Below, in pieces: positions 1-64,000 of a stretch of 64,000 nucleotides of DNA. Below the pieces are notes generated by a model. It was not told where the DNA came from and ran no database searches. It saw nothing but the letters and a program-made list of their open reading frames with translations. Each line of letters starts with the position of its first letter. The stretch's first letter is position 1. Position numbers and translations under genes: made by a program. Source of the DNA: Candidatus Gastranaerophilales bacterium (GTDB lineage: Bacteria; Cyanobacteriota; Vampirovibrionia; Gastranaerophilales; Gastranaerophilaceae); contig CALURI010000002.1 of assembly GCA_944323135.1 (NCBI GenBank), forward strand, positions 1 to 64,000. The letters run 5' to 3'.

Positions 1-59
1 ATAGGAGTATTTTGCATACCCTTACAACGGACAGAATTGCCCTTTAATATTTTATTCAT
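1..59 (-). CDS. 5' end of an unidentified gene, cut by the window edge
   Basis: An ATG on the minus strand at 57-59 follows an excellent Shine-Dalgarno (AAGGAG, 8 nt upstream) and stays open to the window edge, giving MNKILKGNSVRCKGMQNTP. Only 19 residues are visible, too few to name a family. It lies downstream of the flagellar operon but behind that operon's terminator at 117-155, so it is probably a separate transcription unit. Confidence 0.6.
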   Translation of the reverse strand, partial: MNKILKGNSVRCKGMQNTP

Positions 60-116
60 ACTTTCACTCCTTTTTTTTTATATTATAAACGATTTTAATA
101 CAAGTTTCAAGTATAT

Positions 117-155
117 AAAAAAAATACAAAAGAGATTTTAAATTCTCTTTTGTAT
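117..155 (-). terminator. Rho-independent terminator of the flagellar operon
   Basis: Inverted repeat ATACAAAAGAG / CTCTTTTGTAT (124-134 and 145-155), followed on the minus strand by eight T. It sits 27 bp past the stop of the FlgE/FlgG-like gene. Confidence 0.8.
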
Positions 156-181
156 AATGGAGTTTAAATCATTTATAAATC

Positions 182-1018
182 TTAATTACCAACAAGTCTT
201 AAAGCTTCTTCTAACAATTCTTTATTTGAAGATATCAACTTGTTAGACACTTCCATTTGAAGTTTTGCCATCTGATAATATGAAATATTAGCACTAAAAT
301 CAGCATTTGACATTTCTAAAAGCCCTGAACGAATTTCACCGACACCTATTACAGGTTTTCCGGATTCTTCAGTTTCCAAGAATTTTCCGTCATCGAATTC
401 ATACAAAGCAGCAGCATTATGAAAGTTTCTTGTTGTAACTCTGTATAACGGGACAGAACGTTTGCCATTATCTGCTTTCCCATATATAGTTCCGTCATTA
501 CCTATTTCATAATCATCATATTTGCCTAAATATTTTCCGTTATTCGGGTCTATCCATAATTTTATATTGGTTGTTGGAATATCTAAAGCTCCGCCTTTTA
601 AAACAGTTTCTTGATAAAGATCAGAAGATACTGATTTTGTACCTTGCATAATTTCGCCTTTATCATTCAATATATAACCCTGTACGGTATTACCTGATTT
701 ATCTCTGTAGACACCTTCTTTATCAAAAGTAAATTCGCCTAACCTTGTATAAATATTTTTTCCTTCAGCATTTTTTACAAGGAAAAAGCCTTTACCCTCT
801 AAGAAAAGATTCTCTTTAGACGTACCAGGAGTAGACTTACCCTGATCTATTTTTTTATCATAATCATCTGAAATTGCACCACCCAAGAATGTTTTAAAAG
901 TAACTTGCTGTTCTCTAAAACCTGGAGTATAGACATTTGTCATATTACTTGCTATGACATCCATCCAGTTAGTGGTTGATTTTTGAGTATTGAGTGCGGT
1001 AATAAATGAATCGTTCAT
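182..1018 (-). CDS. Flagellar hook/basal-body rod family protein (FlgE/FlgF/FlgG type)
   Basis: Structural protein of the flagellar rod or hook, assembled outside the inner membrane by the flagellar export apparatus. The N-terminus (residues 1-40) has the family pattern: a short start, then a stretch ending in asparagines before TPGFRE. The C-terminus has the usual GLLEMSNADFS followed by a helical tail. At 278 aa it fits FlgG/FlgF (about 250-260) better than a full-size FlgE, but the gene order after FliJ and FliK is where flgD-flgE normally lie. It is the last gene of a leftward operon; its ATG overlaps the stop of the FliK-like gene by one base (TAATG), indicating translational coupling. 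The exact paralogue cannot be fixed from sequence alone. Confidence 0.85.
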   Translation of the reverse strand: MNDSFITALNTQKSTTNWMDVIASNMTNVYTPGFREQQVTFKTFLGGAISDDYDKKIDQGKSTPGTSKENLFLEGKGFFLVKNAEGKNIYTRLGEFTFDKEGVYRDKSGNTVQGYILNDKGEIMQGTKSVSSDLYQETVLKGGALDIPTTNIKLWIDPNNGKYLGKYDDYEIGNDGTIYGKADNGKRSVPLYRVTTRNFHNAAALYEFDDGKFLETEESGKPVIGVGEIRSGLLEMSNADFSANISYYQMAKLQMEVSNKLISSNKELLEEALRLVGN

Positions 1019-1866
1019 TACTTTTCTCCTTGTTTATTTTGGCGTCTTTGTTGCTGTTGCTGACGTGAATTACTGTAACTTAATTGTGAATATGGTAAAT
1101 TTTGCTCATCAAATCTTTGTCTTAAAGAAGCTATGTTATTTCTTAAATATTGCTCAACAGCCTTATCACCCGGAATAAAATTTGCTGCGAGAGAACCGTC
1201 TTTATTTACCTTTATAATTACAGAAACATCTTTGTCAAAATCTATCCTGAAAGGTTGATTTGTTTTCATAGATTCCGAAAGTTTTTCCATTAAGACAGAT
1301 GATACTTGAACATTTTGCTGAACATTTTTTGTCTCTGAATTCATTGCATTATCTATTTGAGCAGCAATAGTTTTCATTGACATATCAGTATTTTGAACAA
1401 GGTTTGCAAAAAAGTTAGCATCACTATCTGACATGTTTATAACATCATAATCAAAAGTAGATGCACTGTTAACAGTTGTCATTAAATCTTTAGTATTTAT
1501 AAGGTTTTGAATATTTTGAGATAAAATTGATTGTCCTTCATTACTGTACTTATAATCAGTAAAATTTATGCCGCCCTTATAAACGTCATCAGGAACAATA
1601 TCATCAGGATTTTTTTGTAATTCTTGAGATAACTTATTTGCTTCCTTTGTAGAATCTTGTTCAGATTTATTATCATTTGATGTTTTTTTGTCATCATCGG
1701 AAGCCTCAACTTTGTTATCTTTTTCAGATTCAGAGGCAGTTTTCATTTCATCTTCAAATGATTTATCCGAAGTTTTATTTGTACTATCAGTTTTTGTTTT
1801 TGACTGAGTTGAACTTACATCTGAAGTACTTGCAGTTGCTGCTGATGATGCTGTACTTACATTCAT
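1018..1866 (-). CDS. fliK: FliK-like flagellar hook-length control protein
   Basis: Probably the secreted ruler that sets hook length. The first 100 or so residues are Ser/Thr/Asp/Lys-rich and low in complexity, as FliK N-termini are. The last 90 residues resemble the Flg_hook C-terminal domain: FRIDFDKDVSVIIKVNKDG, then a helix with LRNNIASLRQRF, ending in a Gln/Arg-rich tail. It lies one base after the fliJ stop and overlaps the next gene by one base, so the three genes form one unit. Primary sequence in this family is weakly conserved; the call rests on composition, the C-terminal pattern and position. Confidence 0.65.
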   Translation of the reverse strand: MNVSTASSAATASTSDVSSTQSKTKTDSTNKTSDKSFEDEMKTASESEKDNKVEASDDDKKTSNDNKSEQDSTKEANKLSQELQKNPDDIVPDDVYKGGINFTDYKYSNEGQSILSQNIQNLINTKDLMTTVNSASTFDYDVINMSDSDANFFANLVQNTDMSMKTIAAQIDNAMNSETKNVQQNVQVSSVLMEKLSESMKTNQPFRIDFDKDVSVIIKVNKDGSLAANFIPGDKAVEQYLRNNIASLRQRFDEQNLPYSQLSYSNSRQQQQQRRQNKQGEK

Positions 1867-1867
1867 T

Positions 1868-2362
1868 TTAATTGCTACCTCCGTCTATTTCTTCTAACTG
1901 TTTTAATATAGCTTGTTCTTCTTCTTCAGCTCTTTCTTTACTTTGCCGAAAATATCGGGTTACACCAAGTTCGGAATATTGCTTCAGCTCTGCGGCTTTT
2001 TCTTCCGCAATATAAGCTTCTCTATTCTTTTCTTTGTGTTTTTCAAGAACTTTAACACCTTGTTCGAGTTTCACAAGTATTGCCTTTTCTTCATCAAGTT
2101 TTTTTTGAGCTTCCTGGCGTATTAACTCTAATTTTTCAGCTTTGTCCCAAAGAAAAATTAGATAGTTGTCATAGGTTTCATACATCATAGGATCTGCCTG
2201 ACGCATGTTCTGCTTTGTCATCCTGATTTCTTCATCGTTTTTTCTTATATTTTCCTCAGCTACATAAACTGCCTGCTGGGCTTTTTGAACTATTGTTAAT
2301 TGTTCTTCTTTTTTACGAATTCTGAAATCGAGAATTTTTTGTAACCTGTATCTGAAAGGCAT
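1868..2362 (-). CDS. fliJ: FliJ-like flagellar export chaperone
   Basis: Soluble component of the flagellar type III export apparatus that stimulates the FliI ATPase. At 164 aa it has the usual FliJ length (about 145-150), begins with the family's basic MPFRYRLQKILDFRIRKKEEQ and is almost entirely charged coiled coil (Glu/Lys/Gln-rich heptads to about residue 150). It is first in the visible fliJ-fliK-rod operon. The ATG is 1 bp from one arm of a perfect 13-bp inverted repeat (2364-2412). Confidence 0.75.
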   Translation of the reverse strand: MPFRYRLQKILDFRIRKKEEQLTIVQKAQQAVYVAEENIRKNDEEIRMTKQNMRQADPMMYETYDNYLIFLWDKAEKLELIRQEAQKKLDEEKAILVKLEQGVKVLEKHKEKNREAYIAEEKAAELKQYSELGVTRYFRQSKERAEEEEQAILKQLEEIDGGSN

Positions 2363-2363
2363 C

Positions 2364-2412
2364 TTATAACACTCTTTTGAAATAATTATGACTTATTTTA
2401 AGAGTGTTATAA
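2364..2412. repeat. Perfect 13-bp inverted repeat before fliJ
   Basis: Arms TTATAACACTCTT (2364-2376) and AAGAGTGTTATAA (2400-2412) with a 23-nt AT-rich loop. No T-run follows on the fliJ side, so it is not a standard terminator. The near arm ends one base before the fliJ ATG, so it could be an operator or an mRNA hairpin affecting initiation. Confidence 0.6.
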
Positions 2413-2451
2413 TCATCTATATGAATGATATTAATGATATTAAAGAAAAAG

Positions 2452-3261
2452 TCAATCTAATATAGTTACACCGGTTGTAATTCCACGATTATTATTTGTT
2501 CTGTAATATCCTCTATTAGTTCTTATATCTGCAGAATCACCATTTCCGCCAAGCATAGCTCTTTCAGCTTCGAAGTAATCCATATAAGCAGGATCCATTG
2601 CCGGAGTATAACCAGTAGGCATGCCGACAAATTGATTTTTAAAATTGCCCCATAAAGTATTTTGCCAGCCTGCACCTGATGAACCTGTAAAAATTGGCGG
2701 TCTGTAAGAATTTTGTGCGGAATAATTCTGCTGTCCAAACATATTGTCTGAATTATAGGCTTTATAATTTTTTGATACATCTTTAAGAGTTTTAAATCTA
2801 TCTGTAAGATTTCCTTGCTGTGCAGCACCAAATATACGCTGTTCCAATCTTTCTATACGATTTTTAGCAGAATCATATTCATAGGTTTGAAGAAGTATCT
2901 TTTGTTCAAGTTTATCGATTCCGGAGAATTGATTTGCAACAAGCTTTTCATTACTCTCAGAAAAGCTTCTTTTTACATTTGTTCTCAATATGACAGGTTT
3001 TCTGTAATAATTGCTGGGATATCTGTTATAATATCTATTATAACGATAAGGAGTTCTATTATAATAGCTGTTGTTATTATTATAATAATAGTTATTATAT
3101 CTTGGTGGACGGTAATAATTACTGTTTGAATAAGTATAAGTCGGAGGATAATAATACCCGTTATTGTAATTATTAAACCCGAATATCCTTGAAAAAATCC
3201 CTGCCTGAGCGGAATTTATAACCAAAAGCATTACTGCTGCAAGTAAAATTATTTTCTTCAT
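2452..3261 (-). CDS. Secreted Asn/Tyr-rich protein with a C-terminal LEQRIFG helix motif
   Basis: Not a recognised enzyme. Residues 1-20 are a clean signal peptide (KK, hydrophobic core, NSAQA before Gly). Residues 25-95 are an Asn/Tyr/Arg/Pro-rich low-complexity segment. About residues 105-165 form a predicted helix containing RIERLEQRIFG followed by LTDRFKTL, a pattern I associate with short repeats in melainabacterial envelope proteins. The remainder is Gly/Asn-rich. No Cys, so not a lipoprotein and no disulfides. Likely periplasmic or surface-exposed. It stands alone between the flagellar operon and prepilin A, with AGGTGAGG-type ribosome binding before the ATG. Confidence 0.7.
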   Translation of the reverse strand: MKKIILLAAVMLLVINSAQAGIFSRIFGFNNYNNGYYYPPTYTYSNSNYYRPPRYNNYYYNNNNSYYNRTPYRYNRYYNRYPSNYYRKPVILRTNVKRSFSESNEKLVANQFSGIDKLEQKILLQTYEYDSAKNRIERLEQRIFGAAQQGNLTDRFKTLKDVSKNYKAYNSDNMFGQQNYSAQNSYRPPIFTGSSGAGWQNTLWGNFKNQFVGMPTGYTPAMDPAYMDYFEAERAMLGGNGDSADIRTNRGYYRTNNNRGITTGVTILD

Positions 3262-3342
3262 TTAACCTCACCTCTTGTAAAATGAGATTAAATGAATTTA
3301 TAAAAATAAACTATTCTCCTTTTAGCTAAAATGTTAGATAAT

Positions 3343-4118
3343 TTATCTTGCATTAACTCTAAATGGATATTCATCAGGAATTTTCCATCCGTTATATTGT
3401 ATCCAGCGAGTGCAATAAGCAGGCCAAGTAGATGTTTCATTACACCCATAAGTTGAATGATTTTTTAATGAACTTTCTGTTTTATCCCAACCGGACATAT
3501 ATGGCTCAAAATTATATTGATAATAAGATCCATCAGCTTTACGGACAGGATTATAATAAAATGCAAATGCACAACGCCCCATATAATATTTAGCATATTC
3601 TGATTTCGCATAAGAAAAACAACTTTCAGGATCGCCAGGGAAAAAATACCAGTCTCTACCATTTGTGGAAACTATTGAAACAGCACTTCCATCTGAAAAA
3701 TAAAGTGTATAACAAGAAGTACCAGCAATATTCAAAAAATCAGTTTTTGTAACATTCATATAAGGAACTATATATTTATCTACCCAAGTTTTTTTTAATG
3801 TTAAATCAACATTATCCTCAAACCAAAATTCTCGCGGGCCATAATCTACTTCCGCACGAGTAATTGCCTGATTTATAGCTGAATAAAATTTTTCAAGACG
3901 CGTCTCGACTACCTTTTTATTATGATTTGCTATTAATGCAGGCAAGGTCAAAGCCGCAACAACACCGATTATTCCTAATGTTATCAGTACTTCAGCTAAT
4001 GTAAAACCAAAATATTTTGCATAAAAATTTCTTTTAACTTCAGCTTTATCAGTGGAAGTAATTTTGGAGCTTAGATTTGCCCCCCCCCCGACATTTCTGA
4101 TACTAATAATCTTTCCAT
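3343..4118 (-). CDS. Prepilin-type protein A, phase-variable, OFF as sequenced (G10)
   Basis: Type IV pilin/pseudopilin-like protein with a class III signal: GFTLAEVLITLGIIGVV forms the cleavage site (after Gly) and N-terminal helix, followed by about 190 residues with at least four Cys shared with copies B and C. Translation should start at ATG 4116-4118, placed 9 nt after GGAG. From there codon 10 is TCG, followed by three GGG codons, and with the assembled 10 G the frame ends at CAA ATC TAA. Adding one G (or removing two) joins the leader to FTLAEV with no stop. In the pilin frame there is no ATG/GTG/TTG between tract and FTLAEV. The only in-frame alternative with 10 G is a TTG at 4123-4125, two bases from the GGAG and so poorly placed. 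The copy has an extra Cys (TSCYTLYF) and a different tail (NAR). Confidence 0.85.
3391..3665 (-). repeat. 275-bp block identical to 12626-12900 (prepilins A and C)
   Basis: Base-for-base comparison shows no mismatch over 275 bp (offset 9235), covering the 3' half of the two genes, while sequence just outside differs. Confidence 0.9.
4080..4089 (-). repeat. G10 homopolymer in prepilin A leader
   Basis: Ten consecutive C on the plus strand (G10 in the coding direction) in a region of about 30% GC. It begins at the third base of leader codon 10. Tracts of this length are classic slipped-strand mispairing sites. Confidence 0.9.
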
Positions 4119-4157
4119 AATTCAAAGCTCCTTTTCTTATAAAATACTACAATATTT

Positions 4158-4163
4158 ATTATA
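4158..4163 (-). promoter_or_regulatory. Extended -10 box for prepilin A
   Basis: Minus-strand TGTTATAAT gives an extended -10 (TGn then TATAAT) about 40 nt before the leader ATG. No good -35 is seen at 16-18 nt spacing. Confidence 0.5.
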
Positions 4164-4180
4164 ACATGTTTGTTAAATTT

Positions 4181-4209
4181 TTGCACTATATAAATAAATA
4201 TGTTAAAAA
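4181..4209 (+). promoter_or_regulatory. Promoter of the GH38 gene, leaderless arrangement
   Basis: TTGCAC (4181-4186), 17-nt spacer, TAAAAA (4204-4209), then only 6 nt to ATG 4216. There is no Shine-Dalgarno, so transcription would begin at or next to the start codon. Confidence 0.45.
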
Positions 4210-4215
4210 ATAAAT

Positions 4216-6174
4216 ATGAAAAAAACTGTTATTGCATATTTACACACACATTGGGATAGAGAATGGTACAGAGAATTTGAAGTTTTCAGATTAAGACTTT
4301 TAAAAGTATTTGATAATGTCTTAAATATACTTGAGAATAACAAAATTCCGTCATTTTATTTTGATGGACAAGTAAGTGCTCTATTAGACTACTTAGAAAT
4401 CAGACCTGAAAAAGAAAACCTTATAAGAAAGTTTATTGCAGAAAAAAAATTATATATCGGACCTTGTTATACACTTGTTGATGAATTTCTTACCGATAAA
4501 ACAGTTTTTAAAAAGAATTTAGAAATTGGTCTTAAAATATCAAAAGAATTTGGATGTACAGATTTTATAGGCTATCTTGCAGACACATTCGGACACAGTC
4601 AAAATATTCCAAAAATATTTAAAGAATTTGGCATTGACAAGTGTGTTGTATGGCGCGGATGCGGTGATATTCCTTCAGAATTCACTTTTAACGGTATAAA
4701 TACAGTAAACCTTATTCGCGGCTACTTTATGGACATTTTTTCTGCCTCTATGACTATTGAGAAAAAAGCTGAATGGCTGAAAGGTAATTTAGATAAAATC
4801 GCAGAAAAATCCGGGAATTATTTACTTCTTCCTATTGGTGCAGACCATTTAGGAGTAGAACCTGATATTACAGACCAAATCGAAAAAGTAAATTCTTTAC
4901 TTGAAGATTATGAAATTAAACTATCTAATCCATTTGAATACTTTGAACTTGTAAAAGCCAATTTTAAGCAATTTGAATGGAACGATGAACTCAGAGATAA
5001 CAGCAAAACATTTATCCTGCAAGGTTCTTATTCTGCAAGATTGAAACTTAAACAATACAATGTAAAATGCACATATTTACTTGAACAAGCAGACAAATTA
5101 CAAAAAGAATACGGGGAAGAATATAACTCAATAATTGAATACGCATACAAACTATTACTCAAAAATCAAGCCCATGACGGAATTTGCGGATGTTCTACCG
5201 ATTTAGTTCATAAAGAAAATATTACAAGATATGAAAAAATCATCCAAATTGCAAACACAATTATAGAAGAATTGAGACTGAAATACAATTTTAAAACACC
5301 TATAATGCAAAGCAAAGATTTGCTGCCTGAATACAAAGTTATCTCAAAACATTTCGGAGTAGAAAATTCAATTCTTTATGACACTCAAAAAATCCCTATA
5401 ACAGAAGATTTTACAGATATTTATACTCTAAAATATTCACCTGCTTTTAAACCTCAAATAAAAATTGAAGTTAAAAACGGCAAAATTAATATAGCCCCGC
5501 TGCAAAAAGATAAAAATACCACTTGTAGCGGAGGAATTTCAATGGAATTTGTCCGTTTTAAAGACGAAGGTGATACCTATAACTTTGGAGCCGTTGCTGA
5601 TGATATAGGAGAAAAAGCTGAAATTTACTCATTCAAAAATAATATACTCAAAACAAGCTTTTTTGATGTTCAAGTAGAACTTTGTGAAGATTTAATTAAT
5701 TTTAAAATAGAATGGGATAACAAATTAAAAAACAAACTATGGCAAGTAAAATTTAATCTAAAATCTCCAGTAACCGAAACTTTCTCTGAGGATATGAACA
5801 CCGTAATCCGCAGAGAATTTGACCCTAATTATGATATGAGAAAACACCTGCCAAAAGTTCGAGGTATTGAAGTTAAAACAAATTTTGCACCAATGCAAAG
5901 ATATGTCGGGGCACAGGGCTTTGGGATAATTACAAAAGGTCTGACAGAGTACGAAGTAAAAGAGAAATCCTTACTCGTAACACTTTTAAGGAGCAGCGGG
6001 ATAATTTCAAACCCCAAAAATCCATCTCGTTCAACCCCTGCAGGTCCTCCTATAGAAGTTGCTGGAGCTCAACAATTAGGATTAAATACAGCAGAATTTT
6101 CAGTAGGATTTTTTACTCCCGAAAACTACCAAAAATACATTGATAAATTATTTCCAATCTATAAATATTTGTAA
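4216..6174 (+). CDS. Glycoside hydrolase family 38 (alpha-mannosidase-like)
   Basis: Retaining, metal-dependent alpha-mannosidase family enzyme, probably cytosolic (no signal peptide). The N-terminal motif HTHWDREWY at residues 10-18 supplies metal ligands His12 and Asp14; LADTFGHSQ places the nucleophile Asp123; HDGICGCS near residue 320 matches the GH38 middle-domain His/Asp ligand motif. At 652 aa it is shorter than most GH38 enzymes (about 850-1000), so the C-terminal beta domain is reduced. Substrate (mannan or N-glycan-derived mannosides) is inferred from the family only. It is monocistronic with an apparently leaderless start. Confidence 0.85.
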   Translation: MKKTVIAYLHTHWDREWYREFEVFRLRLLKVFDNVLNILENNKIPSFYFDGQVSALLDYLEIRPEKENLIRKFIAEKKLYIGPCYTLVDEFLTDKTVFKKNLEIGLKISKEFGCTDFIGYLADTFGHSQNIPKIFKEFGIDKCVVWRGCGDIPSEFTFNGINTVNLIRGYFMDIFSASMTIEKKAEWLKGNLDKIAEKSGNYLLLPIGADHLGVEPDITDQIEKVNSLLEDYEIKLSNPFEYFELVKANFKQFEWNDELRDNSKTFILQGSYSARLKLKQYNVKCTYLLEQADKLQKEYGEEYNSIIEYAYKLLLKNQAHDGICGCSTDLVHKENITRYEKIIQIANTIIEELRLKYNFKTPIMQSKDLLPEYKVISKHFGVENSILYDTQKIPITEDFTDIYTLKYSPAFKPQIKIEVKNGKINIAPLQKDKNTTCSGGISMEFVRFKDEGDTYNFGAVADDIGEKAEIYSFKNNILKTSFFDVQVELCEDLINFKIEWDNKLKNKLWQVKFNLKSPVTETFSEDMNTVIRREFDPNYDMRKHLPKVRGIEVKTNFAPMQRYVGAQGFGIITKGLTEYEVKEKSLLVTLLRSSGIISNPKNPSRSTPAGPPIEVAGAQQLGLNTAEFSVGFFTPENYQKYIDKLFPIYKYL

Positions 6175-6226
6175 CAAAATAAATTACTTGTTATCAAAAA
6201 TTAATATCTTGTATGTTAACAATATT

Positions 6227-6885
6227 ATGAAAATATTCAATAAAATTTTACATACTCCAAGAAAATAATCACAAATGATAAAGGTAAAGCAGTTGCTTTA
6301 TATGGTTTCGATACTAATATTAAAGAATTGAACAAGAAGTATATTAATAAAGTTAGTCGCAGTAAACTTTTCATGATTTTAAGACACGAAATCGAGCATC
6401 AAAGGCAGTCTTTTGATATATTCCGCACCGAAGGGCTTGGACAAACAGCTGTAAACCATTATACCGAAAGTAAACCCAAATTAATTATAAATAAATTTAA
6501 AGGAATCTGGGAAAATGTTTCAGAAGAAAAAGTTGATGAGTTAAAATCAGAACTTAAAAACAATTACCAAATTATCAAAAATTATAAAACTGCAATAAAT
6601 GAAGGCAAGTCAAAAGACTTTTTAGAACAATTAGAGAAAAACGAATATAACATACAATTAAATTCAATAAATAAATTCAGACAAAAAGTTATTAGCAAAA
6701 TGGGCATAATTCCTGCATCATCAAAACAAGCCCAAATAAACAAAAAACATTTTTATGATGTTTTAAACTCACAAAATAATATTACATCTCTAAAAACAGT
6801 ATTTAATACTTCACATGAAAATGAAGCTACACTTGCCGGTTTTATAGGATATTACGAATATCTTTTTGCAAAATTTAAATTTTAA
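6227..6885 (+). pseudogene. Frameshifted hypothetical protein with HEIEH zinc-protease-like motif
   Basis: The open frame 6244-6885 encodes about 210 residues including RHEIEHQRQ, an HExxH metallopeptidase-type motif, and an acidic/helical C-terminal half. It has no ATG upstream and its first possible codon (TTG 6328) has no ribosome-binding site. An ATG at 6227 in another frame reads MKIFNKILHTPRK then stops at 6266. Inserting one A in the A4 run at 6262-6265 would join the two frames into one continuous protein of about 220 aa. I therefore read this as one gene broken by a single-base deletion, or a sequencing error. No family is recognised; peptidase activity is only suggested by the motif. 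Confidence 0.55.
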
Positions 6886-6895
6886 TCAAAAAAAA

Positions 6896-6928
6896 ACCCT
6901 ATCTTTCGATAGAGTTCGGAATTCTTTT
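6896..6928 (+). terminator. Weak hairpin terminator after the HExxH gene
   Basis: Small hairpin CTATC-tttc-GATAG (6899-6912) followed by a T5 run at 6924-6928. Short stem, so uncertain. Confidence 0.35.
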
Positions 6929-7325
6929 TAGTAATTCCTCGTGTGTGTAGAAGGTTAGTGTGTAGTAGGTAGTGTAAATAGTTAGTGTGTGTATATTATC
7001 TCGTGTTTATTTAATTCTTTATATTTGGTATTTATTGCTTACATATTAATAAAGTATTTTTAGAGTATATAATTGCTATATCTTATTTATTTCTTTACAT
7101 TTATTTACAAAGTTCTGTAAAGCAATATTACAAAGGGTTTTAAAGATTTATACTTATAAAAAGTATCTCAATAATCCCAATTTTTATATTATATCTTTCC
7201 CGTACCTCCCTGTTTAATTAATATATTCCCTATTTTTAATAAAATTAACACTATTTTTAGAAAAACATTCACAATTTTAAAAAACTAATTACTCGCGTCT
7301 TTACTTAATCTTTATATAAAAACTA
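6929..7325. other. Intergenic stretch with a C-free GT-rich repeat segment
   Basis: No gene is visible. From about 6941 to 6999 the plus strand contains no C and carries two near copies of GTTAGTGTGTRK (6954-6965 and 6981-6992) plus further GTGTGT runs. The remainder is A/T-rich without a coding frame. Its function is unknown. Confidence 0.5.
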
Positions 7326-7354
7326 TTGACCTTTTAAAAAAAAAGTATTCTAAT
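7326..7354 (+). promoter_or_regulatory. Candidate glnA promoter
   Basis: TTGACC (7326-7331), 17-nt spacer including an A9 run, TCTAAT (7349-7354). The ATG of glnA is at 7401 behind GGAAAGAGG. No NtcA-type GTA-N8-TAC site was found nearby. Confidence 0.45.
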
Positions 7355-7400
7355 AAGAAAGTATTTTAAAATTAGATATAACAGAAGGAAAGAGGTCTTT

Positions 7401-8765
7401 ATGAAAGAATTTATGCACACAAGGTTAGACAACAGGCAATTTAGTGAAGATGATATTAAAGGCTTTATCAAAGATTACAATATCAAATTTATCAAATTAC
7501 AATTTGTAGACATTAACGGACAAGTTAAAAATATGACCATTCCTTCACAACATATCGAAAAAGCTTTAAATAATGAGCTTATGTTGGACGGCTCATCTAT
7601 CAAAGGATTTAGAAGCATTGAAACTTCAGATATGTTTTTCCACCCTGACAAAAATTCATTCCAATTACTTCCTTGGAGGGGTTCGGACGGAGTTAATTCC
7701 GCAAGATTAATTTGCGATATATACAACGCAGACGGAACACCTTTTGAAGGCTGTCCAAGATGTAATTTAAAAAGGGTTATGAAAGAAGCTGAAAAAATGG
7801 GATTTTCGATGAATGTAGGCCCTGAAGCTGAGTTTTTCTTATTTTCTAAAGATAAAGAAGGTAATGTTACAACTTCAACTAATGACACTGCAGGGTATTA
7901 CGATGTAGGCCCTGAAGATTTGGGAGAAGATGTAAGATCAGATATAGTTTTAACCCTTCAAGAAATGGGCTTTGATATTGAAGCATCCCACCATGAAGTA
8001 GCAGACGGACAACATGAAATAGATTTTAGATATGCTGATATATTAACTGCAGCTGATAACGTTGCAACATTTAAAGTTGCAGTAAGAGCAATTGCGGCAA
8101 GACACAATTTACATGCAACATTTATGCCTAAACCGATATATGGAATTAACGGTTCAGGTATGCATTGTAATGTATCACTTTTTAAAGACGGCAAAAACGC
8201 ATTTTTTGACGAAAAATCAGAATATCAATTATCTGATATTGCAAAATATTCAATCGGCGGCATGCTAAAACATGTAAAAAGTATTACTGCAATATTAAAC
8301 CCGACTGTAAACAGTTTTAAACGTCTTGTCCCGGGATATGAAGCTCCTGTATATCTTGCCTGGTCACTTGCTAACAGAAGTGCATTATTAAGAGTTCCTG
8401 CAAAACGCGGCAGTTCAACAAGAGTAGAATTAAGATCACCGGATCCGGCTTGTAATCCTTATCTTGCATTCGCTGCCATTTTAGAATCTTGTCTTGACGG
8501 AGTAAGAAATAAAATCGATCCGCCAGCACCTGTTGAAAGCAATATCTACAAATTAACAACCAAGGAACGTAAAAAACAAAGAATTGATTCCCTACCCGGC
8601 AGCCTTGCTGAAGCTATTGATTATTTTGATAAATCTCTTGTAGCACGTGCAGCTCTTGGTGAGCACATTTTCAACGAATTTTTATCAGCTAAGAAAAAGG
8701 AATGGGATTCATTCAGAACATACGTTTCTCAATGGGAAATAGACAGATATCTCGAAAGATATTAA
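7401..8765 (+). CDS. glnA: Glutamine synthetase, type I
   Basis: Cytosolic dodecameric enzyme making glutamine from glutamate, ammonia and ATP, the main ammonia-assimilation step. At 454 aa it has the GSI length. Visible motifs include LMLDGSSIKGF (the Asp-50 loop), GPEAEFFLF with metal ligands, NGSGMHCNVSLF (His ligand and ATP loop), ILNPTVNSFKRLVPGYEAPVY and NRSALLRVP with the substrate Arg. The segment NIYKLTTKERK replaces the adenylylation NLYDLP of GSI-beta, suggesting GSI-alpha without adenylylation control. Strong GGAAAGAGG ribosome-binding site; monocistronic, ended by the 8771-8799 hairpin. Confidence 0.97.
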   Translation: MKEFMHTRLDNRQFSEDDIKGFIKDYNIKFIKLQFVDINGQVKNMTIPSQHIEKALNNELMLDGSSIKGFRSIETSDMFFHPDKNSFQLLPWRGSDGVNSARLICDIYNADGTPFEGCPRCNLKRVMKEAEKMGFSMNVGPEAEFFLFSKDKEGNVTTSTNDTAGYYDVGPEDLGEDVRSDIVLTLQEMGFDIEASHHEVADGQHEIDFRYADILTAADNVATFKVAVRAIAARHNLHATFMPKPIYGINGSGMHCNVSLFKDGKNAFFDEKSEYQLSDIAKYSIGGMLKHVKSITAILNPTVNSFKRLVPGYEAPVYLAWSLANRSALLRVPAKRGSSTRVELRSPDPACNPYLAFAAILESCLDGVRNKIDPPAPVESNIYKLTTKERKKQRIDSLPGSLAEAIDYFDKSLVARAALGEHIFNEFLSAKKKEWDSFRTYVSQWEIDRYLERY

Positions 8766-8770
8766 TAAAA

Positions 8771-8799
8771 AAGAGCCTTATAAAAAAGGCTCTTTTTTT
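8771..8799. terminator. Bidirectional terminator between glnA and prepilin B
   Basis: Hairpin AAGAGCCTT / AAGGCTCTT with A-rich left and T7 right flanks, so it can terminate both the rightward glnA and the leftward prepilin B transcripts. Confidence 0.85.
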
Positions 8800-8803
8800 A
8801 ACT

Positions 8804-9478
8804 TTATTTAACTCTAAACGGATAATCATCAGGAATTTTCCAGCCGTTATATTGTATCCAGCGTGTGCAATAAGCTGGCCAAGAAGATGTTTCATTACAT
8901 CCAAAAGTAGAATGATTTTTTAAAGAATTCTCTGTTTTATCCCAACTTGACATATATGGCTCAAAATTGTATTGAGAAAAAGAGCCATCAGCTTTACGAA
9001 CAGGATTATAATAAAAAGCAAATGCACAACGACCTGCAAAGTATTTGTAATGATTTGACTTAGCTAAAGAAAAACATTTTTCAGGATCACTTGGGAAGAA
9101 AAACCAATCCCTTCCATTTGAAGAAACTATAGAAACAGCACTTCCATCTGAAAAATAAAGTGTATAATAAGAAGTACCCGCAATATTCAAAAAATCAGTT
9201 TTTGTAACATTCATATAAGGAACTATATATTTATCTACCCAAGTTTTTTTTAATGTTAAATCAACATTATCCTCAAACCAAAATTCTCTCGGACCATAGT
9301 CAACTTCGGCTCGAGTGATTGCTTGATTTATAGCTGAATAAAATTTCTCAAGACGGGTCTCTACTACTCTTTTATTATGATTTGCTATCAATGCAGGCAA
9401 AGTTAAAGCGGCAACAACACCGATTATTCCCAAAGTTATAAGGACTTCTGCTAAAGTAAAACCTAATAATTTTTTCAT
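8804..9478 (-). CDS. Prepilin-type protein B (core frame)
   Basis: Paralogue of prepilins A and C: MKKLLGFTLAEVLITLGIIGVV supplies cleavage site and helix, then the same 190-residue pilin body with conserved Cys (KCFSLAK, GRCAF, FGCNETS, AYCTRW). The ATG at 9478 directly precedes FTLAEV and has AAAGG 8 nt upstream, so low-level independent translation is possible. A second, better-equipped start lies at 9612 (promoter, AAGGAG), whose leader reads into this frame only with 8 or 11 G in the tract. Segments are identical to A in the middle (9180-9288) and to C at the 5' end (9303-9472); the distal part (SDPEKCFSLAKSNHYKYFAGR) is unique to B. Confidence 0.9.
   Translation of the reverse strand: MKKLLGFTLAEVLITLGIIGVVAALTLPALIANHNKRVVETRLEKFYSAINQAITRAEVDYGPREFWFEDNVDLTLKKTWVDKYIVPYMNVTKTDFLNIAGTSYYTLYFSDGSAVSIVSSNGRDWFFFPSDPEKCFSLAKSNHYKYFAGRCAFAFYYNPVRKADGSFSQYNFEPYMSSWDKTENSLKNHSTFGCNETSSWPAYCTRWIQYNGWKIPDDYPFRVK
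9180..9288 (-). repeat. 109-bp block identical to 3725-3833 (prepilins B and A)
   Basis: No mismatch over 109 bp (offset 5455) in the middle of the genes, where copy C differs (TDLTLKKAW, NSVGG). Confidence 0.85.
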
Positions 9479-9612
9479 TGTAAAACCTTTATATCTGTGA
9501 TGTAATACATCAACATTATAACAGGTTTTTATTTTTTTGCAACCGCAAATACTATTGTAGGAAGCTAAAAGCGCCCCCCCCCCGACGTTTTAGATAAAAT
9601 AAATCTTTTCAT
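9479..9612 (-). other. Phase-variable leader ORF of prepilin B
   Basis: ATG at 9610-9612, 5 nt after AAGGAG. Ten codons (MKRFILSKTS) precede the rest of the G10 tract, and with 10 G the frame ends at CGC TTT TAG. With one more G it stays open through about 34 further codons and fuses in frame to the MKKLLGFTLAEV start at 9478. The leader is 10 codons to the tract, exactly as in A and C. Confidence 0.75.
9574..9583 (-). repeat. G10 homopolymer in prepilin B leader
   Basis: Ten consecutive C on the plus strand, beginning (coding sense) at the third base of leader codon 10, as in copies A and C although the flanking sequence here is diverged. Confidence 0.9.
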
Positions 9613-9646
9613 TTCAGCTCCTTTTTCTTATTTGATTACTTAACTT

Positions 9647-9675
9647 ATTATATCAGATATTACAAGTTTTTTCAA
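9647..9675 (-). promoter_or_regulatory. Consensus sigma-70 promoter of the prepilin B leader
   Basis: Minus strand TTGAAA (9675-9670), 17-nt spacer, TATAAT (9652-9647), about 35 nt before leader ATG 9612. Its position supports translation starting at 9612 rather than only at 9478. Confidence 0.8.
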
Positions 9676-9681
9676 CACAAA

Positions 9682-9710
9682 TTGCACAAAAAAAAAATTT
9701 TTTGTATAAT
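9682..9710 (+). promoter_or_regulatory. mlaE promoter with A10T6G spacer, leaderless
   Basis: TTGCAC (9682-9687), a 17-nt spacer made of A10, T6 and G, then TATAAT (9705-9710) ending 6 nt before ATG 9717. No Shine-Dalgarno is present. Slippage in the A10 or T6 runs would alter the -35/-10 spacing. Confidence 0.7.
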
Positions 9711-9716
9711 TTAGAA

Positions 9717-10526
9717 ATGGGTAGTTTACAAAAATATTACAAACAGTCAGCAACCTATAAAATATTTACAGGTATTTTTTCTGAACTTGAAAATTTTCTT
9801 GACACATTAGGGGCAATAACTATCAACGGTGTTGATACCGCAAAATTTATAATTAAAGGTCAAATTGATTTAAAAGAAGTTTGCACACAGTGTTACAGAT
9901 TTGGTATAACATCTTTACCCATTACTCTTTCAATAGTCGGAATGACATCTGTAATTGTAGCATCTCAGGTAGCTTTGGAAATGGTAAAACAAGGCGGAAG
10001 TAATTTTGTAGGACTTTTAATGACAATACTTATCGTTAGGGAAGTCGGCGTTATAATGTCAGGTTTTGCTATAATTTCAATGATAGGCTCATCCCTTGCA
10101 TCTGAAATTGCAACAATGAGAGTAACAGAACAAATAGATGCAATTGAAGTTTTAAAAGTAAACCCTATTAAATATCTTTTTGTTCCAAGAGTTTTAGCAG
10201 GGATTTTTATGATGCCTCCAATTGTCATTATTGCATCAGCTTTCGGAGTTATTACCGGAGCTATAACAGCAAAACTGACATCAGGCTTAAGTTTTATGGC
10301 ATTTTTTGATTCGGCTTGGCTTGGAATTTATATGAAAGACTTAGGAGTATGTCTTTTAAAAGCAATATTTTTTGGTGCAACAATAGCACTTACAAGCTGT
10401 TCTTGCGGATATTATGCAAAAGGCGGTGCAAAAGGCGTCGGAGAAGCAACAACAAAAGCCGTTGTGTGGTCATTTGTTGCAATTGTAATATGGGATATGA
10501 TTTTTGCAATAGCATTTTTCTTTTAA
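9717..10526 (+). CDS. mlaE: MlaE-family ABC lipid-transport permease
   Basis: Inner-membrane permease of an Mla/TGD-type phospholipid transporter that moves lipids between membranes with MlaF. It has five or six hydrophobic segments and the family signatures PITLSIVGMTSVIVASQVALE and EIATMRVTEQIDAIEVLKVNP followed by VPRVLAGIFMMPP. I chose ATG 9717 over an upstream TTG at 9702 because the TTG overlaps the TATAAT box. About 269 aa, normal for the family. It is followed 18 bp later by the ATPase gene. No MlaD (MCE) gene is visible nearby, so the substrate-binding partner must be encoded elsewhere. Confidence 0.93.
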   Translation: MGSLQKYYKQSATYKIFTGIFSELENFLDTLGAITINGVDTAKFIIKGQIDLKEVCTQCYRFGITSLPITLSIVGMTSVIVASQVALEMVKQGGSNFVGLLMTILIVREVGVIMSGFAIISMIGSSLASEIATMRVTEQIDAIEVLKVNPIKYLFVPRVLAGIFMMPPIVIIASAFGVITGAITAKLTSGLSFMAFFDSAWLGIYMKDLGVCLLKAIFFGATIALTSCSCGYYAKGGAKGVGEATTKAVVWSFVAIVIWDMIFAIAFFF

Positions 10527-10544
10527 GGTGGTAAAATATAAAAG

Positions 10545-11270
10545 ATGAGTATAGAAGTCAAAAATTTAATAAAAACATTTGATGAAAAACGAGTAATAGA
10601 TAATGTTTCATTCAAAGTTGAAGACGGTGAGACATTAGCAATAGTAGGCTTTTCCGGATCAGGAAAAAGTACCATACTAAAACTTATATGCGGACTTTTA
10701 AATTCTGACAGCGGAGAGATAATAACATCTGAAGGTGATATTGCAATGGTATTTCAATATTCCGCCCTTTTCGACTCTCTAAATGTTTCAGATAACATTT
10801 CTTTTGCATTACATGAAAGAAAAGATTTAAGAAATAAATATTCTGAAAAAGAAATAAGAAATATTGTATCAGAAAAGCTTGAACTTGTAGGCTTAAAAGG
10901 TATAGAAAATAAGTTTCCTTCGGAGCTTTCCGGCGGAATGCAAAAAAGAGTAAGCTTTGCCCGCGCTATTGTAACAGAACCCAAAATAATTCTATATGAT
11001 GAACCTACTGCAGGGCTTGATCCAATATCTTCAACATTAATAGAAGATTATATTGTTAGACTCAAAGAAGAAACTCAAGCCGCATCTATTGTTGTAACCC
11101 ATCAAATGTCCACAATTAAAAGAACTGCAAACCGTGTAATAATGCTTTATGAAGGTAAAATAGTGTATGAAGGGACTCCGGAAGATATGCTTATGCAAAA
11201 TAACGAATACACAAAACAATTTGTAACAGCATCTTTAGAAGGTCCTATGCATATAATATCTGAAAATTGA
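10545..11270 (+). CDS. mlaF: MlaF-like ABC transporter ATPase
   Basis: Cytoplasmic ATPase energising the preceding MlaE permease. Walker A GFSGSGKST (about residues 35-43), Q-loop MVFQYSALFDSL, signature LSGGMQKRVSFARA, Walker B IILYDEPTAGLDP and switch His in VVTHQM are all intact. At 241 aa it is a single nucleotide-binding domain. The ATG lies 18 bp after mlaE. The LFDSLNVSDN segment after the Q-loop is typical of Mla/TGD ATPases. Confidence 0.93.
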   Translation: MSIEVKNLIKTFDEKRVIDNVSFKVEDGETLAIVGFSGSGKSTILKLICGLLNSDSGEIITSEGDIAMVFQYSALFDSLNVSDNISFALHERKDLRNKYSEKEIRNIVSEKLELVGLKGIENKFPSELSGGMQKRVSFARAIVTEPKIILYDEPTAGLDPISSTLIEDYIVRLKEETQAASIVVTHQMSTIKRTANRVIMLYEGKIVYEGTPEDMLMQNNEYTKQFVTASLEGPMHIISEN

Positions 11271-11280
11271 GGTAAATATT

Positions 11281-12528
11281 ATGAATATTGAAAAATTATT
11301 TAACAAAGAAGTAATGTCACTTGATACTTATATAATGTTCAAATTAAAAGAACAGACTGCGAAATTAAAAGATGAATTGACCTCAAGAAACAGAGCGCCT
11401 ATATCATTATCAATGGGAGCACCAACAGCTGCGCCTCCAAAAGCGTTAATAAACAGATTAAAAGAAATACTGGAAGAAGACGGGATTCACATGTATTCAA
11501 CTCCCAAAGGAGAACCATACTTCAGAAAAGCTATTGCTAAAAGAATGAAAAATCGTTTTGGCGTAGATTTGGATTCTGAAACAGAAATCTTTTCTCTGGT
11601 AGGTTCAAAAGAAGGTATTGCTAATCTTGTCAGATTTATTACTACACCTAAACATGAAGAACTTGAAAAAGATGTAATCATGGTACCTGACCCTTGCTAT
11701 GCATCTTATCTACAGTTCATCCAATGCTCAGGGGCAAAAGCTTACCCAATGCCTTTAACTTATGAAAATAATTTTCAACCTGATGTTGAAAAAATTTATA
11801 AACAAATCCTGAAAGAAGGATATAAAGCTGAAAATATAAAAGCATTATTTATAAATTATCCTAATAACCCGCTTGGACGCTCTGCAGAAAAAAAATATAT
11901 ACAATCAGTTATTGATTTCTGTAAAAAATATGATATTTTGCTAGTATCTGATGCGGCATATTGCGATATGTACTTTAAAGAAGAAGAAAAACCATTCAGT
12001 ATTTTTGAATTGGAAGGTGCTAAAGATATTGGTATTGAATTTTTCAGTTTTTCAAAACCTTATGCCGTAACAGGTTGGAGATTAGGCTGGGTATGCGGTA
12101 ACAGTGAAGTAATACAGAGATTTGGCAAAGGCAAATCAACAATCGACAATGGGATATTCAAAGCTCTGCAAAAAGCTTGTGCAGAAATTCTCAACTCTGA
12201 AGAAGGAGACAAATATATAGAAGAAAGAAATAAAGGCTATGCAAAAAAACAATCCATAATGGTAAAAGGATTTAAAGAGCTTGGCTGGCCGATAGATGAA
12301 AATAAAGTTCCTCATACCACATTTTATCTGTGGCTCCCGATACCAAGAAAATATGATTCAGCATTCAAATTCTGTGAGGATGTCTTGAAAAAATCAGGTG
12401 TTGTACTTGTTCCGGGAAACGCATTCGGCACACACGGTGAAGGCTTTTTCAGACTATCATTTGTTTGTTCTGATGAACAATTGCAAGAAGTTATTGACAG
12501 ATTTAAAGCTGACGGATTTACTTATTAA
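11281..12528 (+). CDS. Class I/II PLP aminotransferase (aspartate or LL-DAP aminotransferase-like)
   Basis: Cytosolic PLP enzyme of the AAT fold, 415 aa. SMGAPTAAPP and YSTPKGEPYFRKAIA form the N-terminal substrate region; INYPNNPLG carries the PLP-binding Asn, LVSDAAYCDM the Asp/Tyr, and SFSKPYAVTGWRLGW the Schiff-base Lys near residue 259 and a phosphate Arg. The C-terminal Arg that holds the alpha-carboxylate is in FFRLSFV. Sequence features do not separate aspartate aminotransferase from DapL; either would fit a lineage making lysine via DAP (lysA is in this window). It follows mlaF by 10 bp with GAGGT before the ATG, apparently as the third operon gene. Confidence 0.85.
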   Translation: MNIEKLFNKEVMSLDTYIMFKLKEQTAKLKDELTSRNRAPISLSMGAPTAAPPKALINRLKEILEEDGIHMYSTPKGEPYFRKAIAKRMKNRFGVDLDSETEIFSLVGSKEGIANLVRFITTPKHEELEKDVIMVPDPCYASYLQFIQCSGAKAYPMPLTYENNFQPDVEKIYKQILKEGYKAENIKALFINYPNNPLGRSAEKKYIQSVIDFCKKYDILLVSDAAYCDMYFKEEEKPFSIFELEGAKDIGIEFFSFSKPYAVTGWRLGWVCGNSEVIQRFGKGKSTIDNGIFKALQKACAEILNSEEGDKYIEERNKGYAKKQSIMVKGFKELGWPIDENKVPHTTFYLWLPIPRKYDSAFKFCEDVLKKSGVVLVPGNAFGTHGEGFFRLSFVCSDEQLQEVIDRFKADGFTY

Positions 12529-12545
12529 TAAAACAATACTAAATA

Positions 12546-12582
12546 AAAAAGAGCCCTTTTAAATTAAAGGCTCTTTTTTATG
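12546..12582. terminator. Bidirectional terminator between aminotransferase and prepilin C
   Basis: Hairpin AAAGAGCCCTTTtaaattAAAGGCTCTTT with A-run on the left and T6 on the right, close in sequence to the hairpin next to prepilin B (8771-8799). Confidence 0.85.
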
Positions 12583-12583
12583 C

Positions 12584-13353
12584 CTATTTAACTCTAAATG
12601 GGTAATCATTAGGAATTTTCCAGCCGTTATATTGTATCCAGCGAGTGCAATAAGCAGGCCAAGTAGATGTTTCATTACACCCATAAGTTGAATGATTTTT
12701 TAATGAACTTTCTGTTTTATCCCAACCGGACATATATGGCTCAAAATTATATTGATAATAAGATCCATCAGCTTTACGGACAGGATTATAATAAAATGCA
12801 AATGCACAACGCCCCATATAATATTTAGCATATTCTGATTTCGCATAAGAAAAACAACTTTCAGGATCGCCAGGGAAAAAATACCAGTCTCTACCATTTG
12901 AGGAAACTATTGAAACAGCACTTCCATCTGAAAAATAAAGTGTATAATAAGAACCTCCCACACTATTCAAAAAATCAGTTTTTGTAACATTCATATAAGG
13001 TACTATATATTTATCTACCCAAGCTTTTTTTAATGTTAGATCTGTATTATCCTCAAACCAAAATTCTCTCGGACCATAATCTACTTCGGCTCGAGTGATT
13101 GCTTGATTTATAGCTGAATAAAATTTCTCAAGACGGGTCTCTACTACTCTTTTATTATGATTTGCTATCAATGCAGGCAAAGTTAAAGCGGCAACAACAC
13201 CGATTATTCCCAAAGTTATAAGGACTTCTGCTAAAGTAAAACCTAATAATTTAGTTAAAAAATTTGTTTTAACTTTCAAGATAGAGGAGTGAACACTTTT
13301 AGAGCTTAGATTTGCCCCCCCCCCGATGTTTTAATTTCAAATAATCTTCTCAT
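12584..13353 (-). CDS. Prepilin-type protein C, phase-variable, OFF as sequenced (G10)
   Basis: Third copy of the prepilin family. ATG 13351-13353 lies 6 nt after GAGGAGG and 30 nt downstream of a consensus promoter; leader MRRLFEIKTS runs into the G10 tract and, with 10 G, stops at CAA ATC TAA. With 8 or 11 G it reads through about 36 residues to LLGFTLAEVLITLGIIGVV. Without the leader the only start is TTG 13279, which lacks a ribosome-binding site. The body is a mosaic: its 5' end is identical to B (13083-13252) and its 3' half identical to A (12626-12900); TDLTLKKAW and NSVGGSYY are private to C. Product would be a cleaved, membrane-anchored pilin with paired Cys. Confidence 0.85.
13083..13252 (-). 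repeat. 170-bp block identical to 9303-9472 (prepilins C and B)
   Basis: No mismatch over 170 bp (offset 3780) in the 5' end encoding FTLAEV and the helix, where copy A carries many synonymous changes. Confidence 0.9.
13315..13324 (-). repeat. G10 homopolymer in prepilin C leader
   Basis: Ten consecutive C on the plus strand. The 12 bp on the pilin side (GCAAATCTAAGCTC in coding sense, from the end of the tract) are shared with copy A, while the upstream leader codons differ but keep the same length. Confidence 0.9.
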
Positions 13354-13381
13354 AAATTCCTCCTCTGTTTTCCACTCAATA

Positions 13382-13410
13382 ATTATAATCTATTTTTAAT
13401 CAGTTTTCAA
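13382..13410 (-). promoter_or_regulatory. Consensus sigma-70 promoter of the prepilin C leader
   Basis: Minus strand TTGAAA (13410-13405), 17-nt spacer, TATAAT (13387-13382), same design as the prepilin B promoter. It overlaps the last codons of the DUF512 gene. Confidence 0.8.
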
Positions 13411-14671
13411 GATTTTTAATATAATTAACAACTTCATTCATAGAATATATATCTTTTACGACAAGAAATTCTTTACCTGTCTTTTGTTTTACATAATCTA
13501 AAGTTTTACCGTCTAAAAAATCTTGCGAATATTGCTTTAACATAACTGACGGAATAATTACAAGATCAGTATCAAGATCTTTTACTGTCCTAATCAAATC
13601 ATCGGTAGTAATAAGTCCTGAAACCGTAATATTTTTACCCCAATACTCAGATTTTACAGGATTTACGCTTACTGATAAATTTTTAATTTTATCTAACTTT
13701 GCTGCAATTTTTTCTATTGCAAAAAGAGCAGCATAACCTGTTGCAAAAGTCATTTTAAAAGGTTCTGCTATTCTTTTAGGTAATGTAAGCTTTTTAAAAT
13801 TATCTAACAACAACCTTAAAGAACCAACACCGTCTTCTAATTGACAAAAGTTTCCATAATACTTTGTCGGTGGTATTTCTTCCCCAGCAAGCAAGAAAAA
13901 TTCATCAGAGCAACACACTCTCTTATATTTAGATGCAATAGCAAGGGTTTGTTTAGCACATTTTTCATCAACTTGAACAAGTCCTTCAGTCCTGAATTGA
14001 GTAACCCCGACAGGAACAATTGCAGTTGAAAGCACTGTATTTTTTAAATCAGCGAGATCAGACAATGTCCTTTCTAATTCCTCGCCGTCGTTATACCCCG
14101 GACATAATACAATTTGAGCATGAAAAGGTATTTTATTTTTCCTAAACCATTTTAAATTATCTAAAGCTTTACCTGCATTTGGATTTTTTAGCATTTTTAC
14201 ACGCAAATCAGGGTTTGTAGTATGAACAGAAACATAAAAAGGCCCCAAATGCATACGTTTAATTCTATCTTTATCATTATCAGTCAAATTAGTAAGAGTA
14301 ATATAAGTCCCTTGAAGATATGATAACCTATAGTCATCATCTTTTACATAAAGGGTATCACGCAACCCTTTTGGTTGTTGATCAACAAAACAAAAAATAC
14401 AATGATTTAAGCAAGGTTTAACTTTATCAAAAACAGCACTTTCAAAAACAATACCTAAATCCTCATCAAAATCTTTTTCCAATTCAACAACTTCAATTTC
14501 CCCTGAGATTTTTTTAATTTCAACAGTCAATAAATCAGATTTACATAGAAAATTGTAATCAATCATATCAAGCATCTTAGTATCATCTATTGACAATATT
14601 TCATCACCTGATACAATTCCAAGCTCTTCAGCGATTGAATCTTTTATAACAGAACTAACTATTGCGGGCAT
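13400..14671 (-). CDS. DUF512 / PDZ radical-SAM protein, cyanobacterial type
   Basis: Predicted iron-sulfur oxidoreductase of unknown reaction. Residues 1-50 are a PDZ-like domain (IAEELGIVSGDEILSIDD), residues 87-94 give CxxxCxxC (C87, C91, C94) followed by FVDQQPKG, then the radical-SAM-like barrel and the C-terminal DUF512 region with FATGYAA. The family (TIGR03279-like) is characteristic of cyanobacteria and some clostridia. ATG 14671 (GGAG 8 nt upstream) is preferred to a TTG 24 bp earlier. The start overlaps the PadR gene by 17 bp, so the two are probably co-expressed. Confidence 0.85.
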   Translation of the reverse strand: MPAIVSSVIKDSIAEELGIVSGDEILSIDDTKMLDMIDYNFLCKSDLLTVEIKKISGEIEVVELEKDFDEDLGIVFESAVFDKVKPCLNHCIFCFVDQQPKGLRDTLYVKDDDYRLSYLQGTYITLTNLTDNDKDRIKRMHLGPFYVSVHTTNPDLRVKMLKNPNAGKALDNLKWFRKNKIPFHAQIVLCPGYNDGEELERTLSDLADLKNTVLSTAIVPVGVTQFRTEGLVQVDEKCAKQTLAIASKYKRVCCSDEFFLLAGEEIPPTKYYGNFCQLEDGVGSLRLLLDNFKKLTLPKRIAEPFKMTFATGYAALFAIEKIAAKLDKIKNLSVSVNPVKSEYWGKNITVSGLITTDDLIRTVKDLDTDLVIIPSVMLKQYSQDFLDGKTLDYVKQKTGKEFLVVKDIYSMNEVVNYIKNLEN

Positions 14672-15179
14672 TATCTTTCTCCAGACCCTCAACAAGAGTT
14701 ATAAGATTAGAATATTCACATAAAGTATTATCCAAAACTATTTTTTGATAAAAATTAATCTTGTTATATTCATCATTCAAAATATCTTGCGTAACAGCTT
14801 TAAACTGCATAGCACGAGATTTTACTTCAAAAAATAAACGTTTTCTCTCATCAGAATTAAGACAATCGGCACAACACAATTTAACTCTAGCATTTGATAA
14901 AAATTGAAGAGGGTTATCACTAAAATCTTCAAGCATAAAAGATTTTAATTCACTTAAACCATTTTTTGATATTTCATAATAAACTGATAACTTGCCGCCA
15001 TCAGACATCATTTTTCTGGAAGAAATGCACTCCTTTTCTTCCAAACGTCTTAACGCCGGCTTTAATGCACCAAAGCTGGGATTTGTATAAGGTGCAAAAA
15101 TTTCTAAAATACGCTTTTGAACAGCATACATAGTATAATCGCGTTTTAACAAAACATACAAAATTAATAACTCAATCAT
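14655..15179 (-). CDS. PadR-like winged-helix regulator
   Basis: Cytoplasmic DNA-binding protein of about 174 aa. Residues 1-80 follow the PadR winged helix: MIELLILYVLLKRDYTMYAV, then FGALKPALRRLEEKECIS and a Tyr-rich wing (VYYEISKNGLSELK). The rest is a helical C-terminal dimerisation region with CCADC. ATG 15179 is preferred to an upstream TTG 15197, which falls within the terminator flank. No Shine-Dalgarno is evident. It is upstream of and overlapping the DUF512 gene. Ligand unknown. Confidence 0.75.
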   Translation of the reverse strand: MIELLILYVLLKRDYTMYAVQKRILEIFAPYTNPSFGALKPALRRLEEKECISSRKMMSDGGKLSVYYEISKNGLSELKSFMLEDFSDNPLQFLSNARVKLCCADCLNSDERKRLFFEVKSRAMQFKAVTQDILNDEYNKINFYQKIVLDNTLCEYSNLITLVEGLEKDNARNS

Positions 15180-15194
15180 AATACAACTATAACA

Positions 15195-15225
15195 CAAAAA
15201 ACGTCTGAGAATACTCAGACGTTTT
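15195..15225 (-). terminator. Terminator of the HEAT-like gene
   Basis: Perfect 12-bp inverted repeat AAAACGTCTGAG / CTCAGACGTTTT (15198-15209, 15214-15225) followed on the minus strand by T6. It also lies just upstream of the PadR start. Confidence 0.85.
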
Positions 15226-15267
15226 AATATATAAAATCTGGCAAATTTAATATAATAATACTGTATT

Positions 15268-15639
15268 TTATGAAAGTGCCATTAAAGCTTTCACTGAACG
15301 CGCATTATCTCTAACTTCTTCATCTGAATGCTCATTTACAGTATCTTCTAAAATTTTCATTGCTTCAGATTTATCATCTAAAGACAACAATTCATTAATA
15401 GTGCTCATTGCAACAACTGTAGACATATCATTTATGCCTTTTCCTTTGTTAGTAATAACCACTTTTAAAGAATCATGCATATTTTTCTTAACCAATGCAC
15501 GAGAAGTCATTTCTCTGATTGCATCAATCTTTGAATTAGTTCCTACATCTTCTAAAATAGAAATAGTTTCTGGATTTTCGTTTTGACCTAATCCTTCAAT
15601 AATATTTGTCACATTTTTTATAATTTTCTTATCTACCAT
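15268..15639 (-). CDS. Small all-helical hypothetical protein (HEAT-like)
   Basis: Not recognised. The 123 residues form regularly spaced helices (ENPETISILEDV, KIDAIREMTSRAL, MSTVVAMSTINELL, KSEAMKILEDTV, VRDNARSVKALMAL), with the spacing and Ala/Leu pattern of HEAT/armadillo repeats, suggesting a protein-interaction role in the cytosol. Start ATG has TGGAGGTAAGTA upstream. It follows the 15656-16174 gene by 16 bp and is ended by the 15195 terminator, so the two share a transcript. Confidence 0.6.
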   Translation of the reverse strand: MVDKKIIKNVTNIIEGLGQNENPETISILEDVGTNSKIDAIREMTSRALVKKNMHDSLKVVITNKGKGINDMSTVVAMSTINELLSLDDKSEAMKILEDTVNEHSDEEVRDNARSVKALMALS

Positions 15640-15655
15640 TACTTACCTCCACAAA

Positions 15656-16174
15656 TTAAACAGCTGCTTCCCAAGCACTAACATTATCAATCATTAATTG
15701 TCTTGCAGCAGTCATATCTTCCATTTTAGCTACATTTTTTGCTGATATTCCGGAAGAAATCAAATCCGTAACAGAAGTATTTAATGTATCTTTTACTGAG
15801 TTAAACATAGAAACTGCTTTATCTTTAGCAGGAGCAAAAGAAATTTCAATATTGTTTAGTTTATTCCAGCCGTTTACAACATTATCCTTAATTCTGTTAC
15901 CAAAAGCTACAACAGAATTAATCATATTTTGGAATTTTTCTCCAATACCTGAAATAGAGCCAACTAAAGCACTTGCTTTTAGTTTCCCTGTGAAGTTAAT
16001 GTTGTTGTCATTCTTTTTGCTTGAAGATTCAAAAACATCTGCAGTCAAAACATTTCCTTTAAATGATGATGCTGCAAAAGGATTTGTTGAATTTGAATTT
16101 CTTTGGGTAGTTGTTTCGTGCTTGCTTGTATTGAATAAGCGTTCACGAATTGATGGAATTGATAAATTTGCCAT
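15656..16174 (-). CDS. Hypothetical protein with SFKG and NFTG motifs
   Basis: Not recognised; 172 aa. ATG 16174 (AAAGGAT 6 nt upstream) is preferred to an upstream in-frame start at 16243. Residues 1-65 are polar and disordered and contain AASSFKGN and NINFTGKLKA; the rest is amphipathic helix. The short motif recurs in six other hypothetical proteins of this window. No signal peptide or clear membrane span. Co-transcribed with the HEAT-like gene. Confidence 0.6.
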   Translation of the reverse strand: MANLSIPSIRERLFNTSKHETTTQRNSNSTNPFAASSFKGNVLTADVFESSSKKNDNNINFTGKLKASALVGSISGIGEKFQNMINSVVAFGNRIKDNVVNGWNKLNNIEISFAPAKDKAVSMFNSVKDTLNTSVTDLISSGISAKNVAKMEDMTAARQLMIDNVSAWEAAV

Positions 16175-16309
16175 TGTAATATCCTTTCGTATAACTTTTA
16201 TCGACTTTAATAGGATATCATTATAAAAAATATAATGGCTCAACCTTTTGATGTATTCTTGATTGAATTTCTTATACTTTAGTTGTAAAATTTAACAAGA
16301 GGGTTAAAA

Positions 16310-17086
16310 ATGGGATATGAAAATTTAGATAAATTAATAGAAACAGTACGTACACTTCGTTCTCCAAACGGTTGTGAATGGGATAGAGCACAAACTCACT
16401 TTTCTTTAAGACCAAACATGTTGGAGGAAGCTTATGAAGCAGTTGATGCAATGAATTCAGGCGATATGAAACATTTAAAAGAGGAACTTGGGGATGTACT
16501 CTTACAAGTTCTTTTACACTCGCAAATTGCAGATGATGAAGGGGAATTTAATCTGGATGATGTCGCAAAAGGATTAAATGAAAAACTTATTCACCGCCAT
16601 CCGCATGTGTTTGGGAATATTAAAGTACATTCAACCCAAGATATAATAGATAATTGGGATAAATTAAAAAAAGAAGAAAAACCACACAGAAAATCCGCAA
16701 TGGACGGAATTTCAAAATCTCAATCCGCCCTAATGAGTGCACAAAAAATCAGCAAAAGAGCTGTAAAACAAGGTTTTGAATGGCCTGATGAAAAATCTTT
16801 ATATGACTGCATATATTCAGAATTTGACGAATTTAAAGAAGCGGTTAAAGAAGGTAACTCCAAACATATTGAAGAAGAAATGGGAGATATTCTATTTGCG
16901 ATAGTAAACCTTGCTCGCTGGAACAAAATCGATGCAGAACAAGCTCTTTTGAATGCAAATAAAAAGTTTATGGCTAGGTTTAGGAAAATGGAAGAGTTAG
17001 CAGAAAAACCGTTAGAAGAATATAATTTCAGGGAATATGATATATTATGGAAGCGGGCAAAGGAATGCGTATCTCATAATTGTTAA
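16310..17086 (+). CDS. mazG: Nucleoside triphosphate pyrophosphohydrolase MazG
   Basis: Cytosolic house-cleaning enzyme hydrolysing (d)NTPs to monophosphates and pyrophosphate. 258 aa with two tandem all-alpha MazG domains: the first with LRSPNGCEWDRAQTH, EEAYEAV and EELGDVLLQVLLH (metal-binding Glu/Asp), the second with EFDEFKEAV and EEEMGDILFAIVNLAR. Length matches the bacterial two-domain form. Ribosome-binding site GAGGG. Apparently monocistronic. Confidence 0.95.
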   Translation: MGYENLDKLIETVRTLRSPNGCEWDRAQTHFSLRPNMLEEAYEAVDAMNSGDMKHLKEELGDVLLQVLLHSQIADDEGEFNLDDVAKGLNEKLIHRHPHVFGNIKVHSTQDIIDNWDKLKKEEKPHRKSAMDGISKSQSALMSAQKISKRAVKQGFEWPDEKSLYDCIYSEFDEFKEAVKEGNSKHIEEEMGDILFAIVNLARWNKIDAEQALLNANKKFMARFRKMEELAEKPLEEYNFREYDILWKRAKECVSHNC

Positions 17087-17173
17087 CAAATGTAAAGTAT
17101 CGTTACCCCAAAAAAGCAATTCCTAAATAAAAAAATCCTTTATATAAATATACAGGAAAGAGGATAAGATTTT

Positions 17174-17377
17174 ATGAAAGAACAGGAATTAAATACTTTA
17201 ATGTCTGTAGTTTCAGACCCAATTAATAATGTTTATAAGATTGAATCAAGAAAAGACTTGGAAGAAATTCAACGTATTATAAGAATTTTTGACATTTCTA
17301 AAAATCAACACAATAAACATGCAATGCTTTCTATTAAAAATCTTGCCACTTTAAGATTAGTTTTAAGCAACAATTAA
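17174..17377 (+). CDS. Small hypothetical protein, 67 aa
   Basis: Not recognised. A convincing ribosome-binding site (AGGAAAGAGG) precedes the ATG, and the composition is like neighbouring genes. It is a soluble, mostly helical protein with KDLEEIQRIIRIFDIS and no Cys. It is followed by the 17408-17437 terminator, supporting a real transcript. Confidence 0.55.
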   Translation: MKEQELNTLMSVVSDPINNVYKIESRKDLEEIQRIIRIFDISKNQHNKHAMLSIKNLATLRLVLSNN

Positions 17378-17407
17378 TAATTTTGCCTAATTAAACCATA
17401 AAATATA

Positions 17408-17437
17408 AAAAGCCCTGAATTTTTCAGGGCTTTGCTG
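17408..17437. terminator. Bidirectional terminator
   Basis: Hairpin AAAAGCCCTGAAttttTCAGGGCTTT between the 67-aa gene and prepilin D, which converge here. Confidence 0.8.
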
Positions 17438-17458
17438 TTTATAAAATTATTCAATAAA

Positions 17459-18175
17459 TTAATAAGTCATTTGCCAACCGTCTTCAATAATTTTTCCAAT
17501 TCCTATAGGCCAAGCATCAGAAGTATCTATTGTTGATGTATCAGTCCATTGGCTATCATATACAAGTCCCTGAGGAGAAACATCAATATAAAACATATCT
17601 CTACCCATAATATTAGGCCCTTGAACGCCGTTAACGTCGACTTCTACCGTCATTGCCATACCTGGGCTTGTACCGGTATTTTGGATTTTATCATTTTCAT
17701 CAACTTTTCCATCACCGTTCACGTCAATATCTGTTGGAGTTTCGGTATAAGGACCGGTATCAAAACAAGCTGAAGCACCGCTTGCAAGAGTAACCGTTAC
17801 AAAACATTCATTCGATATCATATGAGTCTTTTTAGTACCATCTAAAGATGAATAATATTCAGCGAAACAAGTACTATCATCTCCTGTATAATATTTCCCG
17901 CCGCAATCCTTAACTACTTTAAAGTAAGTTTTAACAAACGTATTTAAGGCATCTTTATTCCCTTTAATTTGAGATTCATTTAATGATACCAGATTATTAT
18001 CATTCATATACATTTGTACAGCTTGACTCAATTCGGTATAGACCTTGTGTAGTTGAGTTACATAAACTTTTCTTTGATGATTTTGCATCAGCGTCGGAAT
18101 TGTTAAAGCTGAAACAACCCCAATAATACCTAAAGTTACCAATACTTCAGCCAAAGTAAATGCGGTTTTTTTCAT
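17459..18175 (-). CDS. Prepilin-type protein D with an EF-hand-like loop
   Basis: Prepilin/pseudopilin of 238 aa. MKKTAFTLAEVLVTLGIIGVV gives the cleavage site, with Ala rather than Gly at -1, and the N-terminal helix; NHQRKVYVTQLHKVYTELSQA continues it. The body contains DIDVNGDGKVDENDK, which has the DxNxDGxVDxxD spacing of a Ca-binding EF-hand/dockerin loop, and several Cys (DCGGKYYTGDDSTCF, NECFV, ACFD). GRDMFYIDVSPQG resembles the conserved pre-C-terminal segment of this family, and DGWQMTY the tail. AGGAG precedes the ATG. Unlike A-C it has no G tract. Confidence 0.85.
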   Translation of the reverse strand: MKKTAFTLAEVLVTLGIIGVVSALTIPTLMQNHQRKVYVTQLHKVYTELSQAVQMYMNDNNLVSLNESQIKGNKDALNTFVKTYFKVVKDCGGKYYTGDDSTCFAEYYSSLDGTKKTHMISNECFVTVTLASGASACFDTGPYTETPTDIDVNGDGKVDENDKIQNTGTSPGMAMTVEVDVNGVQGPNIMGRDMFYIDVSPQGLVYDSQWTDTSTIDTSDAWPIGIGKIIEDGWQMTY

Positions 18176-18272
18176 AAAAAGAACGCTCCTATCCTTAATT
18201 TAAAACAATTTTATTATACCACAGAATTTATCTATTTTCAATATTAAAAATACTTTTTAATTGCACAAATTA

Positions 18273-18650
18273 TCAGGAAACAAATTTAACAATAGCATCC
18301 CCAAACAGAATAGCACCTATAATAATTGCAATTACAGATGCGAACATAACTGCACCTGCCGATATATCTTTTGCCATTCCGACCAATTTTGAATAACGAT
18401 TATGAAAAACAGCGTCAAGAGAAAATTCCACTGCAGAATTTACCATTTCAGATACAATTACAAATCCTATTGTCAAAAGCAATATACAAATTCGCTCTAC
18501 ACTAAAATCTAACGCAAACGCTAACATAAGAACAACAAAAGCAATACAAAAATGAACTCTTATATTTACTTCCGATTTTAATACAAGACGCATACCTTTT
18601 CGAGCATTTTTAAAGGTGTTTGAAAAACCTTGCTGTTTAAACTTTGTCAT
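18273..18650 (-). CDS. dgkA: Diacylglycerol / undecaprenol kinase
   Basis: Small integral membrane kinase of 125 aa with three transmembrane helices. The family motif SEMVNSAVEFSLDAV followed by AKDISAGAVMFASVIAI carries the catalytic Glu and metal-binding Asn/Asp. By family it phosphorylates diacylglycerol or undecaprenol, feeding lipid and wall carrier recycling. The start overlaps the ybeY stop by 4 bp, the end of a pgpH-ybeY-dgkA operon. Confidence 0.9.
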   Translation of the reverse strand: MTKFKQQGFSNTFKNARKGMRLVLKSEVNIRVHFCIAFVVLMLAFALDFSVERICILLLTIGFVIVSEMVNSAVEFSLDAVFHNRYSKLVGMAKDISAGAVMFASVIAIIIGAILFGDAIVKFVS

Positions 18651-19144
18651 ACCCCTATACTTTCCAACGCTTTATTTTGTAAATCTATAACAAAATTATA
18701 ATCTTCTTCAGTTTGATGGTCAAATCCTAATAAATGCAATATACCGTGACTAATTAAAAAAGACAACTCAAATTCTTTTGTAACCCCTTTTTTTTCAGCT
18801 TCTTCAATAACTTTATCAAGTGCAATAATTACCTCTCCTAGGTTAATCTCACCATCAAATATGAATTTTTCTTCACTATCCGCAAATATTGCAAAAGTAA
18901 TAATATCTGCCGGATAATCCTTATTACGGTATTCTCTATTAATTTCATGAGTTTTTATACTGTCACAATAAAGAAAATCAAATGAAATAACATTGTAATC
19001 AAACCCTTGAAGACAAGAGTTTTCATAAACTTCATCAATTGAAAGATAAAATTTCAGAATTTTTTTTGCAACATTTATAAAGGCTTTTTCATCAATATTC
19101 CAATCCTGAAAAATATTCTCACTAAAGATATTAAATTTAGTCAT
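18647..19144 (-). CDS. ybeY: Endoribonuclease YbeY (16S rRNA maturation)
   Basis: Zinc-dependent single-strand RNase acting in 16S rRNA 3' maturation and ribosome quality control. 165 aa; SHGILHLLGFDHQTEED provides the HxxxHxxxxxH zinc site and NREYRNKDYPADIITFA the substrate-groove Arg. Overlaps pgpH by 8 bp upstream and dgkA by 4 bp downstream; this order is a common bacterial arrangement. Confidence 0.95.
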   Translation of the reverse strand: MTKFNIFSENIFQDWNIDEKAFINVAKKILKFYLSIDEVYENSCLQGFDYNVISFDFLYCDSIKTHEINREYRNKDYPADIITFAIFADSEEKFIFDGEINLGEVIIALDKVIEEAEKKGVTKEFELSFLISHGILHLLGFDHQTEEDYNFVIDLQNKALESIGV

Positions 19145-21359
19145 TCTTTTCCTCTTTTGGATTTTTGGAATCTTGAGGCTCCTTTTCTCCTTCCAACTGT
19201 TTTATCTTATTTTCTAAATCTTCATCAAGAAGCTTCGCCGGCATATTTATCTTTTGTTTTTGTAATTCTTCTGCCAGATTTTCCTGATATTTAATCCTGT
19301 TATGCTGCATACCACGCAAAATACGTGAAAATGTTGATGCAATAGTTTTAATGTCTTTCAAAGTAAGCGGACTGTCTGAAAGTTGTCCGTCATTTAATCT
19401 TTCTACTATGATTTTATTTATCATAGCTTCAATTTCTTCAGGGGTAGGATTTTTCAAGGATCTAACAGCTGATTCTACAGCATCTGCAATCATCAAAATC
19501 GCTGTTTCTTTAGTATTTGGTTTCGGTCCGGCATACCTGAATTGTTCTTCTTTTACATTTTCAGCACCTTCTTCTTTAACAGCTTGATTATAAAAATAAC
19601 TTGCAAGCCCTTCCCCATGGTGTTGAATTATAAAATTTTGAATAACTTGAGGCAGATGATACTCTTTTGACTTCGCAATCTCTAATCCATCTTTAGGGTG
19701 TGCAGTAATTATCATCTTACTAATTCTCGGTGTAAATTTATTATGAGGATTTTCAATTAAAAAATAAGATTGGTTTTCAACAAAAAACAATGGGCGTTTT
19801 AATTTCCCTATATCGTGATATAATGCACCGACTCTTGCCAATATAGGATCAGCCCCGATTGCTTCAGCAGCAGCCTCACATAAATTTGATACCATCAAAC
19901 TATGATGATAAGTCCCAGGAGCATCCATTTGAAGTCTTTTTAACAATTTTTGATTGTGATCCCCCAGTTCAGCCAACCCGTAAGGAGTAATAATTTTAAA
20001 CATACTTTCCAGCAAAGGTAAAAGTCCTGATGCAATTATTGCACTAAATATTCCATTTAACAGAATAAATAAGCAGTTTTTAAAAATTAAAACGTTTTCA
20101 ACCTCAATAAGACATTTTTCCAAAACATAAATACTGAAAACAATTATTAAACCGGCAATCCCGATATTAAGTCCATTCTTAATTACATTAACTCTTTCAG
20201 CATATCTTATCTGCGACATAGAAACAGAAGACAAAATGCTTAAAAGCAAGAATGCTACAAGGAATTGAATATTATACTGATACCCTATTGTCATTACAGA
20301 CAATAAAATAACCGATGCTACAAAAGCAATTCTTGGTTTTGTAAAAATAACCATTAATATTAAAAAAGCAGGTATAGGAATCACATAAGGTGAAAAACCT
20401 ATCGGCAAAACCACACCTATAAAAGCTACTAAAATTGATAAAAAAGCTGAAACAGCCATATATCTCGGTTCTAAATAATCCTTTTCAAAAAATTTCATAT
20501 AATAAAGGAATAAGAAAGTTCCTATAAATACTATTACATAAATTGCGGCAAGCCCTGGCCAATTAAGTTCATATACATTATAACCAGCCTGACGTAAAGC
20601 ATCTCTTTTCAATCTGGTAACAGGTTCACCTTCAAACAAAATTTTATCACCCTTTTGAAAAACAACTTCATAAGGTCTTACAGAATTTTGAGCATTTTTT
20701 CTTGCTATTTCAGTTGCAAATTCATCAACCACAAGATTTGGCACAATGACCTGCTCTAAGACAGCCTTTATAACAGATACTTGACGTTTGGAAACATTTG
20801 ATACCAGATTATTTAATATAATACTGTCGATATTGTCTTTTTCATAATCTTTTTCAGTAATACCTTGACGTAAAATATTAGAAAGAGTCAGGTTAGCTTT
20901 ATCAAAAACTTCATGAAGACTGTTATCATCAGCTTTTAACAAAAAATTAATTATAAAATTTCTTTTTGAATTATCAGATAAATCAAATAATATACCGATT
21001 TCTTCAATCTTAACAGAATCAGGAACATCTTTCTTTCTTATTTGCATAATTGAAGTCTGCAAAGTTTGTAAATTTGTTTTGATAAATTCGTCTTCTGCAG
21101 GCGCCATAACCGGTTCAACTTTTTGGGCAACTTCTTTTCTATGCTGTTCAGTACGTTTAACATCTTCTACAGTTAAAGTTTTTTGAGCAATGATATCACG
21201 TTTACTTATACCATTTTCGATAATATTTTGGAAAAAGAAATTTTGAGATGCTATAACTGCAGTCATCAAAACAGTGAAACCTATAAAAGAAATAACTTTT
21301 ACAGATTGTGCTGAAGTAATAAAATCTCTCAGCTTAGAAACAAATTCAAATTTTGCCAT
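19137..21359 (-). CDS. pgpH: 7TM-HD phosphodiesterase, PgpH type (c-di-AMP hydrolase)
   Basis: 740 aa. An N-terminal membrane helix and extracytoplasmic 7TMR-HDED domain (about residues 30-270) are followed by seven or more transmembrane helices and a cytosolic HD domain: APGTYHHSLMVSNL, ALYHDIGKLKRP and IITAHPKDG carry the metal-binding His/Asp. The C-terminus is charged coiled coil. The family hydrolyses c-di-AMP in Listeria and others. A diadenylate cyclase gene (27841-28740) in the same window supports that role here. First gene of the pgpH-ybeY-dgkA operon. Confidence 0.9.
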   Translation of the reverse strand: MAKFEFVSKLRDFITSAQSVKVISFIGFTVLMTAVIASQNFFFQNIIENGISKRDIIAQKTLTVEDVKRTEQHRKEVAQKVEPVMAPAEDEFIKTNLQTLQTSIMQIRKKDVPDSVKIEEIGILFDLSDNSKRNFIINFLLKADDNSLHEVFDKANLTLSNILRQGITEKDYEKDNIDSIILNNLVSNVSKRQVSVIKAVLEQVIVPNLVVDEFATEIARKNAQNSVRPYEVVFQKGDKILFEGEPVTRLKRDALRQAGYNVYELNWPGLAAIYVIVFIGTFLFLYYMKFFEKDYLEPRYMAVSAFLSILVAFIGVVLPIGFSPYVIPIPAFLILMVIFTKPRIAFVASVILLSVMTIGYQYNIQFLVAFLLLSILSSVSMSQIRYAERVNVIKNGLNIGIAGLIIVFSIYVLEKCLIEVENVLIFKNCLFILLNGIFSAIIASGLLPLLESMFKIITPYGLAELGDHNQKLLKRLQMDAPGTYHHSLMVSNLCEAAAEAIGADPILARVGALYHDIGKLKRPLFFVENQSYFLIENPHNKFTPRISKMIITAHPKDGLEIAKSKEYHLPQVIQNFIIQHHGEGLASYFYNQAVKEEGAENVKEEQFRYAGPKPNTKETAILMIADAVESAVRSLKNPTPEEIEAMINKIIVERLNDGQLSDSPLTLKDIKTIASTFSRILRGMQHNRIKYQENLAEELQKQKINMPAKLLDEDLENKIKQLEGEKEPQDSKNPKEEKND

Positions 21360-21409
21360 ATATTATAAATTTCCTATTTTTAATTAATCTTTTTATATAT
21401 TATAACTTC

Positions 21410-22354
21410 CTAATTTTTTTTCAAGTCTTGACGTTTTAGCCGAGTTTGGATATCTTCCAATAATTTACGATTAACAGACAACAGTTCAGATAAAACTGCT
21501 ATTACTGCTATTTGTACACCAACTATAATCAATATTGCAGATAATATCAAAGATTGTATATGACCTGCTCCGCTTTCAAAAATATAAAACCACAAAAATC
21601 TTAATCCAATTAACACTCCAAAAGTAAAAAATACCCCTGCAAGGATAGAAAAAAATCTAAACGGACGATAAATAATAAACATTCTTATCATCGTAAACAT
21701 AGATTTTCTCACATAATCAAAAATATTTTTAACAAGTCTTGATTCTCTTAACTCCGGATTAACATTAACTGGAACACAAACGAGATTTAAGCCTTTAGCT
21801 TTTGCCTGAATAATTGTATCCAAAGTATATGTGTAATTATCAAATACATTAAGCTGCATTGCAGCATTCCGAGAGAAAGCTCTAAAACCGCTTGGGGCAT
21901 CTTGGACATTTGTAGAACTTATAAGTCTCATTACAAATGAACCTGATTTTTGTAAAAATTTCTTCAATAGAGAAAAATGCTCAATCTTAGAAACTGGACG
22001 TGAACCGATTACAATATCAGCATCTTTAGCCAGAATAGGTTTAACAAGCTTTTCAATATCATCAGCACAATATTGATTATCTGCATCAGTATTAACTATA
22101 ATATCCGCTCCTGCTGACAAAGCATTATTTATGCCTGCAATAAAAGCTTTTGCCAAACCACAGTTATGCGGCATGCTGACAATATGCTGAACTCCCAATT
22201 CCTTTGCTACATCAACAGTTCTATCAGTTGATCCGTCATCAATAATTAAAACTTCAATTTCATCTATACCTTCGATTTTCTTTGGTAAAGCTTTTAACGT
22301 AACAGGCAAAGAATTTTCTTCATTATAACAGGGAATTTGGATTACAAGTTTCAT
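21410..22354 (-). CDS. Family 2 glycosyltransferase, DPM1/GtrB-like, membrane-anchored
   Basis: 314 aa. The catalytic domain shows IPCYNEENSLPVTL, VLIIDDGSTDRTVDVA (nucleotide-binding Asp), NTDADNQY (DxD-like metal site) and DAPSGFRAFSR, as in polyprenyl-phosphate sugar transferases. Residues 230-290 form two membrane helices and the tail is basic. It would transfer a sugar to undecaprenyl phosphate at the inner membrane. The divergently transcribed GT39-like gene at 22418 could be the partner enzyme that uses the lipid-linked sugar. Confidence 0.88.
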   Translation of the reverse strand: MKLVIQIPCYNEENSLPVTLKALPKKIEGIDEIEVLIIDDGSTDRTVDVAKELGVQHIVSMPHNCGLAKAFIAGINNALSAGADIIVNTDADNQYCADDIEKLVKPILAKDADIVIGSRPVSKIEHFSLLKKFLQKSGSFVMRLISSTNVQDAPSGFRAFSRNAAMQLNVFDNYTYTLDTIIQAKAKGLNLVCVPVNVNPELRESRLVKNIFDYVRKSMFTMIRMFIIYRPFRFFSILAGVFFTFGVLIGLRFLWFYIFESGAGHIQSLILSAILIIVGVQIAVIAVLSELLSVNRKLLEDIQTRLKRQDLKKN

Positions 22355-22417
22355 AAAACAATGACCTCTTTGAAATTTTTCTTTTTATTATATAATTAAA
22401 GAGGGATTTTGACAATC

Positions 22418-24049
22418 GTGAAAAAATTTGTCTCAATAAGCATAATAGTTATTCTAGGGTTAGTTTTAAGACTTATATTTATTAATAAGCCTGACGGTTT
22501 GTGGAATGATGAATATGTCAGTTGGATGATTGCAGCAACACCTTTTGGGAATAATTTTATCCAAGCTGTAAAATCCCAATGTCACATGCCTTTTTATTAC
22601 CTTTATTTAAAATTTTTCATGACAATTTTCGGACAAAGTGACTTGTTATTAAGACTTACCTCTGTATTTGCAGGCATACTTTCCATAATTGCGATGTATT
22701 TTACGGGTAAAGAAAAAGATGAAAAAACTGGCCTATATTGTGCTGGCTTTACTGCAATAAGTTCATTTTTAATTTATTATTCTCAAGAAGTTAGACTTTA
22801 TCAAATTCTGTTTTTATTTTCAGTATTAAGTCTTTTATATACAATAAAGTGCATAAAAAAACCTAATAAATTAAATTTTTCTTTATTTGCCTTATTTAAT
22901 TTTTTAATACTCTTTACTCATACAATTGGATTCGTTTTTGTATTTTTTAACCTAATATTTTTAAGTATTAACTTATATAAACAATTTAAAAAATTAATAA
23001 TAGCCGTCTGGATTTCAATATTTACAGGCGGTATTATTTTAATTCCGTTAACTTTTACAATATTTACAGGTAAAGCATTTGTACAATGGTGGGGCAATTT
23101 CTCTCTTGTAAAAATAGCATTTTTATTTTCTGATTATTTTTCCCCTATCCTAACAAATTTAACAAACTCTCCTGATAACTTCTTCTATGCTCCAAAACTT
23201 GCATTCTTTATGATTCTTCCAACATTAATCGCTGTATTTTTTATTTGCAAATCTCTTATAAAAAATAAATTTAATACCGGTCTTTTTCTAATTTGTACGG
23301 CAACCGTTCTTGTGTTAACTGCAGCTGCTTTATTGGGAAAACTTGTATTTATTACAAAATACTCAATTGAAATATATCCGATACTTATATATCTTACATG
23401 CTGCGGAATTGAAACTTTAAATAACACAAAAATCAAAAATACTTTAATAATTTTATATTCAGCCATCAGCATAGGATATATTTTATTTGCTCCATACTCC
23501 GCACCAAAAATGCATCGAGCTGAAGGTCATAAAATTCCTGCCGATATTTTAAACCAATTTAACTTGCAAAAAGATGATATAATTTTACTGGAATATTATC
23601 CGGAAAGCAGATTTTACAAATACTTTGATTTTTCAAATTATCGAACAATAGATATAAATAAAGGGAACTTCGGACAATACCTGAAAAAAGATACAACCCA
23701 CCTTCAATCTTATCTCAACGGGAAAGAAATATATCGTGAAATATTTAAGTCAGACAATAATATAAATTTTGAAAGTATTATAAAAAAAGATATTATTGAC
23801 AATCTTCAACAAGGACAAAGTGTTGTATTGATTATTTTAAACAGTGTTGCATTTTATTCACCGGATCAAATGCAAGAAATAGCAGGAAACGACAAATTAT
23901 ATAATGAAACGCCATTACTTTTTATGGTATTTTCATACGTAAAATATAAAACTTTTACAGAGCTTTCAAAAAGCTTAACCGTAACGAATTTAGCCAAGAA
24001 AGGGAATTGGATTTTGGTAAAATTCACAAAACTTAACAATGACACATAA
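22418..24049 (+). CDS. GT39/PMT-like polytopic glycosyltransferase
   Basis: About 543 aa with ten or so transmembrane helices in the first 390 residues and a periplasmic C-terminal domain. The first loop has LWNDEYVSWM, matching the acidic catalytic loop of GT-C (ArnT/PMT) enzymes, and SQEVRLYQILFLFSVLSLLY is also family-typical. By family it transfers a sugar from a polyprenyl phosphate donor on the outer face of the inner membrane. GAGGG lies 12 nt before GTG 22418 and 3 nt before TTG 22409, so the exact start is uncertain. Divergent from the DPM1-like gene. Confidence 0.85.
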   Translation: MKKFVSISIIVILGLVLRLIFINKPDGLWNDEYVSWMIAATPFGNNFIQAVKSQCHMPFYYLYLKFFMTIFGQSDLLLRLTSVFAGILSIIAMYFTGKEKDEKTGLYCAGFTAISSFLIYYSQEVRLYQILFLFSVLSLLYTIKCIKKPNKLNFSLFALFNFLILFTHTIGFVFVFFNLIFLSINLYKQFKKLIIAVWISIFTGGIILIPLTFTIFTGKAFVQWWGNFSLVKIAFLFSDYFSPILTNLTNSPDNFFYAPKLAFFMILPTLIAVFFICKSLIKNKFNTGLFLICTATVLVLTAAALLGKLVFITKYSIEIYPILIYLTCCGIETLNNTKIKNTLIILYSAISIGYILFAPYSAPKMHRAEGHKIPADILNQFNLQKDDIILLEYYPESRFYKYFDFSNYRTIDINKGNFGQYLKKDTTHLQSYLNGKEIYREIFKSDNNINFESIIKKDIIDNLQQGQSVVLIILNSVAFYSPDQMQEIAGNDKLYNETPLLFMVFSYVKYKTFTELSKSLTVTNLAKKGNWILVKFTKLNNDT

Positions 24050-24118
24050 AAATAGCAATTTTTTATGTGTTTAAACCTCTATATATATGGAAGGTTTCAT
24101 CGTAGTAGGAAGAAAAAT

Positions 24119-25600
24119 ATGAAAATAGATAAAGTTAATTCTGATTTTATTAACAATGCATATTTGAGCAAACAAGATGATAAAACCGTAGCAAAAAAAC
24201 TTGGTTTTACCGGTAATACACCACAAGCAGTTCTAGAAAAAGCAATAAACAAAAAAAATACCCCTATTTTAAGAGGGATTAACAGATTAAGAAATAATAT
24301 CGGAGAGCTTCAAGATATATGTATTAATGCTACAGGTACAGGTTTATTAGCACCTATATTTATTAAATATAATCCTCTCTCGAAAACAGATGAAGATACA
24401 AGAACATATTCAGCTTGGCGTCAACCTGTATCTGCCGGGCTTGCAATACTTACACAAGGGTTAATCACAATCCCGGTTGTTCAAGTTATTAAAAACATGG
24501 CAAATAACGGATACCTAAATGAAGAATGCAACCTTACACCATTTAGGGATAAAACATACATTGAAAAATTGATAAAAAAAAGACACCCGAATTTAAATAA
24601 AAAACAATTAGAAAAATATGTTTCAGAATATTTAAAAAGTAATAACGGGGATTTACAATCAACTATCGCTTCTTTAAAACAAGATAACACAGTTTATTAT
24701 ACATTCAGAAAAATATTAAAAGGCAAAACAAACAACGAAGATCACCAATTATCAAAAAGAGTAAAAATGGATCCTCAAAAATACGCAAACCTTTTAAATA
24801 GAACTGTTGACGATATGATTAAAAGTGAACAAGTCCAACTTGATAGATGCGAAAAAGAAAAATATACAAAAAGGCTTGCGCAAAGTGAATATTACAGAAC
24901 TAACAGTACAGAAGCTTTAGATTTGTTAAATGATATGAAACAAAAAATCAACAGTACTGAAAATATTACCGAAATAAAAAAACAATTAAAAGCAAAATTT
25001 AAAAATCTGAAATCCAATAAAGCAAACCCACATCTTTTAAGTATGATTGAAGAGACAATAGCTCTGGCATCAGCAGGCAAAAGCGATATGCTGGAAAAAG
25101 TTAATAAAATGGAAGTTCATGTTCATAAACACATGAACAAAACTCCGGAAGAAGTAGTAGCAGCAGTAAAAGCAAGCCTTAAAGAGCGAATAGATGCACA
25201 CAGAGGTGTCATCGAGTTTTTAAATAAAGTTAAAGATGCTATAAAAGATGGAAAAACTGTTTCTCAAATAGAAGAAATGTTTACAAAAGAAGTTGAAGAT
25301 TACCATCAAAAAGCAGTAAGATTAAATTTCAAAAATAAAGAATCCAGACTTAAAGATAAAAAATTCTCGCACGAAGTTGCCAATAAATTAAAAACATTAA
25401 CTCAAAAGCATATAGATGGTGTAAAAAGAATTTCAACACTGGTTGCAGCATTAGCAGTATTGCCTGTCAGCTGTTATCTTTTAAACTGGATATATCCAAG
25501 ATTTATGGATGCAGTATTCCCTAATTTATCAAGCAAAAAACACAATAATGAATCCAAAGAATTGGTTGACAATGCGACCAAGAATAGTGAGGTGAAATAA
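24119..25600 (+). CDS. Hypothetical membrane-associated protein, 493 aa
   Basis: Not recognised. ATG 24119 follows GGAAGAA and is preferred to an upstream TTG/ATG-poor extension from 24065. Near the N-terminus is KLGFTGNTPQ (aromatic-x-Gly motif shared with other hypotheticals), then a hydrophobic hairpin about residues 100-135, a long charged helical middle (residues 150-430) and a second hydrophobic segment VAALAVLPVSCYLLNWIYP near residue 455. This implies a membrane-anchored coiled-coil protein. Its stop overlaps the next ATG by one base (TAATG), so the pair is co-translated. Confidence 0.65.
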   Translation: MKIDKVNSDFINNAYLSKQDDKTVAKKLGFTGNTPQAVLEKAINKKNTPILRGINRLRNNIGELQDICINATGTGLLAPIFIKYNPLSKTDEDTRTYSAWRQPVSAGLAILTQGLITIPVVQVIKNMANNGYLNEECNLTPFRDKTYIEKLIKKRHPNLNKKQLEKYVSEYLKSNNGDLQSTIASLKQDNTVYYTFRKILKGKTNNEDHQLSKRVKMDPQKYANLLNRTVDDMIKSEQVQLDRCEKEKYTKRLAQSEYYRTNSTEALDLLNDMKQKINSTENITEIKKQLKAKFKNLKSNKANPHLLSMIEETIALASAGKSDMLEKVNKMEVHVHKHMNKTPEEVVAAVKASLKERIDAHRGVIEFLNKVKDAIKDGKTVSQIEEMFTKEVEDYHQKAVRLNFKNKESRLKDKKFSHEVANKLKTLTQKHIDGVKRISTLVAALAVLPVSCYLLNWIYPRFMDAVFPNLSSKKHNNESKELVDNATKNSEVK

Positions 25601-26484
25601 TGACTATTCAAGCAGTTAATCCAATTAATGGGAACCAAAATAATAATTCATCTGTTTCATTTAATGGGAAAAAAGAAAAAGAAAAACAGTCAAAGGCATC
25701 TAAAATTGCAACAAATGCTATTACAGTTGCCGGAGCCACTGCAATAGGTATTCTTGGTTATAAGAATAATTGGGCTCAAAAAGCTGTAAAATGGTTATCA
25801 GATACGAAATTAATGAAAAACAAAGTATTCCCTAATTATGAAATAGATAATGCTAAATTTATGTCAATGATAGGGGTAACATCAATTGTATTAAAAGATG
25901 GCTTAGGATGTTATTTATATGTTAAACAAAGTTTAAATAACAAAAAAATTCCTGAAGATAAAAGAAAATTCGTTGCAGCATTAGACCTTGCAAACGGAGG
26001 CTTAATGATTGGAATGCAATTATTAACGTTCTTCACGATATCTAACAGAAAAGTTCAAGATAAAATTTTTGACAAACTATTCGGCAAAAACTTTACAAGA
26101 GCCGCCGATAAAGCATTAAAAGCAGCTTTACGCAAAACAGATGAATTAAAAAATATTACAGGTCAAGAATTCCACTATGCACGTGAAGCTGATAAAAAAG
26201 GTCTAAAAAATGCATTTAGTTACTTAACATCACTTGCAGCATCAACTCTACTTGCAAAACGTGTTATAGTACCATTTATTGCGACTCCGCTTGCAGACAA
26301 AACCAAAGCGTGGATGAGCAGAAACGATAAACCTCAACAAACTCACAAAGATACAAAAAATACATACAATAAAGAAAAACCGGCTGCAGAATTATATGGG
26401 AATAACCAAAACAATTCTGAAATAAATAAATCGCAAGAAAATCAAACAACAAACCTTTTAGAAAAAGCTGTTACAAATAAATAA
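25600..26484 (+). CDS. Hypothetical membrane protein with N-terminal SVSFNG motif
   Basis: Not recognised; 294 aa. It opens with a short polar segment containing SVSFNGKKEKE, then hydrophobic helices around residues 40-55, 85-105, 125-150 and 205-230, and ends in a polar Asn/Lys-rich tail. Overall it resembles the preceding protein in layout (short motif, hydrophobic hairpins, polar tail), so the two may interact. GTGAGGTGAAATAATG gives both ribosome binding and stop/start overlap. Ends at a strong terminator. Confidence 0.65.
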   Translation: MTIQAVNPINGNQNNNSSVSFNGKKEKEKQSKASKIATNAITVAGATAIGILGYKNNWAQKAVKWLSDTKLMKNKVFPNYEIDNAKFMSMIGVTSIVLKDGLGCYLYVKQSLNNKKIPEDKRKFVAALDLANGGLMIGMQLLTFFTISNRKVQDKIFDKLFGKNFTRAADKALKAALRKTDELKNITGQEFHYAREADKKGLKNAFSYLTSLAASTLLAKRVIVPFIATPLADKTKAWMSRNDKPQQTHKDTKNTYNKEKPAAELYGNNQNNSEINKSQENQTTNLLEKAVTNK

Positions 26485-26487
26485 TAA

Positions 26488-26521
26488 ATAAAAACCGTTC
26501 TTTTATTAGAACGGTTTTGTT
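26488..26521. terminator. Bidirectional terminator
   Basis: Hairpin AAAACCGTTCTtttattAGAACGGTTTT between convergent genes; its right arm overlaps the last codons of the 26506 gene. Confidence 0.85.
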
Positions 26522-26853
26522 TGATTTAATTTAAGTCTTAATTCTCTAAACCTTGAAATATCTTCCTGAGTTCTGCCGGATTCTCTAAACACAGCCTGTG
26601 AAGCCGGATGAACCATCAGAACATAATCCATATGTATTTCTAAAAAATTATACTTTCTTGGGGATTGATTTGAGTTTCTAGGATAAATTTCAGCATTAGT
26701 CACAGCAAGAAATCTTCTTTCTCTATCATTCAACAAATCAGTAAGTTCACGATTTGTATTAGTATATTTTGAAACATGCACAATTCCTTTAATATCGTGA
26801 TCAGCCGTTAATATACAAACTTCTATTGGTACTGTATCTATATTTTTTGCCAT
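26506..26853 (-). CDS. Conserved hypothetical protein, 115 aa
   Basis: Soluble 115-aa protein starting MAKNIDTVPIEVCILTADHDIKG. The pattern of a regulated small beta domain (IKGIVHVSK, RFLAVTNAEIYPR, EIHMDYVLMVHPAS) resembles uncharacterised small domains that describe limits or ligands of signalling proteins, but I cannot name the family. AAGAAGGAT precedes the ATG. Single gene with its own terminator. Confidence 0.6.
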   Translation of the reverse strand: MAKNIDTVPIEVCILTADHDIKGIVHVSKYTNTNRELTDLLNDRERRFLAVTNAEIYPRNSNQSPRKYNFLEIHMDYVLMVHPASQAVFRESGRTQEDISRFRELRLKLNQTKPF

Positions 26854-26956
26854 ATTTTTATCCTTCTTTATGATTATGATTAGATATTCTAATTCTAATA
26901 ATATACTATATTTTCAATTAAATGTCTATTATGTAAATTTCTTACACATAATAAAA

Positions 26957-27829
26957 TTATCTTTGTCTGCCTCTTATTCTTCCGCCGTAAGCTTCATGAA
27001 CATCCACAATTGTAATAAAAGCATTCGGGTCAATATTTTTAATAATTTCTTTCATCTTTGCAAGTTCCAATCTTGATACAACGCAATATATAAGAGTTTT
27101 TTGAGCTTTTGAATAACCACCGACACCCTTCAAATAGGTAACACTGATATCCAATTTTTCAATAAGTTCCTGTCCTATTTCTTCTGCTTTTTCACTGATA
27201 ACCTCTATTGATTTTGCAGAATTTAAACCTTCTAATACAACATCAATAACTCTGAAAGCTATAAAATAAGTTAATACTGCATACATAGCTCTATTCCAGC
27301 CAAAAACCAAACCGGCAGCACTATATATAAATACATTAAAAAGCATTATCCATTCTCCGACAGAAAAACCGAATTTTTTCGATAAAACAAGTGACATAAT
27401 TTCAGTTCCGTCAAGAGAACCTTCATTTTTCAAAACAAGACCAACGCCTGTACCCAGAATTATACCCCCAAAAACTGTAGAAAGGAGTAAGTCATCAGTA
27501 GTTGGCAGATGGTGTGTAGTGAAAATATTTAAAGCAAGTGAAAGCATTCCAATAGCATAAAATGTTTGAAGTACAAATTTCTTACCAATTTTATTAAATG
27601 CCAATAGAAAAAAAGGAATGTTTATTATAAAAATAAGCAAACCTAAATTCATTTTTGTTAAATAACTGACAATAATTGAAACACCAACAATTCCGCCGTC
27701 AATAATATTATTAGGAACCAAAAAAACCTCAAGAGCAAATGCAGCAATAAAAGGACCAACTGTTAGAAAAAACAATTTGTTTAACCAAGAAAAAAATAAT
27801 TCTTTTTTTGTTAATTTTCTTTCCGGCAT
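26957..27829 (-). CDS. YitT family membrane protein (DUF161 plus DUF2179)
   Basis: 290 aa. Five or six transmembrane helices (FLVPNNIIDGGIVGVSIIVSY, FGGIILGTGVGLVLKNEGSLDGTEI) form the YitT core, and the C-terminal 80 residues are the soluble DUF2179 domain (TYLKGVGGYSKAQKTLIYCVVSR). Transport substrate unknown. It is the last gene of lysA-cdaA-yitT, 12 bp after cdaA. Confidence 0.9.
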   Translation of the reverse strand: MPERKLTKKELFFSWLNKLFFLTVGPFIAAFALEVFLVPNNIIDGGIVGVSIIVSYLTKMNLGLLIFIINIPFFLLAFNKIGKKFVLQTFYAIGMLSLALNIFTTHHLPTTDDLLLSTVFGGIILGTGVGLVLKNEGSLDGTEIMSLVLSKKFGFSVGEWIMLFNVFIYSAAGLVFGWNRAMYAVLTYFIAFRVIDVVLEGLNSAKSIEVISEKAEEIGQELIEKLDISVTYLKGVGGYSKAQKTLIYCVVSRLELAKMKEIIKNIDPNAFITIVDVHEAYGGRIRGRQR

Positions 27830-27840
27830 ATTTTTAAACC

Positions 27841-28740
27841 TTACTCACTCTTTCCTGTTTTTTTTATAGTCATAAAATTGTTAATTTTAAAAATAGTATT
27901 TTTATCATCCTCAGAATTGTCTTTATAACCCAAAATATTTTCAAGATCAGATTTTAGAGTAACCAAATCCTCATATTTTTTCAAACTTCCGTCAATCGCA
28001 ACTGATACATCACCTGTTTCTTCAGAAACAACCAAACAAGCAGCATCAGTACCTTCTGTCATTCCAATAGCAGCTCTGTGCCGAGTACCGTATTTCCAGC
28101 TTAACTTAGGGTCTTCTGTTAATGGTAATAATACACCGGCTGAAATTATCTTATCACCGTTAATAACAACTGCACCGTCATGCAAAGGTGTATTAGGGTG
28201 AAAAATTGTTAAAAGTAATTCTGTGGATAAATCAGCATTAAGTTTGGTTCCCACATCATAATATGTATTACGCAAATCACTCTGAAATACTATTAATGCA
28301 CCGGTATGAGAACGAGAAAGATATTTTACACTTTCAATAAGCTCTTTGACAACATCTATCTTTTGGTTTTTAGATTTTTCATAACCAGAATTAAATATTC
28401 TTGTAACAAAATCTACTTGTCCTAAAAATCCTAAAAATCTTCTTAATTCAGGTTGGAATATAACAATTAAACTTAATGAAACAAGTGTTACAATTGATTT
28501 CAAAAACATACCAATTATATTCAAATCAATTCTTACAAGGATTTCACTTAAAACCCAAAAACAAAGAAGAATTAAAATTCCCTTAACGAATTTTTCTGAT
28601 GAAGTATTTTTAATAAATTTCTTATATAAAAACAATAAAAGCACGGTAAGAAAAGCTATTTGGAGGAAATCTGACCAATTAAATGCTAACTCCAAAGTTT
28701 CAATATACTTTAATAAATAACCTATTAAATCATTTACCAT
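27841..28740 (-). CDS. cdaA: Diadenylate cyclase CdaA
   Basis: Makes c-di-AMP from two ATP at the inner membrane. 299 aa: three N-terminal transmembrane helices (to about residue 95), a short linker, and a DisA_N domain with LHDGAVVI (DGA motif, near residue 187) and GTRHRAAIGM (RHR motif, near residue 219). The start overlaps the lysA stop by 7 bp. No cdaR or glmM is adjacent, unlike the Firmicutes arrangement. With PgpH at 19137-21359 it completes a synthesis/degradation pair for this messenger. Confidence 0.95.
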   Translation of the reverse strand: MVNDLIGYLLKYIETLELAFNWSDFLQIAFLTVLLLFLYKKFIKNTSSEKFVKGILILLCFWVLSEILVRIDLNIIGMFLKSIVTLVSLSLIVIFQPELRRFLGFLGQVDFVTRIFNSGYEKSKNQKIDVVKELIESVKYLSRSHTGALIVFQSDLRNTYYDVGTKLNADLSTELLLTIFHPNTPLHDGAVVINGDKIISAGVLLPLTEDPKLSWKYGTRHRAAIGMTEGTDAACLVVSEETGDVSVAIDGSLKKYEDLVTLKSDLENILGYKDNSEDDKNTIFKINNFMTIKKTGKSE

Positions 28741-30065
28741 TTTCTTAACCTACCAGGAATTTCATCATGTGATATTAAATCATCAAGTGTCTCTCTATTT
28801 ATTATAATATCAGATTGTGAATTATTTACAAGTACCATTGCTGATTTTTGAACACGATTGTAATTAGAAGCCATAGAATAATTATAAGCTCCGGTATTGT
28901 AAACACAGAGTATATCTCCTTCTTCAAGTTCAGGCAAGTCTATATTTTTAATCAAAATATCACCTGATTCACAAAATCTGCCGGCAATCGTAACTGTTTT
29001 AGAAAGTTCATAATCCGGCTTATTTGCGACTTGAGCAAAATATTGGGCACCATACATAGAAGGTCTGGCATTATCCGCCATTCCTCCGTCAACGGAAAAA
29101 TAAGTTTTACCATTAGGAACTTGCTTTGAACTGCCTATTGTATATAAGGTCACACCTGAAGTTGATATTATGCTTCTTCCTGGTTCAATAAATAAAGCAG
29201 GTAATTCTATATCATATTTTTTTACACTTTCATTAAGCCTATTAATTATAATATCAGCAATTGTATAAACTGACGGAGGGTAATCACTATCCGTATATTT
29301 AACACCTAAACCTCCACCGACATTTATTTCATCAAGTCTCAACCCGAATTTTTTGTCCAGTCTTGCAATTTCTTTAACTAAAATTTCAATTTCATCACCA
29401 TAAATTGAAGTTTCAAATATTTGTGACCCAATATGAGCGTGCAATCCGTGAAGATTTAAATTTTTATAATTATTCAAAATCAATTCAACAGCTTCATCTA
29501 CTTGTGTAAGGTCAAATCCGAATTTTGAATCAAGGTGACCTGTTTGTATATATTCATGAGTATGGCATTCAATGCCGGGAGTAATCCTCAATAAAATATC
29601 AACAGTTTTATCATATGACTTTGCAATTTCGCTTAATAATGATAATTCAAAAAAATTATCTACAGAAATTCTTCCGACACCCAATTTTAAAGCAAGAGAA
29701 ATTTCATCATAAGATTTATTATTTCCGTTAAATAAAACTTTTGCCATATCAACACCGGCTTTATAGACTGTATAAATTTCTCCGGCTGATACAACATCAA
29801 ACCCAAATCCTTCATCCGCCAATATTGAAGATATACTCATATTACAATGAGCTTTAGAAGCATACATCATATTAACTTTAGGATATTTTTTAAAAGCATT
29901 TTTATAATCGTGACAAATATTACGCAAAGTATATTCATCAATTACATACAAAGGAGTACCATATTTATCAGCCAAACTAACCAAATCACATCCACCTATT
30001 TCAAGATTCCCTGATTCATTAATCACAGTTGTCAACGGTTTTAAAAATTGGTTTGTGCTTTCCAT
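28734..30065 (-). CDS. lysA: Diaminopimelate decarboxylase
   Basis: PLP enzyme converting meso-diaminopimelate to lysine. 443 aa, alanine-racemase barrel: MMYASKAHCN carries the PLP Lys near residue 71, HAHIGSQ and NVGGGLG bind phosphate, EPGRSI substrate, and CESGDIL with the catalytic Cys and YNTGAYNYSMASNYN at the C-terminus. Complete and normal in length. First gene of lysA-cdaA-yitT. Confidence 0.97.
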   Translation of the reverse strand: MESTNQFLKPLTTVINESGNLEIGGCDLVSLADKYGTPLYVIDEYTLRNICHDYKNAFKKYPKVNMMYASKAHCNMSISSILADEGFGFDVVSAGEIYTVYKAGVDMAKVLFNGNNKSYDEISLALKLGVGRISVDNFFELSLLSEIAKSYDKTVDILLRITPGIECHTHEYIQTGHLDSKFGFDLTQVDEAVELILNNYKNLNLHGLHAHIGSQIFETSIYGDEIEILVKEIARLDKKFGLRLDEINVGGGLGVKYTDSDYPPSVYTIADIIINRLNESVKKYDIELPALFIEPGRSIISTSGVTLYTIGSSKQVPNGKTYFSVDGGMADNARPSMYGAQYFAQVANKPDYELSKTVTIAGRFCESGDILIKNIDLPELEEGDILCVYNTGAYNYSMASNYNRVQKSAMVLVNNSQSDIIINRETLDDLISHDEIPGRLRKW

Positions 30066-30137
30066 TGATGCTCCTTACTTCTACAATATTAGAATATCAC
30101 AATAATGTTTAAATTAAAAGAGCCAAAAAATTTATAA

Positions 30138-30190
30138 TAAAAAAACTTCGTTTTTTATTTTCAATAAAATTTTAAACGAAGTTTTTAATA
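30138..30190 (-). terminator. Terminator after the 72-aa gene
   Basis: Arms AAAACTTCGTTT and AAACGAAGTTTT around an AT-rich loop, with a T-run on the minus-strand side. Confidence 0.65.
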
Positions 30191-30227
30191 TATAAATATA
30201 TGTTTAATTAACGGCTATATTAATCGA

Positions 30228-30446
30228 TTAATCTTTTTTTTCTTCAGATTTTTTATCATCAGATTTTTCAAATTTATCATTTGGATCAGCTTTCACAGCA
30301 TCCTCTGTTTTAGGTTTTGACTGTTCAAAAGTATCCTTTGCAGGTTCAACTTTAACAGCATCTTTAGCTTCTGGTTTTACAGCTGAAACGTTAGAAACAG
30401 AACCAGGAGCTTCCGGTTTACCTAAAAAATTAATAGCTTTTATCAT
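30228..30446 (-). CDS. Small acidic/lysine-rich repetitive protein with INFLGK N-terminus
   Basis: Not recognised; 72 aa, almost wholly Lys/Asp/Glu/Pro/Ala and predicted disordered. Two imperfect repeats (PEAKDAVKVEPAKDTFEQS and TEDAVKADPNDKFEKSDD) follow MIKAINFLGKPEAP, whose NFLGK resembles the short motif in other hypotheticals here. TGGAGGAAAAATT precedes the ATG; it is flanked by a terminator, so it is expressed alone. Confidence 0.6.
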   Translation of the reverse strand: MIKAINFLGKPEAPGSVSNVSAVKPEAKDAVKVEPAKDTFEQSKPKTEDAVKADPNDKFEKSDDKKSEEKKD

Positions 30447-30525
30447 AATTTTTCCTCCATTTTTATATTTATTCTAAAACCAAGATAAAAAAATAATTGC
30501 TAATAATTAATAAAATTTTACAATT

Positions 30526-30553
30526 AAAAAGAGCGGATTTTTAATCCGCTCTA
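30526..30553 (-). terminator. Terminator of the oxygen-detoxification operon
   Basis: Hairpin GAGCGGATTtttAATCCGCTC (30531-30551) with T5 on the minus-strand side, just after the flavodiiron gene. Confidence 0.85.
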
Positions 30554-30558
30554 TACTG

Positions 30559-31746
30559 TTATTTTACTAAACCTAATGATTTATGTTTTTCATAAATACT
30601 TTCCGCCATCACATCAAGTTTTTTGAAATCTTCTTCTATAGGTTTTCCTTTTACTTGTAATGGTTCAATTAAATCAAGTTTTAAAGGAGCTAAAATTTGA
30701 GCAATTAAATCAAATAACTTACCGCCCCATCCGTAAGAACCGACAAGGGAAGCAAATTTAGCTTTTGGTCTTAACACTGCTGCCAGATATGCAACATTTA
30801 CAGCCATAGGGTGAGGACCAGCAAGAACCATAGAAGTCCCCAAAACAATTGTTGCTGCATCAACTAAAGACATTGCCAAATCACCTAAATCATCATCTAC
30901 TATATCAAACTTAAAAGTTTCTATACCTTTTTCATTTAATTTAGCAGAAAGATAATCTATCATATCCTTTGTACTTTCATACATTGAAACATAAGGCAAT
31001 GTAACAAGATTTTTAGGCAAATCAGATGTCCAATCAGCATATAAATCCAATATAAAATCAGGTCTTTTATAAACAGGTCCATGACTTGGCAAAATTATAT
31101 CCACATTCATATCTTTTACCATTTGCGTATATTTTTTACACATCATTCTAAACGGCATCATAATTTCAGCGTAATATCTTTTTGCGCTATGTTCCAATTC
31201 TTTGCTTTCTTGAGCAAAAACATCTGAAAAAGTATAATGAGCACCTAAAAAGTCACAAGTACAAATAACATTATCTTCTTTAATATAAGTAAACATTGTA
31301 TCAGGCCAATGAACACCTGGGGCAAAAATAAATTTTAAAGTCTTATCACCCAATGATACTTCCTCGCCATCTGAAATTACTCTAATTTTTTCATCAGGAA
31401 CATGAAGCATTGATTTGATATTTTCGGCACATTTAGGGTTTGTTAAAACGATTGCATTTGGGAATTTTTCAAGTAAAGCAGGAATTGAACCTGAATGGTC
31501 TTGTTCCCCGTGGTTTGCTACAATATAATCAACTTTGCCTACTTGGTTATCTGCCAATCTTTTTAAATATTCTTTTGTTTTAGGCGGATACATTGTATCA
31601 ATTATTGCAGTTTTTTCAGAACCTTTCACAAGGTAAGAATTATAACTTGTACCGTGTTCCAAAGGGATTAATTCATCAAATATTCTTCTGTCACAATCAT
31701 TTAATCCACAATAAAAAATATTGTTTTTAATTTCTTGAAATTTCAT
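30559..31746 (-). CDS. fprA: Flavodiiron protein (A-type flavoprotein, O2/NO reductase)
   Basis: Cytosolic scavenger reducing O2 to water (or NO to N2O). 395 aa: N-terminal metallo-beta-lactamase-like diiron domain with HGEQDH at 79-84, CDFLGAHY and SHGP ligands, then a flavodoxin domain (residues 250-395) with STKDM for FMN phosphate and GSYGWGG. It takes electrons from rubredoxin, encoded four genes upstream. Last gene of perR-rd-rbr-rbr2-fprA. Confidence 0.95.
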   Translation of the reverse strand: MKFQEIKNNIFYCGLNDCDRRIFDELIPLEHGTSYNSYLVKGSEKTAIIDTMYPPKTKEYLKRLADNQVGKVDYIVANHGEQDHSGSIPALLEKFPNAIVLTNPKCAENIKSMLHVPDEKIRVISDGEEVSLGDKTLKFIFAPGVHWPDTMFTYIKEDNVICTCDFLGAHYTFSDVFAQESKELEHSAKRYYAEIMMPFRMMCKKYTQMVKDMNVDIILPSHGPVYKRPDFILDLYADWTSDLPKNLVTLPYVSMYESTKDMIDYLSAKLNEKGIETFKFDIVDDDLGDLAMSLVDAATIVLGTSMVLAGPHPMAVNVAYLAAVLRPKAKFASLVGSYGWGGKLFDLIAQILAPLKLDLIEPLQVKGKPIEEDFKKLDVMAESIYEKHKSLGLVK

Positions 31747-31764
31747 TTATATATTTCTCCTTAA

Positions 31765-32307
31765 CTATTTATTTGGCTGTTTGTAAAAAAATACTTCTTC
31801 TTTTAAGCATAAAGGGCAATATGGCGGTTCTTCTTTTTGCACAAAAATTCCGCCGCAAGTACTGCAAACCCAATTATATGTACCATCTTTATTAGGTTCT
31901 GCATTATCTTCCAATTTCCATATTAACTTTTTCAATCTGTCATAGTGAATTTTTTCAATATTTTCAATATTTTCTAAAAGTCCTGCAATATGCTCAAAAC
32001 CTTCTTCTTTTGCCTGTTGTGCAAAGGTTTCATATAAACCTTCAATCTCATCCTTTTCCTGATCTAATGCATTTTTTACACAAGTTATAAGACTTGGAAA
32101 AGTTCCTTTATTTACTTTTAACCATTTGTACCATAACTTAGAGTGTTCTTTTTCATGTTCAGCAAAACGTCTGAATAAATGACTTACATCCTTGAACCCT
32201 TGTTTTTCGGCAATTAACGCATAAATATCATATTCCATACGGCGCTTTGATGTAATTTCAAAGGCTCGTTGTAAATTTTTAATCGTTTTTGAATTTTTAA
32301 GTACCAA
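31765..32307 (-). CDS. Divergent rubrerythrin lacking the first diiron glutamate
   Basis: 180 aa, with a ferritin-like four-helix domain and a C-terminal rubredoxin-like knuckle (CSTCG and CPLC). Aligned with the next gene, the helix-A segment [11 protein letters not shown] is FEITSKRRMEY here, so the Glu corresponding to Desulfovibrio rubrerythrin E20 is Thr. The helix-B EKEH and later AKEEGF and ENIEKIH ligands remain. Peroxidase chemistry may therefore be altered. Lies 18 bp before fprA in the detoxification operon. Confidence 0.85.
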   Translation of the reverse strand: MVLKNSKTIKNLQRAFEITSKRRMEYDIYALIAEKQGFKDVSHLFRRFAEHEKEHSKLWYKWLKVNKGTFPSLITCVKNALDQEKDEIEGLYETFAQQAKEEGFEHIAGLLENIENIEKIHYDRLKKLIWKLEDNAEPNKDGTYNWVCSTCGGIFVQKEEPPYCPLCLKEEVFFYKQPNK

Positions 32308-32345
32308 AACTTTAACCTCGCAAATTATTATATTTCATCCAATTA

Positions 32346-32888
32346 TTAATAATTTTTAGCTTTTAAATAAAAATACGCTTGAGGATGTTTACATACAGGA
32401 CATACTTGAGGAGCTTTTTCTCCTTCATAAACATGACCGCAATTTGAGCATTCCCATACAACTTTTTCAGTTTTTTCGAATACAGTATTATTTTGAACTG
32501 CAGCTAATAAAGTTCTATATCGTTCTTCATGTTCTTTTTCAATTTTTCCAACCATTTCAAACAATACTGCAAGTGTATCGAATCCTTCTTCTTTTGCTTC
32601 TTTTGAGAAAGTAGCATACATATCAGTCCATTCATAATTTTCACCGTCTGCAGCATCTTTCAGGTTTTTAAATGTGTCAGGAATCTTATCTTCATGCAAA
32701 GCTTTAAACCATATTTTTGCATGTTCCTTTTCATTATTAGCTGTTTCTTCAAAAATTTTACTTATTTGAACAAAACCTTCTTTTTTAGCTTGAGAAGCAT
32801 AATAAGTATATTTATTTCTCGCTTGGGATTCACCAGCAAAAGCTGCCCACAAATTTTTTTCAGTTTTTGTCCCTTTTAAATCCGGCAT
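32346..32888 (-). CDS. rbr: Rubrerythrin (NADH peroxidase)
   Basis: Cytosolic non-haem diiron peroxidase reducing H2O2. 180 aa: residues 1-140 give all diiron ligands ([37 protein letters not shown]), and residues 145-180 a rubredoxin-type FeS4 site ([15 protein letters not shown]). Second protein after rubredoxin in the operon. Complete and normal in length. Confidence 0.95.
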
Positions 32889-32933
32889 AAAAATTCCTTT
32901 CTGTCATCTTAAATACGTAAATTTTAACTTAAA

Positions 32934-33071
32934 CTATTGTTTTTCAAACATATCTTTACCTACACCGCAAAGAGGGCATACATAATCATCAGGTAAATCC
33001 TCAAATTTTACACCGTCATTTTCTTCCGGGTCATAAACATATCCACATACTGTACATACAAATTTTTCCAT
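32934..33071 (-). CDS. rd: Rubredoxin, 45 aa
   Basis: Small FeS4 electron carrier. Translation of the minus strand from ATG 33071 (GGAG 8 nt upstream) to TAG 32934 gives 45 residues: [17 protein letters not shown] at the start, [18 protein letters not shown] at the end, i.e. two CxxC knuckles spaced as in rubredoxins. It sits 40 bp after perR and 45 bp before rubrerythrin and would donate electrons to rubrerythrin and the flavodiiron protein. Confidence 0.95.
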
Positions 33072-33110
33072 TTTTATTCTCCTTTTTCTTTTACTTAATT
33101 AAACTATAAA

Positions 33111-33503
33111 CTAATCATTTTCTTTTATTTTTTCTAAACAATCCTTACAAATCCCTGTAAAAATAATATCATGTTTTTTTACAAGAAATCCTGTTTCGTT
33201 CTCTGCCTTCTTCACAACATCAGATGCAACATCTGTACTGATATCAAATACTCTCATACATTTTTCACAAATGAAATGATAGTGTTCATTAACATTATGG
33301 TCAAAATGAGAAGAAGTTTCAAGCCCATCTATTTTTTTTATTATCCCATTGTCTGCAAGTTGATTTAAATTTCTATATAGGGTTGCAAGACTAATATTAG
33401 AATCTTTTTCTTTCAAAATTGAATAAAGATATTCTGCTGTCGGATGAACAACATTTTCCTTCAATGTTTCTAATATAATAGCTCTTTGTCTTGAATAATT
33501 CAT
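33111..33503 (-). CDS. perR: PerR/Fur-family peroxide-responsive repressor
   Basis: 130-aa metal-dependent repressor. Residues 1-75 are the winged helix (HPTAEYLYSILKEKDSNISLATLYRNLNQL), followed by HYHFICEKC and a second CKDC pair that form the structural Cys4 zinc site, plus His/Asp for the regulatory metal (DHNVNEHYHF). First gene of perR-rd-rbr-rbr2-fprA, so it probably represses its own operon. A Fur-type box lies at 33519-33533. PerR rather than Fur is inferred from the regulon. Confidence 0.9.
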   Translation of the reverse strand: MNYSRQRAIILETLKENVVHPTAEYLYSILKEKDSNISLATLYRNLNQLADNGIIKKIDGLETSSHFDHNVNEHYHFICEKCMRVFDISTDVASDVVKKAENETGFLVKKHDIIFTGICKDCLEKIKEND

Positions 33504-33518
33504 ATTTTTTCACAAAAG

Positions 33519-33533
33519 TAGTAATAATTCTCA
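33519..33533 (-). promoter_or_regulatory. Fur/PerR-type operator before perR
   Basis: Minus strand TGAGAATTATTACTA matches the 7-1-7 palindrome TGATAATnATTATCA at 11 of 14 positions. It is 16 nt upstream of the perR ATG. Confidence 0.6.
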
Positions 33534-33626
33534 TTTTAGCAATTTTACAATATTTTGTCAATACACACTCTTAACATAATTAAATATATAAGGCAATTTA
33601 TTAAGATATTTTGTTTTAATTAATAT

Positions 33627-33899
33627 ATGGAAAATAGTGTAAGTGTAAATCAAAATATGAAGAACAAACCGTTAAATGTCGGAATTTTAACTCCGCCAAA
33701 CGGTTTTGTAAAACCTGTTTTATACTCACATGAACAGGCTTCCAGAGATTTTAACAGACTCAATCAGGACATTTACACCTCTATGAAAAATTCTGAAAGT
33801 ATTGAAAAAAGAAAAACTCCCAAATCTGTATACGCATTTTTAGGCATAGGCGCATTAGCACTGTCTATTCCTCTTATAAAAAAAATATTTAAACACTAA
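33627..33899 (+). CDS. Small protein with C-terminal membrane helix, 90 aa
   Basis: Not recognised. The first 65 residues are polar and Asn/Lys/Pro-rich; residues about 67-87 (SVYAFLGIGALALSIPLIKK) form one transmembrane helix with a basic end, so the protein is probably tail-anchored. It has no Shine-Dalgarno and no strong promoter in view. It lies between perR (divergent) and the AGCS gene, 65 bp upstream of the latter. Confidence 0.5.
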   Translation: MENSVSVNQNMKNKPLNVGILTPPNGFVKPVLYSHEQASRDFNRLNQDIYTSMKNSESIEKRKTPKSVYAFLGIGALALSIPLIKKIFKH

Positions 33900-33963
33900 A
33901 TTATATAACTTAAAAATAATCCGTTTTTAAAGAATAGCATGTTTGTGCTAAACTTATAAAGCA

Positions 33964-35478
33964 ATGAATTTAGACACAGCTATAGATACATTCCTATCAC
34001 CGATAGCCGATAAAATTTCAGGGATAATATTCAGTTCTGTCACCATACATGGTGTTAAAATTGAATTTCTTGTTGCACTTTTAATGATTGCAGCATTTTA
34101 TTTTACAATCAGAACACGATTTATAGGCATTTGGGGATTTAAACATGCTATACAGTTAATTACAAAAAATTATGAGCACAAAGAAATCAGAGTTAAAAAG
34201 AAAAAAGGAGAAGTATCAGCTTTTCAAGCTCTGACAGCTACAATTTCAGCATCCGCAGGAATAGGCAACGTTGCAGGCTCAGCTGCAGCCGTATCTATCG
34301 GAGGACCAGGAGTAATTTTTTGGATGATTTTAGCAGGTTTTTTCTCTATGGCATTAAAATTTGCCGAAGTTCTTTTGGGTCTGAAATTTCGGAAAGTAAA
34401 CCCTGACGGTTCAATAGCCGGAGGCCCGATGTATTATATAGAAGGGGCACTAAAAAATAACAAACATATCGGCAAATTTGCTCCGCATTTATCTAAAATT
34501 TATGCTGTATGCTGTATTTTTGCAATGATTGGCGGTTGGAATTTATTCCAAATAAACGCTATGACAACTCAAATAACAGAAGTTACAGGAGGGAATGACA
34601 GCTTTTTCGCAAATCAAGGATGGCTTTTAGGATTGATAGTTGCCGTTATAACTTATTTTACAATTATCGGCGGGATTAAAGCTATCGGTAAATTTACATC
34701 AAAAGTAACTCCGGTGATGTGTACGTTATATGTTTTAACGGCTTTTGCAGTATGCATTTATAATATAGGTCACATCCCTCATACATTTGCAGTAATTTTA
34801 AAAGAAGCATTTCAACCAAAAGCATTAGCCGGCGGATGGATGATGTGCATGCTATGGGGATTTAGACGTGCAATGTTCGCAAATGAAGCAGGGCTTGGCA
34901 CTGCACCTATTGCATTTTCAGCCGTAAAAACAAATAACCCTGTAGCACAAGCATTCATAGCCATGCTTCAACCTTTTGTTGATACTGTTATCGTTGGCTC
35001 TGCAACAGCTTTCGTTATTGTAGTATCAGGGGAATATCTAAATACAACCGGAATTGCAGGCATCGAATTAACCTCAAAAGCATTTGGAACAGTTTGTCCG
35101 TTTTTCCCTATTTTGTTAACTTTTATGGCAAGCTGTTTTGTCCTTTCTACAATGCTTTGCGGCTCATACTACGGAATTAAAGCTTGGAATTATTTATTTG
35201 GCGATACAAAATTGACAACACGCACATTTCAGGTTATATATTGTATATTCATAATTATTGGTTCTGCCATGAATTTTAAAAGTATAATTAATCTATCTGA
35301 TGCATTTACTTTATTCTTGGCTGTGCCAAACTTAATAGCAGTATTCATGTTATCTGATATAATCATGAAAGAATTAAAAAGATATTGTAAAAAATACAAT
35401 GTAGGTTTATTTAAAAATAACGAGGAGAGAGAAAGAAATGAAAAAAGATTGTCTGGAGATAGTAAGATCAAAGTGTGA
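33964..35478 (+). CDS. AGCS-family sodium/alanine (or glycine) symporter
   Basis: 504 aa with about ten transmembrane helices. Family motifs are FQALTATISASAGIGNVAGSA (shown in parts: ATISASAGIGN), PGVIFWMILAGFFSMALKF, GGPMYYIE and GFRRAMFANEAGLGTAPIA. By family it imports alanine or glycine with Na+. Its last 41 bp overlap the start of the UDG gene. The ATG has no clear Shine-Dalgarno; TTATAA just upstream could be a -10. Confidence 0.92.
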   Translation: MNLDTAIDTFLSPIADKISGIIFSSVTIHGVKIEFLVALLMIAAFYFTIRTRFIGIWGFKHAIQLITKNYEHKEIRVKKKKGEVSAFQALTATISASAGIGNVAGSAAAVSIGGPGVIFWMILAGFFSMALKFAEVLLGLKFRKVNPDGSIAGGPMYYIEGALKNNKHIGKFAPHLSKIYAVCCIFAMIGGWNLFQINAMTTQITEVTGGNDSFFANQGWLLGLIVAVITYFTIIGGIKAIGKFTSKVTPVMCTLYVLTAFAVCIYNIGHIPHTFAVILKEAFQPKALAGGWMMCMLWGFRRAMFANEAGLGTAPIAFSAVKTNNPVAQAFIAMLQPFVDTVIVGSATAFVIVVSGEYLNTTGIAGIELTSKAFGTVCPFFPILLTFMASCFVLSTMLCGSYYGIKAWNYLFGDTKLTTRTFQVIYCIFIIIGSAMNFKSIINLSDAFTLFLAVPNLIAVFMLSDIIMKELKRYCKKYNVGLFKNNEERERNEKRLSGDSKIKV

Positions 35479-36097
35479 AAACTGTACTGGATGTGCACTT
35501 GCAAAGACCAGAAAAAATGTAGTTTTTTCTGATGGAAATCCGTCAACAGCAAAAATTGTCTTAATCGGAGAAGCTCCGGGAGAAATGGAAGATGAAACAG
35601 GCAGACCATTTGTAGGACGTGCCGGACAACTTTTAAATAAATTTCTCTCAGATGCAGGAATTTCAAGAGATGAAGATGTTTATATTATTAATACAGTAAA
35701 ATGCAGACCTCCTGAAAACAGAGTTCCGACAGAAGATGAACAAACAGCTTGCAGAAAATTTTTAAATGCTCAAATTGATATTATAAACCCAAGAGCAATT
35801 GTACTTTGCGGTGCAACTGCATTAAAATCATTTGTTGAACTTGATAAAAAGCAAACAATTTCTAAAGTCAGAGGACAATGGATGACTATTAATGTTGACG
35901 GCAAAGATTACAGAGCAATAACTATTTTCCATCCGTCATATTTATTAAGAAACAACTCTATGGCAGACGGTTCTCCAAGAAGATTGATGCAAGAAGATTT
36001 AGCTAATATTAAAAATGAAGTTTTAGCTGATGTATACCATTCAAACGACAATAATGATGTTGTATATGCAGAATCAAGAGAAATTGCAATGGTTTAA
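35438..36097 (+). CDS. Family 4 uracil-DNA glycosylase (Fe-S)
   Basis: Excises uracil from DNA. 219 aa with the family-4 [4Fe-4S] cysteines (CENC near residue 13 plus CRPP and TAC around 85-101), motif A GEAPGEMEDETGRPFVG and motif B HPSYLLR. The ATG with GAGGAGAGAAAG lies inside the symporter 3' end (41-bp overlap), so it is probably translated from the same mRNA. The last 35 residues (after NEVLADVYHS) are polar and outside the usual domain. Confidence 0.93.
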   Translation: MKKDCLEIVRSKCENCTGCALAKTRKNVVFSDGNPSTAKIVLIGEAPGEMEDETGRPFVGRAGQLLNKFLSDAGISRDEDVYIINTVKCRPPENRVPTEDEQTACRKFLNAQIDIINPRAIVLCGATALKSFVELDKKQTISKVRGQWMTINVDGKDYRAITIFHPSYLLRNNSMADGSPRRLMQEDLANIKNEVLADVYHSNDNNDVVYAESREIAMV

Positions 36098-36111
36098 TAA
36101 ATATTTAAGAC

Positions 36112-36156
36112 ACACAAATAAAAAATAGGATACAAATTGTATCCTATTTTTTATTT
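36112..36156 (+). terminator. Terminator after the UDG gene
   Basis: Hairpin AAAAATAGGATACaaattGTATCCTATTTTT with T6 and a T-rich tail. Confidence 0.85.
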
Positions 36157-36256
36157 GTTTTATTATAACTAAAATTGAGATTACAATGTTACTCAAAAAT
36201 ATGAAAATAACTTATTTAAACATATTCTGTTTTTAAAGCATACAAAGAAGATAAAA

Positions 36257-37525
36257 TTATTTAGCGTCTACTATTTTTTCTGCAGGAGCTAAACCAGGTT
36301 CCAAATCAGAACCGGTAATCAATTTTCGGAAGGCAAATTGAGCTTTTGGCAATACATAAGCCAATAAGAAACTGCTTAATGCAACATTTGTTAAAATATT
36401 TGCAGATTTTGCAATTTTTGCTGACTTTATATATAAACTAAAATCAGAACTATTTAAAGATTTTTTTGAAAATGCTTCTATATCATTTCTAAATTTGCCA
36501 AGTTTTTTTATATCAACATATTCTCTTGGGTCTCTAATACCGCTATCAAGCATTTTAATCTTATTAAATTTATTTGCATATTTTACAAATAATGTATCTT
36601 TATTTTCTATATTATCAACAAACTTTAAAAGTTCTTCTGCAGAATCGTTTGCAGGGAGTTTCAACGTTTTATCTTTAATTTGCTCTGCAAATTCTTTATC
36701 AGCTAAAATAATTGGATCGAGCTCAACACCTGTTAAAATATTTAACCCTTTTTCAATCCACTTAGGAGCTACAAAATTCAAAAACATCATACCTGCCATT
36801 TTAAAAGATAGATCATAACGCTCATTTTTGTTCCGTGCAGTTGCAACACGTCCGACAGCATACCCGCCGTCTGTCACAGCCATTTTATCCTGAGTAGAAA
36901 AGTTTGCAGCTTTAGTTACCCAGCTACCGGTAAAATTAACATCTTTTGATTTATAAAATCTTTCTTTTTGCAAGAAACTTACAGGCGAAATATTTTTCTT
37001 TTCAGCTTCTTTCTTTCTTAGATTATCAATTTTTCTTGCAGAAGATGCAAAAATTAATTTCGGGAGAATAAATCCCATAAATAAAATCGGAATTGACGTT
37101 GAAGCAATAAATTTCCCAGCAAGAAGTTTTTCATATAATTTTTTATTTTCTTTTGCTTTTAATAAATCTTTTACAGCTTCAGGAGCAATATCTTTAAATT
37201 TTTTAATATTATAATCAACTCCTTGAATTCCTTGTTCTTCCTTAAATAATTTTAAATTAACAGTAGGATTTAAACCTCTTGCTTTAATATATTTATCACA
37301 AAGCCAACCTACAAGAGGAATTCCACCTAACCAAACCGCAGATGTTGCATATTCATCAAGAAATCTTTCACGAGCTGCCAAATATGCAATCCCTTTTGAC
37401 TCTTTTTTATTCTGATTATAAGTAAGAACAATTTTTGTCGGGACTTCAATACCACAGTCACGAACGATTAAGGGGTATACACTGCTATTATTACCTATTG
37501 CTGAAATAATACTTGTTATAGTCAT
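36257..37525 (-). CDS. Hypothetical membrane-associated protein with internal VNFTG motif
   Basis: Not recognised; 422 aa. Hydrophobic segments occur around residues 65-80 (VWLGGIPLVGWLCDKY), 155-175 (IPILFMGFILPKLIF), 250-265 and 375-400 (ILTNVALSSFLLAYVLP), with long charged helices between and KSKDVNFTGSWV near residue 205. Resembles the 24119 and 25600 proteins in style. It has a GGAG ribosome-binding site 11 nt from ATG. Its 5' region (37553-37717) is unusually structured, with three hairpins. Confidence 0.6.
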   Translation of the reverse strand: MTITSIISAIGNNSSVYPLIVRDCGIEVPTKIVLTYNQNKKESKGIAYLAARERFLDEYATSAVWLGGIPLVGWLCDKYIKARGLNPTVNLKLFKEEQGIQGVDYNIKKFKDIAPEAVKDLLKAKENKKLYEKLLAGKFIASTSIPILFMGFILPKLIFASSARKIDNLRKKEAEKKNISPVSFLQKERFYKSKDVNFTGSWVTKAANFSTQDKMAVTDGGYAVGRVATARNKNERYDLSFKMAGMMFLNFVAPKWIEKGLNILTGVELDPIILADKEFAEQIKDKTLKLPANDSAEELLKFVDNIENKDTLFVKYANKFNKIKMLDSGIRDPREYVDIKKLGKFRNDIEAFSKKSLNSSDFSLYIKSAKIAKSANILTNVALSSFLLAYVLPKAQFAFRKLITGSDLEPGLAPAEKIVDAK

Positions 37526-37552
37526 ATTTTTTTAATTCTCCAATTATTAATC

Positions 37553-37717
37553 AGGATAAATATCCTTAAATAGTCTCACCTAACGCTTCTTAACGGGGGC
37601 TCCTTGAAAGACTATTTTGAAAGAATTGAATTTTTTATTCTTTAAAAGCGCGCAACATCAATTCATAGCCTTCCAAGGTTGCTATGATGATGTAAATGAT
37701 GAAATTTTAAAGAATAA
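37553..37717 (-). ncRNA. Candidate structured RNA: three consecutive hairpins in the 5' leader of 36257-37525
   Basis: Reading leftward: hairpin 1 has 13-bp arms TTATTCTTTAAAA / TTTTAAAGAATAA (37635-37647, 37705-37717) enclosing nested ACATCA/TGATGT, CATAG/CTATG and CCTT/AAGG helices. Hairpin 2 has 9-bp arms AAATAGTCT / AGACTATTT (37568-37576, 37609-37617) around a GC-rich loop (GGAGCCCCCGTTAAG in part). Hairpin 3 is AGGATA/TATCCT (37553-37566). The last hairpin ends 28 nt before the start codon. It does not match a riboswitch consensus I know. Which strand is transcribed is inferred from the downstream gene. Confidence 0.5.
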
Positions 37718-37780
37718 AAGTTTAACATTTGATTTCCTTATTGATAAAATACTAACTTAAAAATTAAATTTTGGCAAGAG

Positions 37781-38311
37781 TTATTTATTACGTTTTGCTA
37801 AAGATCTGTAATAATCAGTCCAAAAACTTTCAATTAAAAGAGATTTTTTTGTAAGTTCTTTTTCTATCTCAAGCCTTTTCGCATAGAGATTATTACGAAA
37901 ACCTTTAGTTTCTATATATTTTGCCTTATAATCATTTTCTAAAGCTTTATTTAATAAACCAAGCTCATCTTTATTTATATTTTGGAAAGCTTCTTTTAAG
38001 CTACTACCTTTTACTTTTAAAACTCTAGGTTTAACATTTTCCAATCCTGGAATAAAAGAAATTTTGTTAACTGCAGACAATACAAATTCTGCAGATTTAT
38101 CTTTGATATTATACAATCCATCCGACAATACAAAAAAATCTTTATTTACATTTGCGATTTTTTCAGCTTTTTCAAAAACATCAGAAAATTTTGCACCGTC
38201 AGCCAAAACTTTTTTTGCCAAATCACAATTGATTCCGCCTGAAAATGAAACAGAATTTACATTTGATTTATTACTAGTGATATTATTATTTTGAATTTTA
38301 TTTACCAACAT
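37781..38311 (-). CDS. Hypothetical protein with N-terminal SVSFSGG motif
   Basis: Not recognised; 176 aa. ATG 38311 has GGAGTG 8 nt upstream, preferred to an in-frame upstream start at 38359. It begins MLVNKIQNNNITSNKSN, followed by VNSVSFSGGINC, the motif recurring in several hypotheticals. The remainder is charged helix with a short hydrophobic stretch around residue 75. No signal peptide seen. Confidence 0.6.
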   Translation of the reverse strand: MLVNKIQNNNITSNKSNVNSVSFSGGINCDLAKKVLADGAKFSDVFEKAEKIANVNKDFFVLSDGLYNIKDKSAEFVLSAVNKISFIPGLENVKPRVLKVKGSSLKEAFQNINKDELGLLNKALENDYKAKYIETKGFRNNLYAKRLEIEKELTKKSLLIESFWTDYYRSLAKRNK

Positions 38312-38382
38312 ATTTGTTACACTCCTATTTGTTACATAAACATAAAATCGGTAAATCAAAATTCTTGCGCAAAAATAGCTTT

Positions 38383-38670
38383 TTAGTTAACAAAACTTTT
38401 CAATTTACTTATAATTTCATCATCGCTAGTTTTAATTAAAATAGTTTTATCTTTACCTGTATGCCCCTTTACTATTTCAATAGAAGTTTTTGCTATTTTA
38501 AACTGTTTTGATAAAAATTCCAAAAGCGCTTTATTAGCCTTTCCGTCAACAGGCTGTGCCGTAATTTTTACTTTAACACCACCATCATCACATTTTATAA
38601 TCTCATTTTTTGATGAATTCGGAGAAATCTTTAAATTAAAAATAACACCGTCTTTTGTTTCTTTTAACAC
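38383..38670 (-). CDS. YggU/DUF167 family protein
   Basis: Small 95-aa alpha/beta protein of unknown function. The family core GGVKVKITAQPVDGKANKALLEFLSK with conserved GKAN, and VKGHTGKDKTI, are both present. Cytosolic. Divergent from rsh, with 75 bp between the start codons. Confidence 0.88.
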   Translation of the reverse strand: MLKETKDGVIFNLKISPNSSKNEIIKCDDGGVKVKITAQPVDGKANKALLEFLSKQFKIAKTSIEIVKGHTGKDKTILIKTSDDEIISKLKSFVN

Positions 38671-38707
38671 TTTTTATAATCCTTATGAATGAAATTTTAT
38701 ATTTTAC

Positions 38708-38736
38708 TTGAAAAATTCAAATAAAATCTGTATTAT
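38708..38736 (+). promoter_or_regulatory. rsh promoter, leaderless arrangement
   Basis: TTGAAA (38708-38713), 17-nt spacer, TATTAT (38731-38736), then 9 nt to ATG 38746 without a Shine-Dalgarno. Confidence 0.65.
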
Positions 38737-38745
38737 GATTATATC

Positions 38746-40962
38746 ATGAGCGAAAAACCACTTTTTGATGACATAAAAAAAGAACTTATCGAACAAAATA
38801 GAGAACCTGAAGAAATTGAACAAATAGAAAAAGCTTATCTTTTTGCGAAACGCTTGCATGAAGGACAATATAGGATTTCTGAAGAACCATATATTATACA
38901 TCCAGTTGAAGTTGCAAAAATTCTGGTAGGATTAAAAGTAGATTCTCACACACTGGAAGCTGCTTTTTTACACGACATTTTAGAAGACACGGACACTAAA
39001 CCTGAAGAAATTGAAAAATTATTCGGAAAAGATGTTTTAACTCTTGTACAAGGAGTTACAAAACTCGGCAAACTCCAATTTAAATCAAAAGAAGAACGTC
39101 AAGCGGAAAATTTCCGCCGTTTATTTATTGCAATGGCAAGTGATATAAGAATTGTATTCCTCAAACTTGCAGACAGACTTCATAATATGCGCACTCTCAA
39201 TTTTATGACAACAAGCAAACAGCAAAAAATAGCACGTGAAACTCTTGATATCTTTGCCCCGCTTGCAAACCGCTTAGGTATTTATAAAATAAAAGCAGAA
39301 CTTGAAGATTTATCACTGCGCTATCTTGAACCTGACAAATATTTTGAAATAGCTCGTCTTGTATCTCAAACAAAAGCAAGCAGAGAGGAAACCGTTAAAA
39401 TTCTTATAGACAAAATCACTGCAGATGTTAAAAAAGCAGGGATTAATGCACAAATTACCGGCAGAGCAAAGCATTATTACAGCATTTACAGCAAAATGAA
39501 ACGTTTAAATATAGCCTTTCATGATCTCTACGACATAACAGCGGTAAGAGTAATAGTAGATACAGAAAAAGAATGCTATGAGGTTTTGGGATTAATCCAC
39601 TCTCAATTCAAACCAATACCCGGAAGATTTAAAGATTACATTGCAATGCCAAAAGGCAATATGTACCAGTCACTTCATACATCAGTAATAGGCCCGCGCT
39701 CAAAACCGCTTGAAGTCCAAATCAGAACTTGGGAAATGCATGAAGTTGCTGAATATGGTATCGCAGCCCACTGGCGATACAAAGAAAGAGGCTCACAAAA
39801 AGCAAATAATCCTACAGATATTCAATTTTCCTGGATGAGAAAACTTGTAGAATATGATAAAGATATGTCATCGGCAGAAGATTATGTAAATTCCGTAAAA
39901 TTAGATTTATTCTCGGATCAAGTATTTGCATTTACACCAAACGGTGATGTATTTGATTTACCGGTTAATGCAACACCCGTTGATTTTGCGTACAGAATAC
40001 ATTCCGAAGTCGGAAATAAAACCGTAGGAGCACTTATTAACGGTAGAATAGCACAACTTGATACCAAACTTCATAACGGGGATATTGTAGAAATTTTAAC
40101 ATCGAAAACTCCTGCCCCCAGACTTGATTGGCTTAATTTTGTTGTAACTAAACAGGCATCTTCTAAAATTAAGCAATGGTTTAAGAAAAACAATCGCGAA
40201 GAACATATTGAAGTCGGAAAATCTAATCTTGAACATGAACTCACCAAATCCGTATTTGATGATTATATGAAATCAGGAGAATTTGATAAAGTTGCAAAAC
40301 AAATGAATTATTTATCCGCAGAAGATTTGTTTGCAGCTTTGGGATATGGTGAAACTACCCTGAATAAAATTATAAACAAGCTTAAAAAACCTGAATCCCC
40401 TAAATCACCTGAAACAACTTTTCACGGTTCAACAAGGAAAAAATCAGAAAAAGATATTATTGGACTTGAAGGTTTAATGTATTCCATTGCCAGATGCTGC
40501 TCACCAATTCCCGGAGAACCCATTGTAGGGGTTGTAACACGAGCAAAAGGAGTAACTGTACACAGAATGGATTGTCAAATGCTTGACCATATTGAACCGG
40601 AAAGACTTATGGACATAAAATGGTCCTCAGACAATGCTCACAAAACATACAACACAACTATAAGAGTTGAAACAGCAGAAAAACAAGGACTTTTAAAAGA
40701 TATTATCGCCGCAGTATCAGATAACGGTACAAATATTAATTATGCAAACGTAAAATCAAAAAGCGGTAAAGTCGGAATTATAGAGTTGGGTATTGAACTT
40801 GATAATATTGAAACTCTTAAAAAAGTTATTTTAAGTATACAAGCTATCCCGGATGTTTATAGCGTAAAACGGACCCAAACATCATATACTACACCGAATT
40901 TACCCAAAAGAAATAACGGAAAACCAAGACATAATAAAAACCCTAAGAAAAAAAGCTCTTGA
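38746..40962 (+). CDS. rsh: Bifunctional (p)ppGpp synthetase/hydrolase, RelA/SpoT family
   Basis: Stringent-response enzyme. 738 aa: HD hydrolase domain with H52, HD (76-77) and ED (80-81) intact; synthetase domain with GRAKHYYSIYSKM and the EVQIRT motif; TGS domain (FTPNGDVFDLPVNATPVDFAY); a zinc-finger/CC region ARCCSPIPGEP; and C-terminal ACT domain. Both catalytic halves look active, the usual single-Rsh form. The C-terminal tail is Arg/Lys/Asn-rich. Confidence 0.97.
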   Translation: MSEKPLFDDIKKELIEQNREPEEIEQIEKAYLFAKRLHEGQYRISEEPYIIHPVEVAKILVGLKVDSHTLEAAFLHDILEDTDTKPEEIEKLFGKDVLTLVQGVTKLGKLQFKSKEERQAENFRRLFIAMASDIRIVFLKLADRLHNMRTLNFMTTSKQQKIARETLDIFAPLANRLGIYKIKAELEDLSLRYLEPDKYFEIARLVSQTKASREETVKILIDKITADVKKAGINAQITGRAKHYYSIYSKMKRLNIAFHDLYDITAVRVIVDTEKECYEVLGLIHSQFKPIPGRFKDYIAMPKGNMYQSLHTSVIGPRSKPLEVQIRTWEMHEVAEYGIAAHWRYKERGSQKANNPTDIQFSWMRKLVEYDKDMSSAEDYVNSVKLDLFSDQVFAFTPNGDVFDLPVNATPVDFAYRIHSEVGNKTVGALINGRIAQLDTKLHNGDIVEILTSKTPAPRLDWLNFVVTKQASSKIKQWFKKNNREEHIEVGKSNLEHELTKSVFDDYMKSGEFDKVAKQMNYLSAEDLFAALGYGETTLNKIINKLKKPESPKSPETTFHGSTRKKSEKDIIGLEGLMYSIARCCSPIPGEPIVGVVTRAKGVTVHRMDCQMLDHIEPERLMDIKWSSDNAHKTYNTTIRVETAEKQGLLKDIIAAVSDNGTNINYANVKSKSGKVGIIELGIELDNIETLKKVILSIQAIPDVYSVKRTQTSYTTPNLPKRNNGKPRHNKNPKKKSS

Positions 40963-40987
40963 CAATTCTATACAAAAATTAATCAAT

Positions 40988-41015
40988 TTGCTATATCATA
41001 AAATATTGCTAAAAT
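40988..41015 (+). promoter_or_regulatory. Promoter of the histidine kinase, leaderless arrangement
   Basis: TTGCTA (40988-40993), 16-nt spacer, TAAAAT (41010-41015), then 6 nt to ATG 41022 with no Shine-Dalgarno. Confidence 0.5.
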
Positions 41016-41021
41016 TATATT

Positions 41022-42710
41022 ATGATTAAGATTTTACTGGTGTCTGAAAATAATAAATATATAGAAAAATTCAATAAAATATTCAACAAGAATATTTATG
41101 AATTTTCTGCAATGAGTGATGAGACACTTATTTATGATCTTATAAAAGGTGATAAACCTGATATAATAATCATAGATACTCAAATTCCCAATCTTAAAAA
41201 TTTTAATAAAAAAGTTAAATCAACATGCGAAAACACAATTATCATATTCCAGCTGAATTCAGAAAAAATAGATAAAGAACTTATCAAATACGCCAATGTT
41301 TTTTTTACTGATGATATGACGGAAGATTTCATTCTTTCTACAATTAATATCAATCTCAGAATGAAAAATTCTCTTGATATGCTTTCAAATTCAAATAAAG
41401 ATCTAGCCGACAGCCTATACCGTCTTAATGCCCTATACAGCACAAGTTCTCAATTTGCAGGGACTCTTGATAAAGCAAAACTTATTCAATATATGATAGA
41501 AGGAATAGATAAAGCATTAAGTTTTTCTCTGACTTGCACCTTATCTTTATGTACCGATGATACACCTGTTCTTATTCTAAATTCATTATATGAATTGTCT
41601 GAAGAATTAATTGAAGCACTAAAAGTTAGAACAATTCTTAACTACAACTCTGTATTCGAAGGGAAAGAAATTCCCATAAAATTGAATGCGAGTGATTTAA
41701 AAATAATTAAACATATAAAATATCCTGCAAGCAGATTTACATTCACGCTTTTTCAGTTTGATAACATGTTTGCACCAATAAGCTTGAGTGACAACTTTTT
41801 TGGCTGTATAGAAATATTTAAAGAAACATCATTCACCCCTGAAGATGCAACCTGTTTTCAAACAATTGTACAACAAGTTTCTTTACCTTTAAAAAGTGCA
41901 ACACTTTATCAAGAATTAATTGAAACAAATCATAAACTAGAACAACTTGAAAGACTAAAATCAGAATTTATATCAATTGTCTCTCACGAATTAAGAACCC
42001 CCCTCACTTCCATAAAGAATTCACTTGATATCTTAATGAGCGGACGCTGCGGAGAAATCACACAATCTGCAGACAAATTTTTATCTATGGCAATGAGAAA
42101 TGTTCAAAGACTTTCCGGAATTATTAATGACTTATTAGATTTATCCAAAATTGAAGCAGGCAAAATGGATTTCACCTTTGCGCCTACAAATATTAATACT
42201 GTCATAGGCTACGTAAAATCAGCACTTTCAGAAGTCGCAAAATCTAAAGGACTAACAATTATAACAGATACTCCGGATAATCTTCCTGAAATAACAGCAG
42301 ATTCTCAAAGATTAGAACAAGTACTGACAAACCTGGTTTCTAACGCAATAAAATTTACTCCTGAAAATAAAACAATCAAAATATCTTCCGCAATTGTAAA
42401 TTCAAAGGATTTAAAAATTAATGAATACTTCAAAGATTCGATAAATCTAACAGAAGGCAATTACATAGAGGTTTGCGTTGAAGATGAAGGTATCGGAATT
42501 GCTCAAAAAGATTTGCTTCATGCATTTGATAAATTTGCACAAATCGAGAACTCTCTTTCAAGAAAAGCCGGTGGAACGGGATTGGGCTTGCCTATTGCAA
42601 AACAATTATTAGAAGCTCACCATGGCGCCATTTGGTGCGAAAGTGAGCTTAATAAAGGGTCTAAATTCTATTTTGCAATCCCTGTAACTAATATTCTTAG
42701 CCCAGTTTAA
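41022..42710 (+). CDS. Sensor histidine kinase with receiver-like and GAF regions
   Basis: 562 aa, cytosolic (no transmembrane helix). Residues 1-110 resemble a receiver (PDIIIIDTQIPN) but the acidic pair near the start is replaced by SEN, so it is likely a pseudo-receiver. A GAF-like domain (about 130-295) and coiled coil follow, then HisKA SIVSHELRTPLTSIKNSLD (phospho-His near 322), N-box VLTNLVSNAIKF, G1 EDEGIGIA and G2 GTGLGLPIAKQ. Its 3' end overlaps the opposing gene 42697 by 14 bp. The likely partner regulator lies beyond that gene at 43763. Confidence 0.92.
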   Translation: MIKILLVSENNKYIEKFNKIFNKNIYEFSAMSDETLIYDLIKGDKPDIIIIDTQIPNLKNFNKKVKSTCENTIIIFQLNSEKIDKELIKYANVFFTDDMTEDFILSTININLRMKNSLDMLSNSNKDLADSLYRLNALYSTSSQFAGTLDKAKLIQYMIEGIDKALSFSLTCTLSLCTDDTPVLILNSLYELSEELIEALKVRTILNYNSVFEGKEIPIKLNASDLKIIKHIKYPASRFTFTLFQFDNMFAPISLSDNFFGCIEIFKETSFTPEDATCFQTIVQQVSLPLKSATLYQELIETNHKLEQLERLKSEFISIVSHELRTPLTSIKNSLDILMSGRCGEITQSADKFLSMAMRNVQRLSGIINDLLDLSKIEAGKMDFTFAPTNINTVIGYVKSALSEVAKSKGLTIITDTPDNLPEITADSQRLEQVLTNLVSNAIKFTPENKTIKISSAIVNSKDLKINEYFKDSINLTEGNYIEVCVEDEGIGIAQKDLLHAFDKFAQIENSLSRKAGGTGLGLPIAKQLLEAHHGAIWCESELNKGSKFYFAIPVTNILSPV

Positions 42711-43602
42711 TATTTCCGTTTTTCAATGAATTAATGTCAATATTTTGTTTTGCTCTTACAAAATTAACATTATTATTTACATAATCAACTACATCAAAAT
42801 TTTTGCCGGACTTCCTTACAGAAGGTAAAACATTGGCTAAATTTGCTATATTTATTTCAACCTGTTTGGCAGGAGTATCACTCTTTACAAATTTGTCAAT
42901 AAAGATTTCAACTTTATCATCAGCACTGGTTAACCTGTCAACAGCATCAGATAATTTTCTAATTAATGAAATTTTTTGCGGTTTAACATCCGGAGTTAAA
43001 AGACTTTTTATCATATTAGTGAAATTAATCTGTCTTTCAAAAGTTCCAAGATAGCCACCGTTAATTGTAGATTCTGCAATTTCATTTACAAGAGGTTTCA
43101 TAGCATCTAAATGCTCTGCAATCTTTGGAGATTGAAAAATACCTGCCATATCTGCAAGAAAATATTTTGAAGTCAATGTATCTGTATTATTAATAACTTC
43201 TTGAGCAAATTCCATGGCTTTAGGATTTTCTTTAGAAGCTTTCGGATAAACACTCAACAAATGTTCAAGCAAGCTTTCTCCAACATTTGGAATAACCTTA
43301 TTCATATTAATATCTGTCATAGTAAAATCTGATTTAGATGCCAATTCCATTGTATCAACAGCTAAACTCAAATATTTTGGGTTCATTTCTTTTATTTCTT
43401 TTTCAAATTTTTTAATCACAGGATTCTTTTTTGCGAGCTCATCAATAGTTGCAAATAATTGTTCAGGAGTTCTATCATCGATTGGTCTTTTTTGTGCTCC
43501 TGCAACTTGCCAACCGCCAAATCTAAATTTTGGTTCTGCTTTTGTAAATGTTTTTTTAGCTACATTTGCGCCAATATTCAAACTTTTATCAAATAATGAC
43601 AT
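42697..43602 (-). CDS. Hypothetical protein with FRFGGW motif
   Basis: Not recognised; 301 aa, mostly alpha-helical and soluble. After a short N-terminus (MSLFDKSLNIGANVAKKTFT) comes KFRFGGWQVAGAQKRP, resembling the aromatic-x-Gly motif of other hypotheticals in the window. Regular helices suggest a repeat-like scaffold. It lies antisense between the kinase and the response regulator and overlaps the kinase stop by 14 bp. Confidence 0.6.
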   Translation of the reverse strand: MSLFDKSLNIGANVAKKTFTKAEPKFRFGGWQVAGAQKRPIDDRTPEQLFATIDELAKKNPVIKKFEKEIKEMNPKYLSLAVDTMELASKSDFTMTDINMNKVIPNVGESLLEHLLSVYPKASKENPKAMEFAQEVINNTDTLTSKYFLADMAGIFQSPKIAEHLDAMKPLVNEIAESTINGGYLGTFERQINFTNMIKSLLTPDVKPQKISLIRKLSDAVDRLTSADDKVEIFIDKFVKSDTPAKQVEINIANLANVLPSVRKSGKNFDVVDYVNNNVNFVRAKQNIDINSLKNGNIKLG

Positions 43603-43705
43603 AATTAAATTTATACCTTCCTTTTTTGATTACACACAAACATAACAACATTGATGAATAAAAATTATTGCTTTTTTTTAACTTAATATTACAAAATTTT
43701 ACAAA

Positions 43706-43734
43706 TTAGAAGAAGTTTTTTGATATGTTATAAT
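43706..43734 (+). promoter_or_regulatory. Promoter of the response-regulator operon
   Basis: TTAGAA (43706-43711), 17-nt spacer, TATAAT (43729-43734); ATG follows at 43763 after AGGGG. Confidence 0.6.
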
Positions 43735-43762
43735 ACTACTATAAGACTTGATAGGGGAAAGT

Positions 43763-44125
43763 ATGAAAAAAATCTTGATTGTAGACGATGAACAGGATAT
43801 AGTTGAAAGCTTAAAATTCGTATTAGAAGCTGCAGACTTTACTTGTTATTGCGCATATAACGGTGAAGACGGTTTAAGATTGGCAAAAGAAATAATTCCG
43901 GATTTAATCATTCTCGATGTTATGATGCCAAAAATTAACGGTTATAAAATCAGCAGACTTTTAAAATACGATGCAAAATATAAAAATATTCCAATTTTAA
44001 TGGTAACAGCACGTTCTCAAGAAGAAGATAAACTTATCGGAGAAGAAACAGGTGCTGATGAATATATTACAAAACCTTTTGAGTTGGCAGAAGTAGTTAA
44101 ACAAGTTGAAAAATATTTAAAATAA
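43763..44125 (+). CDS. Single-domain response regulator (CheY-like)
   Basis: Stand-alone receiver domain of about 120 aa with no output domain. Asp8/Asp9, phospho-acceptor Asp52 (ILDVMMPKING), Thr82 and Lys104 (ITKPF) are all in place. ATG 43763 with AGGGGAAAG is preferred to TTG 43748. One base separates its stop from the GspE-like gene, so they are coupled, suggesting that phosphorylation controls that protein. Confidence 0.93.
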   Translation: MKKILIVDDEQDIVESLKFVLEAADFTCYCAYNGEDGLRLAKEIIPDLIILDVMMPKINGYKISRLLKYDAKYKNIPILMVTARSQEEDKLIGEETGADEYITKPFELAEVVKQVEKYLK

Positions 44126-44126
44126 T

Positions 44127-45509
44127 ATGGAAACATCAGTTACAAACAAAACATTAGAAAAATTAAAATATGACCTTGTAAGAGCAGGTCTTGTTCCTTA
44201 CGAAACAATTGAACAGGCAGAAGAAATTGCTAATGCGCAAAATATTAACATAGGTCAGGCTCTTATAAATTCCGGAGTCATAACAGAAGATGAGATTTTA
44301 AAATTTTTGGAAGCTAAACTGCATATTCCCTATGTAAATCTTGATGACTATACACTTGATCCAAAATGTTTAAAATACATAAGTTTTTCAGATGCAAAAA
44401 AATATAGGATTATTCCCCTATTTAAAATAGAAGATACTTTAACAGTTGCTATGGCAGATCCGCTTGATTTATTTGCAATAGACAAAGTAATAGAATCGGC
44501 AGAATGCTCTATTGAACCTGTTATTTCATCAGAAGCAAGCATAAGAAAAAAAATTGATGATTCTTATCGTAAAGATGAATCAGTCGGTGAAATATTTATA
44601 GAAAATGGGGACGAATATGACTGGCGTGATGAATTGCATAATGAAGATTTATCTGATAATCATATTCAAAAAATTATACGGGCAATATTAAAACAAGCAA
44701 TACTTGAAGGAGTTCATGAAGTAACTTTTCAACATGAAGACAACGGTTTTGGAGTAAACTTTAAAAAAAACGGAGAAGTTTTAAATAAAGGTAACATTCC
44801 ATCCGTCTTAACATCATCTTTTGTCGGAAAATTAAAATCATTGGCAGAATTAGATGCTTCCGTTTCAGAAGTACCGCAGCTTGGAAAACTTAGTTTTAAA
44901 GTAGAAGATATTGAAGTTACTGCAAGCATATCTACATTCCCGACAATTATGGGAGAAAGAATTTTCCTAAAAATTTATAAACCGCCAAAAGCTCTAAATA
45001 AAATCATAAAATCAGAAAATAATTTAAAAGTAATTAAATCTGCTTTGACGAATCCGGGAATAATAATTGTATGCGGCTCTCCTTTAAGCGGAAAAACTCA
45101 TATAATTTATTCTCTGCTTTTAGAAGCTGCAGATAAAAACAAAAATATTATGACTCTTGAAAGTATCGCAAAATATAACCTTAAAAATGTTCATCAATGC
45201 GAGTTGAATGAAAATGTAGGCTTTAATATGGATAAAGCAGCACGTTTTATAGAATTTCAATCTCCTGATATCATTTACCTTGAAGGGATAAAATCAAAAG
45301 AATCCTTTGATTATTTTGCAAATTTAGTATTTGATAACAAAACTATCATAATGGAATTTTTAGCAAATAATATGGAAGATTTGAGATACAAACTTTCATT
45401 TTCAGACTTTGAAACCTTAAAATCTTTAATTAGCTGCATGATTTTTATACATTCACAAGACAGTATAGAAGTATTTACCAAAGAAGCTATACAAAAATAT
45501 TTAGCTTAA
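44127..45509 (+). CDS. Degenerate GspE/PilB-like ATPase with T2SSE N-terminal domain
   Basis: 460 aa. Residues 15-150 match the GspE/PilB N-terminal domain (GQALINSGVITEDEILKFL, then IPYVNLDDYTL and AMADPLDLFAID). The ATPase half has Walker A GSPLSGKTH near 316-324, but the Walker B segment reads PDIIYLEGI instead of the usual GEIRD pattern, and no tetra-Cys zinc module is seen, so activity is doubtful. Likely a regulatory or scaffold relative of the pilus/secretion motor. Co-transcribed with the CheY-like gene. Confidence 0.8.
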   Translation: METSVTNKTLEKLKYDLVRAGLVPYETIEQAEEIANAQNINIGQALINSGVITEDEILKFLEAKLHIPYVNLDDYTLDPKCLKYISFSDAKKYRIIPLFKIEDTLTVAMADPLDLFAIDKVIESAECSIEPVISSEASIRKKIDDSYRKDESVGEIFIENGDEYDWRDELHNEDLSDNHIQKIIRAILKQAILEGVHEVTFQHEDNGFGVNFKKNGEVLNKGNIPSVLTSSFVGKLKSLAELDASVSEVPQLGKLSFKVEDIEVTASISTFPTIMGERIFLKIYKPPKALNKIIKSENNLKVIKSALTNPGIIIVCGSPLSGKTHIIYSLLLEAADKNKNIMTLESIAKYNLKNVHQCELNENVGFNMDKAARFIEFQSPDIIYLEGIKSKESFDYFANLVFDNKTIIMEFLANNMEDLRYKLSFSDFETLKSLISCMIFIHSQDSIEVFTKEAIQKYLA

Positions 45510-45516
45510 ATTTTGA

Positions 45517-46242
45517 TTATATAATATAAAAAACAAGATTTACGAGGAAATCTGCAATCAGCAAATAAACAGTAGATAAAATGGCAGCCTGCGTTGTCGA
45601 ATAACCGACCTCTTTTGCGCCTCCTTTTGTACTATAACCTTGAGTCGCACACACAAGAGCTATCAATCCGCCAAATATAGCTCCTTTTAAAAGACTTATA
45701 TAAATATCCCTTGTGGAAATCCAAAGCCATGCAGAATTCATATATCTTGCAGGATGCAGTTCAATAGTTGTATAAGAAACAAGCATTCCTCCGATAATAC
45801 CTACGAATTCAGCTAACAAAACAACCATAGGAACAGTTAAAGCACCTGCAATTATTCTTGGGGTAAAATAATATCCTACAGGATCAACCTTCAAAGTTTT
45901 CATTGCATCAACTTGAGACGTAACCTGCATATTAGCAATTTCTGCTGAAATAGCAGTCCCCGCTCTTGCTCCGATTGCAAGAGCCACAAAACCGGGTGCA
46001 ATCTCTCTTATCATTACGACAGCAATTGTACCACCAATATACGTATCAGCTCCGCTCATCAAAAATTGCTTTGAAACTTGCACTGCAATTACTGCTGCTG
46101 CAATAAATGCAATTATTAACGAAATTGGAAGCGAATCATAACTGATAGAAGCAGCCTGAGCCAAAACAGATGAAAATCTCACCTGAAAAAGGTACTTTAT
46201 ACTCTTTATTAAATTTTGCACGCACAAACCTAAAAATTCCAT
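45517..46242 (-). CDS. mlaE: Second MlaE-family lipid permease, without an adjacent ATPase
   Basis: About 241 aa. LPISLIIAFIAAAVIAVQVSK, EIANMQVTSQVDAMKTLKVDP and TPRIIAGALTVPMVVL are the MlaE signatures; five or six hydrophobic segments. A longer reading to 46383 exists, but it would begin inside ilvE; the ilvE terminator (46290-46317) makes ATG 46242 more sensible. It shares motifs with the 9717 copy but is not its near duplicate. No ATPase or MCE gene is adjacent. Confidence 0.88.
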   Translation of the reverse strand: MEFLGLCVQNLIKSIKYLFQVRFSSVLAQAASISYDSLPISLIIAFIAAAVIAVQVSKQFLMSGADTYIGGTIAVVMIREIAPGFVALAIGARAGTAISAEIANMQVTSQVDAMKTLKVDPVGYYFTPRIIAGALTVPMVVLLAEFVGIIGGMLVSYTTIELHPARYMNSAWLWISTRDIYISLLKGAIFGGLIALVCATQGYSTKGGAKEVGYSTTQAAILSTVYLLIADFLVNLVFYII

Positions 46243-46285
46243 CAGTAAAAACTTACCCCAATTAAAGTATACAATATAATTAAGA

Positions 46286-46318
46286 AATACTACCCCCACC
46301 GCAAAGGCGAGGGTAGAT
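46286..46318 (-). terminator. Terminator of ilvE
   Basis: Imperfect hairpin CTACCCTCGC / GCGGTGGGGGTAG followed on the minus strand by TATTTCTT. It separates ilvE from the second MlaE. Confidence 0.6.
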
Positions 46319-46324
46319 ATTTTA

Positions 46325-47239
46325 TTAGTAAACCGGCATACACCATTTTTTATATTTTGGAACTTTACCTTTAACAACGTCAAAGTAAAGTTTTTGAAGT
46401 TCTTTAGATATAGGTCCTAAAGTTCCGTCTCCTAAAGTTCTGTTATCCACACTTACAATAGGACTGATTTGGGCACCAGTACCGCAATAGAAAGCTTCAT
46501 CAGAAATATAAAGTTCTGTTCTGTCTATCGGACGTTCTTCTGTTTCTATACCAAGAACATCTTTAGCAAGTTCCATAATTGTATTTCTTGTAACACCGAC
46601 TAAAATATTATCAGTTTTCATAGTTGTAACAAGTTTGCCGTTTTGAACAAGGAATAAATTCATTGCAGAACCTTCAGTAACTTGACCTGCTTCATCAAGA
46701 ACAACAGCATCATCAAAGCCCATATTATGAGCATCTGTTTTAATTAAAGCTGCATTAGCATAAGAGCCTGCAACTTTAGCTCTTGGAGGAATAGCATTGT
46801 CACTGTTTCTTCTCCAGCTTGATACACAAACTCTCAAACCTTTTGATGTATCAATGTAATCACCCATTTTATTTGTTATCAACGCATAAGAATCAGTATT
46901 ATCATATAATCCAGGACCGACTTTTTGAGCAGATTTATATAAAGTCGGACGCATATAACAATCTTCTTTATAATTATTTTTAGCAAGCAATTTTTTAGTA
47001 ATTTCACAATGCTCTTCAACCGTGTAAGGGCTTTTCATGCACATGATTTTTGCACTTCTTAATAATCTTTCATAGTGTTCAGGAACTCGGAATGCATAAA
47101 GTTGTTTTTCTTCTTCATTCCAATAAGCTCTGATACCTTCAAAAACAGCAGTCCCGTATAGGAAAGCGTGTGTGCGGATAGGAATCATAGCTTTAGAAGC
47201 TTCTACATACTGCCCATCCATAAAATAAAACTCTGTCAT
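46325..47239 (-). CDS. ilvE: Branched-chain amino acid aminotransferase
   Basis: Fold-type IV PLP enzyme making Leu, Ile and Val (and using glutamate). 304 aa. MRPTLYKSAQ, KVAGSYANAALIKTDAHNMG (PLP Lys region), DEAGQVTEGSAMNLF (conserved EGS) and TRNTIMELA are all family-typical. AGGAGG ribosome-binding site. Monocistronic by its own terminator. Confidence 0.95.
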   Translation of the reverse strand: MTEFYFMDGQYVEASKAMIPIRTHAFLYGTAVFEGIRAYWNEEEKQLYAFRVPEHYERLLRSAKIMCMKSPYTVEEHCEITKKLLAKNNYKEDCYMRPTLYKSAQKVGPGLYDNTDSYALITNKMGDYIDTSKGLRVCVSSWRRNSDNAIPPRAKVAGSYANAALIKTDAHNMGFDDAVVLDEAGQVTEGSAMNLFLVQNGKLVTTMKTDNILVGVTRNTIMELAKDVLGIETEERPIDRTELYISDEAFYCGTGAQISPIVSVDNRTLGDGTLGPISKELQKLYFDVVKGKVPKYKKWCMPVY

Positions 47240-47316
47240 AATTCCTCCTTAGTTTTATATAATCTAATATACCATGAAAGAATAAAAACAGAGCCATATT
47301 TTATAAAAAATTTAAA

Positions 47317-48021
47317 CTATTCTTTAAATGCAAAACATTTTTTATTATTTAACGGCGTATTTTTTAAGTTTGCAGTTTCTATAAATTTTTTCGCATCATT
47401 CACAGGAATCGCAAATCCTATACCTATATTTGAAATATTATTATCTGGATTGTATATAGATTGGGAAATCCCAATAACTTCACCCTGTGAATTTAAAAGA
47501 GGGCCACCGGAACATCCGGGATTTATTGCTGCATCTGTTTGAATCCTGCCTTTTGCATAATCTATTCGAGAAACAATTCCGGATGTTAAAGTTCCTGCAA
47601 ATCCAAATGGATTACCTATTGCAAGCACCTTTTGCCCGACCTTGATTTCAGAAGAATCACCAAAAGATATAGTTTTTAAACGAGATTTCGGCGTAATTTT
47701 TAATAACGCTAAATCCTTATTTTTTCCCATTTTAGCAAGAACAGTAGCTTTATATATTTTACCGTCATAAGTTGTCACATCAATTTCATTTGCACCTTCA
47801 ATAACGTGCGAACCTGTTAAAATTACCCCGTCTGAACGTACTATACAGCCGGTACCGGCAGAAAATCCATCTTCTAAATTTGCATCAATAGAAACAATAG
47901 CCGGATTAATCTTTTCGTAAACACTTATATTTACCATTTCATCAGGAGAAAAATTTTGAGCATTAACAGGCATAATTCCTAAAAATAATATCGCTATATA
48001 TAAAAAAAACTTTCTCGTCAT
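47317..48021 (-). CDS. Exported trypsin-like serine protease (HtrA/DegP-type, no PDZ)
   Basis: 234 aa. Residues 1-22 are a signal peptide (KFFLYIAILFLGIMPVNAQ). The protease domain has GSHVIEGA (His), KDLALLKI (Asp) and GCSGGPLLNSQGEVIGISQ (Ser; usual motif GNSGGPL). There is no PDZ domain after residue 220, so it is shorter than DegP (about 450). Periplasmic quality-control role is inferred. GAGGAGTG precedes the ATG. Confidence 0.92.
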   Translation of the reverse strand: MTRKFFLYIAILFLGIMPVNAQNFSPDEMVNISVYEKINPAIVSIDANLEDGFSAGTGCIVRSDGVILTGSHVIEGANEIDVTTYDGKIYKATVLAKMGKNKDLALLKITPKSRLKTISFGDSSEIKVGQKVLAIGNPFGFAGTLTSGIVSRIDYAKGRIQTDAAINPGCSGGPLLNSQGEVIGISQSIYNPDNNISNIGIGFAIPVNDAKKFIETANLKNTPLNNKKCFAFKE

Positions 48022-48170
48022 AACACTCCTCTTTTCAATAATATTATGTATTATTGAAGAATTTATTCATCAGACTTAATTAAAATTTTAAGGTTAGTTA
48101 TTGTAATTATTAGAATTTTAATATACAATTCAGGGGAAATTATATATAAATAAGAAAGGATTTTAAAATT

Positions 48171-48926
48171 ATGGGTATTGAAATATTCAAACAACATCTG
48201 ACAGAAAAAAGAGCCGTTAAAATTATTGCAGGCATCGATAATTTTGACATCGAAAATATTAAAAAGGTGGTTACAGCAGCTCAAGCAGCAGAAGCTTCTG
48301 CAATTGATATATGTGCTAAACCGGAAATTGTTTCAGAAATTAGGAAAATGACAGATATGCCACTTTTCGTATCATCAATTATACCTTCAGAACTTGCAAA
48401 AGCTGTTGAACTCGGGGCTGACGCTATTGAACTCGGAAACTTTGATACTCTATACAAAAAAGGAATCTCTTTCACTGCTGAGAAAATTTTATCATTAGTA
48501 AAAGAAACTTTAAATTTGCTTGGCGATAACAGAACATTCTTCTCCGTAACAATTCCAGGAGAATTATCTATCGCAGAACAAATTGAGCTTGCAAGAAAAT
48601 TAGAAAATATGGGGATTGACGTAATTCAAACTGAAGGTCATTTTACATCTTCTCATATTTCTGATGGTGCAAGAGGTTTAATGGAAAGAGCTGAATTAAC
48701 ACTTTCTAATACAATTGAATTATCAAGAAATATTGACCTACCAATTATGACAGCTACTGCAATAAACCCAACAACTGCACCATTTGCATTTGCAGCAGGT
48801 GCTTCAGCTATTGGATGCGGTTCTTGCATCAATAAAGCTGATTCTGAAATTTCAATGATAGCTACAGCAAAAAGTCTTGTTGAAATTGCGTCAAGAAACG
48901 CTTTGAAAGTTGTTGAACTGGTATAA
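48171..48926 (+). CDS. ycf23: Ycf23/DUF561 family protein
   Basis: 251-aa predicted TIM-barrel of unknown reaction, conserved in cyanobacteria and algal plastids. Recognisable parts are AVKIIAGIDNFDIENI near the start, ADAIELGNFDTLY and VIQTEGHFTS, and TATAINPTTAPFAFAAGASAIGCGSC near the end. Complete. Its presence supports the cyanobacteria-related lineage. AAGAAAGGAT precedes ATG. Confidence 0.85.
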   Translation: MGIEIFKQHLTEKRAVKIIAGIDNFDIENIKKVVTAAQAAEASAIDICAKPEIVSEIRKMTDMPLFVSSIIPSELAKAVELGADAIELGNFDTLYKKGISFTAEKILSLVKETLNLLGDNRTFFSVTIPGELSIAEQIELARKLENMGIDVIQTEGHFTSSHISDGARGLMERAELTLSNTIELSRNIDLPIMTATAINPTTAPFAFAAGASAIGCGSCINKADSEISMIATAKSLVEIASRNALKVVELV

Positions 48927-48946
48927 ATAAAACATAAATTTTAAAC

Positions 48947-48981
48947 ATTAAAAAAGCTCCTTTTATAAAGGAGCTTTTGTT
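48947..48981. terminator. Bidirectional terminator
   Basis: Hairpin AAAAGCTCCTTTTATAAAGGAGCTTTT between ycf23 and prepilin E, which converge here. Confidence 0.85.
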
Positions 48982-49000
48982 ATTTAAAGATTTTTTATTA

Positions 49001-49777
49001 CTAATAATCCATTTCCCAATTATTTTGAATAATTTCATCAAAACACCAAGAAGCATCACTCTGACGGGTAATAGATGTTGCTCGCTTACATTTATCCAAA
49101 TTTGTCGCAGGAGTTTGTCCTGTTTGCGTTATTTCCACCATTTTAGTATTTGCTGAGGATATTGTTCCATCAGCATAAATTCCGGCAATAAATAAATCTC
49201 TGCCGACAACATTTGGACCTTCTTTCCCGTTAATATCGATTACTAAATCACCTATTAAATTTTCAATATAATTAAAATTAATCGTTGGCAAACCTCCTAC
49301 AGTTATTCCTCCAGTACTGTTATTCCTTTGAGACTTTGAATATTTAGCGCAGATAACAGCACCGCTTGCAAGAGCTACACATGGTGCAGATGTATCTGAA
49401 TATGCAGTAACATCACCACCATTCATATTTTTATAACTAGCAGCAAAACAATCCGAAGGAGAGCCTGTACAATCTTTAACAATTTTAAACTGATTTCTTA
49501 AAAAAGTACCCATTGCTGCATCACTTCGTACACCTGCTTCTGATAAAGTTAATGCATTTCTTTCAGTTTTTTGAGCTTCTGCTGCTTGTTGAAATTCATT
49601 ATATACTTTATGTAATTGGGTTACATAAGTTTTTCTTTGATGATTTTGCATTAATGCAGGAACAGTTAATGCAGAAACAACTCCGATTATACCAAGTGTA
49701 ACTAATACTTCCGCCAATGTAAAAGCAGGATTAAGATTTGAATTTGACATTTTGGTATTTAAATTAAAAATCCTCAT
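49001..49777 (-). CDS. Prepilin-type protein E
   Basis: Prepilin/pseudopilin of 258 aa. A longer N-terminus (about 18 residues) precedes PAFTLAEVLVTLGIIGVV, with Ala at -1 of the cleavage site as in D. The body has FQQAAEAQKTER helix, CTGSPSDCFAASYK, ACVALASGAVICAKYS and GRDLFIAGIYADG, the last close to D's GRDMFYIDVSPQG. It ends NNWEMDY. It belongs to the D subfamily rather than A-C. AAGGAG precedes ATG 49777. No G tract. Confidence 0.85.
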   Translation of the reverse strand: MRIFNLNTKMSNSNLNPAFTLAEVLVTLGIIGVVSALTVPALMQNHQRKTYVTQLHKVYNEFQQAAEAQKTERNALTLSEAGVRSDAAMGTFLRNQFKIVKDCTGSPSDCFAASYKNMNGGDVTAYSDTSAPCVALASGAVICAKYSKSQRNNSTGGITVGGLPTINFNYIENLIGDLVIDINGKEGPNVVGRDLFIAGIYADGTISSANTKMVEITQTGQTPATNLDKCKRATSITRQSDASWCFDEIIQNNWEMDY

Positions 49778-49952
49778 AAAAACTCCTTCAAATTTAAAAT
49801 TAAATATTAACTATAAATATACATACTATTATAACATGTTTTTTTATAATATACAATCTTTTAATAAAAAAGATAATATTAAATTACATTTATTAACATG
49901 TAATAGATTTTTAAATTGCTTTTAAATAGAATATTATTGTGAAAGGATTATT

Positions 49953-51527
49953 ATGGAATTAATTTTAGATATTTTATATATTTACGTTGCAGTATATTCA
50001 CTCTATTTTATGGCTTTAGCGATAAGAAATTTGAATGATAGACCTTTTAAAATAGAAAAAAGATATTCTCAATATGAAGAAAAAGATAATATTGCTGTTG
50101 TTATTTATGCAAGAAACAATAAAATCACACTCGAAAATTTAATTAAAGAATTAAAGATGCAAGATTACCCTATTAACAATTTCAGGGTATTTGTAATTCT
50201 TGATAATTGTTCTGACGGGTCGGAACAGCTTTTCACAAATGAACCGTTTATTAATCTTATCAGCATAACTGACGTTGGAACTGTCGGTAAAGATCAAGCA
50301 GTTTCAATGCTTATTGAAAGATTATCTAAAGACCAAACAATAGATTCTTATGTATTCTTAGACGCTGATAGAAGTATACCAAGTAACTTTTTGACTACTG
50401 TTAATTCAGCACTTGTTAACAACAGCGCCCTTAGCGGAGAAACCCTTATTATTACTGACAATCTTGGGCCTGTTGATAAAATCAAAGCTGCATATCAAAA
50501 ATACCATATGAACTTTATGAGAAAAGCTCGTTCTCTTTTTGGACTTGCTGCAAGTGCAGATTCAGGAGTTTTTGTTGTTAAAAAGGATATTGTTGATGAA
50601 ATAGGATCTGTAGATTTTAAAGATATTAATTCCGAACTTAAATACAGTATGCTTTTATCTAAAATTAAATGTCCTTGCACATACAATCCAAATATTCAAA
50701 CCTATGTTGACACTGCAAATTATGAATTCAGAAAGCCAAGACTTTCTGCAAGACTTGATTTATTCAAGAATTGTTTTACTCAAATATGGTCTAAGAACTT
50801 TATATTTGCAGAACATACATTCTCTCTTTTGAACCCAAATATCTGGATGGTTTTGATTATATATGCAGCTGTAATGAAACATTCTTACAGATATTATTTC
50901 TTTGTTGACTTTAAAATAGTTCTTTTCACTTTCTTAATTCTTGTTGCAGGTTTTGGGATAAGCTTAATAAATTCAAAATTACGATTTAGAGAAATTATAC
51001 TTTTATGCTTATACCCTATTTATTCGTTGTGTCATATTATCAAAAACCTGCCACCTGTAAGAGTTATCAGAGCTAAAATAACAAACAGAGAAGAGTTGCC
51101 TGAAGGGACAGAAAAACTTGCTATAGAAGCTTTTGTAATGAATAATAACGGCAGAGAACTCCCTTGTAAATTGGAATTTATATCTGAATCCGGGCTTGCA
51201 AAAATAAAATTTTTATATAAAAACAAAAAATTTGTAACAGCAAGACACTTAAGAATGATTGATGCTCTTCAAGAAATAAGACAAAAATTATATGATTATG
51301 GTTTTGTCCTAAAAATTTGCAGTTGCTGCAAATATTTCACATCAAATGTTGACGGTTCAACCAATATGTTGAAGGGCTTTTGTAACAGTGATTATCCTAG
51401 CCCTTCCATTAACGGTCAAAAACCTACATTAATTTGGAATTCTTGCACGGATTTTGAACCGGCAGCAGTTACAAATTTATTAGAAGAAATGGCTAATGAA
51501 CAAGATTTTCAGGAACAATCTCATTAA
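49953..51527 (+). CDS. Membrane GT2 glycosyltransferase with C-terminal Cys module
   Basis: 524 aa. An N-terminal transmembrane helix (residues 5-25), a GT2 domain with VVIYARNNKITLENL, ILDNCSDGS and FLDADRSIPSNF (DxD), then two or more transmembrane helices (about 290-365). The last 120 residues carry CSCC, a Cys in MLKGFCNSDY and NSCTDFEP: five Cys, a possible metal site not part of normal GT2 enzymes. No QxxRW was seen, so a processive synthase is unproven. AAAGGATT precedes the ATG. Confidence 0.85.
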   Translation: MELILDILYIYVAVYSLYFMALAIRNLNDRPFKIEKRYSQYEEKDNIAVVIYARNNKITLENLIKELKMQDYPINNFRVFVILDNCSDGSEQLFTNEPFINLISITDVGTVGKDQAVSMLIERLSKDQTIDSYVFLDADRSIPSNFLTTVNSALVNNSALSGETLIITDNLGPVDKIKAAYQKYHMNFMRKARSLFGLAASADSGVFVVKKDIVDEIGSVDFKDINSELKYSMLLSKIKCPCTYNPNIQTYVDTANYEFRKPRLSARLDLFKNCFTQIWSKNFIFAEHTFSLLNPNIWMVLIIYAAVMKHSYRYYFFVDFKIVLFTFLILVAGFGISLINSKLRFREIILLCLYPIYSLCHIIKNLPPVRVIRAKITNREELPEGTEKLAIEAFVMNNNGRELPCKLEFISESGLAKIKFLYKNKKFVTARHLRMIDALQEIRQKLYDYGFVLKICSCCKYFTSNVDGSTNMLKGFCNSDYPSPSINGQKPTLIWNSCTDFEPAAVTNLLEEMANEQDFQEQSH

Positions 51528-52653
51528 GCATATAAAATGAACCGCAGATGATTTTCAATGAATCTTTAGGCAAATCATTCAAAGACTTAAATTCTTTAGA
51601 TGAAAATTCACAAGCCTCTTGCAATTCTTCAAGAGTACAAGAATTTTTATTATTAAAATGATAGAAATATATTTCATCACCTTTTGAAAATAATATTTCC
51701 ATCATTTTTTTATAATCCTTATTTTTTAAGCAACCAAAAACAAAACAGCGTTTTTTATCCGGATAATACAAATCCAAACTTTCACGAAGAGCCTTAACTC
51801 CATTAGGATTATGAGAGCCGTCAACTATCAAGTCATCATTACAACGTTGGAAACGGCAAGGATGTTTTACTCTTTTTAAGGAAGCTTGAATTGAATCTTC
51901 AGATATATTCGGGAAAAGGTATCTTACTGAAGCAAGCGCAAGTGACAAATTTTCCTGTTGGCAAGTACCTTTAAGAGAAAGATTTGTAGTATCCTCAAAA
52001 GGTGCAACTAAAACAAATAATGAATTACCTTCATCAGCTTTATCTTTTATTTCTTCATATCCTTCAGACGTAAAAACAGGGCAATTAGGTTTAATAATTC
52101 CCGCCTTTTCAAACGCTATTTTTGATTTTGTATTCCCGAGACGCTCTGTGTGGTCTAAATCAATATGAGTTATAATAGCGCAAAGATTTGATTTTATAAC
52201 ATTTGTAGCATCAAATCTTCCTCCGAGTCCTGTTTCCAAAACGACAACATCGACAGCGTTATCCGCAAAATACTTAAACATAACAGCAGTAAGAATTTCA
52301 AATTCCGTTAAATGAATATTATTTTTATCTGCAAGATTACAAATTTTAAAAACATAATTTGCAAAATCTTCTTTAGATATGTTTACTCCGTTAATTTTAA
52401 TTCTTTCCGTGTAATTAAATATATGCGGACTCGTATATAAACCTGTTTTTATTCCTGCATCTGAAAGAATTGTTGAAATAATAGCACAAACAGAGCCTTT
52501 ACCGTTTGTTCCCGCAACATGGATACATTTTAATTTATCTTGCGGATTGTCCAGCAAATCCAAAACTTGCGAAATCCTGTCTAATCCAAGATTAATATAA
52601 AATTTTCCCTGAGATGTTAATAATTTTACTGTGTTATCGTAATTAATTTCCAT
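51493..52653 (-). CDS. folC: Folylpolyglutamate/dihydrofolate synthase
   Basis: Cytosolic Mur-ligase fold enzyme adding glutamate to (dihydro)folate/dihydropteroate. 386 aa: VAGTNGKGSVCAIIS (P-loop), SPHIFNYTERIKING, LETGLGGRFDATN and ITHIDLDHTERLG are family-typical, as is VDGSHNPNG. The end overlaps the opposite GT2 gene 35 bp and the start overlaps murG by 11 bp. It ends the wall cluster. Confidence 0.95.
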   Translation of the reverse strand: MEINYDNTVKLLTSQGKFYINLGLDRISQVLDLLDNPQDKLKCIHVAGTNGKGSVCAIISTILSDAGIKTGLYTSPHIFNYTERIKINGVNISKEDFANYVFKICNLADKNNIHLTEFEILTAVMFKYFADNAVDVVVLETGLGGRFDATNVIKSNLCAIITHIDLDHTERLGNTKSKIAFEKAGIIKPNCPVFTSEGYEEIKDKADEGNSLFVLVAPFEDTTNLSLKGTCQQENLSLALASVRYLFPNISEDSIQASLKRVKHPCRFQRCNDDLIVDGSHNPNGVKALRESLDLYYPDKKRCFVFGCLKNKDYKKMMEILFSKGDEIYFYHFNNKNSCTLEELQEACEFSSKEFKSLNDLPKDSLKIICGSFYMLNEIVPENLVH

Positions 52654-53743
52654 TTGCTATTTCTCTCAATTGCTCAATTATTTTTTTGGCTCCATCAAAT
52701 TTTGCCAGAGCCAAGGAATTTTGTTGAAGTTCATTCAAACGCGCTTTATCATTAATGAGAGAGGAAACGGTTTCATACAATACCTTTTCATTAATTTCAT
52801 CATCTTCCAAATAAATTCCGGCATTTTTATCGACCATAAATTTAGCATTTTTTCTTTGATGATCTGCAGCAGCATAAGGATAAGGAACAAATATAGGTGC
52901 AATAGCTGATGCGCAAATTTCCGAAATACTTAAAGAACCTGAACGTGATATAGCAATATCCGACGCTTTCAAAACAGTTACCATATCATCAAAATATGGC
53001 TTTATAAGTACATTTTTATCACATTCATATTCAGGATAAATCATAATTAACTGCTCTAAAACCCTTTCATAATTTTTCTTTCCTGTTTGAAAAATTATTT
53101 GAAGGTTTAAATCTTTTGAAAAGGTCTTTAAAACCTCAACAGCAGCATTATTTATGGACCTTGCGCCTTGAGAACCTCCCATTATACAAAGAGTTAATTT
53201 ATCTTCAAGCTGCATATCTTTTCTTGCTTCAGTCTTTGAAAGAGTTTTAAACTTTTCTCTAATCGGATTTCCGTTTATATGACAATTTTTATTTTTTATA
53301 TATTTACATGCACATTCAAATGCAACAGATACACACTTTGCTTTACCTGAGAGTTTTCTGGTAACAAGTCCAGGTTGAGCATCACAATCATGCATCATAT
53401 AAGGAATATTTAAAAGCCCTGCTGCAATTAAAGAAGGAGCAGAAACATACCCGCCCGTTCCAAAAATAGCATCAGGCTTATATTTTTTTATATAATAACA
53501 GCATTTCAATACCGCGAAACTGAGTTGAAAAATCCATTTTATAAGTTCTAATCCTATTTTTCTCGGCATTCCATGAACATTAACTCCTAAGAATTCATAA
53601 CCCTTTTGAGAAACAATATCAAACTCAAGATTTTTATGATTCCCTATATAAAATATTTCATCTTCTTTCAAACATTCAGCAACTGCAACCGCAGGATAAA
53701 TATGACCGCCTGTTCCTCCGCCAGTTATAAAAAATCTACTCAT
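52643..53743 (-). CDS. murG: UDP-GlcNAc transferase MurG (lipid II synthesis)
   Basis: Peripheral membrane GT28 enzyme converting lipid I to lipid II. 366 aa: GGTGGHIYPAVAVAE at residues 7-21, GTGGYVSAPSL, GGSQGARSINN and RSGSLSISEICASA. Overlaps both neighbours (folC 11 bp; ftsW 1 bp), consistent with a coupled wall operon. Confidence 0.97.
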   Translation of the reverse strand: MSRFFITGGGTGGHIYPAVAVAECLKEDEIFYIGNHKNLEFDIVSQKGYEFLGVNVHGMPRKIGLELIKWIFQLSFAVLKCCYYIKKYKPDAIFGTGGYVSAPSLIAAGLLNIPYMMHDCDAQPGLVTRKLSGKAKCVSVAFECACKYIKNKNCHINGNPIREKFKTLSKTEARKDMQLEDKLTLCIMGGSQGARSINNAAVEVLKTFSKDLNLQIIFQTGKKNYERVLEQLIMIYPEYECDKNVLIKPYFDDMVTVLKASDIAISRSGSLSISEICASAIAPIFVPYPYAAADHQRKNAKFMVDKNAGIYLEDDEINEKVLYETVSSLINDKARLNELQQNSLALAKFDGAKKIIEQLREIANGN

Positions 53744-54918
53744 TAAAATCTATTCCTTATCTTTTTAATACGTTTTTTAGAAATATTTAAAAGTATTCCA
53801 ACCATTATCAACGAAACAATTAATGAAGACCCGCCGTAACTTATAAACGGTAGCGGAACACCTGTTGTAGGCAAGAAAGAACTTGCAACACTCATATTCA
53901 TAAATGCCTGAAACGTAATAGAAAAAGTAATTCCGACAGCCAGTAATTTTCCATACATATCAGGACATCTTGCCGCAATTACAAAACCTCTTTGCATAAA
54001 TGTAAAGAATAATCCAATAACAAGTACACATCCAACAAACCCTAATTCTTCAGCAATAATTGCAAAAATAAAGTCCGTATGACACTCAGGTAAATATGAA
54101 AGTTTTTGTATAGATCCGCCATAGCCAACACCACTAAATCCGCCTGATGCAAAGGCTATCAACGACTGAATAATATTATACCCTGCTCCTAAAGGATCAC
54201 TTTCCGGATGACGCCAAGTTTTAATACGCTGTAACTGATAAGGTTTGATAATAGTTGTAAGACCGATAATTAAAGTCATAACCATAGCCCCTACACAGCT
54301 TAAAAACAACTTCATAGACCCGCCGGCTGCCATAAACATAACAACAGTTGTCATTCCAAGCAAAATAACCATAGAAAGGTTTGGCTGAATAAAAATTAAT
54401 CCTGCCATCGCAATTATTGGAAAAAATGCCATCATCCATTTATTCTGATCAAAAAGATTTGCATCATTTCTAAAAGCACTTGCTAATAGAAGAACAACAG
54501 CAGGTTTTGCAAATTCAGAAGGCTGCAGTTGAAATCCTGCGATATTAATCCACCTTTTTGCCCCGTTTACAACAACCCCTAACGGAGTAAAATCAACAAG
54601 AACCAAAGATAATAAAATCCCGGCCATTATTATAACATTCCAATCCGCAAGTTTTTTATAATCGTAATTCATAAAAAACTTTAAGCCGAAAAACCCTACA
54701 ACAAAACAAATTAACTGCTTTATTAAAAATTGTGCAGGGTTTCCGCCCTCATCAAGACATTTCGGTGCTGTTGCAGAAAATATTGCAAGAAATCCGATAA
54801 TAACAAGGAAAGCTACAACAATCAACAGTGTCTTGTCAGGAGATGAAATTATAATACTCTGAATAGGCTGTTCATGACGCCCGCTCGGCTCACGCCTAGT
54901 TGATCTTTGATAAGACAT
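53743..54918 (-). CDS. ftsW: FtsW lipid II polymerase (SEDS family)
   Basis: Polytopic division glycosyltransferase. About 391 aa with ten transmembrane helices; FISYGGSSLIVSLIMVGILLNIS and LPTTGVPLPF are SEDS signatures and QPSEFAKPAVVL the conserved loop. ATG 54918 (AAGGA upstream) is preferred to 54999; it lies inside the murD 3' end with 23 bp overlap. The first 30 residues (QRSTRREPSGRHEQ) are basic and cytoplasmic. Confidence 0.95.
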   Translation of the reverse strand: MSYQRSTRREPSGRHEQPIQSIIISSPDKTLLIVVAFLVIIGFLAIFSATAPKCLDEGGNPAQFLIKQLICFVVGFFGLKFFMNYDYKKLADWNVIIMAGILLSLVLVDFTPLGVVVNGAKRWINIAGFQLQPSEFAKPAVVLLLASAFRNDANLFDQNKWMMAFFPIIAMAGLIFIQPNLSMVILLGMTTVVMFMAAGGSMKLFLSCVGAMVMTLIIGLTTIIKPYQLQRIKTWRHPESDPLGAGYNIIQSLIAFASGGFSGVGYGGSIQKLSYLPECHTDFIFAIIAEELGFVGCVLVIGLFFTFMQRGFVIAARCPDMYGKLLAVGITFSITFQAFMNMSVASSFLPTTGVPLPFISYGGSSLIVSLIMVGILLNISKKRIKKIRNRF

Positions 54919-56263
54919 AGTCCTTGAAAACCCTTCCTCTTTCTTCATATCCGCTGAACATATCAAAACTTGCACACGCAGGCGACAATAATACAACATC
55001 AGGATTCAATTCAATTGCTTTATCAATAGCTTCTTCCATTGTATTTTCCCTTATAATATTGTCAAATCCGTTTAACTTAAGATTTTCTTCAAATCTGTCA
55101 GCTGCTTCACCAATTAGAATTACTGTTTTAATATGTTTTTTAATTGCATCACAAAATTCAGTTAAATCAGTATTTTTATCTCTTCCGCCTGCAATCAATG
55201 CAACATCGCAATCATTAAAAGATTTTATGGCAACAAGAGCTGCCTCTGGATTTGTCGCCTTAGAATCATTATAAAAAACCGTCTTGCCAATTTGTGCAAA
55301 TTTTTCAAGTCTGTGTTCTGGAATTTTAAACGACATTATAGAAGATTTTATATCCTCATTTGAAATACCTTCAATTTTGGCAACAATAACAGCACACATC
55401 ACATTTTGGTAATTGTGATTTCCGATTAACGGACAATCTTTCAAATCAATAATTTTTTCTTCTTTTCCGCTGCGTTTAAAATATATAGCCTCATCTTTTA
55501 TATATGAGCAATTTTCACCTACGTTACCGTCAAAAAGAAAAACTGTACCGCCGCATTCTTTCGAAAATTCCAAAAGTTTTTCATCTTTAGCATTCAATAC
55601 AGAAAAAGACGGAGCCTGAGGTCCCTTAAATATTTTAGCTTTCGCTTTGAAATAATTTTCTAATCCGCCATGCCAGTCAATATGATCGGGAGTAATATTA
55701 GTAAATACGGAAATTTGCGGCTGGAAAGAATTACTGTATTCTAATTGAAAAGAACTGCATTCACAAACCATAAAATCAATATCTTCTCCTAATAAATCGC
55801 AAGGAGGAACACCGTAATTACCGCAAGGTTCTGCTTTATATTCGCTTGAAAGAACATGTGCGGTCAAAGCAGTAGTAGTAGTTTTACCATTAGTGCCTGT
55901 TATAGCAATAAAAGGAGTACCCGTCTGAGATGCGGCAAGCTCTACTTCTGATATTACCTTAATTTTACTATCAGCAAGTCTCTTCATTAAATCTGAATGA
56001 GGGGGGATACCGGGGGAAGTAACCGCTATGTAAGAGTCTTTTATAAACTCATCACTATGCCCGCCCATTTCAACATTAATACCAAGATTTCTTAATTCAT
56101 TTAAATTTTGTTTATCTTCAGGCTTTTCGGCTCTAAATTCTGTGATATATACATCAGCTCCGACACTGTTTAAATATTTTGCAGCAGAAATTCCGCTTTT
56201 TGAAAGCCCAAGAACCAAAACCTTTTTATCTGCAAATTTCATATTCGGTAATAATGATTTCAT
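54896..56263 (-). CDS. murD: UDP-MurNAc-L-alanine:D-glutamate ligase
   Basis: ATP-dependent ligase adding D-Glu to UDP-MurNAc-Ala. 455 aa: VLGLSKSGISAAKYL Rossmann start, ITGTNGKTTTTALTAHV P-loop, TPDHIDWHGG, NHNYQNVMCAV and ACASFDMFSGYEERGRVF. It abuts mraY with no gap and overlaps ftsW. Complete. Confidence 0.97.
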   Translation of the reverse strand: MKSLLPNMKFADKKVLVLGLSKSGISAAKYLNSVGADVYITEFRAEKPEDKQNLNELRNLGINVEMGGHSDEFIKDSYIAVTSPGIPPHSDLMKRLADSKIKVISEVELAASQTGTPFIAITGTNGKTTTTALTAHVLSSEYKAEPCGNYGVPPCDLLGEDIDFMVCECSSFQLEYSNSFQPQISVFTNITPDHIDWHGGLENYFKAKAKIFKGPQAPSFSVLNAKDEKLLEFSKECGGTVFLFDGNVGENCSYIKDEAIYFKRSGKEEKIIDLKDCPLIGNHNYQNVMCAVIVAKIEGISNEDIKSSIMSFKIPEHRLEKFAQIGKTVFYNDSKATNPEAALVAIKSFNDCDVALIAGGRDKNTDLTEFCDAIKKHIKTVILIGEAADRFEENLKLNGFDNIIRENTMEEAIDKAIELNPDVVLLSPACASFDMFSGYEERGRVFKDYVLSKIN

Positions 56264-57244
56264 CTAAATTATTCCTCTATTCAACAAAACGTATAACAAA
56301 ATAGCAATTACTGAAAGGATAGCTGATACAAGCGCGAAAACAAAAACAATCTTTTTTTCGCTCCATTCACACAATTCAAAATGATGGTGTATCGGTGCCA
56401 TTTTAAAAACCCTTTTACCGGTTGTTTTAAAACTTGTAACCTGAATTATTACGGAAAGTGTTTCCATCACAAAAATACCTGCAATAAGTATTAAAAGAAC
56501 TTCAAATTTTCCTAAAACAGCAATTGTTCCTAAAAGTCCGCCTATGGCAAGAGAACCTGTATCTCCCATAAATACTTGAGCTTTAGGTTTATTATATTTT
56601 AAAAATCCTGCAAGAGCACCGGCAACAGAAGCTGAAATAATTGCAGCTTCAGGATAACCGGAAAACAAACATATTAAAGAACAAGCAGCAAAAGAAAAAA
56701 TTCCTGTAGAAGCAGCAAGTCCGTCTAATCCGTCAGTCAAATTATAAGCATTGGAAGCTCCTGTAATAACAAAAACTGCAAACACCGGATAAAACCAACC
56801 CAAATTCAAAACATAATGACCGACAGCAACACTGTCAGCTCCGTCTTTTGTCATCATAAGATATAATGTAGGAAGCATAGCTATTGCTATTTGACGCAAA
56901 AGTTTTCCTCGTGGTGTTAATCCGTCATTTCCTTTTCCTTTAAGTTTAATATAATCATCTTGAAAACCTGCAAATGTATAAAACAATAATGTTAACAGAA
57001 TAATACAAGCTTCAGTCGACAATCTCTGAGCCATTGCCAGAGTAATAACAGAACCGAGCATTATCGCCAATATTATAAAAATCCCGCCTGTTGTAGGCGT
57101 TCCTTGTTTTTTTGCGTGTGCTTCCGGAGCACAATCTTTTACATATTGACCTATCATGTGTTTTTTCAAAAAATCTATATATGGAACCCCGAAAAGCAAA
57201 CATAGTATCATTCCGAGCAAAAATGCGACCGCCAGCATTATCAT
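56264..57244 (-). CDS. mraY: Phospho-MurNAc-pentapeptide translocase
   Basis: Makes lipid I on undecaprenyl phosphate. 326 aa, ten transmembrane helices: FQDDYIKLKGKGNDGLTPR (Asp pair), NAYNLTDGLDGLA, FMGDTGSLAIGG and PIHHHFELCEWSE. Its start overlaps murF by 4 bp and its stop abuts murD. Confidence 0.97.
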   Translation of the reverse strand: MIMLAVAFLLGMILCLLFGVPYIDFLKKHMIGQYVKDCAPEAHAKKQGTPTTGGIFIILAIMLGSVITLAMAQRLSTEACIILLTLLFYTFAGFQDDYIKLKGKGNDGLTPRGKLLRQIAIAMLPTLYLMMTKDGADSVAVGHYVLNLGWFYPVFAVFVITGASNAYNLTDGLDGLAASTGIFSFAACSLICLFSGYPEAAIISASVAGALAGFLKYNKPKAQVFMGDTGSLAIGGLLGTIAVLGKFEVLLILIAGIFVMETLSVIIQVTSFKTTGKRVFKMAPIHHHFELCEWSEKKIVFVFALVSAILSVIAILLYVLLNRGII

Positions 57245-58572
57245 TTTATATTTTCTACCTCTCTATTTTTTAATTCTTCGATTATTTCTTCAAATTTCAT
57301 AGACCTTGAAGCCTTTAAGAATATTGTATTACCCTCATGTAAATTATCAAGAATGTAACAAGATGTTTCAATATTGTTTTTTAAATATTTAACATCAAAA
57401 CCGTATTTCAAAAGTTCATCACCAATATATTTGGCAAGATTACCAACTGTCAAAAACAGAACTTTTTTACCTTTAAATTTCTTACCTATAAATTCTCCGA
57501 CTTCTCTGTGAAATTCTTTTTCATTAACTCCGAGTTCACCCATATCCCCGAGTACTATAACCGGATTAGGATAAAGCTCAATAAATGTTGATACAGAAGC
57601 CTTCATGGATTCAGGGTTTGCATTATAGCTGTCATTTATAATTTTATATCCGTTAATTTCTTGTATTTCCCAGCGTTTTTCAATCGGATGATATTTTGCC
57701 AAACCATTTTTTATTTCATCGTAAGACATTCCCAATTTTAATCCGATTTCAATTGCAGAAAGAGAATTTTCAATATTATAATCTCCTTCAACATTCAATT
57801 CATAAACTTTATCTTTGTAAACAAATTTAGAATATCCGCTACGTTTTTCAACAATGTCAACATCTTTCAAAGAATAAAAGACTTTTTCACCTGCAAAATT
57901 CGCAAACTTTTTAATTCGTTCATTATCATTTGCAATAAGCATATTATTCAAATATTTTGTAATCTCGCATTTTGCTTTAGCAATATTATCAAGACTACCC
58001 AAACGTCCGATATGAGCTGAACCGGCATTTGTAATAATTGCATAATCGGGTTGAGCATATTTTGTTATAAGTTCAATTTCGCCAAAGCCTCGCATTCCCA
58101 TTTCAACAATCAAAATTTCAGTATCTTCAGGCATTGACAAAACTGTCTGGCAAAACCCTATTTCATTATTATGATTAGAATAAGTTTTATGGGTTTTAAA
58201 TTTTTCAGATAGAACTGAATACACCATCTCTTTTGTTGTAGTCTTACCTGAACTCCCAGTAATACCAATAACAATCGGATTATATTTTTTACGAGCAAAA
58301 CTTGCGATTTCAAGATAACTTGTCAAAGTATCAGAGACTTTTAAGGAAAACTCTGCAGGACAATCATCTTTTGTACAAAAACAACCGGCAGCACCTGCTT
58401 CAATAGCCTTATCACAGAAATTTTCACCGTCAAAGTTTGCACCTTTCAATGGAAGATACAAATCTCCTTTCTTTATTGTTCTTGTATCGGTTGATATTTC
58501 AAATTTGCCATCTAAATCCCCTTTTACATCAGCATTTGTTGCGATTTTTAATTCTTCAACAGTAAATCTCAT
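57241..58572 (-). CDS. murF: UDP-MurNAc-tripeptide:D-Ala-D-Ala ligase
   Basis: Adds D-Ala-D-Ala to UDP-MurNAc-tripeptide. 443 aa: VIGITGSSGKTTTKEMV P-loop near residue 108, YSNHNNEIGF, VEMGMRGFGE, ITNAGSAHIG and VLGDMGELG are family-typical. First visible gene of murF-mraY-murD-ftsW-murG-folC. The divergent rplU promoter region lies upstream. Confidence 0.96.
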   Translation of the reverse strand: MRFTVEELKIATNADVKGDLDGKFEISTDTRTIKKGDLYLPLKGANFDGENFCDKAIEAGAAGCFCTKDDCPAEFSLKVSDTLTSYLEIASFARKKYNPIVIGITGSSGKTTTKEMVYSVLSEKFKTHKTYSNHNNEIGFCQTVLSMPEDTEILIVEMGMRGFGEIELITKYAQPDYAIITNAGSAHIGRLGSLDNIAKAKCEITKYLNNMLIANDNERIKKFANFAGEKVFYSLKDVDIVEKRSGYSKFVYKDKVYELNVEGDYNIENSLSAIEIGLKLGMSYDEIKNGLAKYHPIEKRWEIQEINGYKIINDSYNANPESMKASVSTFIELYPNPVIVLGDMGELGVNEKEFHREVGEFIGKKFKGKKVLFLTVGNLAKYIGDELLKYGFDVKYLKNNIETSCYILDNLHEGNTIFLKASRSMKFEEIIEELKNREVENIK

Positions 58573-58657
58573 CTCTTTTAATTTATCTCCCTCACTATAT
58601 ACAATTTTACCGCAAAAAAAACTGCTGAAGCGTAAAGTTAATAAATGTTAATAGTGC

Positions 58658-58686
58658 TTGACAAGGCATTTTGAGCACGTCATAAT
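58658..58686 (+). promoter_or_regulatory. Sigma-70 promoter of rplU-rpmA
   Basis: TTGACA (58658-58663), 17-nt spacer, CATAAT (58681-58686), about 230 nt before the rplU ATG, leaving a long structured leader. Confidence 0.75.
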
Positions 58687-58693
58687 AATTGAT

Positions 58694-58917
58694 GTATTAG
58701 TATGCGGTAACTCGTTATAGAATTTTCCGTAAACTTACAAAACAGGTTCCGGGGACAAACTCAGCCAAATTTAATAAAATAATTGAGTCCCCCGCAAGTA
58801 CATTGCCAAATAAAAAGCCGAATATAATATTTATGCTGAAGATTTGTCAATATCACTAAATCACTTAAAAATGTAAGTATACAGGAAAAACGAAACCCAC
58901 AAAGAAAGGAAAATAAA
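58694..58917 (+). promoter_or_regulatory. Long structured 5' leader of rplU (possible autoregulatory element)
   Basis: The 345-bp gap between murF and rplU contains no gene. The leader has a GC-rich hairpin: GGGG (58751-58754) and ACTCA (58759-58763) pair with TGAGT (58784-58788) and CCCC (58789-58792), separated by a 4-nt bulge. A weaker GCGG/CCGT pairing occurs at about 58704-58730. No T-run follows the hairpin, so it does not look like a terminator. A ribosomal-protein leader is suspected from position. Confidence 0.5.
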
Positions 58918-59268
58918 ATGTACGCAATTGTAGAAACAGGCGGAAAACAATATCAAGTAGAAGAAGGAAGATACCTTGATGTTGAATTACTAGACGGCGA
59001 AAAAGATTCAAAAATAGTTTTTGATAAAGTCGTTATGATTGTTAACGGTAAAAAATCTAAAGTAGGACAACCTTACGTTGCAGGTGCTTCTGCTGAAGGA
59101 ACTATCGTTAAACATGACAAAGAAAAGAAAATAATCGTTTACAAACAAAGACCTAAAAAAGGATACAGAAAAAAACAAGGTCACAGACAAGGCTTCACAA
59201 GAGTAATGATTTCTAAAATCAGAACTTCAGCTCAGAAAAAATCAGCAGAAACTACTGAAGAAGCTTAA
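58918..59268 (+). CDS. rplU: 50S ribosomal protein L21
   Basis: 116 aa, family length. YAIVETGGKQYQVEEG at the start and YKQRPKKGYRKKQGHRQGF in the second half are the L21 signatures. Structural protein of the large subunit. AAGAAAGGAAA precedes ATG. Followed by rpmA. Confidence 0.98.
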   Translation: MYAIVETGGKQYQVEEGRYLDVELLDGEKDSKIVFDKVVMIVNGKKSKVGQPYVAGASAEGTIVKHDKEKKIIVYKQRPKKGYRKKQGHRQGFTRVMISKIRTSAQKKSAETTEEA

Positions 59269-59335
59269 GCAAAAACAAATCCGATAACGAAAATCGGAAA
59301 AGTAATACAAAAATAATTACAAGGAGAATATAAAA

Positions 59336-59590
59336 ATGGCACATAAGAAAGGTATGGGATCTACCCGTAACGGTCGTGACTCCGAAGCTAAGCGTTTAGG
59401 CGTTAAAAAGTTCGGCGGAGAAATCGTTAAAGCTGGTAACATTCTTGTTCGTCAAAGAGGAACAAAAGTTCACCCAGGTAACAATGTAGGTATCGGTTCA
59501 GATGACACATTGTACGCGTTAATTGACGGTCAAGTGAAATTTGAAGCTCACAGACGTGACAGAAAACAGGTTAGTGTTTACGCTGTGTAA
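59336..59590 (+). CDS. rpmA: 50S ribosomal protein L27
   Basis: 84 aa; [17 protein letters not shown] at the N-terminus, [22 protein letters not shown] in the core. The start is the standard one, without the cleaved N-terminal extension seen in many Firmicutes. ACAAGGAGAAT precedes the ATG; 67 bp after rplU. Confidence 0.98.
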
Positions 59591-59603
59591 CTTTTTAGAA
59601 TTA

Positions 59604-59640
59604 GCATAAAAAAAGAACCCTTTTTTAAGGGTTCTTTTTT
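59604..59640. terminator. Bidirectional terminator
   Basis: Hairpin AAAGAACCCTTTTTTAAGGGTTCTTT with T8, between rpmA and the convergent 59644 gene. Confidence 0.85.
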
Positions 59641-59643
59641 TAT

Positions 59644-60513
59644 TTAAGATTTTAATCCTGGACCGCCATGACTTTCAATATATTCAATGCGTTCTTCTCT
59701 ATTTAAGCCTTCTGGAATTTTATTTGCTTGTTTTAAGGTATCTTTAAAGTCAGTATATGATGTATCTTCTTCCCTAAACATGATTTCAGCAGCTAAAGAT
59801 CCATCTTTATCAATTATACATTTACTAACAGAATTTGGTTTATCACCATTATCCGGGTAAGAAAATTCATATCTTGTTATTTCATCTGATTTAGGATTAA
59901 ATGCCGTAATTTTAACTGTAAACCCTAAATCTGCATATACATTATCCATTGAGAATTTAACACCTTGAGCTTTAAATTTTTGTACTAACTCATAAGGCTG
60001 CGTTTCAAAGTTTACAATATCATCTTTGTAAGGTGACTTATCTCTTTCATATAAACTTGTTCTAAAATGAAAGTCACCATCCGCACCATAAGTTGTTTCA
60101 ATATATTTTAATCCTTTTGAATTATCTAAAGGATATGAAAATTCTTGAATTGCGTCAAAATCTTCTTTCTTTTCACCATTATTCATATATCTATATACTT
60201 TTACTTGTTTGCCATTTTCAATAATATTCAATTGAGAATCATCTTTTCCCTTACGAACAATAAAATCTTTACCTTCAACTTTTCCCTGCGATATCAAATC
60301 AGCCTTCAATTCATCAATGCTTTTCTTTTCAGGTACTGCTTTGCCATTAGGTGCAACAAAAGTATATGCTTTTACAGCATCAGCTGTTTCTTTTTTTACA
60401 ATATCAGAAGTAACTGTTGTTGTATTTGAGTTATTTTTACTTTCTGAAGGTGCATTTACCTTTGATTTATAAGCGTAAAGTAAATTTGTACTTACAGGAT
60501 TGATTTTATCCAT
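59644..60513 (-). CDS. Hypothetical soluble protein, 289 aa
   Basis: Not recognised. The start MDKINPVSTNLLYAYKSK is followed by a Ser/Asn/Thr-rich linker (to residue 42), then a mixed alpha/beta region with repeated Tyr-rich strands (YIETTYGADGDFHFRTSLYE, KITAFNPKSDEITRYEFSYP). No signal peptide or membrane span. GAAGGTTTTTT precedes ATG. Single gene. Confidence 0.6.
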   Translation of the reverse strand: MDKINPVSTNLLYAYKSKVNAPSESKNNSNTTTVTSDIVKKETADAVKAYTFVAPNGKAVPEKKSIDELKADLISQGKVEGKDFIVRKGKDDSQLNIIENGKQVKVYRYMNNGEKKEDFDAIQEFSYPLDNSKGLKYIETTYGADGDFHFRTSLYERDKSPYKDDIVNFETQPYELVQKFKAQGVKFSMDNVYADLGFTVKITAFNPKSDEITRYEFSYPDNGDKPNSVSKCIIDKDGSLAAEIMFREEDTSYTDFKDTLKQANKIPEGLNREERIEYIESHGGPGLKS

Positions 60514-60693
60514 AAAAAACCTTCTTTCTACACTAAAATTTTATATATAAATTTAAAGTTAAAAATTATTATAAATTGCCGATTAAATAAATAATGTTAC
60601 AAAATATTTACAAGTAAATCTAAAATATTAAAGATTCTCTGAATAATTCCGATATTAAAAAAGTAAGTCAGATAGTTAACGGAGATTTTTAAT

Positions 60694-60849
60694 ATGTTAA
60701 AAAAGATAGTATCACCTTCGTGTAATGTATGCGACAGTGTGGAATTTATATTAAGAGGAGCGAGAAAACGCCGTCATTTGGCGTTAGCAGCCGCAAAAAT
60801 GATTAATGCGGATGCAGGTATTCAAGCGCGATTGCATGCTGTAAAGTAG
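60694..60849 (+). CDS. Small Arg/Ala-rich protein with CNVC motif, 51 aa
   Basis: Short frame with ACGGAG 9 nt before ATG and a terminator 39 bp after its stop. The product begins MLKKIVSPSCNVCDSVEF, has RGARKRRH in the middle and ends in an Ala-rich helix. Codons such as GCG, CGC and CGT are used more than in neighbouring genes, giving a local GC of about 46%. No family recognised; a nucleic-acid-binding role is possible from composition only. Confidence 0.55.
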   Translation: MLKKIVSPSCNVCDSVEFILRGARKRRHLALAAAKMINADAGIQARLHAVK

Positions 60850-60887
60850 TGCTTATTGTTTAGAAAAGATTAGAGAGTTTATAGTTG

Positions 60888-60912
60888 AAAGACCGATTAA
60901 ATCGGTCTTTTT
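60888..60912. terminator. Bidirectional terminator
   Basis: Hairpin AAAGACCGAT / ATCGGTCTTT (60888-60897, 60901-60910), T-run following; serves the 51-aa gene and the convergent HTH gene. Confidence 0.85.
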
Positions 60913-60913
60913 G

Positions 60914-61141
60914 TTAGTATAAATTATTATTTCTTATATCAACAAATTTTATTCTGTAACCTAATATTTGAGCGATTAATTTTACTTCTTTATAAGATAT
61001 AGTTTCATTTCTGAGTTTTTGCGACAAACTTGCAAGTGAATATTTTTTATGTTGGAAATTACCAATTTGTTCTGCCAGTTCTTTTAAGGTCATATCTCTG
61101 TCATTTGTAAGATTTTTTATTTCATTTACAATTTTTCCCAT
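60914..61141 (-). CDS. Small HTH protein divergent from prepilin F
   Basis: 75 aa. MTLKELAEQIG followed by SLASLSQKLRNETISYKEVKLIAQILG has the helix-turn-helix spacing of XRE/LLM-type small DNA-binding proteins. It is divergent from prepilin F with 112 bp of AT-rich DNA between the starts, so it could control both. ATG 61141 lacks an obvious Shine-Dalgarno. Confidence 0.6.
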   Translation of the reverse strand: MGKIVNEIKNLTNDRDMTLKELAEQIGNFQHKKYSLASLSQKLRNETISYKEVKLIAQILGYRIKFVDIRNNNLY

Positions 61142-61198
61142 TTAATAATTATAACGTTTTTTAAATATATTTGCGTCTATTTAAATATATATATTGAT

Positions 61199-61222
61199 AA
61201 ATATATAAATATATAAATATAT
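61199..61222. repeat. Three tandem AAATATAT repeats upstream of prepilin F
   Basis: Three perfect 8-bp copies (61199-61206, 61207-61214, 61215-61222) within an almost pure A/T stretch 61180-61250, 32 bp before the prepilin F ATG. Confidence 0.7.
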
Positions 61223-61253
61223 TAAATAATATAAATAAAATGTTGCTTTATAA

Positions 61254-61955
61254 ATGAAACAAGGATTCACATTAGCGGGAGTACTTATAACACTTGGTAT
61301 AATAGGTGTTGTTTGTGCTCTTACACTGCCAAGTTTAATAGAGAACCACCAAAAACAAGTAACAATCACTAAATTAAAAAAAATATACTCTGTTATTTCA
61401 CAACAAGTCTTACTATCTAATTCAAATAATTACCCTGCAAATGAATTCTTGACAGCAGGAGATAATGTTAATGCAAGCAAAACCGAAGAATTTTTTAATA
61501 CATATTGGTTACCATATTTTAAAGGAGCAACAATATTAAACAAACCTTATAATACTGAATATCCATATAAAAGTATAAATGGACAATCATATAAAACACA
61601 AATAAAAACAATATTTAGTGCCGGACGAATTGTATTTTCAACTTCAGATGGATTTATAATATTTATAAGCACCATGTACTGGGGGAATAACGATGGAGAC
61701 ACCGTAAGCAATCCAAAATATTCAACAGAAATGACAATTTTAGTAGATACAAACGGGACACAAAGCCCAAATACATTAGGAAAAGATGTTTTTAGAGTAA
61801 CAATAAATTATGACAAAAACAATGTAATGCCTTATAAAATAAATGATAGTTCAGATAATATAGACAAAGACTGCAGTAAAACCGGCAAAGGTGAAACTTG
61901 CTTTGCAAAAATAGTAAAAGACGGCTGGAAAATAGCTGATGACTACCCTTGGTAA
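61254..61955 (+). CDS. Prepilin-type protein F, Glu5 replaced by Gly
   Basis: 233 aa. MKQGFTLAGVLITLGIIGVV has the prepilin cleavage Gly and helix, but position 5 of the mature protein is Gly instead of the Glu usual in type IV pilins. The body has a TKLKKIYSVISQQV helix, DNGTQSPNTLGKDVF-type segment (TNGTQSPNTLGKDVF), DCSKTGKGETCF and tail DGWKIADDYPW, similar in style to A-C. The 3' end overlaps the opposite dehydrogenase by 13 bp. Ribosome-binding site is weak. Confidence 0.8.
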   Translation: MKQGFTLAGVLITLGIIGVVCALTLPSLIENHQKQVTITKLKKIYSVISQQVLLSNSNNYPANEFLTAGDNVNASKTEEFFNTYWLPYFKGATILNKPYNTEYPYKSINGQSYKTQIKTIFSAGRIVFSTSDGFIIFISTMYWGNNDGDTVSNPKYSTEMTILVDTNGTQSPNTLGKDVFRVTINYDKNNVMPYKINDSSDNIDKDCSKTGKGETCFAKIVKDGWKIADDYPW

Positions 61956-62986
61956 TGGGGTTTTATCAAAAATTTAACAGCTTTACCTGCAATATGTTGT
62001 TGCATAGCCCATTCAACTTTTTCCAAAGGCAAAGTATCTGTTATAAGTTTTTCAACCTCAACATCTCCTGATGCAATATAATCCAGAGCCATTCGGAAAT
62101 ATTTTGGAGTATGGTGAAAAACACTCATTAATTTTATATCGCCATAGTGCATTTTAGTAGTATCAAAAGTAACAGTAGATCCTGACTTACACCCACCAAA
62201 GAAATGCACGGTACCACCAGGACGGACACAAGAAAAAATTCTTTCCCAAATCTCAGGCAATCCGACACATTCAACAGCTACATCGAGGCCTTTGTGTTCT
62301 TCAGTATACTCTCTAAATATTTTTTCGGGATTTTGGTATTTTGTTAAATCAACTATTTCATCAGCATGAGCAAATTCATCAGCAGCTTTTAATTTTATCG
62401 GATTACGCCCTGCAACAATTACTCTTGCGCCTTTAAGCTTTGCAAGACGTGCAAACATCAAACCAATAGGTCCAATCCCTATAATCCCGACAGTTTGTCC
62501 GGGTTTTATATCAGTTCTTTCAACTCCGTGAACTACATTTGCTAAAGGCTCACAAAAAGCAGCCTTATCAAAACTTAGATTTTCAGGCAATATGAGCATA
62601 TTTTTCTTAACTATACGTGCCGGAACAGTAATATATTGAGCATAAGCGCCATTTAAAAGATCAAGATTTTCGCATAAATTATATTCTTCTCTTTTACAAT
62701 AAAAACAATGTCCGCAAGGTGCAGAATTTGCAGCAACTACTCTATCTCCGACTTTGACATTTTCAACACCTTTTCCGACTTTATCTACAATCCCTGCAAA
62801 TTCATGTCCAAATCCAGAAGGAATTGATTTTATAAGCACAGGATGACCACGCCTGTATGTTTTTACATCTGTCCCGCAAGTAAGTGCTGAAATAACTTTT
62901 ACAACAACTTCACCTTCTTCAGGCGGTTTTACCATAACTTCTTCTAATTTTATATTTTGAGGTCCGTAATATTGAATTGCTCTCAT
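61943..62986 (-). CDS. Zinc-dependent medium-chain dehydrogenase 1
   Basis: 347 aa, MDR superfamily. LTCGTDVKTYRRG (catalytic Zn Cys), PSGFGHEFAG (His/Glu), structural Zn CGHCFYCKREEYNLC, and Rossmann GIGPIGLMFARLA. Resembles sorbitol/threonine/alcohol dehydrogenases; substrate cannot be assigned. It follows a second dehydrogenase by 50 bp. AAT-rich start with no strong ribosome-binding site seen. Confidence 0.9.
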   Translation of the reverse strand: MRAIQYYGPQNIKLEEVMVKPPEEGEVVVKVISALTCGTDVKTYRRGHPVLIKSIPSGFGHEFAGIVDKVGKGVENVKVGDRVVAANSAPCGHCFYCKREEYNLCENLDLLNGAYAQYITVPARIVKKNMLILPENLSFDKAAFCEPLANVVHGVERTDIKPGQTVGIIGIGPIGLMFARLAKLKGARVIVAGRNPIKLKAADEFAHADEIVDLTKYQNPEKIFREYTEEHKGLDVAVECVGLPEIWERIFSCVRPGGTVHFFGGCKSGSTVTFDTTKMHYGDIKLMSVFHHTPKYFRMALDYIASGDVEVEKLITDTLPLEKVEWAMQQHIAGKAVKFLIKPHYQG

Positions 62987-63036
62987 ATTTAAATCCAGCT
63001 TACGCCTTTTTAATAAAGACGCCTTTCAAACTTATT

Positions 63037-64000
63037 TTATGTATCACTATTATTTATTTTAATACAAGCCTTCATTATTCTGTTAGACATTGTATCATCA
63101 AAAGCTTTTTGAATATCATCAAATTTATATTCTGTGGAAATGTTTTGAACTCTGACTTTGCCTGTTTTCAACAATTCAAGAGAATCTTTCAAATCATCAG
63201 GAGATGGCGAATAACTTCCGAGAACAGTTAATTCTCTATAATAAATCTCATTATTAGGATAAGAAGATTCATCATGCGGTGTACTTGAAAATACAAGAAT
63301 TTTACCGCCATTTCTAACATATTTTAAAGCTGTTTCGATTGCTTTATCAGCCCCTGACGTCATAAAAATACAATCAGCCTTATATTCATCAGGCAATTTT
63401 CTTACATCATAAGCATTTATACCGAAAGATTTTAATAATTCTATTCTTTCTTCCAACAAATCACAACCTTCAGCATCATAACCAAATGCCTTTAAAGCTT
63501 GTGCAGATAAAATACCGATAGAACCAAGCCCGACAACTAAAGCTTTATCACCTTTTAATAAATTAGCTCTTTTTACAGCTCTTACAATACAGCCTAAAGG
63601 TTCATAAAAAGAAGCTTCAACCTCAGATAAATTATCAGGTTTTAAACGGGCAACATTTTCTAAATGTTCTTCACTCAAATAAACATATTCGGAAAATCCG
63701 CCGGGACGTATATTTGTTGATTTAAAATGTTCGCACATAGAAACATTCCCGTGCTTGCAATAAACACAATTTCCACAAGGTATATGATGAGATGTAACAA
63801 TTACATCTCCACATTTAAACTTAGTATCTGAATTTATTTCAACAATTTGAGCAACAATTTCATGACCGAGAACAGTTCCGTCATGTGCAATTTTGTGTAT
63901 GAACTTCACAATATCAGAACCGCAAAGACCACATACCAAAACCTTTACAATTGCACCTTTTCTTCCGTCTAATTTTAAATTTTCGGCATTTTTTAAAACA
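63037..64000 (-). CDS. Zinc-dependent medium-chain dehydrogenase 2, 5' end beyond window
   Basis: MDR enzyme: VCGLCGSDIVKF (catalytic Zn Cys), GTVLGHEIVAQ, structural CGNCVYCKHGNVSMC, and GLGSIGILSAQAL Rossmann. The frame stays open to the window edge (residues KNAENLKLDGRKGAIVKV precede VLVCGLCG), so the first 15 or more residues are outside. It ends 50 bp upstream of dehydrogenase 1; the pair may convert a polyol or alcohol and its ketone. Substrate unknown. Confidence 0.9.
   Translation of the reverse strand, partial: VLKNAENLKLDGRKGAIVKVLVCGLCGSDIVKFIHKIAHDGTVLGHEIVAQIVEINSDTKFKCGDVIVTSHHIPCGNCVYCKHGNVSMCEHFKSTNIRPGGFSEYVYLSEEHLENVARLKPDNLSEVEASFYEPLGCIVRAVKRANLLKGDKALVVGLGSIGILSAQALKAFGYDAEGCDLLEERIELLKSFGINAYDVRKLPDEYKADCIFMTSGADKAIETALKYVRNGGKILVFSSTPHDESSYPNNEIYYRELTVLGSYSPSPDDLKDSLELLKTGKVRVQNISTEYKFDDIQKAFDDTMSNRIMKACIKINNSDT

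Follow-up and report, generated by a model that had tools for sequence, protein, structure and literature searches.

The intergenic DNA preceding a minus-strand membrane-protein gene in the window, the whole 64,000-nucleotide stretch analysed here, very probably encodes a ribosome-mediated histidine attenuator that derepresses the downstream protein, for which a transport function is only probable. On the computational evidence, the assignment of the element itself to the His-codon attenuators appears nearly certain, and a role of the target protein in histidine acquisition is moderately favoured.

A Conserved Histidine-Rich Leader Precedes a Single Membrane-Protein Gene

An earlier sequence-only reading had pictured this region as a structured RNA of three hairpins 5' of the membrane-protein gene. 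A repeat search recovered the inverted repeats that it described: the 9-bp stem with a GC-rich loop is present at 37568-37576/37609-37617, the outer hairpin exists with 15 perfect pairs (37633-37647/37705-37719) rather than the 13 given, and the palindrome at 37553-37567, credited with 12-nucleotide arms, exists but is short, its perfect arms spanning about 6 nucleotides. The structured RNA is cis-regulatory with respect to the gene, but it does not consist of three independent hairpins, as its helices are mutually exclusive. The leader open reading frame (ORF), part of which is taken in by the outer hairpin, had been overlooked, and the interval first delimited lies within a larger functional unit of about 37526-37780 that also comprises the putative promoter, the leader ORF and the gene's Shine-Dalgarno (SD) sequence (Table 1). 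In agreement with the initial view that the RNA belongs to no nameable riboswitch class, no Rfam family matches the region: at gathering score there was no match, His_leader included, in the window or in five relatives, His_leader is not among the weak matches in the window, and neither a T-box nor an Rfam metabolite riboswitch was found at gathering score or as a weak match up to E 10 within 37500-37800.

Table 1. Components of the putative attenuator and its target gene
Feature	Position	Strand	Basis and remarks
Candidate sigma-70-like promoter, TTGCCA-17-TAGTAT	37749..37777	-	Scan match 9/12, not above chance alone; boxes conserved in 29 relatives
Leader ORF SD sequence, AAGGAAA	37733..37739	-	Sequence; purine-rich box likewise placed in many relatives
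Leader ORF, 21 aa, MLNFYSLKFHHLHHHSNLGRL	37663..37728	-	His-rich leader before every ortholog examined
Regulatory stretch CAU CAU UUA CAU CAU CAU, five His codons	37684..37701	-	3-7 His codons per leader
Segment 1 (His codons plus AGC), potential partner of segment 2	37680..37692	-	Minimum-energy fold
Segment 2, CCUUGGAAGGCUAU and GAAUUG	37659..37678	-	2:3 helix covaries (78 compensatory cells)
Segment 3, CAAUUC ... AUAGUCUUUCAAGG, common to both alternative helices	37602..37628	-	Covariation of both helices
Segment 4, GAGACUAUUU, 3' arm of terminator-like hairpin	37568..37577	-	3:4 covaries in 7/10 pairs
Small extra hairpin AAGGAUAUUUAUCCU replacing the U-tract	37553..37567	-	Window; similar in L002 and L005
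Membrane-protein gene SD sequence, AAUUGGAG	37538..37545	-	Predicted to be masked by segment 3 when OFF; co-changes with segment 3
Regulated gene, 422-aa helical membrane protein, histidine-free	36257..37525	-	No Pfam, NCBIfam or PDB sequence family; AlphaFold pLDDT 80

The intergenic DNA was matched in 43 of 146 related genomes (E up to 0.001, with some short chance matches among them), and every substantial match immediately preceded an ortholog of the gene at 36257-37525; the relatives that carry names are mostly MAGs of Gastranaerophilales, gut relatives of cyanobacteria. A covariance model of the leader matches 76 of 155 family genomes, all 76 of which have the gene, with 75 of the 76 matches on the gene's contig and strand and 72 of those 75 within 20 nucleotides of it. 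The gene-bearing family genomes missed by the model likewise have a His-rich short ORF upstream (16 of 16), the one in L198 containing just 3 His in 10 residues. Another genome, G053, gave a weak DNA match that was set aside, as it falls inside a dnaK gene.

Energy alone would place the element on the wrong strand, given that the plus strand folds better than its shuffled versions (z -3.8, 0/200) and the minus strand only weakly so (z -1.7, 15/200), and it is comparative evidence that assigns it to the minus strand. The plus-strand excess is what would be expected if the hairpins were a plus-strand small RNA, or chance AT-rich structure unrelated to the gene; we consider either exceedingly improbable, because the start codon, SD sequence, His codons, stop codon and position relative to the gene are conserved on the minus strand only, and because the element precedes one gene in all but one of the covariance-model matches.

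The leader is a conserved ORF, complete with start codon, SD sequence and stop codon, that was found before every ortholog examined. All 69 distinct upstream regions in relatives contain one, roughly 15-32 residues long and carrying 3-7 His codons, and histidine accounts for 20.9% of residues over 79 distinct leader peptides. CAT and CAC are both in use, gaps in the His stretch correspond to whole codons, and sequence outside the His run varies widely among relatives while the His codons are kept. The leader ORF is the sole one of its kind in the window, and no other His leader was found among the His-run pattern matches in its own genome.

Histidine runs bind metals, and the HHxHHH pattern could accordingly make the leader a sensor of zinc, nickel or copper or, alternatively, a sequence-specific arrest peptide whose nascent chain stalls the ribosome, with the switch responding to metals or stress rather than to the supply of histidine. 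In close relatives the peptide is indeed conserved as SLKLHH.HHHS.L.RL, partly outside the His run, as either role would lead one to expect. Outside the genus, however, the His codons stay and everything else in the peptide gives way to other sequence (MFTPSVKRHHHNHHHCH, MNTLLFTKHHHNHHIVPIRL, MTKILRQHHHSHPNPKGLGVLLSL), a pattern more in keeping with codon sensing than with an arrest peptide, and a metal sensor would leave unexplained both the histidine-free target and the association with absence of hisD and hisG described below. We therefore regard metal sensing or peptide-mediated arrest as highly unlikely.

Beyond the functional unit, the minus-strand frame 37781-38359 encodes a small, fast-evolving protein with a VSFSGG motif, which shares 32-55% identity between relatives of the genus; in many of these relatives it is missing or unrecognisable at the corresponding position.

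Mutually Exclusive Helices and the Proposed Switch

Helix covariation was evaluated over 51 aligned leaders, with shuffled and slid versions as controls. The helix between segments 2 and 3 (2:3) is paired in 90.6% of cells and shows 78 compensatory cells (31 in shuffles, 10-24 in slid versions), and that formed by segment 3 with segment 4 and the gene's SD sequence (3:4+SD) is paired in 92.8% of cells across the 51 leaders, with compensatory change at 9 pairs and in 57 cells (16 in shuffles, 5-23 in slid versions). Segment 3 and the SD sequence also change jointly between CAAUUC/GAAUUGGAG and CCGAUU/AAUCGGAG, with A-U replaced by G-C in 9 sequences. Since segment 3 is common to both, the 2:3 and 3:4+SD helices are mutually exclusive. 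The candidate protector helix 1:2, in which the codon run takes part, is paired in 80% of cells without covariation. Both conservation and covariation in relatives, the check that the sequence-only reading had proposed, are thus found, and computation establishes a leader with His codons, two exclusive covarying helices and a single conserved target.

Ribosome stalling and the direction of the switch we infer as follows. The minus-strand RNA would start near 37742, and a ribosome would translate the short leader with its five His codons. With ample charged tRNA-His, this ribosome is expected to reach the leader stop codon and cover segment 2, upon which segment 3 would pair with segment 4 and the SD sequence of the next gene (OFF); in that state, transcription would end where a U-tract exists, as it does in most relatives, and translation would be blocked. 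When charged tRNA-His is scarce, the ribosome would stall on the His codons, the 2:3 helix would form, and the gene would be expressed (ON).

In a simple folding model, the probability of 3:4 is 0.80 with the ribosome at the leader stop versus 0.54 with the ribosome stalled at the His codons, and that of the SD helix 0.82 versus 0.51; the rise with the ribosome at the stop holds in 46 of 51 sequences for 3:4 and in 47 of 51 for the SD helix (p about 1e-8). A direct test of SD accessibility over 68 sequences gave no significant difference (0.43 vs 0.39, p=0.17), perhaps because some copies depend on termination. For the window copy, predicted SD accessibility falls from 0.72 in the stalled state to 0.21 with the ribosome at the stop. 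A U-tract follows segment 4 in most relatives but is missing from the window copy and from some near relatives; termination is therefore unlikely in the window copy, and control there is probably translational only.

The Target Protein Nearly Lacks Histidine

The protein encoded at 36257-37525 has no sequence relative in Pfam, NCBIfam or the PDB, and fold searches with its all-helical AlphaFold model (pLDDT 80) gave at best E 0.3 with Foldseek and Z 5.7 over 182 residues (rmsd 4.6) with VIA-align, values that say little when the model is helical. As computed over 80 distinct orthologs, the protein is virtually devoid of histidine, with 7 His in 32,994 residues (0.02%) against about 1.45% in window proteins, and no other residue drops below 0.4-fold of the window average. 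Flanking controls retain histidine, at 1.2% in UDG orthologs and 2.9% in RelA orthologs; orthologs of the neighbouring DUF167 protein are also His-poor (0.27%), though this protein is short. Homologs of the target family without a His leader contain 66 His in 7,591 residues (0.87%). A product without histidine can be made during histidine shortage, and it has been described for biosynthetic enzymes that proteins required to recover from starvation for an amino acid contain little of that amino acid (PMC4209129).

Gene Presence and the Histidine Pathway

Across 155 family genomes, the gene is nearly excluded from those with the histidine pathway: it occurs in 2 of 40 genomes with hisD (histidinol dehydrogenase) and in 90 of 115 without it (Fisher p=5e-17). 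hisD is absent from the window genome and from every member of its genus that was sampled, whereas all genomes sampled from other families carry it. hisG, also lacking in the window organism, marks the same genomes as hisD but one and gives the same picture. Counted by genera, the association weakens (p=0.003), which shared ancestry would lead one to expect, but genera g21 and g41 each include both states. The control gene trpA was found only in hisD-containing genomes of the family, so that general prototrophy and shared ancestry explain part of the anticorrelation; among genomes lacking trpA, the exclusion nevertheless persists (2/23 vs 90/115, p=3e-10). As a separate observation, the window genome and most of the family lack trpA (PF00290), which suggests tryptophan auxotrophy there too.

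Because it is nearly confined to gut cyanobacterial relatives unable to make histidine, the gene probably helps to acquire it, and the membrane protein would probably import histidine or histidine-containing peptides in these presumed histidine auxotrophs. A switch that would respond to histidine shortage, a product without histidine and a missing pathway together make this orphan protein a strong candidate for a new histidine uptake system, even though 25 hisD-lacking genomes without the gene indicate that it is not the sole route.

Tentatively, one could instead envisage a histidine-responsive attenuator governing a protein with a different starvation role, for example in envelope remodelling or as a regulator or chaperone of another importer. 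Such a possibility is consistent with the lack of any sequence or fold relation between the protein and a transporter, with those 25 genomes that live without it, and with the occurrence of distant homologs in genomes that keep hisD, where the wider family must then have another role. The near-exclusion with both hisD and hisG, on the other hand, points to a substitute for histidine synthesis, and family homologs in hisD-containing genomes display neither the His leader nor the avoidance of histidine. In its most extended form, the histidine-acquisition reading would have the 422-residue protein found a new family of histidine-acquisition membrane proteins, His-free by selection and His-codon-attenuated, that replaces histidine biosynthesis in gut Gastranaerophilales, a composite proposal that we favour only marginally.

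Two genomes, G037 (locus L141) and G043 (locus L182), keep both hisD and the His-attenuated gene, the G043 leader containing 7 His (MRRNIINLHLHHHHLHHNVPRELWN), and may represent intermediate stages of a change from making histidine to taking it up. Inheritance of the attenuator from a his operon was considered and rejected, as 17 regions around hisD in hisD-containing family genomes are without such a leader; one suggestive ORF near hisD (L166) proved to be antisense to a carbonic-anhydrase-like gene.

Relation to Known Attenuators

The element resembles the attenuator of the enterobacterial his operon (Rfam His_leader) in its short leader, tandem His codons and exclusive antiterminator and terminator helices (PMC9413887). 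It differs in leader and RNA sequence, with no Rfam match, and in its target, here one orphan membrane protein and there biosynthetic genes; in addition, its predicted OFF structure also covers the target's SD sequence, and its host lacks hisD and hisG. Proteobacteria are known to have His leader attenuators, and others have been proposed in some Firmicutes (PMC9413887; PMC2965389), the latter candidates preceding his operons in the Bacillus cereus group, Peptostreptococcaceae and Erysipelotrichales (PMC9413887) and, in bacilli, hisZ and hisS* (PMC2965389). The Firmicutes candidates likewise combine a run of His codons in a short leader with subsequent alternative hairpins, but belong to another phylum and control synthesis, a synthetase or a known ABC-type transporter, whereas the target here is a membrane protein without known family in genomes without the pathway. 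In translational amino-acid attenuators, a structure that sequesters the ribosome-binding site takes the place of the terminator (PMC9413887), and the window copy is alike in that segment 3 pairs with the SD flank and the U-tract is missing; most relatives, by contrast, keep both the U-tract and the SD helix, so that the two outputs seem to coexist.

The mechanism is thus of a known kind, while the phylum, the target and the combined terminator and SD design are new here. An earlier survey stated that no reliable data on attenuation existed for cyanobacteria (PMC4833913), and a search of the open-licence literature on Gastranaerophilales with histidine or auxotrophy returned nothing on point, although a search limited to such papers could have missed an earlier report of an attenuator of this type. 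The element extends leader-peptide attenuation to non-photosynthetic relatives of cyanobacteria, and its various copies form a natural series along which the terminator is lost and SD sequestration kept. Read as a sensor, an anonymous intergenic region here serves to predict what an orphan protein family does in gut bacteria that are largely uncultured.

Paralogous membrane proteins are encoded elsewhere, in the window organism's own genome (G000:C2:103496-104707, outside the window; L207) and at L208-L222 and L224, and occur also in families that keep histidine synthesis. Upstream of these L207-type paralogs lies a different conserved short leader ORF ending in ...L(M)NLIWGL-stop (for example MINTRRITQANRKLVRIANLIWGL*), which lacks a His run, matches no Rfam family and is possibly another leader-peptide regulator.
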